Shown piece after piece: positions 1 through 64,000 of a DNA stretch of 64,000 nucleotides. The DNA is taken from positions 2,598,001 through 2,662,000 of the forward strand of contig LR882958.1 in the NCBI GenBank assembly GCA_904830895.1, read 5' to 3'. Positions within the stretch are counted from its first letter, which is position 1, and each line of letters begins with the position of its first letter. A program made the position numbers and the translations under genes. Below the pieces are notes generated by a model. That model had not been told where the DNA came from. It was given only the letters and a program-made list of their open reading frames with translations, and searched no databases. The DNA comes from Planktothrix rubescens CCAP 1459/22. Its GTDB lineage: Bacteria; Cyanobacteriota; Cyanobacteriia; Cyanobacteriales; Microcoleaceae.

Positions 1-849
1 TGTGGAATTAGTTTATATCGGCTATTAGTACCAACATTGATTTTTAGTTTAATGATCACGGGTTTAACCTTTTGGTTTAATGAGGTAATTGTTCCGGCGG
101 CTAATTATAAAGCATCTGTCACCTATGAACAGGCATTAAATGAAGGCAACCTTCCTGTTCAAGAAGATAATATTTTTTATCCCGAATATGAGAAAATTAA
201 AATAGAAGGAACTGATAAAAAATTTAGTCGTTTAGTGCGGTTATTTTATGCCCAAAGATTTGACAAAGGTAAAATGTTAGAGGTGACTATCTTAGATCTT
301 TCCCAACCGGAATTAACTCAAATTATTTCTTCAAAATCTGCTAATTGGAATTTTTCTGCTAATACTTGGGATTTCTTTAATGGTACGGTTTATATTGTCA
401 ATCCCGATGGCTCTTATCGTAATATTGTTCGTTTTGATCATAAACAGATTCAACTTTCTCGTACTCCCCTAGATTTAGCGTCACGGAAACGAGGGTTTGA
501 TGAGATGAATATTACTCAAGCTCGAGATTATTTAAAGTTAATGAAATTGAGTGGAGATCAACAAAAAATTGTTAAAACTCAAGTTAGAATTCAACAAAAA
601 TATGCTCTCCCTTTTTCCTGTGTTGTCTTTGCATTATTGGGTGTTGCATTAGGAAGTAGACCCCAAAGTACCAGTCGAGCAACCAGTTTTGGGATTAGTG
701 TAATCGTGATTTTCGGATATTATTTACTGTCTTTTATTACCGGAGCATTAGGTCAAAAAGAAATTATGACTCCCTTTTTTGCAGCTTGGTTACCGACATT
801 TTTAGGAATTGGAATTGCGAGTTTTTTATTAGTTCGTTCTTCTAAATAG
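1..849 (+). CDS. LptF/LptG-family permease, 5' truncated by the window
   Basis: C-terminal part of an LptF/LptG (YjgP/YjgQ) inner-membrane permease, the family that extracts lipopolysaccharide for transport to the outer membrane. The frame is open to the first base of the window, so the true start lies outside; the first in-frame start-like codon inside (TTG at 37) falls within a transmembrane helix and is not the start. Visible are the end of one membrane segment (LIFSLMITGLTFWFNE), a periplasmic beta-rich domain over roughly 150 residues, then hydrophobic helices near the end, the last being FLGIGIASFLLVRS. The turn ALGSRPQSTSRATSFGISV is typical of the family. LptF and LptG cannot be told apart from this fragment. 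Confidence 0.85.
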   Translation, partial: CGISLYRLLVPTLIFSLMITGLTFWFNEVIVPAANYKASVTYEQALNEGNLPVQEDNIFYPEYEKIKIEGTDKKFSRLVRLFYAQRFDKGKMLEVTILDLSQPELTQIISSKSANWNFSANTWDFFNGTVYIVNPDGSYRNIVRFDHKQIQLSRTPLDLASRKRGFDEMNITQARDYLKLMKLSGDQQKIVKTQVRIQQKYALPFSCVVFALLGVALGSRPQSTSRATSFGISVIVIFGYYLLSFITGALGQKEIMTPFFAAWLPTFLGIGIASFLLVRSSK

Positions 850-941
850 AATATGTCAAATCTCTAACTCCAACGGTCAGCAGTTTTCACTTCCACTTCA
901 ATCAGATGTTAGATTAGCACTGAAGTCAAAAAATAATCTGG

Positions 942-1167
942 TAAGTACCTAAACAAAATTAATTACACATCCTCCACCCTGTTCCCTCCTCCCCTAGCCC
1001 CCCGTGCACGGGGGGTTTGGGGGGGCTGTTCCCTCTCTCAACTAGGTAATTTATTTTGTCAGGACTTACGCAAAACAACCATATCTAGTAGGGGCGAACG
1101 GCCGTTAGCCCCTACAGATGGTGTATAATTGGGTATTCTGCGTAAGTCCTGTTTGTGTAACTACTTA
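942..1167. mobile_element. 129-bp small interspersed element (copy A), interrupted by a second small element
   Basis: The ends form an imperfect inverted repeat: TAAGTACCTAAACAAAAT at the left against the reverse complement of the right end, TAAGTAGTTACACAAAAT. The middle is a C-tract/G-tract palindrome around GTGCAC (about 1000-1025). A clean copy without the inner insertion lies at 36001-36129 and is 129 bp; copy A minus its insert and one target duplication is also 129 bp. It carries no ORF. It fills most of the 317-bp gap between the LptF/G gene and the SnoaL-like gene, and its right end touches the start codon of the latter. I infer a MITE-like element; no matching autonomous transposon is visible here. 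Confidence 0.7.
1060..1151. mobile_element. 92-bp MITE with 12-bp terminal inverted repeats, TTTGT target duplication
   Basis: The ends are CAGGACTTACGC and GCGTAAGTCCTG, perfect 12-bp inverted repeats. It is flanked by TTTGT at 1055-1059 and 1152-1156. The empty site is present in this same window at about 36112-36121, where the host repeat reads straight through with one TTTGT. An internal palindrome around GGGGCGAACGGCCGTTAGCCCC sits in the middle. There is no coding capacity. Left-end relatives lacking a right end occur at 15865 and 26042. Confidence 0.85.
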
Positions 1168-1805
1168 TGAACAAACAAAAATTCACAATTGCACATCAAT
1201 ATTGGCAGCTACTTTGGAGCATTTTGCTAGTGTTGATAATTTGGAATATGCCTCAATGCGCCTTAGCAGAGGCTAATCAACAGGACATCAATGGGATTAT
1301 TCAGGCGCGGGAGATAGCCTTAAAAGCTATCAACACTCGTGATTTTTCCAAAATTGAGCCTTACTTACACCCCTCATTCACGATTACAACTGTGGATAAC
1401 CAGGTGTTTCATCAGGTGCAAGAGTTTGAGAAATACTGGAATCAGCAGTTTTCCAGTTCGATCCAAAAGATCGCAATGGAAGTTAAGGTGGACGATCCGA
1501 GAAGGTTTCTCTCGTCGGAGACTGAGGTTTCCTACGGAGATGCGATCGCAACTTTCTCTTTCCAAGATGGTAATTCTGCTAATATGGCAATGCGCTGGAC
1601 AGCCGTGATGCAAAAGTTTCAGGGGAGATGGACGATTCAATCCCTGCATTTCTCGTCTAATCTACTGAATAACCCTTTACTGTATGGTGCTCAAAAAGCG
1701 GGGCGTGCGATCGCCGTTGCTACGGGGTTGGGCGGTGCTATCGTGGGGGCTGTGGGGATGCTGTTCTGGCATCGTAGCCGCAAACAAGTAACGTCAAGGC
1801 TGTAG
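1167..1805 (+). CDS. SnoaL/NTF2-like protein with N- and C-terminal membrane segments
   Basis: 212 residues. An N-terminal hydrophobic stretch (about residues 13-34, ending near the small-residue site CALAEA) looks like a signal peptide or anchor. Residues about 38-165 resemble a SnoaL/DUF4440-type NTF2 fold: an initial helix (IIQAREIALKAINTRDFSKI), YLHPSF and a late MRWTAVMQKFQGRWTI strand pair. The C-terminus has a glycine-rich hydrophobic helix (about 178-200) followed by HRSRK, suggesting a membrane anchor with a basic cytoplasmic tail. No catalytic residues can be assigned. The start codon abuts the small element upstream, so its promoter may lie within that repeat. The next gene begins 8 bp after the stop, so co-transcription with the glycosyltransferase is likely. 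Confidence 0.55.
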   Translation: MNKQKFTIAHQYWQLLWSILLVLIIWNMPQCALAEANQQDINGIIQAREIALKAINTRDFSKIEPYLHPSFTITTVDNQVFHQVQEFEKYWNQQFSSSIQKIAMEVKVDDPRRFLSSETEVSYGDAIATFSFQDGNSANMAMRWTAVMQKFQGRWTIQSLHFSSNLLNNPLLYGAQKAGRAIAVATGLGGAIVGAVGMLFWHRSRKQVTSRL

Positions 1806-1813
1806 CTCATAGA

Positions 1814-3103
1814 ATGGGAACTCGTATTGATCACTTAAGTCGTGATAGCCGTGTCGAGTCGAATCGACATTGGAAAGCAAGGCTGGTTGTTCTATTCATT
1901 TGGGGTATCGTCAGTTTACTGCACTGGCAACCCCAAACACAATGGTTGATGGGCGGATTAACGGCAATCCTGACGATTCAAATCGTACGGATGTTGATAG
2001 CAAAACCAACTTCGCCCCAGATCGAAGTTGATGTTGATTTGCCCAGAGTTTCTATTTTAGTTCCCGCTAAAAATGAAAGTGCCGTTTTAACTGATTTAGT
2101 TGATAACCTATTTCACCTAAATTATCCAACTGCTCTTTTGGATATCTGGGTAATTGATGATGGGAGTACGGATCAAACTCCCCATATTTTGAATCAATTG
2201 CAAAGTCAATTTTCCGGGTTAAAAGTGCATCGTCGAGAATCAAAAGGCGGTAAAGCTGGGGCATTGAACTCGGTTTTTCCTTTTACTCAGGGAGAGATTA
2301 TTTTAATTTGTGATGCCGATGCTCAACTTCCGGCCGATTTCTTAATACAAACCGTTCCTTTATTTGGGCAAAATGCGATCGGTGCAGTACAAACCAGAAA
2401 AGCGATTTCTAATGCTGATACCAATTTCCTGACTCGTTGCCAACAAATGGAAATGAATTGTGATGCTTTTCTGCAAACTCATCGTATTGCTGCGGCTGGA
2501 ATGACTGAACTCCGGGGGAATGGAATGTTAGTGCGGCGAGAATTGCTAGAACAGTGTAACGGTTGGAGTGAAGATACGGTAACTGAAGATTTAGATTTCA
2601 CATTCCAACTATATTTAATTGGTACAGAAATCGAGTTTTTCACGTTATCAGCAGTTCAGGAGGAAGGGGTGACAAACTGGAAAAGCCTTTGGCATCAACA
2701 CTGTCGTTGGGCAGAAGGGGGCTATCAGCGTTACCTCGATTATTTTCCGAATATTTTAACTTTAAATTGGCAAAAAGAACTGGATTTATTATTATTTTTA
2801 TTATTGCAATTTTTACTTCCCATCGGGTTAATTGCCGATCTCTTATGGACAGTTTTTTATAGCCATCATCCGGTTCTTTTCCCTCTACAAACTTTACTTG
2901 GGTTGCTTCTAACGGTTGGGTTTATAGCAGGAATATACCAATATCAAAATTTAAGAGGATGGCGATTAATTTGGGCAACTATTCAAGGTTCGTTTTATAT
3001 GGTGCATTGGATTCCTGTGATGATTTTTGTTACATTAAGGATGTGTGTGAAAGGGGGGCGATCGCAGTGGATAAAAACAGAGCATTATGGAAAATCAGCT
3101 TAA
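1814..3103 (+). CDS. Membrane-bound GT2 glycosyltransferase (cellulose-synthase-like, processive type)
   Basis: 429 residues. N-terminal membrane segments (about 24-62) precede a GT-A domain with DDGST at 115-119, DAD at 167-169, TED at 257-259 and QHCRW at 295-299. That order matches the D, DxD, TED and Q(Q/R)xRW motifs of processive inverting GT2 enzymes, with H replacing the usual second Q/R. Several hydrophobic helices follow from about residue 320. It should transfer sugars from a nucleotide-sugar to a growing glycan at the inner membrane. It lies immediately after the SnoaL-like gene and 91 bp before the amidohydrolase. Substrate and product are unknown. Confidence 0.85.
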   Translation: MGTRIDHLSRDSRVESNRHWKARLVVLFIWGIVSLLHWQPQTQWLMGGLTAILTIQIVRMLIAKPTSPQIEVDVDLPRVSILVPAKNESAVLTDLVDNLFHLNYPTALLDIWVIDDGSTDQTPHILNQLQSQFSGLKVHRRESKGGKAGALNSVFPFTQGEIILICDADAQLPADFLIQTVPLFGQNAIGAVQTRKAISNADTNFLTRCQQMEMNCDAFLQTHRIAAAGMTELRGNGMLVRRELLEQCNGWSEDTVTEDLDFTFQLYLIGTEIEFFTLSAVQEEGVTNWKSLWHQHCRWAEGGYQRYLDYFPNILTLNWQKELDLLLFLLLQFLLPIGLIADLLWTVFYSHHPVLFPLQTLLGLLLTVGFIAGIYQYQNLRGWRLIWATIQGSFYMVHWIPVMIFVTLRMCVKGGRSQWIKTEHYGKSA

Positions 3104-3194
3104 TAAGACTAAACCATCAATTGAATCGGGATTTATCTAACTTAAAATTTAAGTAATTTAATAAAGTAAATCAAGGGATAAAATATCAACAATT

Positions 3195-4919
3195 ATGTTA
3201 GATTTGCTAATTCAAAACGGGTTAATTTTCGACGGTTTAGGCTCCGCACCAATGCGAGGAGATATTGGGATTGAAAAGGGGAAGATTGTGGCGATCGCAT
3301 CTTCTCTTCCCCCCAATGCTCATCAAATTATCGATGCGTCCGGTTTATGGGTAACACCGGGATTTATTGATATTCACACTCATTACGATTTAGAGCTAGA
3401 AATTGCACCCGGATTAAGCGAATCAGTGCGTCATGGTGTTACCAGCGTTGTGATTGGTAATTGCAGCTTATCGGTTGCAGTTGGTAAACCCCAAATGCTG
3501 GCAGATATATTTCAGAGAGTCGAAACTCTTTCTCATAAATTAATTGAAAAATGGTTAAAACAATCGGTTTCTTGGGACACACCCGCAGAATATTTAGAAC
3601 ATTTAAAACAATTACAACTTGGTGCTAATATTGCGCCTTTATTGGGGCATAGTGCCTTACGCGCTCATGTGATGGGATTGGAACGCAGCTTAACAGTTCA
3701 ACCTTCAGAAACTGAACTTAAAACCATGCAACAAATTGCCACAGATGCTTTAGATGCTGGATTTATTGGCATTTCAATAGATATGTTTCCCTGGCATCGG
3801 ATGAGTGGAGAATGGAGGGGTTGCACAATCCCATCCCAACACGCCAAACTTCCAGAATATGCGATGCTTGCTGATCTTTGTCGAGAACGAGATTTAGTGT
3901 TTCAAGTCACTCCAAATTTACAGCGACTTGCCTCTTTTTTAGATATTCTTCGCATGGGTTCGGGAATTGGGCAAAAACCGTTAAGGTTGGCAGTTTTATC
4001 AGCACTAGATGCCGTTCATGATCGCAAATTGTGGCGAATCTTTTCTCCCTTGCTTTATTTTTGGAACCACATTCTTAAGGGGAATGTTCGCTTTCAAACC
4101 TTAACCGAACCTTTCACCATTTATTCTGATGGGTCTGTTACTCCCTTATTTGAAGAATTCCCCACAGGCGCACAACTCAATAGCTGCAATTCACGACAAA
4201 AACGGCAACAATTATGGGAGTCGGAAACGTTTCGCCGTCAATTTCGCCAAGAATGGTTAAATAATTGGCGGAAATCATTTCATCGTCAGTTAGATTTAAT
4301 GGAAATCGTGCGTTGTCCCGAAACGAGTTGGCAAGGATTAAGTTTTGCTGAAGTTGCTGCTCAAAAGCAACAGAAACCTGTAGATTTGTTTATTGAGGCG
4401 TTGCGGAAATATGACACGGATCTGCGTTGGGTGGCGACGGGAGCGAACGATCGTTTAGCACCTCGTTTAGCACTGATGCAGCACCCCTATATTTTGCCCG
4501 GTTTTACTGATGCGGGGGCTCATGTCCGTAACTTGGGTTACTACGATGGGGCGTTATCTTTGCTCAAGCAAGCGGTGGCAACGAAGTTTCTGAAACCAGA
4601 AGTGGCGATCGCTCGCGTTACCGGAGAACCCGCTCGTTGGTTTAGGCTAGATACAGGTGTTCTGAATATTGGCGCTCAAGCTGATCTCGTTTTACTGAAT
4701 CCTCAATTTTTTAACCAACCAATTAGTCCCCAAGTCGAAATTTTTGATCCCATTTTAGATGGCGAACCTCGCATGGTTAAACGGGGATCTGAAGAAATTG
4801 TAGAAGCGGTTTATATTAAGGGAATTCAAGTCGTTAGTCGGGGTCAAGTTAGGGAAATTTTAGGTCGAGAACGTCTGGGAACCGTTTTATTTCCATCTTT
4901 TAACTCTAATAATTTATGA
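3195..4919 (+). CDS. D-aminoacylase-like amidohydrolase
   Basis: 574 residues, amidohydrolase superfamily, N-acyl-D-amino-acid deacylase group. The N-terminal beta strand is followed by the metal motif H61-x-H63 (GFIDIHTHYD), then VIGNCS with C90, which matches the unusual zinc-binding cysteine of D-aminoacylases. A late segment GFTDAGAHVRNLG supplies the expected catalytic Asp, and QADLVLLNP closes the small beta domain. Known members hydrolyse N-acyl-D-amino acids or related amides. It overlaps the next gene by four bases (ATGA), so the two are translationally coupled. In this cluster it could remove an acyl group or work on an amide intermediate; the substrate is not deducible. Confidence 0.8.
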   Translation: MLDLLIQNGLIFDGLGSAPMRGDIGIEKGKIVAIASSLPPNAHQIIDASGLWVTPGFIDIHTHYDLELEIAPGLSESVRHGVTSVVIGNCSLSVAVGKPQMLADIFQRVETLSHKLIEKWLKQSVSWDTPAEYLEHLKQLQLGANIAPLLGHSALRAHVMGLERSLTVQPSETELKTMQQIATDALDAGFIGISIDMFPWHRMSGEWRGCTIPSQHAKLPEYAMLADLCRERDLVFQVTPNLQRLASFLDILRMGSGIGQKPLRLAVLSALDAVHDRKLWRIFSPLLYFWNHILKGNVRFQTLTEPFTIYSDGSVTPLFEEFPTGAQLNSCNSRQKRQQLWESETFRRQFRQEWLNNWRKSFHRQLDLMEIVRCPETSWQGLSFAEVAAQKQQKPVDLFIEALRKYDTDLRWVATGANDRLAPRLALMQHPYILPGFTDAGAHVRNLGYYDGALSLLKQAVATKFLKPEVAIARVTGEPARWFRLDTGVLNIGAQADLVLLNPQFFNQPISPQVEIFDPILDGEPRMVKRGSEEIVEAVYIKGIQVVSRGQVREILGRERLGTVLFPSFNSNNL

Positions 4920-5314
4920 ATTCAATCGATCCAAAATTGAGAAATAGAATTAGCGATCGCATTCTCGATCATCCTTTTACAGACTATTGGGATATTTTTG
5001 TTCTGAAACACCAACATCCGCTCAATATCGCCCTTCACATTATCGGTATATTCTTCTTTTACGGCTTACTTTTGATCAGTTGGAAATCCCAAAATTACTG
5101 GTCACTCTTAGGTTTGCCTATTACGCAGTTAATCGGATTAGCTGGACATTTTTTATTTGAACGAAGTCATATTAATTTACAAGATGCAGTTTTCTCGTGG
5201 CGAGCTTCTTTCTGTTTAGGTAAAATGCTATTTAGGGTTTTATCGGGCAAATATAGAGAGGATATCCACCAATGTCAAGAAATTTTACAGCAGTATCAAT
5301 TAAAAGTAAATTAA
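4916..5314 (+). CDS. Mpo1-like (DUF962/YGL010w family) membrane protein
   Basis: 132 residues with membrane helices around 40-60 and 65-85. The conserved pattern is present: FVLKHQHPLNIALHIIG near residues 28-44 and GHFLFERSH further on, matching the histidine-rich DUF962 motifs. The yeast family member Mpo1 is an iron-dependent dioxygenase that removes one carbon from 2-hydroxy fatty acids (alpha-oxidation); that is family knowledge, and activity here is inferred. Overlap with the amidohydrolase by ATGA and a 24-bp gap to the first Rieske gene place it firmly in the oxygenase operon, which fits a role on a fatty-acyl substrate. Confidence 0.75.
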   Translation: MNSIDPKLRNRISDRILDHPFTDYWDIFVLKHQHPLNIALHIIGIFFFYGLLLISWKSQNYWSLLGLPITQLIGLAGHFLFERSHINLQDAVFSWRASFCLGKMLFRVLSGKYREDIHQCQEILQQYQLKVN

Positions 5315-5338
5315 CCGACTTATAAATAAAGATTTTTT

Positions 5339-6364
5339 ATGAAAAATTTTAACAATTGGAATATTATTACCAAAGGTTGGTATATTGCCTGTCCTAGTCA
5401 AGAATTATCTCAGAAAAAAGCACAATCTATAGAAATTTGCGGTCAAAAAATTGTCATTTTTCGAGGGGAAGATGGAAAAGTTCGGGCTTTAGATGCCTAT
5501 TGTCCTCATCTCGGAACAGATTTAGGAATTGGGCAAGTTGATGGGAATTTGATTCGCTGTGCATTTCATTATTGGGCATTTGATGAAACAGGAGTTTGTC
5601 AAAATATTCCCTGTCAATCAGAAATTCCCCATCAAGCTAAATTAACAGCTTACGCAACCGAGGAAAAATATGGCTTTATTTGGATTTATCCCGATGCTAA
5701 AGCACCGGAAAAACTTGTTGAATTTGATGAATTGAAGGGTAAAGAAATTATCAGTCAAGCTGATAATGCTTTTGAAAGAAGTTGCCATCATCATATTTGT
5801 ATGATGAATGGAATTGATGCCCAACATTTGAAAACTATTCATCATTTAGATATCAAAATGGATCTATCTTTAAACATAAATGAATTAGGGACGCAAATTG
5901 ACTTTACGATGCGGGGACAATTCCCCCAAACAACTTGGCGAGAAAGATTAGGACAGCGATTTTTGGGTTCTAGTTATGAGTATTCTATGCGTTATGCAGA
6001 TGGTTGTATTGGTTTACTCACAATGATGAAAAATGTACGGCTATTTCCTTCGCTTTACATGATCTATGCTTATACGGCGATCGCACCACAAAAAACCCGA
6101 ATTCAACCGATTTATGTCACCGAAAAACGGAAGGGAATCCTGGGTTATTTGTTCAGTCAGTTTTTATTATTTTGTACCCGTTTGGCTTATTATATGCTCA
6201 GGGATGAAGATGGCAAAATTTATGATAATATTCGGTTTAATCCGCAAGTAATTCTCACTATTGATCAACCCCTAGTTCAATATATACAGTATGTTAATCA
6301 ACTTGAACCATCTCAATGGTCACAGGATGAAAATTGTCATTTGAAATCAATCCATCAAAAATAA
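5339..6364 (+). CDS. Rieske non-heme iron oxygenase, first copy
   Basis: 341 residues. The Rieske [2Fe-2S] site is C55-x-H57-(16)-C74-x2-H77 (AYCPHLG ... CAFH). The mononuclear iron site in the C-terminal domain is likely D160, H163 and H168 (GIDAQHLKTIHH). The layout is that of a single-component alpha-type oxygenase, needing electrons from a ferredoxin; one is encoded in the cluster at 10410. Hydrophobic residues around 270-290 (LFSQFLLFCTRLAYYML) suggest membrane association. It resembles the second Rieske gene more than the third. Substrate unknown. Confidence 0.9.
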   Translation: MKNFNNWNIITKGWYIACPSQELSQKKAQSIEICGQKIVIFRGEDGKVRALDAYCPHLGTDLGIGQVDGNLIRCAFHYWAFDETGVCQNIPCQSEIPHQAKLTAYATEEKYGFIWIYPDAKAPEKLVEFDELKGKEIISQADNAFERSCHHHICMMNGIDAQHLKTIHHLDIKMDLSLNINELGTQIDFTMRGQFPQTTWRERLGQRFLGSSYEYSMRYADGCIGLLTMMKNVRLFPSLYMIYAYTAIAPQKTRIQPIYVTEKRKGILGYLFSQFLLFCTRLAYYMLRDEDGKIYDNIRFNPQVILTIDQPLVQYIQYVNQLEPSQWSQDENCHLKSIHQK

Positions 6365-6500
6365 CTTAATCCTGAAAAAATAGTAAACTTATTTGCATTA
6401 AGTTTATTATCTTATAGAGGTGATATATTGCTGTTATCAAATAACATTGAGTAAACTAGAAGAGTATACTTGAAAACCGAGTTCCGGTAGTTTCCCAATC

Positions 6501-7241
6501 ATGAAGAGTTGGCTAGTTCCCATTACCAAGCTACATCCTAGCGATCGCACTGCCATGTATGCCCTTTTAAACAATCATTTTCTGGGTATTACATGGGATC
6601 GGTTCCAGACCGATCTTGAGCGCAAAAATTGGGCGTTATTGTTAAGAGATGAAACAACTAATACCCTAAAAGGCTTTTCGACCTTAATGTTGTGTCAGAC
6701 GAGTTTTTTAGGGAAAAAAATTAGTGTTGTTTATTCAGGGGATACGATCGTCGATCCCAGTGTTTGGTCAAGCACCACTTCACCTCGAACTTGGATCGCT
6801 GCCGTTAATTTTTTACGTCAACAACATACTGAAAATAAACTATATTGGCTGCTTATTTGTTCGGGTTTTCGTACCTATCGCTTTCTACCCATATTTTGGA
6901 AAGAGTTCTATCCTCAATACAACACAAATACCCCTGTTTTTATTGAAAAGTTAATGGCAAGTTTAGCAGAAGAATATTATGGCGATTTTTATAAAAAAGC
7001 AACGGGTATTGTCCGCTTTAAATCTCCCCAAATTCTTCAGGATAAATTAATAGAAATTCCATCGGGACGACAAACTAACCGCCATATTCATTTTTTTACA
7101 ACTCAAAACCCAGGTTATAAATTAGGTGATGAATTGGTGTGTTTAACAGAAATTTGTTATGAAAATCTCACCCCGGCTGGACAACGAATGTGGGATGCAG
7201 AATCACCCCTAGAATTTGTGCAAAACTCAGTTTTAATTTAA
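6501..7241 (+). CDS. Unidentified protein, possibly GNAT-like
   Basis: 246 residues, no signal peptide or clear membrane helix. The start (KLHPSDRTAMYALLNNHFLGITWDRFQTDL) followed by a strand pair with KGFSTLMLC and later YWLLICSGFRTYRFLPIFWKEFYP resembles the general shape of a GNAT acyltransferase, but I cannot point to a definite acetyl-CoA loop. The ATG at 6501 is preceded by a 136-bp gap, the largest in this half of the cluster, so an internal promoter may lie there. The stop is 5 bp before the preferred start of the second Rieske gene, implying co-transcription. Confidence 0.45.
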   Translation: MKSWLVPITKLHPSDRTAMYALLNNHFLGITWDRFQTDLERKNWALLLRDETTNTLKGFSTLMLCQTSFLGKKISVVYSGDTIVDPSVWSSTTSPRTWIAAVNFLRQQHTENKLYWLLICSGFRTYRFLPIFWKEFYPQYNTNTPVFIEKLMASLAEEYYGDFYKKATGIVRFKSPQILQDKLIEIPSGRQTNRHIHFFTTQNPGYKLGDELVCLTEICYENLTPAGQRMWDAESPLEFVQNSVLI

Positions 7242-7246
7242 TTCTT

Positions 7247-8290
7247 ATGTCTGATCAAAAACCTCATGCTATTTTTAATAATCCCACTCAATTTGTTGAG
7301 GGATGGTACTGGGTATTACCCTCTAAAGAATTAAAAGTTGGGAAGGTGAAAGCGGTCACGCTTTTGGGTAGAAACTTAGCCATTTATCGGGGTATTAGTG
7401 GTCAGGTGGTGGCGGTAGATGCCTATTGCCCCCACATGGGAGCCCATTTGGCAGAAGGGAAGGTAGAAGGGGATGGAATTCGTTGTTTTTTCCATAATTG
7501 GAAATATAATGCGGAGGGGATTTGCATTGATATTCCTTCATTGGAAAAACCCCTAAATGTGTGTATAAAAACTTGGCAAACAGCAGAAAATTATGGTTTA
7601 ATTTGGGTGTGGGTGGGAGAAGATTTACCTAATTTACTGCCTTTTGTACCGGAATTAGAACAGGTAGATTGCGATTATCGTTTGGGGACTCGATTTATTA
7701 AAAACTGTCATCCCAATGTACTGTTAATTAATGCAATTGATGCTCATCACTTTAATACAGTTCACAATTTACCTTTAGAGATTATTTTTGAGTCTAAAGA
7801 ACTGAATCCTCATGCTATTACTTTTAGCAATACAACCAGGGGAGGTAATAATTCTGGGTTAATTCGTTTGATTCGTCCGCTTTATAAAAATGAAGTGACT
7901 TATAGTATGTGTTATTGGTATGGTAGTACAGGAACAGTAACCCTTGGCCCCGATTTCTTACACTTCTATATTGTCTTTGCACTGCGAATGATTGAGGGGG
8001 GAAAAACCGAGGGACAAACAATTTTAATAACCCCCAAAAGATCGGGATGTTTGAAATGGGGAATTAATCAGGGGTTACTGTGGTTAACTCAACAGGTTGG
8101 TAATTACTTTGCTAAGGGAGATACACAAGTTTTTGAAACCATTCAATTTGACTTAAAAACTCCCACAAAAGCGGATCATTCCATTGGAGAATTTATCCAA
8201 CAGGTTAACCGCCAGAAAGCACTGAACTGGAAAACTTGGCAAGCGGTTGATCAAGTAGAAAATCGCGATCGCAATCCATCTATTTTTTGA
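7247..8290 (+). CDS. Rieske non-heme iron oxygenase, second copy
   Basis: The ATG at 7247 was chosen over an upstream in-frame start at 7190 because the latter would overlap the previous gene by 52 bp and the protein begins naturally with MSDQKPHAIF. It has 347 residues. The Rieske site is C61-x-H63-(16)-C80-x2-H83, and the mononuclear iron ligands are likely D165, H168 and H173 (AIDAHHFNTVHN). Its architecture and spacing match the first copy, suggesting paralogues that act in sequence or as a hetero-complex. It is followed after 10 bp by the ferritin-like gene. Confidence 0.9.
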   Translation: MSDQKPHAIFNNPTQFVEGWYWVLPSKELKVGKVKAVTLLGRNLAIYRGISGQVVAVDAYCPHMGAHLAEGKVEGDGIRCFFHNWKYNAEGICIDIPSLEKPLNVCIKTWQTAENYGLIWVWVGEDLPNLLPFVPELEQVDCDYRLGTRFIKNCHPNVLLINAIDAHHFNTVHNLPLEIIFESKELNPHAITFSNTTRGGNNSGLIRLIRPLYKNEVTYSMCYWYGSTGTVTLGPDFLHFYIVFALRMIEGGKTEGQTILITPKRSGCLKWGINQGLLWLTQQVGNYFAKGDTQVFETIQFDLKTPTKADHSIGEFIQQVNRQKALNWKTWQAVDQVENRDRNPSIF

Positions 8291-8300
8291 GTACCCTAGC

Positions 8301-9224
8301 ATGAATCAACCATTATCAGAATCCCAAATTACCGGATTAAATTTACCTCATATCACCTCGAATAACAAATTAAGACGGGTTTTGACGGCAGCATTGCCAA
8401 AGCAAGAACGTCCTAAAATTGACGTAAGTGGTCAATATTGGAATGCGGATTTTTTTCATCTCAATCGAGTCAAAATTTTTCAAGAAGCAAGCGATCGCGA
8501 ACAGTCTGCTATTCTTCAAATCACAAATCGCAGCTTATTAGAAGAAGCGTATTATATTGAGAATGCAGGCGTTGGTTATATGGCAAAGATGACGCTTTTA
8601 GCAGAAACCGTTGAAGAACGAATGCTTTACGGTTTATTTGCAGCAGATGAAGCCAATCATCTGAGTCAAATCAGTTGTTTTTTGCCAGAAATTGAATTAA
8701 CTAATCATCAAGATCCATTTCTAAACTTATTGGCAGAAGTTGTTGAAGGTACGGATAAAACTGTGTTATTATTTGTGTTGCAAGTGGTGTTAGAAGGATG
8801 GGGTTTAAGTCACTATCGCCGACTAGCAAAAGAATGTTGTCATCAAAATCTTGCAGAAATTTTTTCTAGTTTTTTGGATGCAGAAGCACGCCATCACGCA
8901 ACTGGAAATTTATTGTTTGAGAAAATTTTAATTTCAAAATCTAGTCAAGAATTAATGATTGAACTGTTGGCAAAGTTTTTAATGATGGTACAAGTTGGCC
9001 CCCAGAATGTGCTAACGGCGATCACACAGGTGAAAGGACACCTTTCGCGATCGCAAAAAATCCAAATCCTAGAAGAGTTGGATACGGAAACCCATAGCGG
9101 AACCAGGTTAAAATTATTGCGATCGCTCATGCGAATAAAATCGGTAGAGGCGATCATTCAAACTTTAGAAGAACGAGGGGCTTTTGTTCCCTTACCTGCT
9201 CACCAATGTGTTAACTTAACTTAA
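8301..9224 (+). CDS. Ferritin-like putative diiron protein
   Basis: 307 residues, mostly helical. Two ExxH motifs are separated by about 75 residues: E117-x2-H120 (ADEANH) and E195-x2-H198 (DAEARHH). Additional acids lie in the flanking helices (E81/E82/E87 in LEEAYYIE, and LEGWG). This is the four-helix carboxylate-bridged diiron arrangement of ferritin-like oxygenases and oxidases. It could be an oxygenase or N-oxygenase on a pathway intermediate; iron binding and reaction are inferred. Spacing of 10 bp upstream and 8 bp downstream indicates one operon. I do not recognise a characterised orthologue. Confidence 0.65.
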   Translation: MNQPLSESQITGLNLPHITSNNKLRRVLTAALPKQERPKIDVSGQYWNADFFHLNRVKIFQEASDREQSAILQITNRSLLEEAYYIENAGVGYMAKMTLLAETVEERMLYGLFAADEANHLSQISCFLPEIELTNHQDPFLNLLAEVVEGTDKTVLLFVLQVVLEGWGLSHYRRLAKECCHQNLAEIFSSFLDAEARHHATGNLLFEKILISKSSQELMIELLAKFLMMVQVGPQNVLTAITQVKGHLSRSQKIQILEELDTETHSGTRLKLLRSLMRIKSVEAIIQTLEERGAFVPLPAHQCVNLT

Positions 9225-9232
9225 ACTTTAAT

Positions 9233-10396
9233 ATGGAAAATCAACTGTTAGAGCATCCCACTATTTATCGCAAGTTACAAATTAATTATAAACGCAACAA
9301 ACAGCAAGATCAGACGACTTTAATGGATGAAGCTGTTGAAAAGTTTTGTTATGAAGATTGTAAAAATGAATATTGGAATCCAGAGGAGTTTTCTTTACTG
9401 TATGGTACTCCTTTATGGGAGCAATCGAGTCCAGATCAGCGCTTAATTTTGAATCAACTTTACTGGGTCGCTTACTATTCGCAAATTGTCTCGGCTGAAA
9501 TTGCCACTATCTTTTTTAATCAAACTAGCGCTACTGGTCTTTACGCCTATGAAGATTTCCGTTTGATTTGCGATACATTAGATTTAGAATCGTCTCAAGA
9601 GCGCACCCATATTAACGCATTTAGAACGATTTCCAAACAAGTAGAAAAAGCTTTGTTTGGAGAATTAATTTTCACTTACCCGATGCGATCGCCCTTTACA
9701 GAAACAATGGTTTATGCAGATACAAATGCGTTAAAAACCTGGTGGAAAAAGATTCAACTTCAATACTTTGGTTTAATTTCTGCCAATAATACTTTTTTAG
9801 CTTGTCAGTATTTTACTGTCCGAGGCGTGCGGACATTAAATGGTAAATTAATTCAGCATAAACTCAGCAACTACTATCAAAAACATACCAATCAAGAGTT
9901 AGCACCCATTCCCGCTAAAGTTTCCTACTATCATTTTTTAGACGAGAGTTTTCATTTTAATAGTTCTACAATTGTATCTCACGAAGTTGTCACTTGCCTT
10001 GCACCTCCAACAGCATTTGAAAAGTTTGTAGCGAATTTAGGAGTATGGGGATGTCAACGAGATCATTTTCATTTTTCTGCTGCAATTAATGGGATTTTTT
10101 GGTATGATCCGGCACTGTATAGCAAGATTTATCGCGTGTTGCGATCGCCTATTTTTAACCTAACTGAAAAAGACGCTAAAGACATGATGCGACGCTGCTT
10201 TACTGAGGAATCAGAGGGATTACACCGCAGTTATTTAACCCATCAAGAAGCAATGGAATCTTATAAAGTGTATGTGGAAAAGCTCGATTACTTATGGAAA
10301 CGCAATCGAGAAATGACGCTAATGGCATCTAATTCGATTCCCCAATATTTAGCAACTCAAAAAACCGCTTTTCAACGCTTTGAACAGCAATATTAA
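9233..10396 (+). CDS. AurF-like diiron oxygenase (putative)
   Basis: 387 residues, helical. Candidate diiron ligands: E89 (SAEIATIFF), E123-x2-H126 (ERTH), D237/E238 with H241 (LDESFHF) and H250-E251 (SHEV). The set and order recall AurF-type p-aminobenzoate N-oxygenases, which have a seven-ligand Glu/His site. AurF relatives oxidise aryl amines to nitro groups or hydroxylate carbon; the reaction here is not known. It directly precedes a [2Fe-2S] ferredoxin gene 13 bp away, a sensible electron donor. Identity to AurF proper is probably low, so the family call is moderate. Confidence 0.6.
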   Translation: MENQLLEHPTIYRKLQINYKRNKQQDQTTLMDEAVEKFCYEDCKNEYWNPEEFSLLYGTPLWEQSSPDQRLILNQLYWVAYYSQIVSAEIATIFFNQTSATGLYAYEDFRLICDTLDLESSQERTHINAFRTISKQVEKALFGELIFTYPMRSPFTETMVYADTNALKTWWKKIQLQYFGLISANNTFLACQYFTVRGVRTLNGKLIQHKLSNYYQKHTNQELAPIPAKVSYYHFLDESFHFNSSTIVSHEVVTCLAPPTAFEKFVANLGVWGCQRDHFHFSAAINGIFWYDPALYSKIYRVLRSPIFNLTEKDAKDMMRRCFTEESEGLHRSYLTHQEAMESYKVYVEKLDYLWKRNREMTLMASNSIPQYLATQKTAFQRFEQQY

Positions 10397-10409
10397 TAGG
10401 ATTTCTGCC

Positions 10410-10694
10410 ATGTCTAATTTGTGTAAAATCTCCTTTCCCGAAACTGATTATCTTTCCATTACTTTGCAACGTCATCAAAACTTATCCGAACATCTAACCA
10501 TTCAGAATTCACCTGTTTTGTTTGGTTGTCGGACTGGAATTTGTGGAACTTGCTTAGTTAAAGTAATCGGTGATATTCCTGCTGCTAAAGCAGATGAGCA
10601 GGAAATGTTAGATACTTTAGCTCCTAATGTTTCAAATGCTCGATTAGCTTGTCAAATTGACCTCACAGCTAATGTCGAAATTAACATACTATAG
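10410..10694 (+). CDS. Plant-type [2Fe-2S] ferredoxin
   Basis: 94 residues from the ATG at 10410; an upstream in-frame start at 10380 would overlap the previous gene and adds a non-homologous tail. The cluster motif is GCRTGICGTC (C-x4-C-x2-C) with the fourth cysteine in LACQ, as in plant and cyanobacterial ferredoxins. It is shorter and less acidic than the photosynthetic PetF. Its place directly after the diiron oxygenase and between Rieske genes suggests a dedicated electron carrier for these oxygenases. No ferredoxin reductase is visible in the cluster, so a general one is probably used. Confidence 0.9.
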   Translation: MSNLCKISFPETDYLSITLQRHQNLSEHLTIQNSPVLFGCRTGICGTCLVKVIGDIPAAKADEQEMLDTLAPNVSNARLACQIDLTANVEINIL

Positions 10695-10725
10695 GAATAT
10701 CTTATTTTCTTATAAACGATACTGT

Positions 10726-10800
10726 ATGCAATTTGAAAATTTTTGGTAGATTGTTGCATTGAGCGATTAATTAAAGCCTAACACGATGTTGGGGTGATTG
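10726..10800 (+). pseudogene. Decayed duplicate of the first ~25 codons of the third Rieske gene
   Basis: About 75 bp starting ATGCAATTTGAAAATTTTTGG closely match the start of the Rieske gene at 11733, including the run TTAAAGCCTAACACG. An in-frame TAG follows the first seven codons, and homology stops where the toxin gene begins. The two copies flank the toxin-antitoxin pair, so this is a scar of how the module entered the cluster. Confidence 0.85.
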
Positions 10801-10806
10801 CTTAAT

Positions 10807-11220
10807 TTACTTACCCATAATATTTCCTAACGCTCCAGGTGGAATTACTAAAATTCCCGCGTTGACGAATCCAGAAGGATCACGGGTGATGATCGCATCT
10901 ACTTCATTTGCTATTCCACAAGCACATTGTACTGCATCCTCAAAATCTTGAAAATTCAATGTGATTGCTTGTTCTAAAATTTCTCTATCAACCGCACAAA
11001 TATGCAAGTCTGTCATAATTTGCGCTATTGCATCTTGTGCAGTTATCTTTCCAGATACTTTACGAATAATGTAATAAATGTTAGTAATTGTTATGGCTGA
11101 AATAAACCCTTCAAGTTCTCCAGCATCAATTTTTGCAAATATTTTGGCTGCATCATCAACGAAAGGTTCTCGCTCTTGCAAAAAATCAAGAACAACATTT
11201 GTGTCAATTAAAACTCGCAT
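10807..11220 (-). CDS. PIN-domain toxin (VapC-like)
   Basis: 137 residues. It starts MRVLIDTNVVLDFL with the first PIN aspartate at D6, continues with an acidic FEDAVQ segment and ends the fold with ITRDPSGF, the usual third acidic site. PIN toxins are magnesium-dependent endoribonucleases. Its start overlaps the stop of the partner gene by one base (TAATG), the normal order for an antitoxin-toxin pair. Both lie opposite to the surrounding oxygenase genes. Confidence 0.85.
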   Translation of the reverse strand: MRVLIDTNVVLDFLQEREPFVDDAAKIFAKIDAGELEGFISAITITNIYYIIRKVSGKITAQDAIAQIMTDLHICAVDREILEQAITLNFQDFEDAVQCACGIANEVDAIITRDPSGFVNAGILVIPPGALGNIMGK

Positions 11221-11597
11221 TACTGATATTTTTGGGTAAGATAGTTAATATAATCTGTTTCGACATCTTCACCCGATGTTTCTGTCGTTTTGGCAATTCC
11301 TCGTAATCGAGAAAGGTTTCCCTTTTTCAATTCAGAACTGGTTTCTTGCTGCAATGACAATTTTTGTAGAGGACTGGTGAGTGTTGTTAACGTTTGTTGT
11401 CTTAGCTTTTCCAGTTGAAGCCTGGCTTCTGGCTGTAATTTTACCAAAAAACGACGGACTGTTGTTGACGTTGGTGTCGGCTTTTCTAGTTCAGAACTGG
11501 TTTCTCGCTGCAATGACTCTAACAGGGTTTGTACTAATTGCCGGCGCTCTTTAATCGGTAACTGTAATGCCTGCTTTTGCAATTCTTGTAAGTTCAT
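11220..11597 (-). CDS. Putative antitoxin of the PIN toxin
   Basis: 125 residues. The N-terminus (MNLQELQKQALQLPIKERRQLVQTLLESL) is an amphipathic helix pattern common in short addiction antitoxins. The centre contains an internal repeat: QRETSSELEK and later QQETSSELKK. A DNA-binding fold is not obvious. Assignment rests mainly on its one-base overlap upstream of the PIN toxin. The internal duplication makes it longer than the usual 70-90 residue antitoxin. The pair is probably self-repressed, but no operator is recognised. Confidence 0.7.
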   Translation of the reverse strand: MNLQELQKQALQLPIKERRQLVQTLLESLQRETSSELEKPTPTSTTVRRFLVKLQPEARLQLEKLRQQTLTTLTSPLQKLSLQQETSSELKKGNLSRLRGIAKTTETSGEDVETDYINYLTQKYQ

Positions 11598-11732
11598 TAT
11601 GATTTTTTGTCTATCAGTATCACTTTTAATGATAAACCAGGTGACGATTGGGAGGCAATAGATTAACTGATATTTTTTTATAATTTGCCATAATTAAAAT
11701 ACGATTACTCTGGTTTCTCCCCACCATACACC

Positions 11733-12755
11733 ATGCAATTTGAAGATTTTTGGTACATTGTTGCACTGAGCAACCAATTAAAGCCTAACACGGTATTAGC
11801 GCGATCGCTTTTAGGAGAATGGTTAGCAATATTTCGGGGAGAAAATGGACAAGCTGTGGCGTTGCGCGATCGCTGTTTGCATCGCAGTAGTCGCCTATCC
11901 GTTGGAAAGGTTTGTAACGGCGCACTACAATGTCCTTATCATGGTTGGATTTACGATCAAAATGGTAATGTTATTGCTATTCCTTCGGAGGGGAATTTAA
12001 TTAAATTATCCCAACAACGTCGAGCAAAATGTTATGCAACAAAAGAACAAGATGGTTATGTTTATGTGCGGTTAGCTGACGATCCTAGTGAAGATTTTAA
12101 CCCGTTTTTTATGCCTCATTATCAAGAGCAAGGATGGGAAACAATACGAGTTATTAACCGTTTTCAAAATAATGTGACTAATTGTGTAGAAAACTTCATT
12201 GATATTCCCCATACTGCCTTTGTGCATCCCGGTATTTTCCGCAAATCTTGCCAACAAATGCTACAAATGATTGTACAACGAGAAAATGGTTCTGTTTTGG
12301 TTAATTATTGTAACGAAACGATTAATTTAGGATGGTATAGTCGTTTTCTTAATCAGCAAGGTGCGGAAATTAAACATTACGATCGCTTTTATATGCCGAA
12401 TATTACCAGTGTCGAATATCAGATGGGAAACAACCGCCATTTGTTCATTACCAGTCAGTCGATTCCCGAAACGGAAAATTCAACCCTAGTTTACACGGAT
12501 GTTACTTATAACTATGGCATTTGGAATAAACTAGCCCGTCCGTTTGTTAGATGGACAGCACAACATATTATTCAGCAGGATGTGAAAATATTGGGGATTC
12601 AAGGGGAAGCGATCGCTAAATATGGAACCCAATTTTCTAATACCCCTGCTGATACAATTCATGTATTTGTAGAGTCGATCCGAAATGCGATCGCATCGGG
12701 AAAAGATCCGCGACAATTACCCAATCAATCGGTTAAAGTTACATTTTTCGTTTAA
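11733..12755 (+). CDS. Rieske non-heme iron oxygenase, third copy
   Basis: 340 residues. The Rieske site is C48-x-H50-(16)-C67-x2-H70 (RCLHRSS ... CPYHGW). The iron site is D157-x2-H160-x4-H165 (ENFIDIPHTAFVH), the classical pattern of VanA/PaO-like oxygenases. It differs from copies one and two, in which the site reads D-A-(Q/H)-H, so it is a separate lineage. It opens the second half of the cluster after the toxin module and sits 8 bp before the membrane hydroxylase. Its own promoter region was probably disturbed by the insertion. Confidence 0.9.
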   Translation: MQFEDFWYIVALSNQLKPNTVLARSLLGEWLAIFRGENGQAVALRDRCLHRSSRLSVGKVCNGALQCPYHGWIYDQNGNVIAIPSEGNLIKLSQQRRAKCYATKEQDGYVYVRLADDPSEDFNPFFMPHYQEQGWETIRVINRFQNNVTNCVENFIDIPHTAFVHPGIFRKSCQQMLQMIVQRENGSVLVNYCNETINLGWYSRFLNQQGAEIKHYDRFYMPNITSVEYQMGNNRHLFITSQSIPETENSTLVYTDVTYNYGIWNKLARPFVRWTAQHIIQQDVKILGIQGEAIAKYGTQFSNTPADTIHVFVESIRNAIASGKDPRQLPNQSVKVTFFV

Positions 12756-12763
12756 CCTTTTTT

Positions 12764-13510
12764 ATGCAAATTATTGTCCAAATTATAGTTTTTGTTGCTT
12801 TTATCGGCTTAGTTGGCTGGACTATTTTTGATAAATCAGGGAGAACTCAACTTAAAGCAAAATCTTTTGAAGATTGGCTATTAGATAGCGCTGGATTATT
12901 TGTACAAGGAATGCTAATTCCACTTATGCAAGCGACGATAATTTATCAACTTTATCGTTACTGGCTACCGATATCACCCGGATATCTTCATGTTTCTCCA
13001 ATTTTATCCTTTCTGATTAGCTTTGTTGCCGTTGATTATCTCTACTACTGGAATCATCGCCTGCTACATTCTACTTTTTTTTGGAACGTTCATCAAGTGC
13101 ATCATACAGTGACTAATTTGGATGTTTTAGGAACATCTCGTAACACGATTTGGGCAAGCTTTTTTATTGTTTATTTGTGGATTAATAGCTTTTTTTTGTA
13201 CTTGTTTGCTAATTCTACAGGCTATCTTTTAGGAGTTAGCTTAACTTCTGTCCTAGATCTATGGAGGCATAGCCAACTGATTGTTCCTGCAAATAGTTGG
13301 TTTTACCATTTTCTATCTCCTTGGTTGATTTTGCCCCAGGATCACTCATGGCATCATTCTAGCCAGTTTCCTAACTGTAATTATGGTGCTAATCTAAAAC
13401 TTTGGGATCGTTTGCATGGAACTTATTATCAAAACAGTGAATTACCAACTCAAATTGGAAATGCAATTCCATTAACTTTCACTCAAAAACTTTTATTTCC
13501 CTTTTCATGA
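12764..13510 (+). CDS. Fatty-acid-hydroxylase/sterol-desaturase family membrane oxygenase
   Basis: 248 residues with several hydrophobic segments (about 1-22, 45-65, 82-98, 125-150). Histidine boxes are visible: NHRLLH and HQVHH close together, and later DHSWHH, giving the eight-His diiron site of this superfamily. Members hydroxylate or desaturate lipids, sterols or carotenoids in the membrane. It overlaps the following acyltransferase gene by four bases (ATGA). With the Mpo1-like protein this is the strongest hint that the pathway acts on a lipid-like substrate. Confidence 0.85.
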   Translation: MQIIVQIIVFVAFIGLVGWTIFDKSGRTQLKAKSFEDWLLDSAGLFVQGMLIPLMQATIIYQLYRYWLPISPGYLHVSPILSFLISFVAVDYLYYWNHRLLHSTFFWNVHQVHHTVTNLDVLGTSRNTIWASFFIVYLWINSFFLYLFANSTGYLLGVSLTSVLDLWRHSQLIVPANSWFYHFLSPWLILPQDHSWHHSSQFPNCNYGANLKLWDRLHGTYYQNSELPTQIGNAIPLTFTQKLLFPFS

Positions 13511-14115
13511 CACTGCTGAGTAAAATTCTTTTATTTTTTCCTGCTATAGTTTTATTACTAACAGGCGGATCGTTAATCTATTTTGCACATTCACCTGGCA
13601 TTTTTAGTGCTTTGGCTGTATTATTTTCTCTTTATGGTTTGCCCGTTTTTATTTATCAATTACATCAGTGGATTTATCCGATTAAAGAAGGGATTAGTTA
13701 TTTACAGGGAAAAGAATATAGCCATTGGTGGGGTAGCCATCAAATTCAGGTGATTTATATTGCAATTCCAGCTTTAGAGGCTGTATTGCGATTAATTCCA
13801 GGCGTATTTTCCGGTTGGTTGCGATTGTGGGGAGCGAAAATCGGGCAAAATATATACTGGACACCGGGACTAGAAATTGCCGATCGCGGTTTGTTAGAAA
13901 TTGGCGATCGCGTTGTAATTGGACATCGAGTTGGCATTTATTCTCATGTTATTAAACCCCGTAAACACAACTTAATGTTGTATGTCAAAAAAGTCAAAAT
14001 TGGCAATGATGTTTTTGTCGGTGCTGGATCGCATATTGCGCCCGGAGTAATTATTGAAAATGGTGTTTATATGCCTGTTGATACTAACCTTTATCCCAAT
14101 CAAAAAGTAAAATAA
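13507..14115 (+). CDS. Left-handed beta-helix (hexapeptide) acyltransferase
   Basis: 202 residues. Two N-terminal hydrophobic segments (about 6-30 and 33-52) anchor the protein; the C-terminal half shows hexapeptide-type repeats: IADRGLLEIGDRVVIGHRVGI, then KIGNDVFVGAGSHIAPGVIIENGVYMP. Such proteins transfer acetyl or longer acyl groups from CoA or ACP. The number of coils is low for a full trimeric enzyme, so it may be a minimal member. It overlaps both neighbours (ATGA upstream, TAATG downstream). Confidence 0.75.
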   Translation: MTLLSKILLFFPAIVLLLTGGSLIYFAHSPGIFSALAVLFSLYGLPVFIYQLHQWIYPIKEGISYLQGKEYSHWWGSHQIQVIYIAIPALEAVLRLIPGVFSGWLRLWGAKIGQNIYWTPGLEIADRGLLEIGDRVVIGHRVGIYSHVIKPRKHNLMLYVKKVKIGNDVFVGAGSHIAPGVIIENGVYMPVDTNLYPNQKVK

Positions 14116-15647
14116 TGCGTCAATTTATTCAACTATTTGGGAAACTTCTAGCCCCAAGTTTTCGGCGATTTTATCAAGCATTAGATAACCCGCAAGCGGC
14201 ACAACAATTGGTGCAAATAGAAATTTGCGATCGCTTGATTCAAAGCGAGTACGGCAAATCTTTAAACATTCGCTCTGTAGCAGATTGGCATCAGGTTCCA
14301 ATCGTTGATTATGATCAACTTAAACCTTGGATTTTAGGAAAACAAAACTCTAAACAAAAGCGAATTTCACTGACACCAGAACCCATTTTATTTTATGAAA
14401 AAACCTCTGGAAGTAGCGGTGCAGTTAAATGGATTCCTTACACGCGATCGCTGCGAAAATCCTTCAATCAAATGTTTTGTGTATGGGCGTATGATTTAAT
14501 ACAAAATGGCCCTAAGTTTTCCACAGGTAAACTCTATGCTTGTATTTCACCTCAATTAGATTCCCTCGATTCTAAATTCAATAATTCCCTCTCTTTGCAA
14601 AATGATTTAGATTACTTAGATAATTGGTTGCGCTGGTTTTTGCATCCTTGGTTAGTCATGCCAGAAAAACTGGAAAGTTTGCAGAATTACCAGCAATTTA
14701 AACATCAGCTTTCTTTAGCACTATTACAAGCTGAACAACTCGAAATTATTTCGATTTGGAGTCCTAGTTTTCTTAAAACACATTTAAACTATATTCAAGA
14801 AAATCAGGAATTATTGTCAAAAGAATTACAGAAAAAGATATCAAGTGAACGTCTACAATTACTCACAGAACCTCAGATTTCTTGGCAAAAACTTTGGTCT
14901 AATTTAAAGCTGATTTCCTGTTGGGATGCTGCTAATTCAGGAGATGGGGCGAAGGGGTTGCAATTACAATTCCCTAATGTCTTCGTTCAAGGTAAAGGTT
15001 TATTAGCCACAGAAGCCCCAATGACAATTCCGTTAATCGAGGCTAACGGATATGTTCCCGTCCTTGATGAAGTTTTTTTTGAATTTGAAGATGATCAGGG
15101 TTGCTTTTATCAACTACACGAACTTAGTGTTGGGCAGAAATATACAATCATTCTATCACAAAAGGGAGGATTATATCGTTATCGAATTGGCGATCGCATT
15201 CGCGTGTCGGGGATATATCATCACACTCCTTGTTTTGAGTTTTTAGGACGACAGGAAGCCATCAGCGATCTAGTAGGCGAAAAGCTACAAGAAAGCTTTG
15301 TTTGTGATATTTTAGCGCAATTAAATATTCCAGAAACCTGCTTTAAAAGCTTAGTTCCAGTTGCCAATCCACCTCACTATATTTTATTACTCGATCAAGT
15401 TGTAGAAAGTCCACAAATCTTAGCTAAAAATTTAGATATTGCTTTATCACAATCAATTCAATACCAACGGGCGCGATTACTCGATCAACTTGCACCCCCA
15501 CAAGTTTTTATTTCCCCGAAAATTCCTGAATTATTAGCATTGTATCGGGTGCGATCGGGTAGTATTTGGGGTGGTGTTAAGTATCCCATTCTAGCAACAT
15601 CGCCTATTAACGCTGATCTTTTTGACCAACTTAAATTTCAGCTTTAA
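14115..15647 (+). CDS. GH3-family acyl-adenylating (amide-forming) enzyme
   Basis: 510 residues, GH3 auxin-responsive family of the adenylate-forming superfamily. The ATP-binding loop is KTSGSSGAVKWIPYT (about residues 96-110); later YRYRIGDRIRV matches the conserved GH3 Y-R-G-D region and EFLGRQEA the hinge. Plant GH3 enzymes activate a carboxylate as acyl-AMP and join it to an amino acid; bacterial members are largely uncharacterised. As the last gene of the operon, coupled by TAATG to the acyltransferase, it probably activates or conjugates the oxidised acid. Confidence 0.85.
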   Translation: MRQFIQLFGKLLAPSFRRFYQALDNPQAAQQLVQIEICDRLIQSEYGKSLNIRSVADWHQVPIVDYDQLKPWILGKQNSKQKRISLTPEPILFYEKTSGSSGAVKWIPYTRSLRKSFNQMFCVWAYDLIQNGPKFSTGKLYACISPQLDSLDSKFNNSLSLQNDLDYLDNWLRWFLHPWLVMPEKLESLQNYQQFKHQLSLALLQAEQLEIISIWSPSFLKTHLNYIQENQELLSKELQKKISSERLQLLTEPQISWQKLWSNLKLISCWDAANSGDGAKGLQLQFPNVFVQGKGLLATEAPMTIPLIEANGYVPVLDEVFFEFEDDQGCFYQLHELSVGQKYTIILSQKGGLYRYRIGDRIRVSGIYHHTPCFEFLGRQEAISDLVGEKLQESFVCDILAQLNIPETCFKSLVPVANPPHYILLLDQVVESPQILAKNLDIALSQSIQYQRARLLDQLAPPQVFISPKIPELLALYRVRSGSIWGGVKYPILATSPINADLFDQLKFQL

Positions 15648-15773
15648 TTATCATTTTAAATTCAAAATTTTTGTAAAAAGCAAGCGATCGCTCTTGATTT
15701 TATAGCAACCGCCAAGGCAGTTAAGACACCAGACGGATCTTGGAACCCAGACGGTAAAGTGTTTTCCCCCGGT

Positions 15774-15948
15774 GTTCCCTCCCCCCCTAGCCTGCCGTGC
15801 ACGGGGGGTTTGGGGGGGCTGTTCCCTGCTATATCAGGCTGCGATCGCTAACTTTTTACTCTTTCAGGACTTACGCAAATTTGGGGATGTAACCCTATAT
15901 GTAGGGGTAATTCATGAATTACCTCTACTAGCGTTTTTTACCGTCATC
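15774..15948. repeat. C/G-tract palindrome plus truncated MITE left end: left boundary of tandem unit 1
   Basis: Covers most of the 301-bp gap after the GH3 gene. It contains the interspersed palindrome GTTCCCTCCCCCC...GTGCAC...GGGGGGCTGTTCCCT, then a HIP1 site, then at 15865 the MITE end CAGGACTTACGC without a matching right end, and a palindrome GGGGTAATTCATGAATTACC. From 15774 onward it matches 25951 onward; to its left it does not. The remaining 15648-15773 holds one HIP1 octamer and nothing else I recognise. Confidence 0.75.
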
Positions 15949-16787
15949 TCAGTGGGTTGTTAACCGCGTTAATACTTGGTTAGAACGTTCTACAAAGTCC
16001 TTCATCCCTTCAGCATCAAAGCCTTTTTGAGCAATTAAAGCTAAGTCATAGACATGATGACAAATCATATTCGCTAATTCCGTCGAAGGAGATTCACCAC
16101 CTTCTTGAATAATCGCCCCTTGACTCAAATTCACTAAATTCTGAATTAACGGATGGGCAATATTAATTAACAGAATATGTTCCTCTGGAAATTCAACTTT
16201 TTGTTGCTGCATCAGGGCTGTCATATCCTGTAACCGTCGCATAAATTCCGGCAATAATACCATCGCGGGCGGGGTATTTTCGGATTTCAAGGATTCAGTC
16301 CGAATCGTTAATTTAGGCTTGTTTAAAGCTGCGGTAAACAGGTCTTTAATGATTTCACTGCGGGTTTTATTGGTTTTAGGATCAACAATTTCAGGACTAT
16401 TATCCTTAGCAATTAAATTGTCATCTAGTTCCGCATCCACCCGGGCAAACTTAACATCAGTGTGTTCCCGTTCTAGGAAACTAATAAAATGACTATCAAT
16501 AAAGGAATCGAAGAACAAAACTTCTAGCCCTTGACTGGTATGTAACTGAATATAAGTGGCTTGAGTTGTTTCATCGGTACAATAAAATACCCGATTCTCA
16601 TGGCGCTCTTTATTGCGTTCGAGATATTCGCTTAAGGTGGTGTAGTAACGACCTTTTTCGTCGGTATTATCAGAAGTTGGAGAAGCAACATCCTGCCAAA
16701 CATCCCCGTCTTCGGTTTGCACTTGGACTTGGGTAGGAACGGCAACAGGCCCATCCTCCGTTGACCCAGTGGCATCGTCTGGAGTTG

Positions 16788-16904
16788 ACCCCCCCGGCCC
16801 CCCCTTATCAAGGGGGGGATTAGAAGTGGAGTCCCCCTCGGTAAGGGGGGGATTAGAAGTGGAGTCCTCAATAGCCCCACCCTTGGTAAGGGGGGGGTTG
16901 GGGG
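16788..16904 (-). repeat. In-frame palindromic repeat array inside htpG
   Basis: On the plus strand the stretch contains three CCCTT/CTCGGTAAGGGGGG or TTATCAAGGGGGG palindrome units, two followed by ATTAGAAGTGGAGTCC. On the coding strand it stays in the htpG frame and encodes about 40 residues rich in P, G, D and S, with DSTSNPPL appearing twice. It lies between the middle and C-terminal domains. It is also the target of the insertion sequence. The same array is present in copy 2 (about 26958-27072). Confidence 0.8.
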
Positions 16905-18327
16905 CAGGGCTGTTTCAAAGTCAGGTGAAAAAGAGTAAAGAAAGAGCGATCGCCACCTGATAAAATGGAGAGCGATCACCATTTTTTTCTAAAATAAAGA
17001 TGCTAACAAGTTTAATAGAAAATTTAAAAGAAGTCAAGGATTTCCGAAAAAATCAGGGAAAAAGGTATAGTTTATGGGAAGTGCTATTAGTAGTAGTTTT
17101 AGGGGTGATGTCAGGGCATCAAGGATATCGAGAGATGGAATATTTTGTCAAAGCCAACGAAGTTATCCTGAAAAGAACATTCAATATCTATAGCCAAGGA
17201 ATGCCATCTTATTCAACAATAAGGAGGGTGATGAGAGGAGTAGACGAGAAGGATTTAAGCAAAATAGTAAAAGAATGGTCAAGAGAGAATTCTCCTAAAT
17301 TAAAGGGAATAGAGGGATTAGCAATAGATGGAAAAAGTTTAAGAAGTACGGTAAAAGACCCAGGCAATCAGCAGCAAAACATGGTAATAATGGTATCTCT
17401 ATTTAGTCAAGAAACCGGATTAGTATTAGCGACGGAAAAGTTCGAGAGTAAAACCGGTTCAGAACAAGCTGTAGCCCAAGGGATAATAGAAGAATGTGGT
17501 CTAAAAGGAAAGTTAATAACTGCGGATGCGTTACATTGTAATGTCACCACAGTCCGAAAGATTATCGAGAGTGAAAACGATTATTTAATCGCGGTTAAAA
17601 AGAATCAAATCAAACTGTATAATCAAATTGAAAAAATTACAAAAACGACGAAAGCTGAAAGTATAGATACTCAAAAAGAGAGGGGTCATGGACGAGAAAT
17701 AACTCGTCGGGTATCAGTGTTTAAAAATTCGATAAAAATTGAAAGCCCTTGGGAACATATTCAAAGTATAATTCAGGTAGAAAGGTGGGGATACAGAGGA
17801 AAAAAGCCTTATAGAGAAACGGTTTATTATATAAGTAGTATCTGGGAAAAGGCGGATTTTTTTTCCAAAAAAATTAAAGGGCATTGGGGGATTGAGAATC
17901 AAGTTCATTGGGTAAAAGATGTGTTATTTAAAGAGGATAGTATGAAAATTCATCAAGTACAAGCCGCGACTAATTGGGCACTGCTCAACACCCTAGGATT
18001 GAATATTTTCAGAGGTTTAGGATTTTTGTCAATAACAGAGGGAAGAAGGTGGTTAGGAAATCATTGGGAGAAATTAGTGGCTATCTCTTAATCCGAAGGT
18101 TAAAAATGAAAAAATAGAGCAATTAATTTAGGAAAAATAGATAAAAATCGGGAATGTAAGTCTTACTCCATAGGGAATAAGAATATTTATGCTGCTTAGA
18201 TAATACCTCCTATAATTAATATTAATATAGCAATTATATGAAATATTAATTATTCGGAAAATAGCTATCATGTTTGAGAATTATGACCCAAAAGTAGGCT
18301 ATAATTTTCAAACATGAAACAGCCCTG
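16905..18327 (+). mobile_element. ISAs1-family insertion sequence, 1423 bp, intact, inside htpG copy 1
   Basis: Terminal inverted repeats CAGGGCTGTTTCA (left) and TGAAACAGCCCTG (right), 13 bp perfect. Flanked by a 10-bp direct duplication GGGTTGGGGG at 16895-16904 and 18328-18337. It carries one transposase gene on the plus strand, opposite to htpG, and about 220 bp of non-coding sequence after it. Duplication length and transposase type fit the ISAs1 family. Confidence 0.93.
17000..18091 (+). CDS. ISAs1-family transposase, full length
   Basis: 363 residues. Catalytic triad candidates: D110 in LAIDGKS, D176 in LITADALHC and E299 in HWGIENQVHWVKDV, the DDE pattern of the ISAs1/H-repeat group. 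The N-terminal segment (RYSLWEVLLVVVLGVMSG) matches the family's associated domain. The length is as expected and no frameshift is seen, so this copy may be active. It lies in the element that splits htpG copy 1. Confidence 0.95.
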   Translation: MLTSLIENLKEVKDFRKNQGKRYSLWEVLLVVVLGVMSGHQGYREMEYFVKANEVILKRTFNIYSQGMPSYSTIRRVMRGVDEKDLSKIVKEWSRENSPKLKGIEGLAIDGKSLRSTVKDPGNQQQNMVIMVSLFSQETGLVLATEKFESKTGSEQAVAQGIIEECGLKGKLITADALHCNVTTVRKIIESENDYLIAVKKNQIKLYNQIEKITKTTKAESIDTQKERGHGREITRRVSVFKNSIKIESPWEHIQSIIQVERWGYRGKKPYRETVYYISSIWEKADFFSKKIKGHWGIENQVHWVKDVLFKEDSMKIHQVQAATNWALLNTLGLNIFRGLGFLSITEGRRWLGNHWEKLVAIS

Positions 18328-19633
18328 GGGTTGGGGGGGGTATAGGTAGTACGACAAATCAGAATATCATCAACTTGTTTTTTAAACTTATCATCGTTGA
18401 GGGAACCAAACTTAACAAAGGTTCCGATATCTTGCCAACAACGGATATATTCTTTGCGGTTATCCCGATATAATTCTTTCAGACGGTCAGCGACTTTTTT
18501 CGCTACATAATCGGCAATTTTACGGACGGTGCGATTAGTTTGTAAAGCACTGCGGGAAATATTCAAAGGAATATCCGTACTATCAATAACCCCCCGTAAT
18601 GGCATCAAGAATTTGGGGATAATATCTTCGCAGTGGTCACTGACAAAGACTTGATTACAGAACAGTTTAATATTGCCCTGGGTGACATCCACATCGGGTT
18701 TGAGTTTGGGAAAATACAGAATCCCATTCACAATAAAAGGATAATCCGTATTCAGATGTACCCATAATAGGGGTTCTTCTTGGAAGGGATAAAGATAGCG
18801 ATAGAGCTCTAAATAATCTTCTTCGGTTAAATTATTAGGAGATTCCCGCCAGGGTGCTTTTTGGCGGTTGATGATTTCGCCGTCCAACTTAATCGGGACG
18901 GGCATAAAATCACAATAGGTTTTAATTAATTGACGGATGCGGGAGGGTTCGGTATATTCGATTTCCTCATCCATCAAAGTCAGGGTAATAGTAGTTCCCC
19001 GTTGGATGCGGCCAGAGTCTTCCAGTTTGAATACCGGAGAACCATCGCAAATCCAGTGGACGGCTTGGGAACCCTCTTTGTAGGACAGGGTATCAATTTC
19101 GACTTGACGGGCGACCATGAAGGAGGAGTAAAACCCTAAACCAAAATGACCAATGATAGACTGGTCAGAGTTGGCCTGATATTTTTCGATGAATTCTTCG
19201 GCGCTGGAAAAGGCGACTTGGTTAATATATTTTTTGACTTCCTCGGCGGTCATCCCGATGCCATTATCGGTGATGGAGAGGGTTTTGTTGTCTTTATCGA
19301 GGGTGATGGTGATTTCGGGTTCGCCCGCATCCCCGGAATATTCCCCAGACCGGGACACCATATTCAGTTTAGCGATGGCGTCAACGGCGTTGGAAACCAG
19401 TTCCCGCAGGAAGACTTCATGGTCGGTGTAGAGGGACTTTTTGATAATTGGGAAGATATTCTCGGTATGGATTGTAATGGTTCCCTGTTCGAGTACAGTC
19501 ATAGCTATCTTAGGTTATCTATAAAATTAGAGTTGTTATTTATGATTGTGTGCGATCGCCGTTCCCTTACTAGGGATGGATGACCGCCCAAAGGTTGATT
19601 CGGATTTCCGTATTAATGAAAAGAAGTAAATCG

Positions 19634-20584
19634 TTAGATTTTTGAAAAAAATCTACGCAGCTTATAGGATAGTGCCCCTAAATTATTTCGCAAGGTGCGG
19701 ATTGCTTGCACGGGGAGAGGGATTTTCAACCCTGTGATCTCATAACCCAGTTCAACCAGCAAATCACCCGCCACACTCTCAAAGTCAGCTATTTCTAAAG
19801 CAGATAGTGAGCGCTTCCAAGCAGATACTCGTGATGGGTCAATGGGTTGATCAATTAATTGAAATAAACTTTTATGTTGTTCTGATATCCGATCTTGCGC
19901 TCCTTTATAGTATTCTAACATTTGTGCAGTGTAGTCAAGGTTAAGCCACTGACATAATTCCTTTAAGGTTTTTTCGGGTTCATAGACCAGTTGCTCATAA
20001 TAGACCTCATAGTAGCGATCTTTTGATAGTGTTGATCCTCCTAATCTCCCCGCTTGCACCCGTTGTTTCCAATAAGTGGCAGCTTCTTGCATATTATTAC
20101 TGACCCATTTGGCTTTACGGATACTGATTGCGACATCCCGACCATCTCGAATGATGTGAACAAATTTTGCATGAGGAAATGATTCTGCTAAAAGTGGGAT
20201 ATACTTAACATGGCGGGGCGATTTATCTCCCCATCGTTGTTTATTTAGTTTAGAAGCAGAAGCTTGAAATAAGGCTTCTATGGCACCGGAAACATGAGTT
20301 GGTGTTACCTCAAAGATGGCTCGTTCCGCTTCTTCCAGAGTTAGATTAAAAATAGGAAATGTAAAAGATTCAGGAGTAGCTGGGTTAGTTTGTAAATCTC
20401 TGATCAAAAACCAACGTTGATAAGGGTGTGTCAAATCCCCGTAATTCTCAGACTTTCTCTCTAACAAATAGACAAACATTGACTCTTGAGGAATGTGGAG
20501 AATCGGGCTTTGAATCAGCATCAGTCTCAGTAAGGTTGTTCCTGATCGATCACAACCCACGATAAAAATCGGCGATTTTTCCAT
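19634..20584 (-). CDS. Sulfotransferase-family protein (unit 1 core)
   Basis: 316 residues. The 5'-phosphosulfate loop is GCDRSGTTLLRLML near the N-terminus (about 10-23) and the 3'-phosphate motif is FVHIIRDGRDVAISI (about 141-155). These are the PAPS-binding signatures of the sulfotransferase superfamily. In a locus full of glycosyltransferases it would add sulfate to a glycan or glycolipid. The matching position in unit 2 holds a different sulfotransferase, not a copy. It is transcribed away from the GT4 gene at 20645; the 60 bp between them form a divergent promoter region. Confidence 0.85.
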   Translation of the reverse strand: MEKSPIFIVGCDRSGTTLLRLMLIQSPILHIPQESMFVYLLERKSENYGDLTHPYQRWFLIRDLQTNPATPESFTFPIFNLTLEEAERAIFEVTPTHVSGAIEALFQASASKLNKQRWGDKSPRHVKYIPLLAESFPHAKFVHIIRDGRDVAISIRKAKWVSNNMQEAATYWKQRVQAGRLGGSTLSKDRYYEVYYEQLVYEPEKTLKELCQWLNLDYTAQMLEYYKGAQDRISEQHKSLFQLIDQPIDPSRVSAWKRSLSALEIADFESVAGDLLVELGYEITGLKIPLPVQAIRTLRNNLGALSYKLRRFFSKI

Positions 20585-20644
20585 AAATCAAGTAATTCAC
20601 AAATCCGAGTTGACACTATTGTTAATTTTAGCATCATTGAAAAC

Positions 20645-21808
20645 ATGAAGAAAACCGTTTTAATTTATCGAGATGCACTGCTCCCTTACTCAGAAACTTT
20701 TATTCCTGCTCAGGTAGAAAATTTTTCATCTTATCAAGGTTTCTATATAGGGAGTGGTCGTTTTAAAGGACTAAGATATCCCTTACCACCAGAGCGAACC
20801 TTAGTGTTGAGCGATCAGGCTAAAGTCACCACAAATAGAAGATTTTTTTATTTGCTAACGGGGTGGGGTTATGGGAATTGGTCTGAACGTTTAAAAGCAC
20901 TATCACCCTGTTTAATTCATACCCATTTTGCAACAGATGGGATTTGGGCATTACCGTTAATGTCCCGTTTGAAAATTCCGTTAATTCTCACTTGTCATGG
21001 ACATGATGTTACATCCAGCAATAGAACTAACGATGATTTAGTGTGGCTTTATGGTCAAGGAATCTGGCCTCCAGTCTTTAGGAATTTTCAGAAAAAGTTA
21101 TTTAGACAAGCTCATACTTGTATTGCCGTTTCTAACTTCATTCGTTCTCGATGTATTGAGTTGGGTTGTCCTGAAAATAAAGTCATTGTTCAATATATTG
21201 GAGTAGATGTTGATCATTTTTTACCTCAATCTAGCATTTGTCGTGAGCCTATTGTCTTGTTTGTTGGGCGATTAGTTAAGTATAAAGGCTGTGATGACTT
21301 AATTCGAGCAATGGCAGAAGTACAGTCTGTTATGCCTGAACTAGAATTAGTTATTATTGGGGACGGAGAACAAAGACTAGCTTTAGAACAACAAGCTGCA
21401 CGTTTACTCAAACGTTATCGATTTTTAGGAGTACAATCTTCTGCTGAAGTGAAAACATGGATGAATCGTTCCTTGTTAATGTGCGCTCCTAGTTTTTTAG
21501 ATCAGCGAGGTACTTGTGAAGGTTTACCGATAACAATACTGGAAGCTCAAGCGATGCAATTACCCGTTATTAGTTCCATTCATGCAGGAATACCTGAAGT
21601 TATTATTCAGGGTGAAACCGGGTTTTTGATCCCAGAAAAAGATTGGAAAACACTAAGTCAATATATCTTAGATTTAGCTAAAAGCCCTATATTAAGACAA
21701 AAATTTGCGATGGCGGGACGCAAAAGAATAGAACAAGAATTCAATGTAAAAATAAATACTGCTAAACTAGAATGTCTTTATGATCAAGTGCTGGCTTCGG
21801 TTATGTAA
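20645..21808 (+). CDS. GT4-family glycosyltransferase (unit 1 core)
   Basis: 387 residues, GT-B fold. Recognisable parts: IHTHFATDGIWALPL and CHGHDVTSS in the acceptor domain, FVGRLVKYKGCDDLIRAM at the domain join, and the donor-binding E-x7-E in CEGLPITILEAQAM. Retaining GT4 enzymes use nucleotide-sugars and act in the cytoplasm on exopolysaccharide or lipid-linked precursors. The equivalent gene in unit 2 (30571) is in the same position and orientation but clearly different in sequence. Confidence 0.88.
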   Translation: MKKTVLIYRDALLPYSETFIPAQVENFSSYQGFYIGSGRFKGLRYPLPPERTLVLSDQAKVTTNRRFFYLLTGWGYGNWSERLKALSPCLIHTHFATDGIWALPLMSRLKIPLILTCHGHDVTSSNRTNDDLVWLYGQGIWPPVFRNFQKKLFRQAHTCIAVSNFIRSRCIELGCPENKVIVQYIGVDVDHFLPQSSICREPIVLFVGRLVKYKGCDDLIRAMAEVQSVMPELELVIIGDGEQRLALEQQAARLLKRYRFLGVQSSAEVKTWMNRSLLMCAPSFLDQRGTCEGLPITILEAQAMQLPVISSIHAGIPEVIIQGETGFLIPEKDWKTLSQYILDLAKSPILRQKFAMAGRKRIEQEFNVKINTAKLECLYDQVLASVM

Positions 21809-21832
21809 TTTTCTGTTAGTTTCTATTACTTG

Positions 21833-22062
21833 ATGTCAATGATTTCTATAATTATTCCGGTCTATAATGCCGAAAAAACCATCCAATCAACCATTAATTC
21901 TGTTTTGAATCAAACATTTATAGACTGGGAATTAATTGTTATTAATGATGGGTCTACGGAGTTTTTTTACCGAAACAACAAGCTAAAACTATCCTCAATA
22001 AATATGGTATTCTTAAAAATATTGGTGTAATAACATCATTGATTGAAACTACTCTTGATTAA
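21833..22062 (+). pseudogene. GT2 N-terminal stub fused to the tail of another gene
   Basis: The first about 43 codons ([18 protein letters not shown] ... INDGST) are a canonical GT2 start. At about 21960 homology stops and the GT2 frame runs on to a stop after about 22 unrelated residues. In a second frame the downstream bases read [18 protein letters not shown] and on to a TAA at 22060-22062, which looks like the C-terminus of an unrelated protein I cannot identify. A full GT2 gene starts six bases later. I read this as a deletion junction left by recombination. Confidence 0.7.
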
Positions 22063-22067
22063 AAAAT

Positions 22068-22982
22068 ATGCCTCTAATTTCAGTTATTATTCCAGTGTTC
22101 AACGGAGAAAAAACAATTTATTATACAATTGAATCAGTATTAAATCAAACTTTTACTGATTTTGAATTAATTATAATCAATGATGGTTCCACTGACTCAA
22201 CTTTAGATATCATCTCCAGTATTAATGATTCTCGGATTAAGTTTTTCTCCTATCCTAATGGGAATCAAGCTGTTAGTCGCAATCGTGGCATGACTCATGC
22301 TAAGGGTAAGTATATTGCATTTTTGGATGCTGATGATCTTTGGACACCAGACAAGCTTGAAATGCAATACCAAGCTTTGCAGGATCATCCTGAAGCCGCG
22401 GTTGCTTATAGTTGGACAGACTATATTGATGAATCAAGCCAGTTTTTACGGTGTGGTAGTCACAAAACAGTCAATGGAGATGCTTACCCAAACTTATTAG
22501 TCGTTAATATACTTGAAAATGGCTCTAATCCTTTAATTCGTCGTCAAGCTTTAGTTGAAGTTGGTAATTTTAATCCTGATTTTACTCCTGCTGAAGATTG
22601 GGATATGTGGCTTAGACTGGCAAAAAAATATCAGTTTATTACGATTCCTAGACCTCAAATCTTATATAGACAATCTTCACAATCAGCATCTGCTAATGTT
22701 TTAAGGCTAGCAACAGCTAGTAAAAAGGTTGTTGAACAAGCTTTTAGCAAAGTTCCTGATTCATTAAAACCTCTCAAAAAAAGAAGCCTTGCGAATATAT
22801 ATAAATACCTTACTTTTAAAGCCATTGAAGACTCTCCTTCACGGCAGAATGCTGGAATAGCTGCCTACTGTTTATGGCAATATTGCAAATATAAACCAGA
22901 ATTATTATTAAAACCCAAAATTATTATGAGTGTAACTATTAAAATAATACTCATGTTTTTTCGACCCAAAATAGTTGATTAA
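22068..22982 (+). CDS. GT2-family glycosyltransferase (unit 1 core)
   Basis: 304 residues, GT-A fold. VIIPVFNGEKTIYYTI at the start, INDGSTDSTLDII (about 34-46) and FLDADDLW (about 85-92, the DxD metal site) are typical inverting GT2 motifs. A C-terminal basic and hydrophobic tail follows (KIIMSVTIKIILMFF), possibly a membrane contact. It is closely related to the genes at 22996 and 33051, sharing SWTDYIDESSQFL and ENGSNPLI. The acceptor is unknown. Confidence 0.88.
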   Translation: MPLISVIIPVFNGEKTIYYTIESVLNQTFTDFELIIINDGSTDSTLDIISSINDSRIKFFSYPNGNQAVSRNRGMTHAKGKYIAFLDADDLWTPDKLEMQYQALQDHPEAAVAYSWTDYIDESSQFLRCGSHKTVNGDAYPNLLVVNILENGSNPLIRRQALVEVGNFNPDFTPAEDWDMWLRLAKKYQFITIPRPQILYRQSSQSASANVLRLATASKKVVEQAFSKVPDSLKPLKKRSLANIYKYLTFKAIEDSPSRQNAGIAAYCLWQYCKYKPELLLKPKIIMSVTIKIILMFFRPKIVD

Positions 22983-22995
22983 CTTCTTAATATAA

Positions 22996-23931
22996 CTAAT
23001 CTTTTTTAAGAATTTTTTGGGAAAACCTAGAAGGTAAAATTAAGGTTATTAAACTTTTTATAAACATGATCAAGATGAATTTTATTTCTTTTTTCCATTC
23101 AGGCTCATGGGTAGAATAATTAATGAGATATTCCATTAAAATCAAACCTTGCTTATGATTCGGCTGCTGCTGAAAAATTTTCCACATTAGATATTTATAT
23201 AGTTCTGCTAAAGTCTTTCGTTTTAAAGGCTGTAAAGACTCAGGTGCTTGTTCAAAAGATTTTTCAATAACTTTTAAACATTCTCTTTCTTGATTTTTAA
23301 TTTGAGAGGACATTGAACGAGTAGAAACTCGATATAAAATCTGAGGGAGTGGAACCGCTACAAATTGATAAAGTGCTGCTAATCTCAGCCACATATCCCA
23401 ATCTTCTCCTGCTTTTAAAGATGTATCAAACTCTCCCACATGATTTAAAGCTTGTTTACGAATTAATGGGTTAGAACCATTTTCTAAAAAATTATTAACT
23501 AATAAATGTTGATAAACATCGCCATTAATTGTAATCTGTCTTCCAGAATACAAAAATTGGCTTGACTCATCAATATAGTCTGTCCAACTGTAAGCAACCA
23601 TTGCTTGAGGATTCTCTTGTAACGCTTGAAACTGTGCTTCTAATTTGTCTGGAGTCCACAAATCATCGGCATCCAGAAAAGAAATATATTCACCTTGAGC
23701 CTGATCAATACCTCGGTTTCTACTTTTAGCTAAACCGGCATTCTCACAATTAAATACTCGAATTTTAGTGTTTTGTATTTGAGCAATGATTTCGATTGTA
23801 GAATCAGTAGAACCGTCATTAATTATGATTAATTCCCAATTTTTAAAGGTTTGATTAAGAACAGATAAAATAGTCTCTTTGATCGTTTTTTCTCCATTAT
23901 AAACAGGAATGATCACAGAAATTAAAGTCAT
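22996..23931 (-). CDS. GT2-family glycosyltransferase (unit 1 core)
   Basis: 311 residues from the ATG at 23931, chosen over an upstream TTG at 23949 because it leaves 4 bp after the preceding gene and starts at MTLISVIIPVYNGEKT. It has INDGSTDSTIEII and FLDADDLW for sugar-nucleotide and metal binding. It is convergent with its paralogue at 22068, ending 13 bp from it. It follows the two GT2 genes at 24874 and 25824 as the third gene of a minus-strand operon. Confidence 0.88.
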   Translation of the reverse strand: MTLISVIIPVYNGEKTIKETILSVLNQTFKNWELIIINDGSTDSTIEIIAQIQNTKIRVFNCENAGLAKSRNRGIDQAQGEYISFLDADDLWTPDKLEAQFQALQENPQAMVAYSWTDYIDESSQFLYSGRQITINGDVYQHLLVNNFLENGSNPLIRKQALNHVGEFDTSLKAGEDWDMWLRLAALYQFVAVPLPQILYRVSTRSMSSQIKNQERECLKVIEKSFEQAPESLQPLKRKTLAELYKYLMWKIFQQQPNHKQGLILMEYLINYSTHEPEWKKEIKFILIMFIKSLITLILPSRFSQKILKKD

Positions 23932-23935
23932 AATA

Positions 23936-24874
23936 TTATTTTTTGTCAATTAAATAATGGCTCAAAGTATAAAAAGGACTTAAAGCACTTTTCCAAAAAA
24001 ATCTTAATTCACAGGCTGTTACTAGATCGATATTAACATGATGTTTATATTTTAACAAATGTTGCATCACTCGTTTCATACTTCCTAAAAATACTCTCAC
24101 AGCAATCATGGGTTTCTGCCGATTTTTTACCAGCATTGCTCGAAACTTAAAGGTAGATAACCCATAGCGATCTGCTAAACTTAATAAATATTTTCTTTCT
24201 AACCGTTCACCAGGAATATAATGGTTTATGTGCATCTTATGATTATACCAAATTTCCCAACCTTGATTATAAAAATGAATCGATATTTCATAATCATTAT
24301 CGCCTCGATCTGTATCAACTAACTCAGGAATAAAATGATTAAACCAAGCCTCTCGACGAATAACCAAGCCTGCACCTGATGGTAATTTTAACTGTTCTGG
24401 ACAAAATAAAAAGGGTTGATCACCACTTTCTCGAATGGCCAATAATAAATGTTCAATACGTTTAAAATTTTCCGGTGGTTTAACTTCATAAATACCATGA
24501 ATTTGCCCCCCATAACTTCCCGCTTTAGGATGTTCTTGACCAAATAAATAGGCTTGTAAAACCCAATCAGAATTAGGGAAATTATCATCATCAAGAAACC
24601 CAATTAATTCTCCTTGACTTTCTTCTATTCCTTTTTGTCGGGCAAAAGCAATACCTTGTTTCGCTTCAAACACATACCGGAGCGGAAAAACTTCCTGCCA
24701 AGATGCAATAATATTCTGAACTACATCAGCCGTTTGATCATTACTATTATTATCAACAATAATAATCTCCCAAGCGATATTTTCTGTTCCGGTTTGCGAT
24801 CGCAATTTCTCTAAAACATCGGGAACACGACTAGCACCATTATAGGTGGGAATAACAACAGTAAAATCGATCAT
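23936..24874 (-). CDS. GT2-family glycosyltransferase, mosaic with the gene at 34025
   Basis: 312 residues from the ATG at 24874, which overlaps the preceding stop as ATGA. VVIPTYNGASR, IVDNNSNDQT and FLDDDNFPNSDWV are GT2 motifs. Residues 1 to about 168 are nearly identical to the unit 2 protein; after PSGAGLV the two diverge sharply although they remain homologous (both have NDYEIS and EIWYN). The break at about 24372 coincides with the edge of the conserved arm, so this gene straddles arm and core. Confidence 0.88.
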   Translation of the reverse strand: MIDFTVVIPTYNGASRVPDVLEKLRSQTGTENIAWEIIIVDNNSNDQTADVVQNIIASWQEVFPLRYVFEAKQGIAFARQKGIEESQGELIGFLDDDNFPNSDWVLQAYLFGQEHPKAGSYGGQIHGIYEVKPPENFKRIEHLLLAIRESGDQPFLFCPEQLKLPSGAGLVIRREAWFNHFIPELVDTDRGDNDYEISIHFYNQGWEIWYNHKMHINHYIPGERLERKYLLSLADRYGLSTFKFRAMLVKNRQKPMIAVRVFLGSMKRVMQHLLKYKHHVNIDLVTACELRFFWKSALSPFYTLSHYLIDKK

Positions 24875-25824
24875 AATTTTTTTAGATAAGATGTTTTCCA
24901 CAAATAAAAAGGACTGATCACACTACTATTTAAAAATTCCATTTCACAGGCTGCCACCACATCGGTTTTTAATTCTTTTCGATGTTTTAGATAATAAGCG
25001 ATCGTTTTTCTAATATCATTGGCTAACCCTAGAGGAAATAATAACGGCCGTTGCCAAGGCTTTAACCGTAACATCCGAATATGATGCCGTGCTAACCCCG
25101 TACTTCGCATCAAAAATAATAAATAATCCCGTTCTAACCGTTGTTTGGGAATTTGATGATAGAGGTGCATTTCTGAATTATACCAAATTTCCCAACCCGC
25201 ATTTTGAATATACATGATCGCTTCTAAATCTTCACTATTCAAAATAGATTGACTAGAACGTCCAGTTAAAAATGTTTTTTCCGGTACATTTTCGACCCAA
25301 ACTTGACGACGCACCACCAACCCAGCAGAAGGCGGTAACATCTTCAGATTGGGTTCATATAAATGGGGATTATCTCCCCGTTCAGTAATAGCAAAAAAAC
25401 CAGAAATCCGATTAAAATTAGTCGGGGTTTCTACTTCATAAACCCCATGGATTTGACTTCCAAATGCGCCAGCTTGAGAATGTTCTTGAGCAAAATTATA
25501 GGCTTTTTCCACCCAATCTAAGTCAGGAATAGTATCATCATCTAAGAAGCCAATCAACAAAGATTCCGACTCTTTAATTGCTCTTTTTCGGGCGAAAGCT
25601 GCCCCTTGTTCTGTTTCTAAACAGTATTTTAAAGGAACATTATCTAACCAATTATGTTGATAATTTTTAACTAATTCTGCGGTATGATCTGTGCTATTAT
25701 TATCAACAATTAAGATTTCCCAGTTGATCTGTTCTGTTCCGGTTTGCGATCGCAATTTTTCTAAAACCGCAGGTAAACGGGTCGCGCCATTATAGGTAGG
25801 AATAGCGATAGTAATATCAACCAT
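24871..25824 (-). CDS. GT2-family glycosyltransferase (conserved arm, unit 1)
   Basis: 317 residues. ITIAIPTYNGATRLPAVL, LIVDNNSTDHT and FLDDDTIPDLDWV are the donor and metal-binding motifs. The protein is nearly identical to that at 34960-35913; a few substitutions are seen (DYLLFL versus EYLLFL, and several near the C-terminus). First gene of a three-gene operon. The upstream 90 bp are also conserved and hold the presumed promoter. Confidence 0.88.
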   Translation of the reverse strand: MVDITIAIPTYNGATRLPAVLEKLRSQTGTEQINWEILIVDNNSTDHTAELVKNYQHNWLDNVPLKYCLETEQGAAFARKRAIKESESLLIGFLDDDTIPDLDWVEKAYNFAQEHSQAGAFGSQIHGVYEVETPTNFNRISGFFAITERGDNPHLYEPNLKMLPPSAGLVVRRQVWVENVPEKTFLTGRSSQSILNSEDLEAIMYIQNAGWEIWYNSEMHLYHQIPKQRLERDYLLFLMRSTGLARHHIRMLRLKPWQRPLLFPLGLANDIRKTIAYYLKHRKELKTDVVAACEMEFLNSSVISPFYLWKTSYLKKL

Positions 25825-25911
25825 AATGAGTGATAGGGATTAAAATTTCCTGTTTTTATTATAACTCAGTTGAATAGCAAGAGACGGTGCACCAAATGTT
25901 TCTTACTATTC

Positions 25912-26125
25912 TAAGTACCTAAACAAAATTAATTACACATCCTCCACCCTGTTCCCTCCCCCCCTAGCCCCCTGTACACGGGGGGTTTGGGGGGGCTGTT
26001 CCCTGCTATATCAGGCTGCGATCGCTAACTTTTTACTCTTTCAGGACTTACGCAAATTTGGGGATGTAACCCTATATGTAGGGGTAATTCATGAATTACC
26101 TCTACTAGCGTTTTTTACCGTCATC
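25912..26125. repeat. Hybrid repeat at the centre of the tandem duplication
   Basis: The left part (TAAGTACCTAAACAAAATT ... CACCCTGTTCC) matches the element at 36001; the right part, from the second GTTCCCTGCTATATCAGG onward, matches the sequence after 15815. The switch occurs within the shared C/G-tract palindrome (25951-26003). A truncated MITE end CAGGACTTACGC is at 26042. This is what a crossover between the two outer repeats would give. Confidence 0.85.
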
Positions 26126-27072
26126 TCAGTGGGTTGTTAACCGCGTTAATACTTGGTTAGAACGTTCTACAAAGTCCTTCATCCCTTCAGCATCAAAGCC
26201 TTTTTGAGCAATTAAAGCTAAGTCATAGACATGATGACAAATCATATTCGCTAATTCCGTCGAAGGAGATTCACCACCTTCTTGAATAATCGCCCCTTGA
26301 CTCAAATTCACTAAATTCTGAATTAACGGATGGGCAATATTAATTAACAGAATATGTTCCTCTGGAAATTCAACTTTTTGTTGCTGCATCAGGGCTGTCA
26401 TATCCTGTAACCGTCGCATAAATTCCGGCAATAATACCATCGCGGGCGGGGTATTTTCGGATTTCAAGGATTCAGTCCGAATCGTTAATTTAGGCTTGTT
26501 TAAAGCTGCGGTAAACAGGTCTTTAATGATTTCACTGCGGGTTTTATTGGTTTTAGGATCAACAATTTCAGGACTATTATCCTTAGCAATTAAATTGTCA
26601 TCTAGTTCCGCATCCACCCGGGCAAACTTAACATCAGTGTGTTCCCGTTCTAGGAAACTAATAAAATGACTATCAATAAAGGAATCGAAGAACAAAACTT
26701 CTAGCCCTTGACTGGTATGTAACTGAATATAAGTGGCTTGAGTTGTTTCATCGGTACAATAAAATACCCGATTTTCATGGCGTTCTTTATTGCGTTCGAG
26801 ATATTCGCTTAAGGTGGTGTAGTAACGACCTTTTTCGTCGGTATTATCAGAAGTTGGAGAAGCAACATCTTGCCAAACATCCCCGTCTTCGGTTTGCACT
26901 TGGACTTGGGTAGGAACGGCAACAGGCCCATCCTCCGTTGACCCCTGCGGAGTTGACCCCCCCAGCCCCCCCTTATCAAGGGGGGGATTAGAAGTGGTGT
27001 CCCCCTCGGTAAGGGGGGGATTAGAAGTGGAGTCCTCAATAGCCCCACCCTTGGTAAGGGGGGGGTTGGGGG

Positions 27073-28346
27073 CAGGGCTGTTTCATGTTTGAAAATTATA
27101 GCCTACTTTTGGGTCATAATTCTCAAACATGATAGCTATTTTCCGAATAATTAATATTTCATATAATTGCTATATTAATATTAATTATAGGAGGTATTAT
27201 CTAAGCAGCATAAATATTCTTATTCCCTATGGAGTAAGACTTACATTCCCGATTTTTATCTATTTTTCCTAAATTAATTGCTCTATTTTTTCATTTTTAA
27301 CCTTCGGATTAAGAGATAGCCACTAATTTCTCCCAATGATTTCCTAACCACCTTCTTCCCTCTGTTATTGACAAAAATCCTAAACCTCTGAAAATATTCA
27401 ATCCTAGGGTGTTGAGCAGTGCCCAATTAGTCGCGGCTTGTACTTGATGAATTTTCATACTATCCTCTTTAAATAACACATCTTTTACCCAATGAACTTG
27501 ATTCTCAATCCCCCAATGCCCTTTAATTTTTTTGGAAAAAAAATCCGCCTTTTCCCAGATACTACTTATATAATAAACCGTTTCTCTATAAGGCTTTTTT
27601 CCTCTGTATCCCCACCTTTCTACCTGAATTATACAGTTTGATTTGATTCTTTTTAACCGCGATTAAATAATCGTTTTCACTCTCGATAATCTTTCGGACT
27701 GTGGTGACATTACAATGTAACGCATCCGCAGTTATTAACTTTCCTTTTAGACCACATTCTTCTATTATCCCTTGGGCTACAGCTTGTTCTGAACCGGTTT
27801 TACTCTCGAACTTTTCCGTCGCTAATACTAATCCGGTTTCTTGACTAAATAGAGATACCATTATTACCATGTTTTGCTGCTGATTGCCTGGGTCTTTTAC
27901 CGTACTTCTTAAACTTTTTCCATCTATTGCTAATCCCTCTATTCCCTTTAATTTAGGAGAATTCTCTCTTGACCATTCTTTTACTATTTTGCTTAAATCC
28001 TTCTCGTCTACTCCTCTCATCACCCTCCTTATTGTTGAATAAGATGGCATTCCTTGGCTATAGATATTGAATGTTCTTTTCAGGATAACTTCGTTGGCTT
28101 TGACAAAATATTCCATCTCTCGATATCCTTGATGCCCTGACATCACCCCTAAAACTACTACTAATAGCACTTCCCATAAACTATACCTTTTTCCCTGATT
28201 TTTTCGGAAATCCTTGACTTCTTTTAAATTTTCTATTAAACTTGTTAGCATCTTTATTTTAGAAAAAAATGGTGATCGCTCTCCATTTTATCAGGTGGCG
28301 ATCGCTCTTTCTTTACTCTTTTTCACCTGACTTTGAAACAGCCCTG
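27073..28346 (-). mobile_element. ISAs1-family insertion sequence, 1274 bp, inverted and deleted, inside htpG copy 2
   Basis: Same 13-bp ends as the element at 16905 but in reverse orientation. Same flanking duplication GGGTTGGGGG at 27063-27072 and 28347-28356. It is 149 bp shorter; the missing part lies between two GTATAAT heptamers (17617 and 17766 in the intact copy), and one heptamer remains at the junction (27628-27634 on the plus strand as ATTATAC). Confidence 0.93.
27309..28251 (-). pseudogene. ISAs1-family transposase with a 149-bp internal deletion
   Basis: The start is identical to the intact transposase through KNQIKLYN (about residue 209). The deletion shifts the frame and translation stops at 27586; the DDE glutamate region (HWGIENQVHW) remains as DNA but is out of frame. 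The deleted length is not a multiple of three. This copy cannot make active transposase by itself but keeps both ends, so it could be moved by the intact copy. Confidence 0.93.
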
Positions 28347-29597
28347 GGGTTGGGGGGGGTATAGCTAGTACGACAAATCAGAATATCCTCAACTTGTTTT
28401 TTAAACTTGTCATCGTTGAGGGAACCAAACTTAACAAAGGTGCCGATATCTTGCCAACAACGGATATATTCTTTGCGGTTATCCCGATATAATTCTTTCA
28501 GACGGTCAGCGACTTTTTTCGCTACATAATCGGCAATTTTACGGACGGTGCGATTAGTTTGTAAAGCACTGCGGGAAATATTCAAAGGAATATCCGTACT
28601 ATCAATAACCCCCCGTAATGGCATCAAGAATTTGGGGATAATATCTTCGCAGTGGTCACTGACAAAGACTTGATTACAGAACAGTTTAATATTGCCCTGG
28701 GTGACATCCACATCGGGTTTGAGTTTGGGAAAATACAGAATCCCATTCACAATAAAAGGATAATCCGTATTCAGATGTACCCATAATAGGGGTTCTTCTT
28801 GGAAGGGATAAAGATAGCGATAGAGCTCTAAATAATCTTCTTCGGTTAAATTATTAGGAGATTCCCGCCAGGGTGCTTTTTGGCGGTTGATGATTTCGCC
28901 GTCCAACTTAATCGGGACGGGCATAAAATCACAATAGGTTTTAATTAATTGACGGATGCGGGAGGGTTCGGTATATTCGATTTCCTCATCCATCAAAGTC
29001 AGGGTAATAGTAGTTCCCCGTTGGATGCGGCCAGAGTCTTCCAGTTTGAATACCGGAGAACCATCGCAAATCCAGTGGACGGCTTGGGAACCCTCTTTGT
29101 AGGACAGGGTATCAATTTCGACTTGACGGGCTACCATGAAGGAGGAGTAAAACCCTAAACCAAAATGACCGATGATAGACTGGTCAGAGTTGGCTTGATA
29201 TTTTTCGATGAATTCTTCGGCGCTGGAAAAGGCGACTTGGTTAATATATTTTTTGACTTCCTCGGCGGTCATCCCGATGCCATTATCGGTGATGGAGAGG
29301 GTTTTGTTGTCTTTATCGAGGGTGATGGTGATTTCGGGTTCGCCCGCATCCCCGGAATATTCCCCAGACCGCGACACCATATTCAGTTTAGCGATGGCGT
29401 CAACGGCGTTAGAAACCAGTTCCCGCAGGAAGACTTCATGGTCTGTATAGAGGGATTTTTTGATAATCGGGAAGATATTCTCGGTATGGATTGTAATCGT
29501 TCCCTGTTCAAGTACAGTCATAGTGATGTCAGGTTATCTATAAAATCATGGTTGTATTTAGATTGTGTGCGATCGCTGTTCCCTTACTAGGGATGGA

Positions 29598-30482
29598 TCA
29601 CCGCCCCAAAGTTGATTCGGATTTCCGCATCTGCAATTTAGCTAATTTTTCGCTAAATTCCAAATTTGCTGTTGAGAGTTGTTGTAGAATATACTGTTTC
29701 TGTTCTTCATTAAACAATTGATTGAATTTTTGACCAGAGGTATTATAAATTCCCTGTTGGACGGAAACCTTCCAATATTCAAAGGGTAAGATTACGTTTT
29801 CAGCAACTTTCTGATAATTCTCTAACATTGTAGGTTCATATTTTACGCCAATAAAATCGCAAAGTTCAGATAAAACTAAAAGTTGATTATCAATTAATTG
29901 TTCATATTGAACTAGGATATGATTGGGTTTATGGAGATGGTTCAAACTTAACCGAACATCATTAATCCATTGTCTGATACAACGGTCTAAATCCCAAGCC
30001 CCTCGCCAGTCTTCAGGATACTGGTGAGTGACATCATAAAGGGATGTGACAACATCGGCCCCATTCCTAACCAAATGAATAAATTTTGCACCTTCAACTC
30101 GTTTTTCAATATAGCTAATATAATATAAATTTCCAGGGGTTTTTTCTAACCATAGGCTTTTTTCTTGTTGTTGGGTTAATTCATCTAAAACTCGAATAAA
30201 TCCCTTGATATACTGAATAGTAAAAACCGCCGTTTTGGGTAAATATCGTTCCAATTCGGGATGACCTGTTTCTACTAAAAATTGGTCAAATCGTTGTCGA
30301 GCTAAAGGAGAAGGAATTCTCAATTTTCTCCGCCAAGTTGAACGATTTCCCAATAAATAGCGGAAAAAATGGGATTCAGGAAAAGAGGCAATTTGAGAAT
30401 GAGCCGCTAATAAACTTTGTAATAGCGTTGTTCCTGACCGGGGACAGCCAACTAGAAATAATCGGGGGTAAGAATGTTTCAA
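29598..30482 (-). CDS. Sulfotransferase-family protein (unit 2 core)
   Basis: 294 residues, TTG start at 30482 (no ATG in a better place; the protein opens directly into the motif). PAPS loop GCPRSGTTLLQSLL (about 12-25) and second motif FIHLVRNGADVVTSL (about 134-148). It belongs to the same superfamily as the unit 1 gene in the same position and orientation, but the two share little beyond these motifs, so sulfation specificity probably differs. Confidence 0.85.
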   Translation of the reverse strand: MKHSYPRLFLVGCPRSGTTLLQSLLAAHSQIASFPESHFFRYLLGNRSTWRRKLRIPSPLARQRFDQFLVETGHPELERYLPKTAVFTIQYIKGFIRVLDELTQQQEKSLWLEKTPGNLYYISYIEKRVEGAKFIHLVRNGADVVTSLYDVTHQYPEDWRGAWDLDRCIRQWINDVRLSLNHLHKPNHILVQYEQLIDNQLLVLSELCDFIGVKYEPTMLENYQKVAENVILPFEYWKVSVQQGIYNTSGQKFNQLFNEEQKQYILQQLSTANLEFSEKLAKLQMRKSESTLGR

Positions 30483-30570
30483 CGGAAGCCAGACCTCTAC
30501 TGATAGCTTTAGGGTAATTTATATTATACAATTTGTTTAGGCGAATTGTCATCATCGGAGGTTAAATTTA

Positions 30571-31815
30571 ATGCTAAATACTTCAGCAAGGACACTATTT
30601 ATTACCCTTGATTTACCCTATCCCCCCAGAGCCGGAGCGCCCCTTCGTAATTGGCAGAATATTAACCTGATGAAACAATATGGGGATGTGGCTGTATTGT
30701 CTATTTTCAAAGGACAACCACCGGAAAAAACCTTACCCGGGATTGAAAATTGGTATCACTATGATTTGGGGCAAAAACGTCCTTTAAAAGAACGCTTAGA
30801 ACGTCGTTTATCGGTGTTACAACCCTGGAGATATTCTTATATTGACTGGTTTTATACTCAACCTGCTGTCGAATTATTAAAACAAATTCTTCAAGATTTA
30901 AAGCCTTCTATAGTAGTTTTTGAGCATTTATGGTTATGTCGTTACCTTCGAGTTGTTCAAGGTTATCCCTGTAAAATTATCTTTGATGAACATAACATAG
31001 AAGCGGATTTATTTGAGCAAAAAATTCATCAAATTATAGAGTTTTTACCCAAAATCAAGATGAACTTACAAAAAAATTATATTCAATCAATGGAAAGAAA
31101 AATTGCATACAAATCCGATCAAATTTGGGTGTGTAGTCAATCCGATGCTGATAAACTACAACAGCGATACGGACATAAACTCAATCCTTATGTTGTCCCA
31201 AATGGAATCAATGTAACTAACTATGAAACTGTGCGTAATGGTCAATGTACTCCAGCTTTTCAGGCTCAATTTAACCCCCATACTTTGATTTTTATTGGGA
31301 CATTTAGTTATCCTCCCAACGTCGAAGCAGCACAATTTTTAACTCAAGAGTTTTATCCTAAAATTAAACAGCTTTATCCTAATACTTTATTAATTATTGT
31401 CGGGAAAAATTCCCCCCCAGCTTTAACAGCCGCAACACAAAAAGAACCTGGAATTTTATGGACAGGATTAGTTGAAGATGTTAAACCCTATTTAGCAGCA
31501 GCTAGTGTGGTAATTACTCCTCTATTTAAAGGGGGAGGAACTCGCTTAAAAATATTAGAAGCCTTTGCCGCTGGTCGTCCCGTTGTTAGTACCACAAAAG
31601 GGGCTGAAGGGCTAGAAGTTGAAACTCAAAAACATTTATTAATTGATGATACAGTCGAGGGAATGGTTGATGCTGTTAATCAATTTTGGTCGAATCCTAC
31701 CCTGTATAAAAACTGTGTTGATAACGCTTATAATTTAGTTAAAACTAGATATTCTTGGGAAGCGGTTGCTGATAAAATTCAACCCTTAATTCAAAAATTG
31801 ATATCTCAAGATTAA
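30571..31815 (+). CDS. GT4-family glycosyltransferase (unit 2 core)
   Basis: 414 residues, GT-B. ITLDLPYPPRAGAPLRNWQN at the start, FDEHNIEAD in the acceptor domain, IGTFSYPPNVEAAQFL at the join and GGTRLKILEAFAAGRPVVST for donor binding. The ATG at 30571 follows a purine-rich GGAGG at about 30556, a good ribosome-binding site. The stop is at 31815, directly against the stop of the convergent gene at 31816. Confidence 0.88.
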   Translation: MLNTSARTLFITLDLPYPPRAGAPLRNWQNINLMKQYGDVAVLSIFKGQPPEKTLPGIENWYHYDLGQKRPLKERLERRLSVLQPWRYSYIDWFYTQPAVELLKQILQDLKPSIVVFEHLWLCRYLRVVQGYPCKIIFDEHNIEADLFEQKIHQIIEFLPKIKMNLQKNYIQSMERKIAYKSDQIWVCSQSDADKLQQRYGHKLNPYVVPNGINVTNYETVRNGQCTPAFQAQFNPHTLIFIGTFSYPPNVEAAQFLTQEFYPKIKQLYPNTLLIIVGKNSPPALTAATQKEPGILWTGLVEDVKPYLAAASVVITPLFKGGGTRLKILEAFAAGRPVVSTTKGAEGLEVETQKHLLIDDTVEGMVDAVNQFWSNPTLYKNCVDNAYNLVKTRYSWEAVADKIQPLIQKLISQD

Positions 31816-32925
31816 TTAACTTTTACCTAGAATATCTTGATAAAACTGTGCCGTTTTTTGAGCAATTAAGCCCCAATCTAAAGCATCACATTCCTGTTTA
31901 ACTAATATACTTAAAGCTTGTAAATCAATCGTGGTGCTTTGTTGTAATGCCTTTAGTAAACCTTGTTCATCATTAGGGTTATATAAAAGTTGACTAGCAA
32001 CTCCCAAAGTTTCAGCAATTCCACCTAAATCCGGTGCAATAATAGGTTTATTATAGGACATAGCTAAAATTAAACTTCCTGATGTTAAGATTTTTTCAAA
32101 AGGAAACACAACCACATCCGCAGCACTGAAAAAAAGATGGATTTTACTAGATTCAATAAACTTTGGAATCAGAATTAATCCAGGGATATCTTTAGAAAGT
32201 TCCTGTAATTCTAAATAATAAGAATGGTTAACAGGTCTCCCCGCAATCACCAAGGTATCATCAGCAAAAATATCTTGATTGTTTTTCCAAATATCAATCA
32301 ATTTTTCTATTTTTTTATAGGGTTTGAGGAAGCCAATATTCATATAAATCCGACCTGTTAAGGGTAATCCCAACTGTTTGCGAGCGTCAATTGAATTAAC
32401 AGAAGCCCCATAAACCTCTCGATAATGACCATGGGGAATAACAATGGCTTTTTGGCTATTAAATTTAGAGTCAGTTTCTACTAATTTCAAACTGGAATAA
32501 CTATGAAAAATAATCCCATTAACTAACTTTGATAAAATCTCCCTTGTCCAAGATTCTAATTCTGAAAATTTATCATCATGGGAAACTTGGTTATGAACTG
32601 TCCAAACAATTTTAACTCCCAACATCCGAACTAAAATAATATCCAATAAAAATTTGATACAAGCCAGAAATTTATATCCTTTTTTCGGTGCATTGATATA
32701 AAAATCTAACCAGTGCAAATGAACAATATCAACCGCAGGAGGTTGATTTTTTAAAACACCTCTTAAAATTGGAAAATAGTTTAGATAATAATACCAAAAT
32801 TCAACTTGAATCTGTTCTTGTGCTAACCCTTGGGAAAGTAGGGATTGATAGGGGTTATCGTTGCGAAAATCTGGTAGCATTAAAATTTTAATTTTGGTAC
32901 AAGGTGCAATGTCTTGAGAATTCAT
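31816..32925 (-). CDS. GT4-type glycosyltransferase (unit 2 core)
   Basis: 369 residues, GT-B fold. VWTVHNQVSHD, IPHGHYREVYG and AADVVVFPFEKILTSGSLI with IAPDLGGIAE show the usual nucleotide-sugar site of GT4-type enzymes; EDA-like acidic spacing is less regular than in the neighbour. It has no counterpart in unit 1, where the GT2 stub and GT2 gene occupy this place. No base separates it from the convergent gene ending at 31815. Confidence 0.82.
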   Translation of the reverse strand: MNSQDIAPCTKIKILMLPDFRNDNPYQSLLSQGLAQEQIQVEFWYYYLNYFPILRGVLKNQPPAVDIVHLHWLDFYINAPKKGYKFLACIKFLLDIILVRMLGVKIVWTVHNQVSHDDKFSELESWTREILSKLVNGIIFHSYSSLKLVETDSKFNSQKAIVIPHGHYREVYGASVNSIDARKQLGLPLTGRIYMNIGFLKPYKKIEKLIDIWKNNQDIFADDTLVIAGRPVNHSYYLELQELSKDIPGLILIPKFIESSKIHLFFSAADVVVFPFEKILTSGSLILAMSYNKPIIAPDLGGIAETLGVASQLLYNPNDEQGLLKALQQSTTIDLQALSILVKQECDALDWGLIAQKTAQFYQDILGKS

Positions 32926-33050
32926 AATTTGAGGCTTACAATCGAAAATATTTTGATAAAATAAAATATAAAGTTAATCTACTATAGATTTTCTAGTTAT
33001 TGGCTGGATATTTCATTAATTTTTTCAACATTATTTTAAGTTTTATAACT

Positions 33051-33998
33051 ATGGCTATTATCTCTGTTATTATTCCCGCCTATAATGCAGAAAAAACGAT
33101 TCGACAAACCATTGATTCCGTTTTAAATCAAACCTTTCAAAACTTTGAAATTATCGTAATTAATGATGGTTCAACGGACTTGACTTTAGATATTGTTTCT
33201 GGTATTAATGATCCTAGAATTAAGATTTTTTCCTATCCTAATTCTGGGGCGGCTGTCAGTAGAAACCGAGGATTTGATGTTGCCAAAGGTGAATATATTG
33301 CTTTATTAGATGCCGATGATCTTTGGACTTATGATAAATTAGAAGCTCAATATAATGCTTTAAAAAGCCATCCTCAAGCGTCTGTAGCCTATAGCTGGAC
33401 AGATTATATTGACGAGTCAGGGAACTTTTTAAAATTCGGTAGACATCTAACTTTTAATGGAGACGTTTATCCTGAATTATTAGTTCAAAATTTTTTAGAA
33501 AATGGTTCTAATCCTTTAATTCATAGAGAATCTTTTGCAGAAGTTGGAGGATTTGATCAATCCCTATTGGGGGGACAAGATCGAGATTTATATATTCGTT
33601 TAGCGGCTCATTATCATTTTGTAGCAGTTCCTTTGGTTCAGGTATTTTATCGAATGTCTCCCAATTCTATTTCATCTCAAATACTCCGACAAGAAAAACA
33701 ATGTGTAGCGGTTATTGAAAAAGCCTTTTTACAAGCCCCTCCCTCATTACAGCATTTAAAAAAACAAAGTTTAGCCAAAATTTATAAGTATTTTATTGAT
33801 CGTGCTTTACAAGGATATCCCTCCCCAGAAAAGGGTCGTGCTACCATCGGATTTTTATTCAATTATATTAGATATGATTCCTCCGCTTTACAACAATGGA
33901 GATTTTGTCTGATCATTCTTTTTAAAAGTTTAATTATTGCTTTATTTCCACCGTCAATCGCCAAAAAAATCTTATCTACCTTAAAAAAGATTGTTTAG
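33051..33998 (+). CDS. GT2-family glycosyltransferase (unit 2 core)
   Basis: 315 residues from the ATG at 33051, preferred over a TTG at 33000 because GT2 homology begins at MAIISVIIPAYNAEKTIRQT. INDGSTDLTLDIV and LLDADDLW are the donor and metal motifs. It is related to both unit 1 core GT2 genes, sharing YSWTDYIDES and ENGSNPLI. C-terminal hydrophobic tail LIILFKSLIIALFPPSIAKK. Position and orientation correspond to the unit 1 gene at 22068. Confidence 0.88.
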   Translation: MAIISVIIPAYNAEKTIRQTIDSVLNQTFQNFEIIVINDGSTDLTLDIVSGINDPRIKIFSYPNSGAAVSRNRGFDVAKGEYIALLDADDLWTYDKLEAQYNALKSHPQASVAYSWTDYIDESGNFLKFGRHLTFNGDVYPELLVQNFLENGSNPLIHRESFAEVGGFDQSLLGGQDRDLYIRLAAHYHFVAVPLVQVFYRMSPNSISSQILRQEKQCVAVIEKAFLQAPPSLQHLKKQSLAKIYKYFIDRALQGYPSPEKGRATIGFLFNYIRYDSSALQQWRFCLIILFKSLIIALFPPSIAKKILSTLKKIV

Positions 33999-34024
33999 TA
34001 TTCAGTTGTTTTCACCTGAGAAAA

Positions 34025-34963
34025 CTAAGATTTTTTGAATATAACTTTTTGTAAAAAATAAAAAGGACTGATAGCACTCGCTCGAAAAAACTCCAATTCA
34101 CAAGCAGCAACGATATCAATTTCAATATCTTTTTTATGCTTAATTTGATGTTTAATATAACGTTTAATACCTCCTAACATAACTTTAAAAAATGTTATTG
34201 TTTTTTTCCATTTAGGCGTGATTAACATTCTAAATTCACAGGATTTTAAACCATATAAAGAAGCCAGAGATAATAAATATTTTTTTTCGAGACGATCAGA
34301 AGGGATATAGTGATTAAGGTGCATTTCTGGGTTGTACCAAATTTCCCAACCTCCCTTATATAAATTTAAGGAAATTTCATAATCATTTCCCCCTCGTCCC
34401 GTATTCACGAGTTGCAAAGGAACGTGATCTAACCATGCTTGTTTACGCACAACTAACCCCGCACCTGATGGTAATTTTAACTGTTCTGGACAAAATAAAA
34501 AGGGTTGATCACCGCTTTCTCGAATAGCTAATAATAAATGTTCAATACGTTTAAAGTTTTCAGGTGGTTTAACTTCATAAATACCATGAATTTGCCCCCC
34601 ATAACTTCCAGCTTTAGGATGTTCTTGACCAAATAAATAGGCTTGTAAAACCCAATCTGAATTAGGGAAATTATCATCATCAAGAAACCCAATTAATTCT
34701 CCTTGACTTTCTTCTATTCCTTTTTGTCGGGCAAAAGCAATTCCCTGTTTCGCTTCAAATACATACTTTAGCGGAAAAATTTCTTGCCAAGATATGATCA
34801 TATTCTGAACTACATCAGCCGTTTGATCATTACTATTATTATCAACAACAATAATTTCCCAAGTGATATTTTCTGTTCCGGTTTGCAATCGCAATTTTTC
34901 TAAAACATCGAGAACACGACTAGCACCATTATAGGTGGGAATCACAACAGTAAAATCGATCAT
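34025..34963 (-). CDS. GT2-family glycosyltransferase, mosaic with the gene at 23936
   Basis: 312 residues from the ATG at 34963, coupled to the upstream gene by an ATGA overlap. Motifs VVIPTYNGASR, VVDNNSNDQT and FLDDDNFPNSDWV. The first about 168 residues match the unit 1 paralogue almost exactly; the last about 140 differ (for example RKQAWLDHVPLQLVNTGRGG against RREAWFNHFIPELVDTDRGD). The C-terminal half normally shapes the acceptor site in GT2 enzymes, so the pair may differ in acceptor. Confidence 0.88.
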   Translation of the reverse strand: MIDFTVVIPTYNGASRVLDVLEKLRLQTGTENITWEIIVVDNNSNDQTADVVQNMIISWQEIFPLKYVFEAKQGIAFARQKGIEESQGELIGFLDDDNFPNSDWVLQAYLFGQEHPKAGSYGGQIHGIYEVKPPENFKRIEHLLLAIRESGDQPFLFCPEQLKLPSGAGLVVRKQAWLDHVPLQLVNTGRGGNDYEISLNLYKGGWEIWYNPEMHLNHYIPSDRLEKKYLLSLASLYGLKSCEFRMLITPKWKKTITFFKVMLGGIKRYIKHQIKHKKDIEIDIVAACELEFFRASAISPFYFLQKVIFKKS

Positions 34964-35913
34964 AATTTTTTTAGATAAGATGTTTTCCACAAATAAAAAG
35001 GACTGGTCACACTACTTTTTAAAAATTCCAGTTCACAGGCTGTCACCACATCAGTTTTTAATTCTTTTCGATGTTTCAGATAATAAGCGATCGCTTTTCT
35101 AATATCATTGGCTAACCCTATGGGAAATAATAACGGCCGTTGCCAAGGTTTTAACCGTAACATCCGAATATGATGCCGTGCTAACCCCGTACTCCGCATC
35201 AAAAATAATAAATACTCCCTTTCTAATCGTTGTTTGGGAATTTGATGATAGAGGTGCATTTCTGAATTATACCAAATTTCCCACCCAGCATTTTGAATAT
35301 ACATGATCGCTTCTAAATCTTCACTATTCAAAATAGATTGACTAGAACGTCCAGTTAAAAATGTTTTTTCCGGTACATTTTCGACCCAAACTTGACGACG
35401 CACCACCAACCCAGCAGAAGGCGGTAACATCTTCAGATTGGGTTCATATAAATGGGGATTATCTCCCCGTTCAGTAATAGCAAAAAAACCAGAAATCCGA
35501 TTAAAATTAGTCGGGGTTTCTACTTCATAAACCCCATGGATTTGACTTCCAAATGCGCCAGCTTGAGAATGTTCTTGAGCAAAATTATAGGCTTTTTCCA
35601 CCCAATCTAAGTCAGGAATAGTATCATCATCTAAGAAGCCAATCAACAAAGATTCCGACTCTTTAATTGCTCTTTTTCGGGCGAAAGCTGCCCCTTGTTC
35701 TGTTTCTAAACAGTATTTTAAAGGAACATTATCTAACCAATTATGTTGATAATTTTTAACTAATTCTGCGGTATGATCTGTGCTATTATTATCAACAATT
35801 AAGATTTCCCAGTTGATCTGTTCTGTTCCGGTTTGCGATCGCAATTTTTCTAAAACCGCAGGTAAACGGGTCGCGCCATTATAGGTAGGAATAGCGATAG
35901 TAATATCAACCAT
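34960..35913 (-). CDS. GT2-family glycosyltransferase (conserved arm, unit 2)
   Basis: 317 residues, almost the same as the protein at 24871-25824. ITIAIPTYNGATR, LIVDNNSTDHT and FLDDDTIPDLDWV are present. It is separated from its unit 1 copy by exactly 10089 bp with no net insertion or deletion over about 1.6 kb, indicating a recent duplication or gene conversion of this arm. It begins the operon with the mosaic gene downstream. Confidence 0.88.
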   Translation of the reverse strand: MVDITIAIPTYNGATRLPAVLEKLRSQTGTEQINWEILIVDNNSTDHTAELVKNYQHNWLDNVPLKYCLETEQGAAFARKRAIKESESLLIGFLDDDTIPDLDWVEKAYNFAQEHSQAGAFGSQIHGVYEVETPTNFNRISGFFAITERGDNPHLYEPNLKMLPPSAGLVVRRQVWVENVPEKTFLTGRSSQSILNSEDLEAIMYIQNAGWEIWYNSEMHLYHQIPKQRLEREYLLFLMRSTGLARHHIRMLRLKPWQRPLLFPIGLANDIRKAIAYYLKHRKELKTDVVTACELEFLKSSVTSPFYLWKTSYLKKL

Positions 35914-36000
35914 AATGAGTGATAGGGATTAAAATTTCCTGTTTTTATTATAGCTCAGTTGAATAGCAAGAGACGGTGCACCAAATGTTTCTTACTATTC

Positions 36001-36129
36001 TAAGTACCTAAACAAAATTAATTACACATCCTCCACCCTGTTCCATCCCCCCCTAGCCCCCCGTGCACGGGGGGTTTGGGGGGGCTGTTCCCTCTCTCAA
36101 CTAGGTAATTTATTTTGTGTAACTACTTA
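36001..36129. repeat. 129-bp small interspersed element (copy C), right boundary of tandem unit 2
   Basis: Uninterrupted version of the element at 942-1167: TAAGTACCTAAACAAAAT at one end, imperfect inverse at the other, and a GTGCAC-centred C/G palindrome in the middle. It lies between the GT2 operon and the 3' end of clpB. It provides the empty site that defines the inner MITE of copy A. Confidence 0.8.
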
Positions 36130-36136
36130 TCAAGAC

Positions 36137-38986
36137 CTATTCATCTTTCACCGTTTCAACGGTAATAATATCATCCCCCTCTGCTGTTTTAGAAGTGTTT
36201 AATATCACAGGTTGAATATCAATTTCCAACGGATCAGATGTTATTTTTCTCATGGGTTGAACATTCATGATTAACGGTTCTTCTTTTAGTTTAGGAATCA
36301 AAGGTTGATGATTAAACACTAATTTGTCATCTACATGATCCACATAAATTGTATCTCCCGTTATGAATTTTTGTTCTAATAATAAATTAGCAATATGGTT
36401 TTCTACTTCCCGTTGAATTGCTCGTTTTAACGGTCTAGCCCCATAGACTGGATCATAACCAATATCCGCTAAATAATCTAAGGTTGCTGGTGATAATTCA
36501 ATAGATATTTTCTGATCCGATAATAACCTTTGAATCCGTTTAACTTGAATCGCAACAATATACCTTAATTCCCCTTTACTTAACGAATGGAATAGAATAA
36601 TATCATCCACACGATTTAAAAATTCCGGGCGAAAATGCGATCGCAAAGCCGTCATAACTCGCTTCTCCATTTCCCCATAACGGGACTCATCCCCCGCCAC
36701 ATCTAAAATATGTTCCCCCCCAATATTACTGGTCATTACAATTACGGTATTTCTAAAATCAACAGTCCTTCCTTGCGAGTCGGTAATTCGGCCATCATCT
36801 AATACCTGTAATAAGATATTAAACACATCGGGATGGGCTTTTTCCACTTCATCAAATAAAATCACCGAATAGGGATGGCGTCGCACCGCTTCCGATAGTT
36901 GACCGCCTTCGTCATATCCCACATAGCCCGGAGGCGCCCCGACTAGCCGGGAAACCGCGTGTTTTTCCATATATTCAGACATATCAATCCGAATAATCGA
37001 CTCCTCACTATCAAATAAAAACTCTGCTAACGCCTTCGCCAACTCGGTTTTTCCCACCCCCGTTGGCCCCATAAACAGGAAAGATCCAATCGGACGACCG
37101 GGATCTTTCATCCCCGCCCGCGCCCTTCTAATAGCAGCAGAAACGGCCGCCACTGCCTCCTGTTGCCCGATTACCCGTTGATGTAAATGACTCTCTAAGC
37201 GCAATAATTTTTGCCGTTCTGACTCCAATAAACGGTTAACAGGTATACCAGTCCATTTAGCAATAATCCCCGCGATATCGGCTTCTGTAACCTCCTCACG
37301 CAACATCGAAGAACCTTGAGATTGTAACTTAACTAATTCCGCTTCTTTGCCTTCCCGTTCTTGATGTAAAACTTCCAATTGACCATACTTTAATTGGGCG
37401 GCTTTGTTTAAATCATAGGCCCTTTCTGCCTGTTCAATTTGTACCCTTAATTCTTCTTCATCTTCCTTGAGTTTATTAATACTATCTAATAGGTGTTTTT
37501 CCCCTTGCCATTGGGAGGCGAGTTTTTCCTGTTTGGTTTTTAAACTCTCTATTTCTTCCTTAATTCTGCCTAAACGAAGGGCTACCCCGCCATCATTTCG
37601 GCGGTTACTTTCTCCCGTTCCTAAACTTTCTCCTTCTATGGATAATTTTTCCATTTCTAACTGCATTACCCGCCGATCAATTTGTTCTAATTCAACGGGT
37701 TTAGAAGTTATTTCCATTTTTAATTGGGCGGCGGCTTCATCGACAACATCAATGGCTTTATCTGGTAAAAAGCGATCGCTAATATAACGACTTGATAACA
37801 TTGCCGCGGCTACCAAAGCACTATCAGTAATTTTTACCCCATGATGGCGTTCATAACGATCTTTTAATCCTCTTAAAATTGATATGGTATCTTCAGGAGA
37901 AGGTTGATCGACATAAACTTGTTGAAACCGTCTTTCTAGGGCGGGATCTTTTTCAATATGTTTACGATATTCGTCCACAGTTGAAGCGCCAATACAACGC
38001 AATTCTCCCCGGGCTAACATTGGTTTTAATAAATTACTCGCATCCATTCCTGATGAACCGCCCCCGGAACCAGCGCCAACAACGGTATGTAATTCATCAA
38101 TAAATAATACAATTTGCCCTTCGGAATGGGTGACTTCTCTTAATACCGATCGCAGTCTTTCTTCAAATTCTCCCCGATATTTTGCCCCGGCAATTAAACT
38201 ACCCATATCTAGGGAAATTAACTGGCGATTTTTTAAGGATTCTGGCACATCTCCGTTCACAATTCTTTGAGCTAAACCTTCCGCAATGGCGGTTTTTCCT
38301 ACTCCTGGTTCGCCAATTAAAACCGGATTATTTTTAGTTCTGCGAGATAAACAACTGACCACCCGACGGACTTCTTCATCCCGACCGATCACCGGATCAA
38401 GTTTTCCAGCTTTAGCGAGTTCTGTTAAGTCTTTACCATATTTTTTTAAGGCTTCATAACTGGTTTCTGGGCTTTGGGTTTCGACTTTTGAACTACCTCG
38501 AATCGCTTTAATCGCTTCTTCTAGTTTGGGACGTATGGAGGGTGCACTTGATGGGCGATCATAACCCGGACGTCCGGGGCGTTGACTGGTAGGTTGTTCT
38601 CCGGCTAAGAGTTTACGACCAATGCGGTCATCTTCTGAGAAAGCCAGGATTAAATGTTCTATGGAGATAAAACCATCTTGTAGGGTTTGACGAGCTTCTT
38701 CTGCCTTATCTAATAGGATATCAAGGCTTTGTCCCAAATATAAATGTTCAATGCGTCCAACTCTGGGTTGACGTTTGGTGAAGGCTTCCAACTGTTGGCC
38801 AAAAATATCCGTATCGACTCCCGCCCGACTCATGAGGTTAGTGGCGAGTCCATTTTGTTCCAGTAGGGCGGTGATCAGATGTTCGACTTCTAAATTCTGA
38901 TTTTGAAAACGACGCGCCACATCCTGGGATTTAACCACGGCTTCCCAGGCTTTATCTGTAAATTTTGTCGGATCGGTCGGTTGCAT
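36137..38986 (-). CDS. clpB: ClpB disaggregase with an extended C-terminus
   Basis: 949 residues. N-terminal double Clp repeat, first AAA+ module with Walker [14 protein letters not shown] (about 220), a coiled-coil middle domain (about 410-530), and a second AAA+ module with [14 protein letters not shown] (about 640). ClpB works with DnaK to dissolve protein aggregates after heat stress. The family normally ends shortly after the small domain at about residue 880; here about 60 further residues follow ([19 protein letters not shown] ...), rich in I, P and D. The gene lies beside htpG-containing units, so two stress chaperones are neighbours, though not in one operon. Its stop is 7 bp from the repeat at 36001. 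Confidence 0.95.
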
Positions 38987-39197
38987 CGTTCAGGTTGTCA
39001 ATAAAGGGTAAAAATAACCAACAATATACTGCCCCTATTGTAACTATATCTGGGCGCAACCCGTTAATTCATTTTAAATGAAGGACAGTTATCTATTAAA
39101 TGGGGACGTAAACTTAAAAACAAAGGTAATGCTATAATCACAGTTTAAATAAACAACAACTTACCGATATAGCGGGAGTCTCCAAGGGGGAAAAAAG

Positions 39198-39596
39198 ATG
39201 AGCTTAGATAATACAAAAATAGAAATAACTGTTTCTTCAGAATGGGCTGAACAATTCAATCAATTATCCCTAGAAACTGGACATTCCTTAGAAGAATTAA
39301 TTCAAGAAGCGATTGGTCAGTATTTAGATAAAACCAGAGTATTTTTGAGTAGTCAGTCGGTTGATTTGGAATATTTTAATCTCCAAAAAGAATTATTGAA
39401 TTTACAGGAAAAAGTCGAATCTTTAAAACCATTATTAAATCAAGTTGCTAAATTAGAAGCCAAAATAGTCGCATTGGAAAAAATAGTTATCCCTGAACTT
39501 TCTATTTCCCCTAGTTCTACTTTTTCCAAATTTTTAGCTGATGATAATGATCAAGATGAACCGGATGAAATTCTGACGGATTTTTTAGTGGATTAG
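39198..39596 (+). CDS. Small ribbon-helix-helix-like protein with a coiled coil
   Basis: 132 residues. Residues about 7-45 (IEITVSSEWAEQFNQLSLE and the following helix) look like a ribbon-helix-helix DNA-binding domain. Residues about 62-96 (LLNLQEKVESLKPLLNQV ...) form a clear coiled coil, and the tail is acidic (DDNDQDEPDEIL). A strong purine-rich AAGGGGGAAAAAAG precedes the ATG. Function unknown; a regulator or antitoxin without a visible toxin is possible. It is divergent from clpB. Confidence 0.55.
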   Translation: MSLDNTKIEITVSSEWAEQFNQLSLETGHSLEELIQEAIGQYLDKTRVFLSSQSVDLEYFNLQKELLNLQEKVESLKPLLNQVAKLEAKIVALEKIVIPELSISPSSTFSKFLADDNDQDEPDEILTDFLVD

Positions 39597-39598
39597 TT

Positions 39599-39612
39599 AG
39601 CCCTTTAGGGCT
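39599..39612. terminator. Short hairpin between convergent genes
   Basis: AGCCCTTTAGGGCT is a perfect short palindrome placed between the stop of the RHH-like gene and the stop of the DALR-domain gene. It could serve both strands; no U-tract follows, so a terminator role is inferred from position. Confidence 0.4.
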
Positions 39613-39614
39613 TA

Positions 39615-40439
39615 CTAGAGGTCTAGGGGAGCCATAATTCCTAGTTTTTCTTCTAATAAAATTTTAAGGAGAAATTGGGTAATAAAAACCAAACCTAGTC
39701 TAGCTTGAGCTAACTCAGTTTTGCCTTGTTTGACTTCTCCCCAGATTTGACAATAACGATAAAATTGTTGAAAACTTTGGCTAAATTGATCGGCAATTTT
39801 GAGCCATTTTTGAGGACTAGCAGAACAGAATAGAATATCAACCAGATTCACAGATTCGGTTAGTAGCTGATATTCATAACTTTGGGTAAATTGTAGTTTT
39901 TCCTGGGGATTTAACCAGGGAATTGGGGGAGAATGGGGACTAATTTTTAAGGGTAATGTAGAAATTAGGTTAGATGCTTCTAAGGTAATTAACTGATCGC
40001 GATCGCCCAGACGCAATAAGGAACAACAGCGAGCATGACTATATTGAATCCCAAATAGATCGGGCAGAATTTGCCGATCCTGAATTGGAGTGGATATCCA
40101 GGGATATCGGATCATTTGTTCTAACCAAGCGGCAATTCCGAGATCGGTGAACTCAAACTGCAACATCCCCGAAGGTAATACCTGAATTGTGACATCCGGC
40201 GGGAATTTACCTAATTCTGGGTTGAGGGTTTGGAACTTCAGACCGATGGACGTGGCCAAATCCAAAGGGGATTGATGCAAACGGGAAGCTAATTTCATGG
40301 CGATCGCCGATCCATAGATTACGCCAGTTTGATTTTTAATCCGATTTACGGGAATTTCCTGAGAGTCAGCCGTATCAATTCCTAAACAACCCAAGGTTTT
40401 TCCCAGTTGTGCCCTTAACCTACCTGCTAGAGTTAGCAT
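39615..40439 (-). CDS. DALR anticodon-binding domain protein
   Basis: 274 residues. The C-terminal helical part (YEYQLLTESVNLVDILFCSA ... QARLGLVFITQFLLKILLE) resembles the DALR anticodon-binding domain at the end of arginyl-tRNA synthetases, while no synthetase core is present. Similar stand-alone proteins occur in cyanobacteria, with unknown function. The N-terminus is a small alpha-beta region. Its 5' end is 54 bp from the group II intron, so promoter elements may be affected. Confidence 0.6.
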   Translation of the reverse strand: MLTLAGRLRAQLGKTLGCLGIDTADSQEIPVNRIKNQTGVIYGSAIAMKLASRLHQSPLDLATSIGLKFQTLNPELGKFPPDVTIQVLPSGMLQFEFTDLGIAAWLEQMIRYPWISTPIQDRQILPDLFGIQYSHARCCSLLRLGDRDQLITLEASNLISTLPLKISPHSPPIPWLNPQEKLQFTQSYEYQLLTESVNLVDILFCSASPQKWLKIADQFSQSFQQFYRYCQIWGEVKQGKTELAQARLGLVFITQFLLKILLEEKLGIMAPLDL

Positions 40440-40493
40440 GAGTGATCAAACGACCTTGCCAAGTTACTCAAATCTGATATTATTAGTAGATTG

Positions 40494-43073
40494 GTGCGAG
40501 ACGTTCCTGTCGAAGTTAGGGTTAAACCCCGAAACGTAAGCAGGGAGATAGGTATAGACAATTGGTAAATGGAGTTAAATCCATCAATAAACCCAATCAA
40601 GCCCGTCTTAACTTTGAAAATGTGACCTTAAAGGAAGGTCAATCTCGGAGTCAATGGTGCGGCTTCGGTGAACCTTAAAAAAAGTACGGTAGCCAATTCC
40701 AAAGAGATTCGGCAATACCCACAGAGCCAGACTGATTATCAAAACTCTGAAGCTGGGTATAACGGGAAATCGGGTATAAGTCAAATGCCTAAGTAGTTCT
40801 CTAGCCAATTGCCCAAGTTTAATGTAAATGAACATCCGGCTTGAACTGTCGTAATGATTATGTAGTGAAATTGACTTGATTACACTGCGTTCAAAAGAAC
40901 AAGGGGAAAAGATAGAAGTCTTTCTAAACTTCTATAAAAGGTAGGGTTTTTAATCTAAACCTTACTAAGACTCCCAAAAAGTACCCCGGCAGACAGGATG
41001 AAGCTAAAGGCAATAATCCCATTTTCAAGGAACGTTAAAACCCCTCATATACCCTACAGTGGTCGAATACTGTCAGGTAGCCACAAATCTAAGGCGGATG
41101 TTATGAGGGCGAGAGATGGAGTCAGAAGCTAATGCCTAGATGTAATGTTTAGGATACGCCGATAGATTCCGGTCAAGTTGTTAGGTAAGGTTGATACTAG
41201 CAGTACAAACGGTGAAAACGAGTTTTAAGACTACGGAAGCATGGAATACAATTAACTGGGCGAAAGTTCAACGAAAAGTATTCAAGCTGCAAAAGCGAAT
41301 TTACCAGGCATCATTATCGGGACAAAATGCGAAAGCTCGGAAGCTCCAAAAACTTCTAGTTAAGTCATATTACGCCAAACTCTTAGCAGTAAGAAGGGTT
41401 GCGCAAGACAACCAAGGCAAGAGAACAGCCGGGGTTGATGGAGTCAAATCCATCCCACCCAAAGAACGGCTAGAACTTGTCGAAAATCTTAAATACCAAA
41501 AGGCGAAACCACTCAGAAGGAAATGGATACCCAAATCCAACGGTGAGGAAAGACCTCTAGGAATCCCAACTATAAACGACAGAGTTAGGCAAGCCTTGGT
41601 TAAGTCTGCATTAGAGCCACAATGGGAAGCCAGATTTGAGGGTACAAGCTACGGTTTTAGACCTGGACGCTCTGCCCACGACGCAATGTCAAGAATCTTC
41701 CAAAGCATCAACAAAGGTGAATATTTCATCCTAGATGCTGACATCTCAAAGTGTTTTGACCAAATTAACCATGATTATCTACTGTCTAAAATTGATTGTC
41801 CATCAACAATGAAAGCTCAAATCAGACAATGGTTAAAAGCTGGAGTTATGGATAACGGCATATTTAGCGCAACAGAGGAAGGCACTCCACAAGGAGGTGT
41901 CATTAGTCCCTTACTTGCAAACATCGCACTGGATGGAATGAGCAGTCTAGTTAGTAGCTTGTTTCCAATGAAAACGAGCAACAACAAAAACTATGCAACG
42001 CTCATTAGATATGCAGATGACTTTGTGGTTATTAGTCCACAATTAGAGGTCATTCAACAGTGCCAGGTTGCTATCGAAGAATGGTTAAAACCTGTAGGGT
42101 TGGAACTGAAACCAGCCAAAACCCGTATATGCCACACACTGAAAGAAATTGAAGTAAAAGGCGAAAAGGTAGCACCAGGATTCGACTTCCTAGGTTGGAA
42201 CTTCCGACAATACCCAGTGGGAAAACACCATTCAGGGAAAACAGGAAGTAAAAATTCAAAAATATTAGGATTCAAACTTCTAATAAAACCTAGTAAGAAA
42301 GCAATTAAAGCTCACGCGGATAAGGTAAAAGAAGTGATTAAAACCCACAAAACTGCACCCCAATACGCATTAATCAAACGCCTAAATCCGATAATTAAAG
42401 GATGGTGCAATTACCATTCCAAAGTCGTTTCCAAGAAAATATTTTCTTCCATGGATGACACGACCTGGCAGAGATTAAGAGCATGGACAGTCAGCAGATG
42501 CAGTAAAGCAAGTTACGGGAAACTGAAGAAATACTTCAGAAATAATGGTAATAAAGCATGGAGTTTTGAAACCAAAGATGGTTTTAGATTAATAACCCAC
42601 GCCGAAACACCTATCATCCGCCACGTAACGGTAAAGCCTGAAGCATCACCCTATGACGGAAACTGGACATACTGGAATACGAGGAAAGGAACATCTTTCG
42701 ATGTACCTAAACGAGTAGCTACTTTGCTTAAAAAGCAAAAAGGTAAGTGTACCTTTTGTGGGCAATATTTCACCCCAGAAGACATTGCAGAAATCGACCA
42801 TATCATCCCTACGTCTTTAGGCGGAAAAGATGAATATAAGAACCTGCAATTGTTACACCGCCATTGTCACGATTCTAAAACGGCAACCGATGGCTCCTAC
42901 GAAACAATGGACATAAGTATTACTTATGTATTATAATTGTAATATAGGGGTCAAAGGAAAACCTGTTGCTCTAATGACAATAGTTCAACTTGATTAGGAG
43001 CCGTGTGCGGTGAAAGTCGCAAGCACGGTTTTGTATGGGAGTTGGGGGCTGTAAAGCCTCCTTCGACCCCTAC
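40494..43073 (+). mobile_element. Group II intron 1 (2580 bp), intergenic
   Basis: 5' end GTGCGAG at 40494, the group II consensus. Domains I-IV extend to about 41190 and contain the reading frame for the maturase. Domain V is at 42998-43032 (GAGCCGTGTGCGG ... GCACGGTTTT), followed by a domain VI hairpin and a 3' end at CCCCTAC. Boundaries are inferred from consensus and could be off by a base or two. Flanks join as TAGATTG/TGGTTAAG with no ORF, so it sits between the DALR gene and the Crp-like gene. Confidence 0.88.
41191..42936 (+). CDS. ltrA: Intron 1 reverse transcriptase/maturase with HNH endonuclease
   Basis: 581 residues, TTG start at 41191. RT domains include GIPTINDRVRQALVKSALEP, GFRPGRSAHDA, FILDADISKCFDQI, GTPQGGVISPLLANI and the catalytic YADD at 274-277. 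The maturase domain X shows LIKRLNPIIKGWCNYH. The C-terminus is an HNH nuclease: CTFCGQYF, EIDHIIPTSLGGKDEY, LLHRHCHDSKT. All catalytic residues are present, so splicing and retrohoming seem possible. It is about 60% like the intron 2 protein by eye, so the introns are relatives and not recent copies. Confidence 0.95.
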   Translation: MILAVQTVKTSFKTTEAWNTINWAKVQRKVFKLQKRIYQASLSGQNAKARKLQKLLVKSYYAKLLAVRRVAQDNQGKRTAGVDGVKSIPPKERLELVENLKYQKAKPLRRKWIPKSNGEERPLGIPTINDRVRQALVKSALEPQWEARFEGTSYGFRPGRSAHDAMSRIFQSINKGEYFILDADISKCFDQINHDYLLSKIDCPSTMKAQIRQWLKAGVMDNGIFSATEEGTPQGGVISPLLANIALDGMSSLVSSLFPMKTSNNKNYATLIRYADDFVVISPQLEVIQQCQVAIEEWLKPVGLELKPAKTRICHTLKEIEVKGEKVAPGFDFLGWNFRQYPVGKHHSGKTGSKNSKILGFKLLIKPSKKAIKAHADKVKEVIKTHKTAPQYALIKRLNPIIKGWCNYHSKVVSKKIFSSMDDTTWQRLRAWTVSRCSKASYGKLKKYFRNNGNKAWSFETKDGFRLITHAETPIIRHVTVKPEASPYDGNWTYWNTRKGTSFDVPKRVATLLKKQKGKCTFCGQYFTPEDIAEIDHIIPTSLGGKDEYKNLQLLHRHCHDSKTATDGSYETMDISITYVL

Positions 43074-43278
43074 TGGTTAAGGCATTACCAAAATTTTTTG
43101 AAATTTATTTTTGAAAAGAATTGATTATTGATTCCCAAAGGGATGTGTTTTTTGCTACATTGGTTAAGATGTCTTAAGCCCATATACTTCAAGTCTAAAA
43201 CACACTGTTCAACCTCTAGGTGTCTTAATATTCCTCCTGCCTTTGATTGTGATTGAAAAATTTTAATGAGCCGATCTA

Positions 43279-44040
43279 ATGATGCAGTCTTCCCCGATTC
43301 CGACCGATTCTAACCGACCGTTTTTAACCTGGCAACGGATTACTGACTGGGCGCAGGAACATTACCGTTGTCGAAGTTTCAGTAAAGATGAGCGGATTCC
43401 AGCCCGTCCGGGGTTACTTTATTTAGTGCAACGGGGTACCGTCCGGTTAGTGGGTAGCGCCGAACTAAAATATGCCGAGAGTAAACCCAAATCCAGACCG
43501 CGTAATCGCAAATTAGACCAAGCCTTTTTGGGTTTTGTCGGTGCGGGTCAACCCTTTGAATTAATTGCCCAGTCGCCCTTTAGCCTGCAAGCCTATAGCC
43601 ACGCCGATGATACAACGGTTTTATGGATGTATTGGCATGACTTGGATAACTGGCCCCATTTTCGTCGGGAAGTCCTCGATGCTTTCCGGTATCAACATCA
43701 ACGGAAATTACTGTGGTTAAGTATATTGGGTCAACGACGTACCATTGACCGACTTCTAGGATTTTTGACCTTACTGATTGAAGAACACGGCGAGTATTAT
43801 ACCAGTGGTGACAGGGAAGATGGGTTTAAGGGTTATCGTCTCCCTTGGTCATTAACTCATTCTCAAATTGGTAGTGCGATCGGGACTACACGGGTTACTG
43901 TAACCCGGCTGATGGGGAAACTCCGTCAACAAAACCTGATTTATACTCAGGATGATAACTTCATCTGTATTCCCGTTGACCCGGAAACCCAGAATCAAAC
44001 CTCAGATTTAACAGCAGAATCAGGCTTTGAGGAAGAATAA
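43279..44040 (+). CDS. Crp/Fnr-family transcription regulator
   Basis: 253 residues. N-terminal cyclic-nucleotide-type beta barrel (RPGLLYLVQRGTVRLVG, FVGAGQPFELI), a long dimer helix (FRREVLDAFRYQHQRKLLWL) and a C-terminal winged helix-turn-helix: LTHSQIGSAIGTTRVTVTRLMGKLRQQNLI. The ligand-binding phosphate cassette of CRP is not apparent, so the effector is unknown. The inserted stretch with KPKSRPRNRKLDQ is unusual. Upstream 205 bp after the intron show no recognisable site. The ATG at 43282 is an equal alternative start. Confidence 0.85.
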   Translation: MMQSSPIPTDSNRPFLTWQRITDWAQEHYRCRSFSKDERIPARPGLLYLVQRGTVRLVGSAELKYAESKPKSRPRNRKLDQAFLGFVGAGQPFELIAQSPFSLQAYSHADDTTVLWMYWHDLDNWPHFRREVLDAFRYQHQRKLLWLSILGQRRTIDRLLGFLTLLIEEHGEYYTSGDREDGFKGYRLPWSLTHSQIGSAIGTTRVTVTRLMGKLRQQNLIYTQDDNFICIPVDPETQNQTSDLTAESGFEEE

Positions 44041-44057
44041 TAATCAGTCATCAGTGT

Positions 44058-44081
44058 AGAGACGTGCCATGGCGCGTCTCT
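44058..44081. terminator. Palindromic hairpin between convergent genes
   Basis: AGAGACGTGCCATGGCGCGTCTCT is a 24-bp near-perfect inverted repeat between the Crp-like gene and hmpF. It probably ends transcription from both sides; it also resembles small mobile palindromes of cyanobacteria. Confidence 0.5.
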
Positions 44082-44089
44082 GTTAACTG

Positions 44090-45829
44090 TTAACTGATCA
44101 CTGATAAAACTTGCCGTAACTGTTCTGTTGTCTGGGTTTGATTCTGGGAGATTTCGAGCAACTGATTCAATTCAGTTGTGGTTTGTTCTAACTGTTGGCG
44201 AACTTGATTCCAGGAATCTTGAACTGGTTGTAACATTTCCTGATACAAACTGATCCGGCCCCAAAGTTCTGCTACCATCCGTTGCTGTTCGATCCAACTT
44301 TGTTCAGTCGTTTCTAACTGTTGGCGGGTTTGTTCGGTGGTGTTGGTGCGAGTATTAAGATCGGTTTGCCGTTGTTCAAAGCCCGAACTGATTTGTTGAA
44401 TTTCGGTTTCCAAAGTTTGGAGTTGCTGTTTTTGTTCCTGTTGTTGGGTTTCCAAACTAGCAATCACCAATTTAAAATTACTGGCTCCTCCAGGGTTTAC
44501 AGGCGGTAGACCTTGGCGACGGAGTAAAACCGCTTGATATTGGGTTTTATGTTCCTCCCGTTCTTTGAGGGTGCGACGCTGACCCACTAAGGTTTCATTC
44601 AGCATTTGATAGGCGTCTTGTTCATCGGTTAATTCCGTTTGTAAATTTTCCCGTTCGGAATCACTGATGGTTTTGAGTTTTTCCTGGATTTCCTTAATAT
44701 CTTCGAGCTTGTATTTGAGTTCCTCCTCCTGTTCTCCCACCATCCGAAACCAGCGATCCCACTCTTTTTCCAGTTGTTTAACTTCGGTTTTTAATTGTTC
44801 CAATGACATCGCTTCTAAGGCTTGAACATCTACCTTGACACTGACAGTAACCGGATCACTTTCAGATTGACGGGAGGCTAAATTTTGTAACTGTTCTAAT
44901 AGGGTTTGACGGTTTTGGATCAGGGTTTTTAAGGTTTGGGCATAGTCCTGTTTGGTTTGAAGTAACTGTTGTTCACCGACTAACTCCGCTCGGTTTTGGG
45001 TTAAAGTATCCTGAGCTTGTTGCCATTGTTGCCATTGCTGTTCAATGTCTGTGGTTGTACTATCTACGGTTTGTTGAAGTTGTTCTGCTTCTAAACGTTG
45101 TGACCGTAAACGTTGGCGATGTTGTTCTAGCCCATTCAGAGCAATAGCCACCTGTTCCCGGGAGCGATCCAGTTGTGTTTGTAGGGGCGAAATCGAAATG
45201 GGGTTAGACAGTTGATTCAGTAAATTCCCCAAGAGTGCCGACTGTTCCGTATTTAAGGAGGGAGACGACTTTAAGCTGGCCTGTTGTTCTTCAAGCTGTT
45301 GTCGTTGCTGTTGTAATGCGGCTCTAGTGGTTTCAATATCTTGACGGGCTTGGTCAATTTCAGAACGTAGACGTTTACTTTCATCCTTAGAGCGATCAAT
45401 TTCTTGACGCTGCTGTTCTAGTCGCTCTAATTCTCCCTCCAGTTGTTCCATTTGTTCCCGTCGGGCTTCCATTTCCATTTCCCGACGATTCAATTCCTGA
45501 CTTTGGTAAGTCAAAGACTCTTTCCACTGTTCGATTTCTTCCTGTTGGGTTTTGAATTTTTCTTGCAACCGAGAAAAATCCTGGAGAATTCCCACCAGTT
45601 GGCGTGCAGCTTCTTGAATGCGCTGTACCTGTTTACCCGTATTTAGATCGACTAAAACTAAAGTTCCATCCTTGAAATTAGTTGCATCTTCAGCGAGAAC
45701 GACCTCATCCCCGGATACGGCACTCCAATTGTTTTCACCTCGCTGACAAGCCAATAGCTTGAGTTCCGTCCTCCCGCCTCCTAGACCAAATTTGTTACTC
45801 TGCTTTTGTACTTCCGCTAAATAGAGCAT
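44090..45829 (-). CDS. hmpF: HmpF-like pilus motility protein
   Basis: 579 residues. A conserved N-terminal domain (MLYLAEVQKQSNKFGLGGG ... ELKLLACQRGENNW, then VLAEDA) is followed by almost continuous glutamine-rich coiled coil from about 85 to the end. That layout matches HmpF, which in filamentous cyanobacteria activates type IV pili for gliding and phototaxis and shows polar location. No membrane segment is present. It is monocistronic here; other hmp genes are not in the window. Confidence 0.75.
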   Translation of the reverse strand: MLYLAEVQKQSNKFGLGGGRTELKLLACQRGENNWSAVSGDEVVLAEDATNFKDGTLVLVDLNTGKQVQRIQEAARQLVGILQDFSRLQEKFKTQQEEIEQWKESLTYQSQELNRREMEMEARREQMEQLEGELERLEQQRQEIDRSKDESKRLRSEIDQARQDIETTRAALQQQRQQLEEQQASLKSSPSLNTEQSALLGNLLNQLSNPISISPLQTQLDRSREQVAIALNGLEQHRQRLRSQRLEAEQLQQTVDSTTTDIEQQWQQWQQAQDTLTQNRAELVGEQQLLQTKQDYAQTLKTLIQNRQTLLEQLQNLASRQSESDPVTVSVKVDVQALEAMSLEQLKTEVKQLEKEWDRWFRMVGEQEEELKYKLEDIKEIQEKLKTISDSERENLQTELTDEQDAYQMLNETLVGQRRTLKEREEHKTQYQAVLLRRQGLPPVNPGGASNFKLVIASLETQQQEQKQQLQTLETEIQQISSGFEQRQTDLNTRTNTTEQTRQQLETTEQSWIEQQRMVAELWGRISLYQEMLQPVQDSWNQVRQQLEQTTTELNQLLEISQNQTQTTEQLRQVLSVIS

Positions 45830-45928
45830 CGGCCCTTTATCCTCTTGAGGTGTTCAAGCATGATTTTGATTTACCTGTCCTAATCATAAAACCTTCAGGG
45901 AGTAGCAATTAACAGTTTATATTTTGTC

Positions 45929-46663
45929 CTATTCTACAGGCTCAATTCCAGCCGCGCGTAGTTGGGCTTTTAATCTTTCTGCCCGTTGATATTCCTGCTC
46001 GGCCCGTTGACGTTCCTGTTCAACCTTTTCTGTACCCCACAATAGCAAATTACCCTGTTCATCCCACCAGCGCAACCAATGGCCCTGACGGTTTTCGCGA
46101 GTTCCTTGCCAGGCTCCTAGAAACAGCTGCATTTCCGGTATCCAAAACCAGCCATGCTCATTGGCCGATTCCAGTCTATACCTTTGGATGTCACCGAAAC
46201 GATACAATTCTAAGCTCCCTGAGTTGGGTTCAAAAATTCCGTAATTGGGAACTTGCAAAATCTGTTCATAGAAAAAGAATTTCCCAGGGGGATAGGTTTC
46301 TTTAACTGAATATTCTCCCCCATCGGTATCGGACAAAAATTCTAAGACCAAGGCCGGAATTTCTCCCTGGAGTTGCGGGGTATAACTGCGAACCACTTCC
46401 CCCCGACTCACGGAAATCTGGGGAATATAGGCCCAGTCTGGGGCTTTTACGGCCATTTTGCCATTGATAGTGGCACAAATACCGTAGTTTGTTGGGGTGA
46501 GGGCTGTTTCTGGCAGTTTTCCGGCCAGTTGCAAACTTTCGGTTAGGGCCGCAGCCAGGGCGGGTTGATTGATATTATCCACAGGGTCATCGGGTAGCAA
46601 AAAATCATCTGGCAACTTTTCCCAAGTAATTGTGTAGGTGGGGGAGGTGGCTAACATGATCAT
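45929..46663 (-). CDS. Uma2-family (DUF820) protein with a charged tail
   Basis: 244 residues, possible second start at 46657. The core YIPQISVSRGEV...EIPALVLEFLSDTDGGEYSVKETYPPGKFFFYEQ is the restriction-endonuclease-like Uma2 fold with an E-x-K type site. Residues about 215-240 form a basic-acidic heptad helix (VEQERQRAEQEYQRAERLK), common in this subfamily. Uma2 genes are numerous in cyanobacteria and their role is unknown. Confidence 0.75.
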   Translation of the reverse strand: MIMLATSPTYTITWEKLPDDFLLPDDPVDNINQPALAAALTESLQLAGKLPETALTPTNYGICATINGKMAVKAPDWAYIPQISVSRGEVVRSYTPQLQGEIPALVLEFLSDTDGGEYSVKETYPPGKFFFYEQILQVPNYGIFEPNSGSLELYRFGDIQRYRLESANEHGWFWIPEMQLFLGAWQGTRENRQGHWLRWWDEQGNLLLWGTEKVEQERQRAEQEYQRAERLKAQLRAAGIEPVE

Positions 46664-46692
46664 GCGGGTAAGAGAAACTAATTTATATTATA

Positions 46693-47259
46693 TCATTGAT
46701 GTTTCAACCATGCAAATATATCTCCGACTTTTAATTGTAAATCTTTAACTAATTCTGGAGTCGGCAAAATAGCAGTTTCTTCTTCTAATAATTGGGGTTG
46801 TTGTTGGGGCGGATAAACTAAAACGGATTCGGTTTCTGGATCAATTAACCAACCTATTTGACTCCCCTGATTGAGAGCGTGTAAGATTTTTCCGGTGACT
46901 TTGATTGGGTTTTGTTCGGGAGAGAGAATTTCAATGATCCAATCGGGTACAATATTAAAAACATTAGCAACTTTTCCCTGTTCATCAATGGGAATTCTTT
47001 CCCAGGCAAATACCGTAATATCAGGGACAATTGCCCGTCCTCCAAACACACAGCGAAGTTCTGTATAAGCTCTAGCAATTCGTTGTTTTTTAACCACAGA
47101 ATTAATTGCTTCAGTCAGATCAACCTGAATTGTACTGTGATGTCCTTGGGGTATAGGTTTTTGAATAATTTGACCTTGAATATATTCACTGGCGGGTTTG
47201 GTTTCTGGAAGTTTAAGAAAATCTTCTAAACTGAGAGTTTTAATGGGGGATTTTAGCAT
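46693..47259 (-). CDS. Uma2-family (DUF820) protein
   Basis: 188 residues. PASEYIQGQIIQKPIPQGHHSTIQVDL at the N-terminus, then VPDITVFAWERIP and WIIEILSPEQNPIKVTGK with the conserved D and E-x-K type residues, and finally GWLIDPETESVLVY. This is a complete Uma2 domain. It ends 30 bp before the start of the previous Uma2 gene on the same strand, so the two may be co-transcribed. Confidence 0.8.
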   Translation of the reverse strand: MLKSPIKTLSLEDFLKLPETKPASEYIQGQIIQKPIPQGHHSTIQVDLTEAINSVVKKQRIARAYTELRCVFGGRAIVPDITVFAWERIPIDEQGKVANVFNIVPDWIIEILSPEQNPIKVTGKILHALNQGSQIGWLIDPETESVLVYPPQQQPQLLEEETAILPTPELVKDLQLKVGDIFAWLKHQ

Positions 47260-47328
47260 GATTTATTTTTGACTCAGTTATTAATAAAGATGCGCTTAAG
47301 CGCAACAACATGAATTTTATCAAGATTT

Positions 47329-47346
47329 AGGTGGCATCAGCCACCT
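47329..47346 (-). terminator. Hairpin downstream of MTA phosphorylase
   Basis: AGGTGGCATCAGCCACCT, a perfect inverted repeat six bases after the stop on the minus strand, followed by AT-rich sequence. A second palindrome GCGCTTAAGCGC lies at 47292-47303, upstream of the Uma2 gene. Confidence 0.5.
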
Positions 47347-47351
47347 TTGGT

Positions 47352-48224
47352 TTAGATATATTTTTTTAACAATAATTCTAACTGTTGTCTGCGATCAGAT
47401 GGAATTTGATTTAAGGGGGTTAAAATCGCATATTTCAAGGCAGAATGGGCTTCGGATTTAGGTAAATGATATTTTAAACGGCGCACGGTTTCTTGAATGA
47501 CTTGTTGAGCATTGACCGCATTTTTATGGAGATTTTGAATTACCATTTCTACGGTGACATGATCATGGTCTGGATGCCAACAATCATAATCGGTAACTAA
47601 GGCTAAAGTTGTATAGGCAATTTCCGCTTCCCGGGCTAATTTGGCTTCGGTTAAATTGGTCATCCCAATAATTGTTCCGCCCCAACTCCGATATAAATTA
47701 GATTCGGCTTTGGTAGAAAAGGCTGGCCCTTCCATACAGACATAAGTTCCCGATAAATGATAATTAATATCGGGTAAATTTAAACTAGCGATCGCTTCTC
47801 CTAATACTTTTGATAATTGCGGACAAAAAGGATCACCAAAGGTAATATGAGCCACAGCACCATTCCCAAAAAAAGTAGAAACTCGTTGATTAGTTCGATC
47901 AATAAATTGATCAGGAACAACTAAATCTAAAGGTTTAAATTCTTCTTTTAATGAACCCACCGCCGAAGCAGAAATAATATATTCAACTCCCAAACTTTTG
48001 AGAGCATAAATATTAGCCCGATAGGGTAATTCCGTCGGCAAAAATCTATGGGTGCGTCCATGTCTGGCCAGAAATGCCACGCGCATTCCTTCTAAAGTTC
48101 CCACCAAAATAGCATCGGAAGGTTGACCAAAGGGAGTATCAATGTGCATTTCCTCCACATCGGTAAATGCCTCCATCTTATACAACCCACTGCCACCAAT
48201 AATGCCAATTTTAACCTGAGTCAT
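47352..48224 (-). CDS. mtnP: S-methyl-5'-thioadenosine phosphorylase
   Basis: 290 residues. [11 protein letters not shown] at the start (phosphate loop), [31 protein letters not shown], then [12 protein letters not shown] and [16 protein letters not shown] for the purine and ribose site. It cleaves methylthioadenosine to adenine and methylthioribose-1-phosphate in methionine salvage. Length is normal for the family. It is divergent from the glycosidase gene at 48534. Confidence 0.93.
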
Positions 48225-48356
48225 GCTTTTTCCTTGATTAAGTTGTACTCAAATATTGTACCGAAAATTGTGCAGTATTGACTCAGGGAAGATATGGATT
48301 TTTTCCCTATTGGGATCATTCCCTTGTAAGATGTCCCCTTCTTAGTTAAGCTATTA

Positions 48357-48419
48357 ATCAGTCATCAGTCATCAGTCATCAGTCATCAGTTATCAGTTAT
48401 CAGTCATCAGTCATCAGTG
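48357..48419. repeat. Heptanucleotide tandem repeat (TCAGTCA type)
   Basis: About nine head-to-tail copies of a 7-bp unit TCAGTCA with occasional TCAGTTA variants. Cyanobacterial short tandemly repeated repetitive sequences have this form. It sits in the 309-bp region between mtnP and the glycosidase; related but scattered ACTGATAACTGATTA words continue to about 48510. No promoter was recognised in it. Confidence 0.85.
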
Positions 48420-48533
48420 AAAGAAGTTAAATTAATACTTAACTCATCAATGATCACTGTTAACGATTTCACAACTGATAACTGATTACTATTTACTGAT
48501 AATTGATATTAGTCATATCCTTTAACAAAAAAC

Positions 48534-50183
48534 ATGAATTGGAACTCCATTAAACAGCAGAATTATTTTGGGTATTTGCGAATTAAACCCTTAAAATATT
48601 TAACTCGTTCATTTCAAAGTCAAATTCAAAAAATTAGACTTGGAAAAATTACCAAATTTCAACGATATTTGGCATTAAGCTTTTGTTGTATTTTCTTGGG
48701 ATTAACCTTAGCTCAATTTCCGGTTCTTTCCACTTCTATTAATATCTCAACAGTCAGACAAGAACTATCGGAAAATTTACTATCTCAGGGAATAATTAAT
48801 CCGACAAACTCGATTAGTCATCAACGAGAATTTAGGGGAGTTTGGGTAGCAACCGTCGCTAATATTGATTGGCCATCTAAGTCAAATTTATCCGTTGATC
48901 AACAAAAATTTGAACTAATTGCTATCCTAAATAGGATGCAAGAATTAAACTTAAATGCGTTAATTCTGCAAGTTCGTCCGAATGGAGATGCCTTGTATAG
49001 TTCCAGTATAGAACCTTGGAGTGCGTGGTTAACAGGAACCCAAGGAACCCCCCCAAATCCCTATTATGATCCCCTACAATTTGCGATTGAAGAAGCCCAT
49101 AAACGCAATATTGAACTCCACGCTTGGTTTAATCCTTATCGGGCAAGATTAAGAGGAAATGCTGCTTTTGCACCGAATCACATGGCATCAAAATTCCCCC
49201 AATATGCCTATAAATATGGGGATTTAATGTGGATGGAACCGGGAGCAAAGGAAGTTCAAGATCAAACCTATAATGTGATTATGGATGTGGTACAACGCTA
49301 TGATCTTGATGGCGTTCATTTAGATGATTATTTCTATCCCTATCCTCAAAGTGGGGTTCCATTTCCTGATAGTCAAACCTATAATGCTTATCGTGCAGCA
49401 GGAGGAAATTTAGCGCTATCAGATTGGCGACGAGAAAATGTTAATCTGATGATTAAACGCATTCATGAAGGGATTAAAGCGATTAAACCTTATGTTAAAT
49501 TTGGCATTAGTCCCTTTGGGATTTATCGCCCTGGAAAAGCTCCAGGAATTGTTGGATTAGATCAATATGCTTCTCTATATGCGGATGTTAAATTATGGGT
49601 TGAACAAGGGTGGATGGATTATTTAGCGCCTCAACTTTATTGGAAAATTGATCCCCCTCAACAAAGTTACCCCGTTCTGTTAAATTGGTGGTTACAAAAT
49701 AATCCTCAAAGACGTCATATTTATGTCGGAAATGCTCTCTATCGAATTGAAAATGAATGGTCTATTTCTGAAATCCAAAGACAGATCGCAATTTCCCGAC
49801 AAACAGCCCCCCAATTATCTTTAGGAAATATCTTTTTTAGTATGAAGATATTTCGAGATAATCGTCAGGGAGTGAATGAAATTTTCAAAAGTGCGGTTTA
49901 TCCCACTCCAGCTTTAGTTCCGATTATGCCTTGGTTGGATAATCAACCCCCGGAACCTCCTAGCGGAATTGAAACTAATTCTGGGACGATTTCTTGGATG
50001 CCTTCTAATAGTAATGATATCCGTTCTTGGGCAATTTATCAACAATTTTCCACGGGTTGGCAGTTAGTTAAAGTGGTGAATAAAGATACTACTTCTATTC
50101 GTGTTAACCCAGGAAATTATGCAGTTCGCGCGGTAGATAGAATGGGAAATGAAAGCGTTGAACAGGTTATTTCTGTGTCTTAA
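48534..50183 (+). CDS. GHL10/YngK-type glycoside hydrolase (DUF187) with a C-terminal Fn3-like domain
   Basis: 549 residues. A membrane anchor or signal is at about 43-65 (FCCIFLGLTLAQFPVLS). The catalytic TIM barrel starts at REFRGVWVATVANIDWPS and includes LQVRPNGDALY, HAWFNPYRARL, DGVHLDDYFYPYP and GISPFGIYRPGK, all typical of the GHL10 family. A C-terminal module (PPEPPSGIETNSGTISWMP) resembles fibronectin type III. Related proteins act on peptidoglycan or exopolysaccharide at the cell surface. It ends with a strong terminator at 50327. Confidence 0.85.
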   Translation: MNWNSIKQQNYFGYLRIKPLKYLTRSFQSQIQKIRLGKITKFQRYLALSFCCIFLGLTLAQFPVLSTSINISTVRQELSENLLSQGIINPTNSISHQREFRGVWVATVANIDWPSKSNLSVDQQKFELIAILNRMQELNLNALILQVRPNGDALYSSSIEPWSAWLTGTQGTPPNPYYDPLQFAIEEAHKRNIELHAWFNPYRARLRGNAAFAPNHMASKFPQYAYKYGDLMWMEPGAKEVQDQTYNVIMDVVQRYDLDGVHLDDYFYPYPQSGVPFPDSQTYNAYRAAGGNLALSDWRRENVNLMIKRIHEGIKAIKPYVKFGISPFGIYRPGKAPGIVGLDQYASLYADVKLWVEQGWMDYLAPQLYWKIDPPQQSYPVLLNWWLQNNPQRRHIYVGNALYRIENEWSISEIQRQIAISRQTAPQLSLGNIFFSMKIFRDNRQGVNEIFKSAVYPTPALVPIMPWLDNQPPEPPSGIETNSGTISWMPSNSNDIRSWAIYQQFSTGWQLVKVVNKDTTSIRVNPGNYAVRAVDRMGNESVEQVISVS

Positions 50184-50326
50184 AATTGGGAAGACATAAT
50201 AACTCCCATTATAGCAAGAGGCAATAGGGAATAGGCAATCTCGCTATAGGTAAATACTTACTGTGAGCAGCTTTTAGCTTTCAAGAATGTCCTAATAGAT
50301 GTGGCGACTGCTATAACAAGGGAATA

Positions 50327-50350
50327 GGGGGGATCAAAGTCCCCCTTTTT
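50327..50350 (+). terminator. Rho-independent-like terminator
   Basis: GGGGGGATCAAAGTCCCCC followed by TTTTTT: a GC-rich stem, short loop and T-tract 144 bp after the glycosidase stop on the same strand. Confidence 0.7.
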
Positions 50351-50357
50351 TATGCAG

Positions 50358-50458
50358 CAGGGCTGTTTCAAAGTCCAGTGAAAAAGAGTAAAGAAAGAGC
50401 GATCACTACCTGATAAAATAAAGAGTAGTCGCTAACTTTTTACAAAAATAAAGATGTT
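50358..50458 (+). mobile_element. Remnant of the ISAs1-family element (left end only)
   Basis: CAGGGCTGTTTCAAAGTC and the following about 85 bp match the left end of the element at 16905, with substitutions, up to the transposase start codon (AAAATAAAGATG), after which similarity is lost. No right end or target duplication is seen. An old, decayed insertion from the same family. Confidence 0.88.
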
Positions 50459-50462
50459 ATAG

Positions 50463-50535
50463 CAGGGAACAGGGAACAGCCCCCTAACCCCCCGTGCACG
50501 CAGGGCTAGGGGGGGAGGGAACAGGGGGGAACAGG
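50463..50535. repeat. Interspersed C/G-tract palindrome, reverse orientation
   Basis: AGCAGGGAACAGGGAACAGCC ... GTGCAC ... GGGGGGAGGGAACAGG is the same kind of sequence as at 15774 and 36040, in inverse orientation. Together with the insertion remnant and terminator it accounts for most of the 360-bp gap before pgm. Confidence 0.75.
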
Positions 50536-50543
50536 TTAAACAA

Positions 50544-52232
<1,689 letters not shown>

Positions 52233-52272
52233 TTAACACTTGTGATAAAAATTCAATCAGTTATCGACAAAA

Positions 52273-53820
52273 CTAAGAAACACAGGGTTGCACGGATAGG
52301 AGAATCTCAAAGGTTGTCCCTTTTCCGTCTTCAGAATTACATTTTAGCCGACCATTATGTTTTTCAACCACAATTTGCTGAGAAATGGATAGACCTAAAC
52401 CCGTACCTTTGCCCATGGGTTTAGTGGTGAAAAACGCATTAAAAACTTGGTCTTGCACCGACTTAGGAATTCCAGGGCCATTATCGGAAATAGAAATGCA
52501 AATGGCATCTTCTATAATTGACCCGGAGTGCATTTTGCAGGCTTCGGTTTTAACGGTAATTTGTCGCGGAACAGGTTGTTGTTCTAAGGCATCAATTGCA
52601 TTAGACAGAATGTTCATAAACACCTGATTTAGTTGATTTGGATAGCATTTGACTAAGGGGATTTGTCCATAGTCTTTAATCACTTGAATTTCTGCATGAC
52701 TCCCCTTGGATTTTAGTTGATTATGGAGAATTTTTAGGGTTCCATCTAAACCCCCATGAATATCCGCCAATACCATTTCCTGTTGATCTAAGCGGGAAAA
52801 ATTCCGTAAAGATAGGGCTAAATCATATAAACGATTTGCACCTAATCGCATAAATTCTAAACTCTGTGGTAATTCATTAACAATGGTATTAACCTTCGAT
52901 GCTTGAATAAAATCTCGAATTTCTGAAGGGGGTTCTGGGTAATAGTGTTGATAGAGGCTGACCAGTTCCATCAAGGTCTGAATATCCTGATTAACATAGG
53001 TCAAATTTCCGTGAATTGAACTAATCGGGTTTTTAATTTCATGGGCAATTTCTGTCATCATTTGCCCTAAACTGGACATTTTTTCGGCTTGGATTAATTG
53101 AGCTTGGGTTTGTCGTAAATCTTGCAGGGTTTTTTCCAGTTGTAATGCCCTTTCCCGCTCTTGAATTTCTGAAACTCTTAAGTTAGCTTCGACCTGTTTC
53201 CGTTGGGTAATATCCCTGACAATGGCTAAAACTTCATTGCTGACACTTTTGACGTAGCGGGCTTCATAATGATGCCATTCTGCATCGCCTCTAACTACAT
53301 ATTCACCCACTTGAATTTGACCCGTTTCTAGGGTTTTTTCCAAATAATATCTTGTCCAATCCCCTAAATCCTTGGGAAACACATCTTCAATTTTTCTGCC
53401 GATTACATCCTCGATTTTTATGGGATGAAGATTTTGCTTATCGGGATAATAATCGACCACCACACCTTCGTTACTCAGACAGAACATTAAGTCAGGAATT
53501 GCTTGAATTAAACTGCTGGTTTTAGCTTTAGCTTGTTCTAAAACCTTGGTTATTTGATCATATTGTTCTTGAATGGGATTAAGATTTTCATTATCTAAAT
53601 TGATGGAAACTAATCTAGAACTCGCCAGTGCTGTTTTTAGTTGATAAATTTCTTGATGGGCTTTTCCTAGTTCTTTATCTAAATAACTCCGTTCTGCGAT
53701 TAAGCGTTCATAATCAGCTAGTATTCTCTCCAAAATAGCATTTTGGTTCAAATCTTCCCATACCGAATCAAACATGGGAGTGTAATTCAAGAAGTCTTTG
53801 TGAAAAAGGCACTGACTCAT
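52273..53820 (-). CDS. PAS-domain sensor histidine kinase, soluble
   Basis: 515 residues. N-terminal coiled coil (about 15-60), a PAS domain (about 95-200: LIQAIPDLMFCLSNEGVVVDYYP ... IVRDITQRK), a second coiled coil, then HisKA with the phosphoacceptor in EIAHEIKNPISSIHG and an ATPase domain with NILSNAIDALEQ, DNGPGIP and GTGLGLSIS. No membrane segment, so it senses a cytoplasmic signal. It closely resembles the kinase half of the split gene at 56734. No response regulator adjoins. Confidence 0.92.
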   Translation of the reverse strand: MSQCLFHKDFLNYTPMFDSVWEDLNQNAILERILADYERLIAERSYLDKELGKAHQEIYQLKTALASSRLVSINLDNENLNPIQEQYDQITKVLEQAKAKTSSLIQAIPDLMFCLSNEGVVVDYYPDKQNLHPIKIEDVIGRKIEDVFPKDLGDWTRYYLEKTLETGQIQVGEYVVRGDAEWHHYEARYVKSVSNEVLAIVRDITQRKQVEANLRVSEIQERERALQLEKTLQDLRQTQAQLIQAEKMSSLGQMMTEIAHEIKNPISSIHGNLTYVNQDIQTLMELVSLYQHYYPEPPSEIRDFIQASKVNTIVNELPQSLEFMRLGANRLYDLALSLRNFSRLDQQEMVLADIHGGLDGTLKILHNQLKSKGSHAEIQVIKDYGQIPLVKCYPNQLNQVFMNILSNAIDALEQQPVPRQITVKTEACKMHSGSIIEDAICISISDNGPGIPKSVQDQVFNAFFTTKPMGKGTGLGLSISQQIVVEKHNGRLKCNSEDGKGTTFEILLSVQPCVS

Positions 53821-53983
53821 ATCTGGATTTCTCCTTTATGCTGTATATATCACTCAGACTTTTGGGAAAACTCCTAAAAAGTTTGTTGAGCGATGGAATC
53901 AAGACTAATGTAGCACACCCTTGCCATGATAGCTAGTAATAGAGAGATTAAATTGATTCGTGGTGAGATTAAGTTATCTTGAA

Positions 53984-54634
53984 TTAAGAATTAATAGTCC
54001 CCATTAACCAGCGTGTAATACTTCCATCATCTTCGCTTTGGGAACGTTGCAATGCTTCAGTCACTAAAGCTATTTTTAATCCGGGTAAAACTTGGGATTC
54101 TTCGATTAATCGACTCCCTTGGTTTTCAACAGCAAAGGCTAAAATTGTATTATCTTCAACATTAACAACCCAATATTCTTGGATTCCTAAGTTTTCATAG
54201 AGTAATCTTTTTCGACCAATATCATCTACAAAAGAGGATGCAGCTATTTCAACAATTAAGTTGGGAGAGGTAAATTCATCTAAGTTAATTGGGGAATTAT
54301 TGCGCGGGGGAAATTGGAAGTTATCCCCAATATAAAATCCGATATCGGGTTGGCTTTCTCTGGCTCCTGTTTTTCGGAAAGATGTGTTAGTAAATCCTTT
54401 AATCCGAATATTTTTAATAGCCGCATAAACTAAGATTACCGTTGATAGAATTGTGTTATCGTGTCCGTGTGCTGAACCTAGTGGGGCCATTTCTATCCTC
54501 ATGTATTCTTGATCATAATAAAACTTACCCTCAGCATATTGAGGATTCTCGGCTAAGGCTAAAAATTCTTCCCAGGTCGCTTTTACCCAAGTATCCGTCG
54601 GTATTGTGATTAAAGGAGGAGCTTGAATCATCAT
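53984..54634 (-). CDS. Uma2-family (DUF820) protein
   Basis: 216 residues, ATG at 54634 (a GTG two codons upstream is less likely). WEEFLALAENPQYAEGKFYYD, QPDIGFYIGD, LIVEIAASSFVDDIGRKRLLYE and QEYWVVNVEDNTILAF are the Uma2 strands with the conserved D, E-x-A type and K residues. Third member of this family in the window; monocistronic. Confidence 0.8.
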   Translation of the reverse strand: MMIQAPPLITIPTDTWVKATWEEFLALAENPQYAEGKFYYDQEYMRIEMAPLGSAHGHDNTILSTVILVYAAIKNIRIKGFTNTSFRKTGARESQPDIGFYIGDNFQFPPRNNSPINLDEFTSPNLIVEIAASSFVDDIGRKRLLYENLGIQEYWVVNVEDNTILAFAVENQGSRLIEESQVLPGLKIALVTEALQRSQSEDDGSITRWLMGTINS

Positions 54635-54813
54635 TAACACCTAAACCTTAAATTTAGCGTTTTTATAATTATAACAGATCAAACCAATCTTTACCTCCCG
54701 ATAATTTAGCTAATTCTTGATCAATATTGATCGGCTTGAATAATTGCAACAAAAGTATTGTTATAATAGAATTATAGCAATTCATTTTTTTATATTCAAG
54801 TCTAAATCTAATT

Positions 54814-56673
54814 ATGCCATCTGTTACAACTTCTCCTCTAATTAAAGATCCTGAACGGTTAGAAAAACAGTTACGAGATATTCCTCCGGTTCCGGGGGTG
54901 TATTTAATGCGAGATGGTCAGGATAATATTCTTTATATTGGTAAGTCTAAAAAATTGCGATCGCGGGTACGTTCCTATTTTCGAGAACAGCATCATCACA
55001 CCCCCAGAATTTATTTAATGGTACAACAAATTACCGAGATAGAATTTATTGTCACCGATACGGAAGCAGAAGCCTTAGCTTTAGAAGCCAATTTAGTTAA
55101 ACAACATCAACCCCATTTTAATGTTCTGCTCAAGGATGATAAAAAATATCCCTATTTATGTATTACTTGGTCGGAGGATTATCCGCGAATTTTTATTACC
55201 CGTAAACGCCGTTTAGGTAATATTAAAGACCGTTATTATGGCCCCTATGTGGATACCAGGGTATTAAGAAATACCTTGCATTTAATTAAACGAATTTTTC
55301 CCCTGCGTCAACGTCCTAAACCGTTATTTAAAGATCGTCCTTGTTTAAATTATGATATTGGTCGCTGTCCGGGGGTTTGTCAACTATTAATTTCTCCTGA
55401 AGAATATAGAAAAATTGTGCAAAAAGTGGCGATGATTTTTCAGGGAAGATCGGGGGAATTGGTTGATCATTTAGCGGAACAAATGGAACAAGCCTCGGAA
55501 GCCTTAAACTTTGAAACGGCGGCGATAATTCGAGATCAAATTCAAGGGTTACAGTCTTTAAATGCAGATCAAAAAGTTTCTTTACCCGATGATCGTGTGT
55601 CCCGTGATGCGATCGCACTGGCGGCTAATTCTCAACAGTCCTGTGTGCAGTTATTTCAAATTCGCGCCGGAAAATTAGTCGGACGCTTAGGGTTTACCGC
55701 CCAAGTTCCCCCGGAGTTAAAATCAACGGAAATGGGGTTAATTTTACAGAGGGTTTTAGAAGAACATTATCAATCTGTTGATCCGGTGGAAATTCCTAAT
55801 GAAATATTAGTTCAATATCAGTTACCAGATGAATCTATTCTAACAGATTGGTTGAGCGATCGCAAGGGAAAAAAAGTCACGATTTTAACCCCCCAACGTC
55901 AAGGTAAAGCCGAGTTAATTGAGATGGTAGAAAAGAATGCGGAATATGAATTAGAACGGGTACAAAAGTTAAGCGATCGTAATACTTTAGCCTTAGAAAA
56001 TTTAGCAGCAATTCTCGATTTACCCGATCTTCCCCATCGGATTGAAGGTTATGATATTTCCCATATTCAAGGGTCAGATGCAGTCGCCTCCCGGGTAGTA
56101 TTTATTCAAGGTTTACCCGCCCAACAATACTATCGTCATTATAAGATTAAAAACCCCACCGTTCACGCCGGACATTCCGATGATTTTGCCAGTTTAGCAG
56201 AAGTGATTGGGCGCCGTTTTCGAGACTATGCTACTTCAACAGATAAACCGGATTTAATTATGATTGATGGGGGAAAGGGTCAACTTTCGGCGGTAGTTAC
56301 TGTCTTAGAAGAACTGAATTTATTAGAGGAAATTCGCGTAGTTAGTTTAGCCAAACAACGGGAGGAAATCTTTTTACCTGGAGAAAGTTTACCCTTAGAA
56401 ACCGACTCCGAACAACCGGGGGTTCAACTATTAAGAAGATTACGAGATGAAGCCCATCGGTTTGCAGTTAGTTTTCATCGAAATCAAAGGACTCAACGCA
56501 TGAAGCGATCGCATTTAGATGATATTCCCGGGTTAGGACATCATCGACAAAAATTATTATTAGCTCATTTTCGTTCCCTGGAATATATTAGAATAGCTAC
56601 CCCAGAACAGTTAGCAGAAGTGTCAGAAATTGGGCCGAAATTAGCCCAAGAAATCTATAATTATTTCCATTAA
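54814..56673 (+). CDS. uvrC: UvrABC excinuclease subunit C
   Basis: 619 residues, standard length. GIY-YIG nuclease at the N-terminus ([19 protein letters not shown]), a cysteine-containing [13 protein letters not shown], the UVR motif ([20 protein letters not shown], about 228-248), the RNase H-like nuclease ([20 protein letters not shown]) and a C-terminal helix-hairpin-helix ([16 protein letters not shown]). It makes both incisions in nucleotide excision repair. All catalytic segments are intact. The tandem palindromes at 56674 directly follow its stop. Confidence 0.96.
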
Positions 56674-56767
56674 AGTAGTGAGTCCTTTAGGACTCAGAAA
56701 GCCCTGAAGGGCTTACTACTGGTAGTGAGTCCTTCAGGACTCAGAAAGCCCTGAAGGGCTTACTACT
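56674..56767. repeat. Two tandem copies of a 46-47 bp double-hairpin repeat
   Basis: Each copy reads TAGTGAGTCCTTNAGGACTC then AGAAAGCCCTGAAGGGCTTACTACT, giving two small hairpins enclosed by TAGT...ACTA ends. Copies at 56674-56720 and 56722-56767. It lies directly after the uvrC stop and could terminate transcription. On the other strand copy 2 encodes the last about 10 residues of the split kinase (VVSPSGLSES). Confidence 0.85.
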
Positions 56768-59158
56768 TTTTGATGGGAGGGAATTTCAATAATAAACTCT
56801 GTTCCCTGACCTAGTTCGGAATTACATTGAATTGAACCTTTGTGTTTTTCGACAATAATTTGATAACTAATTGATAACCCTAACCCGGTTCCTTTGCCGA
56901 CGGGTTTGGTGGTAAAAAAGGGATCAAACAAGTTAGATTTAATGTTTTCTGACATTCCTATACCATTATCTGCTATTTTAATCATGATTTTATTTTGATC
57001 AATTAATGCAGTTTCAATCGTAATTTGATCGGGATTTTGTTGATTAATAATAGGGTAATTATTACCGGAATCTTGTAAAGCATCAATAGCATTGGAAATT
57101 AAATTCATAAACACTTGATTTAATTGGCCTACATAACATTCTACCAAGGGAATAGTCCCATATTTTTTAATCACTTCAACCCCTCGATGTTGAACACTCT
57201 CTTTTAAACGACTTTGTAAAATTAATAACGTATTATCAATTCCTTCATGAATATCAACCGCTTTCATATCGGCTTCATCTAACCGTGAAAAATTGCGAAG
57301 GGAAAGTACAATTTCTCTAATTCGGTTTGATCCCATTTTCATAGAATTAATAATATTGGGAAAATCTTCAATTAAAAAATCAAGTTCTATCTCCTCCGCA
57401 AAATCAATAATTTCAGCCGGGGGGTCGGGATAATGAGTTTGATAGATGTTGATTAAACTTAACAGGCTTTCCGTATATTCTTGAGCGTGAACTAAGTTAC
57501 CATAAATAAAGTTAACTGGATTATTAATTTCATGGGCAACCCCGGCCACCAATTGACCCAAACTAGACATTTTTTCGGCTTGAATTAATTGGGTTTGGGC
57601 TTTGCGAAAATTAACTAAGGCAATTTCGGCTTCTTCTTTAGCTTTTCGTAAAGCTTTTTCCGCCTGTTTCCCATCAGTTATATCCGTAATTGTACCGACA
57701 TAACCAATAATTTCTCCATCAGAATTTATCTCCGCAGCAGCTTGACCATAAACCCAAGTAATTTTACCGTCAGGACGTTGTAGGCGATATTCAGAATTAA
57801 ATTGAACTTGATTTTTGGCACAGTTTTCCCAGTTTTGAAAGACTTGAATTCTATCTTCGGAATAAATCGCCCGCGACCAACCTTTTCCCCTTGCTTCTTC
57901 TGGAGTTAAGCCCGCAATTTCACACCATCTTTGATTCACATAAAGACAGTTACCCTCAGTATCAGTATGAAAAATTCCTACCGGAGAAACTTCGGCTAAT
58001 GTTGTGTAAAGTTTTTCAGTCTTCCACAATACTTTTTCTGTATTACGCTGTTCGGTGACATCCACACCCACACTAACAATATAGTCAATTTCTTTAGCTT
58101 CATTCAGGAGAACAGTGTCCGACCAACTAATAATTCGTTGCTCTCCATTTTTGGTATTCCAACGAGATTCGTAATATTTAGGAAATTGATCAATCAGTAA
58201 AAAGGCAAAATTCGATTTTACTTTAGAGGCTTCTTCTGGGCTTAAAAATATATCCCAAACATAGCGATTTCTAATTTCATCAAAGCTATATTGAGTGGTT
58301 TGTTCAAAGGCGCGATTAAATCGGACAATTCGACCTTTTCCATCCATTAAAATCACTAAAGCTCCAGCGATATCTAAAATAGCTGAAATAAAACTTCTTT
58401 CTTTTTCAATGGCTGCAAATAACTCATCAATTTGAGTGGTCATTTGATTAAAAGCTGTGGCTAATATGCCTAATTCATTAGAACACTGCACATCAACTTT
58501 CGTTTTCAAATCTCCTTGACTAATTTTGATCACTGCGTCGGTTAATTGTTTGAGTGGTAAAATAATTTGCCGACCATGAAATATGCCGATACCAATGGCA
58601 AAACCTGTAATTAAAATAACTACTACTCCCATAACAAAAATCATTTTATAAATAGGAGCATAGGCTTCTTTAATCGGAAGTTCAACGACTAAAAACCAAT
58701 TCATACCAGGAATTAGGGATGTCGCTCCCAAAACCTCTATATTTTTCAATCCTAGATAACGATTTATTTTTAATTTATTTTTATCTAAATTATTATGATT
58801 ATTAATTAAATTGATAATGTTAGGATTTTGTAAATTCTGAATATCAAAGATGTTAGATCTATTTTTAGATGTGGTAAAGACTTGATTTTGCTCATCCACA
58901 AGATAAACATATCCGGTTTTACCCACTTGAGTTTGAGACAGAATAAAACCGAGAAAACTTAAGTCAATTTCAGCAAATAAAACCCCATCAATTCGATCAA
59001 ATTTATCTCGAATGGCAACGGACATCACCATTTTATATTTTTGATCAGAAGGATCAAATTCAATTGTGCCTACATAATCTTCTTGTTGTTTAAACGGTCG
59101 AATAAATAATGGATAATCAGCATAGTTTTTCTTTAAAATTTGATCATCAGTGAGTATA

Positions 59159-61680
59159 GTGCGATTCGTTTAGCCTAAATTAAGCCGAAAGGCTTATGGG
59201 ACGGCTAACCCAGTTGTTAAGACTGGTGATAACTGATTACATTTATGGGTGAGTAAAGAAACATCACAAAATCTCAAAAAATAACGAAATGTTACGAAAT
59301 TCAGAGATAAGTAATAAAAATTTACAAGTCCCATCCCTCAAGTGCTGAGGTGAAAGCATAACCCCTAGTTTGAAATGGGTAGCATCCATCAAGCTAAAGC
59401 GGGGTTAAAAGATAGAACTACTGAAAGCCAAATTTGGTAACTATCGAGCAAGAAGTTCATGCGTAGCGCAAGCAAAGATGTGTCTGAACCATCGATACCG
59501 ATAATGGTGAAAAGGCTAAATCAGGAATAAAACCCATTGGAAAATATGGTAAAGACCTGGTTATCACCAAGCCAAAAGGCAAGGATAAGGGAATAAGCGG
59601 TTTATACGCCGACTTATAAGCACAAACCCAATAAACCCGGTGGACAGCATCACGCTAAAAACTTCAAACAAATGTGTAATCGGAACGAAGTAACCCCTAT
59701 ATATCTCTGGAAAGGTCGAAATCCAGTAAGTAGCTAACGAATGATGTATGGGGAAGGGATGGTATCAAAAGCGAATGCCTTGTTGTAATGACAAGGATAT
59801 GCTGACAGATACTCGGTAATTCCAAAGAAATAGAACAAGTAGCAATGTATATGTCTAAAACGCTGAATAAAAATCAGACGGTGGAATGGAAAGACCTTAA
59901 CTGGCGAAAGTTAGAAAAGGTAACTTTCAAGTTGCAAAAGCGCATATTTCGAGCGAGTGAACGAGGCGATGTTAAAGCAGTTCGTAAACTTCAAAAAACC
60001 CTGATTAATTCCTGGAGTGCCAAATGTATTGCGGTTCGTCGGGTAACACAAGATAACCAAGGCAAAAATACGGCTGGAGTGGATGGAGTTAAATCTCTGA
60101 ACCCAAAACAACGTATGAGCCTTGTAGGACGATTAAAGTTAACCAATAAGGTAAAACCAACTCGTAGAGTTAATATTCCCAAACCTGGTACAACCGAAAC
60201 CCGTCCATTAGGGATACCCACAATAAACGACCGTGCATTGCAAGCGTTAGTAAAACTAGCGTTAGAACCAGAATGGGAGGCTAAATTTGAGCCAAACAGT
60301 TATGGTTTCAGACCAGGACGTTCCTGCCACGATGCAATCGAAGCAATATTTAGCAGTATTAAGCAAAAAGACAAATATGTACTGGATGCTGATATCTCAA
60401 AATGCTTTGACCGCATAGACCACAAAGCGTTAATCTCCAAAATACACACATACCCTACATTAAGCCGTCAACTAAAGACATGGCTCAAAGCAGGGTACAT
60501 GGACGGAAAAGAACTTTTTCCTACTAATGATGGTACACCACAAGGCGGGGTCATTTCACCCTTACTTGCGAATATTGCCTTACATGGTATGGAAGAAAGA
60601 GTTAAGCAATACGCCGAAACTCTAAAAGGGGCAAAAACGGCAAATAGAGTAGCCCTTAGTCTAATCCGTTACGCTGATGACTTCGTGATAATCCATGAGG
60701 ATCTAAACGTAGTCAAAAAGTGTCAAGAGATAATTGCTGATTGGTTAAGTGACATGGGACTGGAATTAAAACCAAGTAAAACAAAATTGACCCACACCTT
60801 CAAAGAAATTGATGGAAATGTTGGGTTTGAGTTCCTAGGATTCCACATACAACAGTACAAAGTAGGAAACTACAGAGGTGCTAATAAAACGAATGGAATA
60901 CCGCTAGGTTTTAATACATTAATCAAACCCTCAAAAGCCAAAATCAAAACTCATCTTGTCAAGATAGCTGATGTAATAGATTCCCATAAAACCGCCCCAC
61001 AAGCTGCTCTAATTAGCAAGCTGAATCCAATTATTAGGGGTTGGTCAAATTATTACTCAACAGTGGTTAGTAAAGAAACCTTCTCAAAGGTTGACCATCA
61101 AACCTACGACAAGCTGAGAGCCTGGGCAAGAAGAAGGGGAAAAGGGAACATCAATAAAGACAAATACTGGAGAACAGTAGATGACAGAAATTGGTGTTTC
61201 AGTACAGAAGATGGATTGAAATTATTCACCCATAGCAGTACGCCAATCATTAGGCATACAAAGATTAAGGGTGAAGCTAGTCCGTTCAATGGAGACTGGA
61301 TTTACTGGAGTAAACGTCGAGGCGAATATCCTGAGACTCCTAAAAGAGTGGCAACACTTATTAAGAAACAAAAAGGTATTTGTCCTCACTGTGGTTTGTA
61401 TTTCACAAGTACAGACATTGTAGAAGTTGACCATATTAAACCAACATCGTTAGGTGGAAAAGACACCTATGATAACCTTCAACTTTTACACAAACATTGT
61501 CATGACACAAAGACGGCTAGTGATGGTTCTTTAACTAAAACAGTTGAGAATTATGACAATCAACCGTTTTGAATCGTACCTATAACAAAGGTGGAGTTAT
61601 CAAGGAGCCGTGTGAGGTGAAAGTCTCATGCACGGTTCTGAAGGAGAGGTTAGGGGGGCAACCCTCTAATCGACTCTAAC
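59159..61680 (+). mobile_element. Group II intron 2 (2522 bp), antisense in a kinase gene
   Basis: 5' end GTGCGATT at 59159; domain V at 61605-61638 (GAGCCGTGTGAGG ... TGCACGGTTC), then a domain VI hairpin (GAGAGGTTAGGGGGG CAACCCTCTAATC) and the 3' end CTCTAAC. The exon junction is confirmed independently, because removing exactly these bases restores the kinase frame. It encodes the RT protein on the same strand. The 59032-59844 stretch without a gene is kinase coding sequence up to 59158 and then ribozyme domains. Confidence 0.93.
59845..61572 (+). CDS. ltrA: Intron 2 reverse transcriptase/maturase with HNH endonuclease
   Basis: 575 residues; ATG at 59845, or at 59851. RT motifs GIPTINDRALQALVKLALEP, GFRPGRSCHDA, VLDADISKCFDRID, GTPQGGVISPLLANI and YADD at 276-279. 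Domain X has LISKLNPIIRGWSNYY. HNH: CPHCGLYF, EVDHIKPTSLGGKDTY, LLHKHCHDTKT. Apparently complete and possibly active. Confidence 0.95.
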   Translation: MYMSKTLNKNQTVEWKDLNWRKLEKVTFKLQKRIFRASERGDVKAVRKLQKTLINSWSAKCIAVRRVTQDNQGKNTAGVDGVKSLNPKQRMSLVGRLKLTNKVKPTRRVNIPKPGTTETRPLGIPTINDRALQALVKLALEPEWEAKFEPNSYGFRPGRSCHDAIEAIFSSIKQKDKYVLDADISKCFDRIDHKALISKIHTYPTLSRQLKTWLKAGYMDGKELFPTNDGTPQGGVISPLLANIALHGMEERVKQYAETLKGAKTANRVALSLIRYADDFVIIHEDLNVVKKCQEIIADWLSDMGLELKPSKTKLTHTFKEIDGNVGFEFLGFHIQQYKVGNYRGANKTNGIPLGFNTLIKPSKAKIKTHLVKIADVIDSHKTAPQAALISKLNPIIRGWSNYYSTVVSKETFSKVDHQTYDKLRAWARRRGKGNINKDKYWRTVDDRNWCFSTEDGLKLFTHSSTPIIRHTKIKGEASPFNGDWIYWSKRRGEYPETPKRVATLIKKQKGICPHCGLYFTSTDIVEVDHIKPTSLGGKDTYDNLQLLHKHCHDTKTASDGSLTKTVENYDNQPF

Positions 61681-62128
61681 GATGTTATCACATTTCCTTC
61701 AGAATTTAAGATAGCAACTAAATGATAAGCATCATTATGACGAACTAATCCTTCTAGCAAGTTTTTTTGAATATCTGGGGGTAAATCAGTTAAGCCTTTA
61801 ACCCGGGCTAAAAAATTTAATTTTCGTTGAAGATCATCTAAATAGTTATTAATTTGATAGGCTATAACTTGCGATCGCTCTCTTTGTAGAGATTGTAATT
61901 GCTTCATCTGAGATTGATAACTCAGATAGATTAATAATCCCCCACTGCTTAAAACACTAATCAATCCAACAATGAGTAAACTACTACGAAGTTGTTTGGC
62001 TAGGGAAAAAAAACGGGGGGTTGTAAAGGAAAAAGAACCCCCAAGCATAGATAAAAAATGATGTTTCTCCGCTTGGCTCATGATTTTTCTAATGATAGTG
62101 AACTAAATCTATACTGATCTATTTTGAT

Positions 62129-63166
62129 TTATTTTGATTTATTGTAATCTGTTGTTGACCCAGAAGGGGTAATATCAATTTTTCCGGTTATAACTTGTTG
62201 TTTGATCTGATTAAATTTGGCTTCCTCTTCGGCTGTTAACGTGCCTCTAAAGGGGGCAAAATCATAAATTTGTTCCCGCAAACCATATTTATATTGTTTG
62301 CCTTCCCAGCGTCCTTGCTGAACTAAAGTGGCAATTTTTAAGACTAATTCAGGAATATTCTGTAGAACACTGGTTAAAATTTTGCCCGGGACTAAGTTAT
62401 ATTGATCTTTCGTCCAACCAATCCCATAAACCTCTGGTTTTTCACTGGCTAATTTTAAAGCTGAAATTCCAGCTTCGTTTGCGTTAATTGCCATAATATC
62501 TACTCCTTTTTCCAACCAATCTAGGGCAACTTTATTACCTTTTTCTGCATCTGTCCAAGTTTGTAAAAATTTAGTATAGACTTCAATATCGGGCTTGGTT
62601 GCGGTTGCACCCCGCCTAAATAATTCTGCTTCTTCTTGATAAACTGAGTAATCATATCCCACCATGTAACCGACTTTATTAGTTTTGGTTTTGATTGCGG
62701 CTAATGCTCCGGCTAGATAACCTACTTCCCCGGAACGAAAAGCAACCGCTCCTAAATTTTTATTATTTCCAGAATAGCTTGTAACCAAAGCAAATTTGAT
62801 GTCTGGAAAATCTTTAGCCACCTTTTCCATTGCCTCAATATAACCACCACTATGACCGATAATTAAATTATATCCCTGTTGGGCATAGCGACGAATTGAG
62901 GCTTCAACGTCAGTATCTGGCACGTTTTCAGTATAATTAATTTCAGCATTATATTGTTTTTCAATTAATTTTAATCCTTCATAACTGGCTTGACTCCAAC
63001 TATCATCTTTTTTTATGGAACCCGGTAATATACTAGCTACTTTAAATTGACTCTGGGAATCGGAGGTTGTCAATTGTTCTTGATTCAACTGACTACAACT
63101 GACAATAATCACTAAAGTGATGATTCCCAGTAGGATATTGGTCAATAATTTTGGGGTTTGGAGCAT
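62129..63166 (-). CDS. BMP/PnrA-family substrate-binding lipoprotein
   Basis: 345 residues from the ATG at 63166, preferred over a TTG at 63190 because it gives a compact lipoprotein signal. The hydrophobic helix ends in the lipobox IIVSC (cysteine near residue 24), so it is membrane-tethered outside the cytoplasm. FKVASILPGSIKKDDSWSQ, IIGHSGGYIEAM, GAVAFRSGEVGYLAGALAA and INANEAGIS are typical of the BMP (PnrA) family, which binds nucleosides and related ligands for ABC import. No permease or ATPase genes follow; instead the split sensor kinase starts 47 bp downstream, suggesting that it may serve as a ligand-binding partner. Confidence 0.9.
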   Translation of the reverse strand: MLQTPKLLTNILLGIITLVIIVSCSQLNQEQLTTSDSQSQFKVASILPGSIKKDDSWSQASYEGLKLIEKQYNAEINYTENVPDTDVEASIRRYAQQGYNLIIGHSGGYIEAMEKVAKDFPDIKFALVTSYSGNNKNLGAVAFRSGEVGYLAGALAAIKTKTNKVGYMVGYDYSVYQEEAELFRRGATATKPDIEVYTKFLQTWTDAEKGNKVALDWLEKGVDIMAINANEAGISALKLASEKPEVYGIGWTKDQYNLVPGKILTSVLQNIPELVLKIATLVQQGRWEGKQYKYGLREQIYDFAPFRGTLTAEEEAKFNQIKQQVITGKIDITPSGSTTDYNKSK

Positions 63167-63278
63167 ACAATTCCTGAATGTTAAAGGCAATAAATAACAC
63201 CTCGATTTAGAGAGTCAATATCATAGAGTAGGTATGACATCTGATCAACTTAGTAGATGCTTCCTTCTGCTATCTTCC

Positions 63279-64000
63279 CTAGCCACAAGCCCAAACAAAC
63301 GCAAACTGATCTTTATGGGTTTTGCATTGCAGAATATGGGCAATTCCCAGATCACCAAACGCATAGTTAAGGTTTTGCTCCGAAGCTAGTTGAAACACTT
63401 GCCGCATTGGAGCCTGACAAACGGGACAGCCTGGACACTCCATACCCTGAACCCAGCGCGGGTAGCCCCCCAGCTTATCGCTCTCATCCGTCGGGTATAG
63501 CTCATCGTAGTTATCCAAATCATCCAGACCCAAACGCTCCATCACCCCGTCCCACAAGTCATTTTCCTGCAACCGCTCCCAGCCGCTTACCAGCGCCACC
63601 AGATCATCAGGGTCGGGATAGTCTTCAATTTCTAGCCATTCGGTGATGGTCTTGGCTGGTAAATAAGTTCCATAATCTTCTCCATCAATTTGCGGTAGTG
63701 GTGGAGTTGAGCCCATACCCACTGGTTGTACTACACGAATTCTAACGTTTTTAATTAGGAATGGAACTCTACCATAATAAATTGTTCCTTCTTCTACCTC
63801 GAACCCACATTTATCAGACATACAGTGGAACATTTGCAATAGACCTGTACCAAACTCCTCACGGACAGGTTCTGGCAATTGACTCAAATTCAGTTGCAAG
63901 AATAGTTGCAGGGGCTCGGCGCAACAGGGGCAAGGGGGCCAGGTTTCATCTATTCCCAGCCAGGGACGACCGGAAAACTTGGAAGCTAGGCGATCGCCAT
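63279..64000 (-). CDS. YwqG/DUF1963-family protein, 5' end beyond the window
   Basis: The frame is open to the window edge, and the extra upstream codons read SKFSGRPWLGIDETWPPC, which is typical family sequence, so a start at the internal TTG (63899) is not real. Other conserved parts: LQLFLQLNLSQLPEP, DKLGGYPRWVQG, CPGCPVCQAPMRQVFQL and FGDLGIAHILQCKTHKDQFAFVWACG. The cysteine pairs could bind zinc. The function of the family is unknown. Confidence 0.8.
   Translation of the reverse strand, partial: GDRLASKFSGRPWLGIDETWPPCPCCAEPLQLFLQLNLSQLPEPVREEFGTGLLQMFHCMSDKCGFEVEEGTIYYGRVPFLIKNVRIRVVQPVGMGSTPPLPQIDGEDYGTYLPAKTITEWLEIEDYPDPDDLVALVSGWERLQENDLWDGVMERLGLDDLDNYDELYPTDESDKLGGYPRWVQGMECPGCPVCQAPMRQVFQLASEQNLNYAFGDLGIAHILQCKTHKDQFAFVWACG

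Follow-up and report, generated by a model that had tools for sequence, protein, structure and literature searches.

Judging by the reading frames that stay open across its copies, a family of C/G palindromes forms part of the coding sequence of dozens of genes in a Planktothrix genome. One of these genes, htpG, is present twice in the window, the 64,000-nt stretch of the 5.46-Mb Planktothrix chromosome (genome G000) analysed here. The repeat unit (consensus about (T)ACCCCCCCTARCCCCCCCTTRSTAAKGGGGGGGAA, approximately 33 bp, a multiple of three) would have been inserted, in the lineage of this strain, into a poorly conserved loop that htpG already had, and become three tandem units. It is stop-free in the frame used and would encode a Pro/Gly-rich, probably disordered linker, and purifying selection between the gene copies suggests that HtpG tolerated it, presumably through this disorder. 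The gene would then have been duplicated in tandem after the linker was gained, and the insertion sequence ISPlr1 would later have hit both copies, independently, at the same 10 bp; as a side effect, captured palindromes may plant IS landing sites inside genes. We consider this account as a whole, from linker gain and tolerance through duplication and the two ISPlr1 hits to a genome-wide class of coding repeats, highly probable.

Both htpG copies are on the minus strand (19502-15949 and 29521-26126), approximately 98% identical and approximately 10 kb apart. The N-terminal part of copy 1 (18328..19502, an ORF with Pfam HATPase_c and HSP90 domains) comprises the ATP-binding domain and the start of the middle domain and ends at one copy of a target duplication, and the C-terminal part with most of the linker (15949..16904) is supported by its translation and a Pfam HSP90 match. 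In copy 2, the N-terminal part lies at 28347..29521 and the C-terminal part, including the linker (26906-27072), at 26126..27072. A genome of the same species, G001, has a single uninterrupted htpG of 659 aa in the same neighbourhood, with putative genes (names read from translations) for an LptF/G-type permease and glycosyltransferases and a clpB-like gene, and the locus in the window hence appears to be an expanded version of that in G001. The tandemly duplicated htpG region covers 15773-19613 and 25950-29630 (98% identical), and a C/G palindrome lies at the left ends of the duplicated copies. Glycosyltransferase genes near htpG are also duplicated in tandem (23969-26004 and 34058-36093, 91% identical). 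A search of the whole genome found no htpG beyond the two interrupted copies, so the strain is probably without an intact chaperone and has probably lost HtpG function.

In both copies, three tandem C/G palindromes lie between TYT and VQVQTE, and the minus-strand htpG frame stays open across them (PNPPLTKGGAIEDSTSNPPLTEGDSTSNPPLDKGGPGGSTPDDATGSTEDGPVAVPTQ), as the first-pass annotation of this DNA had proposed. The palindrome pattern CCCCCTTNNNAAGGGGGG, allowing up to three mismatches, has 26 matches in the window, mostly inside the two htpG copies, compared with 2.0 ± 1.9 in 100 dinucleotide shuffles (largest 7). The linker of copy 1 (minus strand, 16729..16904) has 59 residues when 18328-18340 is included, and that of copy 2 has 56. 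Palindromic unit 1 (16876..16904) consists of an arm, a C-run and a TTACCAA core, and a pattern search places unit 2 at 16833..16852, followed by TTAGAAGTGGAGTC, and unit 3, CCCCCTTATCAAGGGGGG, at 16790..16820. Relatives have 12 residues at this place, PESVNNEEKAVD or a near variant (eight Planktothrix genomes with an htpG match), which gives a net gain of 47 residues in copy 1 and 44 in copy 2, slightly more than the 40 or so first estimated. The motif DSTSNPPL, described as occurring twice, does so in copy 1, whereas the second motif of copy 2 is DTTSNPPL; the reported difference of three codons between the copies is present (STPDDATGST versus STPQGST).

An alignment of HtpG, the check suggested in the first-pass annotation, finds the linker only in the copies of the window. 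Nine other Planktothrix genomes were searched for htpG; the ninth, 73% complete, gave no match, and both the linker and the repeat DNA are absent from the htpG of the other eight, one of them of the same species. The linker is also absent from the named cyanobacterial htpG loci (L064-L079, of which L075, with no htpG upstream of the match, is uninformative), and among these there is no case of the linker in a distant cyanobacterium without repeat-like DNA, the observation that had been named as speaking against capture. Presence here and absence in relatives point to an insertion event in htpG, with the linker gained in the Planktothrix lineage of the window. The 12 ancestral loop residues are partly replaced in the linker-bearing gene, so what is seen today is not a clean insertion. 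Other repeat-like inserts occur at or near the same place in Stenomitos (L068) and Lyngbya (L076), which suggests that this HtpG loop is generally tolerant. A PDB search places the variable stretch within query residues 371 to 427, opposite approximately 21 residues of TRAP1. By this comparison, the linker is placed within the HtpG middle domain, apparently at the join of its two sub-domains, and not between domains as first described. An AlphaFold model of the C-terminal part of linker-bearing HtpG (mean pLDDT 39, from a 16-row alignment) was discarded as too poor.

The element that interrupts copy 1 (16905..18327, plus strand, 1423 bp) has the ends CAGGGCTGTTTCA/TGAAACAGCCCTG and is flanked by a perfect 10-bp target duplication, GGGTTGGGGG, at 16895-16904 and 18328-18337. 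Its transposase gene (17000..18091, plus strand, 1092 bp, 363 aa, Pfam DDE_Tnp_1_assoc and DDE_Tnp_1) has the length given in PMC9366434, and the element is identified as ISPlr1 (ISAs1 family) by the match in length, ends, 10-bp duplication and the 1092-bp gene. Copy 2 carries ISPlr1 on the minus strand (27073..28346, 1274 bp) with the same duplication; this element has lost 149 bp internally, and its transposase is truncated. Other internally rearranged ISPlr1 copies are found at L016, L019 and L022 and at L017 and L020. In htpG the insertion point is the 5' arm of the repeat, and the duplicated 10 bp are the arm of palindromic unit 1; that the repeat supplied the IS target, as had been suggested, is thus borne out.

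The two elements share their 10-bp target but have opposite orientations, and they are 100% and 99.6% identical over two aligned parts, whereas the htpG copies differ by approximately 2%. The simplest reading of this is that each htpG copy was hit independently after the duplication. An alternative is that ISPlr1 inserted before htpG was duplicated and that one element was then inverted in place or replaced by recombination; this would fit the identical target in both copies, and gene conversion is possible in direct repeats, but we regard it as improbable. The order of the flanks is kept in both copies, and if inverted IS copies recombined, the DNA between them would be inverted, not the IS alone. 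Furthermore, near-complete identity of the IS outside the deletion, set against the divergence of the genes, dates the IS probably to after the duplication, and repeated hits of ISPlr1 in such repeats are known.

Across G000, 13 of 15 ISPlr1 elements, counted from the printed flanks, sit in C/G palindromes, which by a rough estimate cover approximately 0.24% of the genome; the other two are both on contig C2. Every full-length copy has a 10-bp duplication (CCCCTAGCCC, CCCAAACCCC and GGGTTGGGGG are among them); the 13 include two fragments that have no matching duplication. The preference of ISPlr1 for C/G palindromes is already published: Chen 2016 (PMC4766695) reports ISPlr1 only in REP-like C/G repeats of the mcy cluster, and Entfellner et al. 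2022 (PMC9366434) give ISPlr1 copy numbers and propose that such repeats might direct the element. ISPlr1 had no match in the plasmid collection. A second IS in G000 (L025-L028), approximately 79% identical to ISPlr1 over its first 243 bases, has four copies, all of which begin beside C/G-rich, palindrome-like DNA.

With the flanks joined and one duplication copy dropped, the empty htpG sites give uninterrupted frames of 706 and 703 aa. Codon differences between the copies outside the linker number 16 synonymous and two non-synonymous (dN 0.0013, dS 0.039), and the resulting dN/dS of approximately 0.03 indicates purifying selection, although recombination could have brought in one of the copies, in which case selection acting in separate lineages may account for part of it. 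The linker is common to both copies, and their divergence therefore probably arose with the linker present. Linker-bearing HtpG was hence probably functional before the IS insertions.

The htpG linker is one of many cases in the genome, in line with the initial impression of a likeness to in-frame repeats of other bacteria. On one strand of G000, 149 matches to CCCCCTTNNNAAGGGGGG were counted with up to two mismatches allowed, compared with 20 for a control. Sites were clustered and sampled by region, with the sample taking in exact matches plus the listed one-mismatch matches; 28 of the 49 are in frame inside long ORFs, meaning ORFs of 250 aa or more in which the site has 50 aa or more on either side. 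These 28 sites fall in 25 ORFs, with gene status judged by open frames and Pfam domains and not by a gene finder; 23 of the 25 have Pfam domains, which argues against the repeats merely lying in spurious ORFs. The repeat-bearing ORFs, essential genes among them, include AlaRS, ProRS, PurL, UvrA, NAD synthase, aconitase B, HypF, CbiD, SfsA, a PFOR-type oxidoreductase, Lnt, CHAT proteins and NRPS modules. All three reading frames are used, with 29, 12 and 13 units of the PPLTKGG, PPLLRGG and PPYQGG types, respectively, which argues for insertion of DNA and against a shared protein motif. Of control positions displaced within these regions, 60% lie in such ORFs, compared with 57% of the repeats, so we claim no enrichment in genes over chance, only that the usual exclusion from genes is missing.

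This is not a property of all C/G palindromes in the genome. A sister family with the core GTGCAC (233 sites in G000) lies in ORFs at only one of 30 sampled sites (L191-L220), against 28/49 for the coding family (Fisher p = 5e-7). The GTGCAC family is the most frequent ISPlr1 target. Within the CCCCCTTNNNAAGGGGGG-type family, in-gene copies (28) and other copies (21) have differing consensus sequences. The description of the htpG repeat as 'intergenic-type' is therefore right about the C/G palindromes but not about their being merely intergenic. We predict, from the open frames and the low dN/dS in htpG, that the repeat is translated and retained in the decorated proteins.

For htpG, alaS, proS and purL, relatives have alleles that are empty. 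The alaS site is empty in four Planktothrix genomes, holds a 57-bp insert of two palindromic halves in two and a 102-bp insert in one, and has 171 bp as two tandem units in G000, which corresponds to 0, 19, 34 or 57 extra AlaRS residues among Planktothrix species. All alaS insert lengths are multiples of three except in G001 (L133, L141), where, besides four units being present, a G-run has lost one base; the resulting frameshift in this essential gene represents either a sequencing error or phase variation. The proS insert is present in G000 and G005, and most relatives are without it. In purL, three genomes have a short repeat-free stretch and three have other short inserts, compared with two units in G001 and three in G000. 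In G004 and G006, the purL match is split by approximately 1.4 kb near residues 151-161 (L224, L229, L236, L238) with the frame open across the split (1831 and 1265 aa), possibly an intein.

The short pattern occurs in 105 of 120 genomes of the order, many with more than 50 matches, whereas many units with the coding-type arm occur in G000 and some other genera of the family. G000 has 56 strand matches to coding-type units, and the other Planktothrix genomes, among those listed, have 0-18. In another genus, 18 of 24 sites (G065) and 16 of 26 sites (G142) are in frame in long ORFs, among them putative urease alpha, homoserine kinase and ValRS genes (names read from flanking peptides), and the PurL repeat of this genus is at the same site as in Planktothrix. 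In a third genus (G010), few of the 15 sampled exact-match sites are in ORFs.

The breadth of the repeat also bears on what the linker does in HtpG. An adaptive role, for example in tuning a hinge of the middle domain, would agree with its retention in both copies and with purifying selection on its flanks; we nevertheless find selection for such a function very unlikely, given that the unit occurs in many unrelated enzymes, which points to tolerance rather than benefit, that its number varies freely in AlaRS, and that both htpG copies were interrupted afterwards. Least credible of all is an ancestral origin, with the linker an ordinary low-complexity Pro/Gly stretch that is C/G-rich by chance and only convergent with intergenic repeats: the HtpG loop does vary in length and sequence in all cyanobacteria, with the Stenomitos and Lyngbya inserts nearby, but eight other Planktothrix genomes have htpG without the linker, the unit recurs in unrelated genes in three frames, which convergence at the protein level would not give, and AlaRS has empty, single and multiple alleles.

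Capture of a tolerated repeat has its closest behavioural parallel in the Rickettsia palindromic elements (RPE), in-frame palindromes described by Ogata in 2000 and 2002 (as cited in PMC10969869 and PMC3733652). As with RPE, short palindromic repeats are found in frame in many unrelated conserved genes, including housekeeping enzymes, and are apparently tolerated, so that the Planktothrix palindrome works like an RPE by analogy of behaviour. RPE are approximately 150 bp long and from another phylum, whereas the Planktothrix unit is a C/G palindrome of approximately 33 bp that is read in three frames, expands in tandem and doubles as an ISPlr1 target. Intragenic GTAG/CGTC REPs of Opitutus, Xanthomonas and others also lie inside ORFs, often grouped, add 20-80 residues and include tRNA synthetases and uvrA among their targets (PMC3733652). 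However, neither a GTAG nor a CGTC tag is present in the Planktothrix repeat consensus (28 coding and 21 other copies), and the cyanobacterial families in that study are from Anabaena, Nostoc and Cyanothece, not Planktothrix.

The repeat regions RR1-7 of Chen 2016 (PMC4766695), some of them inside mcyA and mcyD, share with htpG the same IS, ends, 10-bp duplication and C/G palindrome targets, but several of the duplications given in that paper (CCCGTGCACG, CGTGCACGGG) indicate GTGCAC-type palindromes. The passages covered here mention neither in-frame capture in further genes nor absence from relatives nor the double loss of htpG. IS elements that specifically target palindromic repeats are known (Tobes and Pareja 2006, PMC1525189), with the difference that those repeats are extragenic, whereas in htpG the target is intragenic because the repeat is. 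In the literature searched, which covered few subscription journals, no account of in-frame capture in Planktothrix or relatives came to light apart from the mcy repeats, and its scale (28/49 sites) appears unreported there. Work by Elhai from 2008 on small dispersed repeats of Nostoc may bear on in-frame capture.

The palindrome is presumably mobile, although we found neither a target duplication nor a transposase of its own. GTAG/CGTC REPs are mobilised by RAYT, for which a flanking Y1 transposase gene is expected; none of the six Y1 transposase (PF01797) hits is directly flanked by palindromes, and a REP-type Y1 transposase was therefore rejected as the mover. It is possible, though we lean against it, that the coding sub-family represents selfish DNA specialised for genes, with a unit of approximately 33 bp and cores that avoid stops in the frame used, and that tolerant loops of housekeeping proteins are its preferred sites of spread throughout the family of Planktothrix, while the sister sub-family stays intergenic.

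The best-known protein-coding palindromes are those of Rickettsia and a small number of other bacteria; here they appear by the dozen in free-living, bloom-forming cyanobacteria. The alleles before and after insertion in close relatives are a natural experiment in how repeat DNA becomes protein sequence and in how much inserted sequence essential enzymes tolerate. Since the repeat attracts ISPlr1, a captured copy would also be a predictable weak point for gene breakage, as apparently happened twice in htpG.
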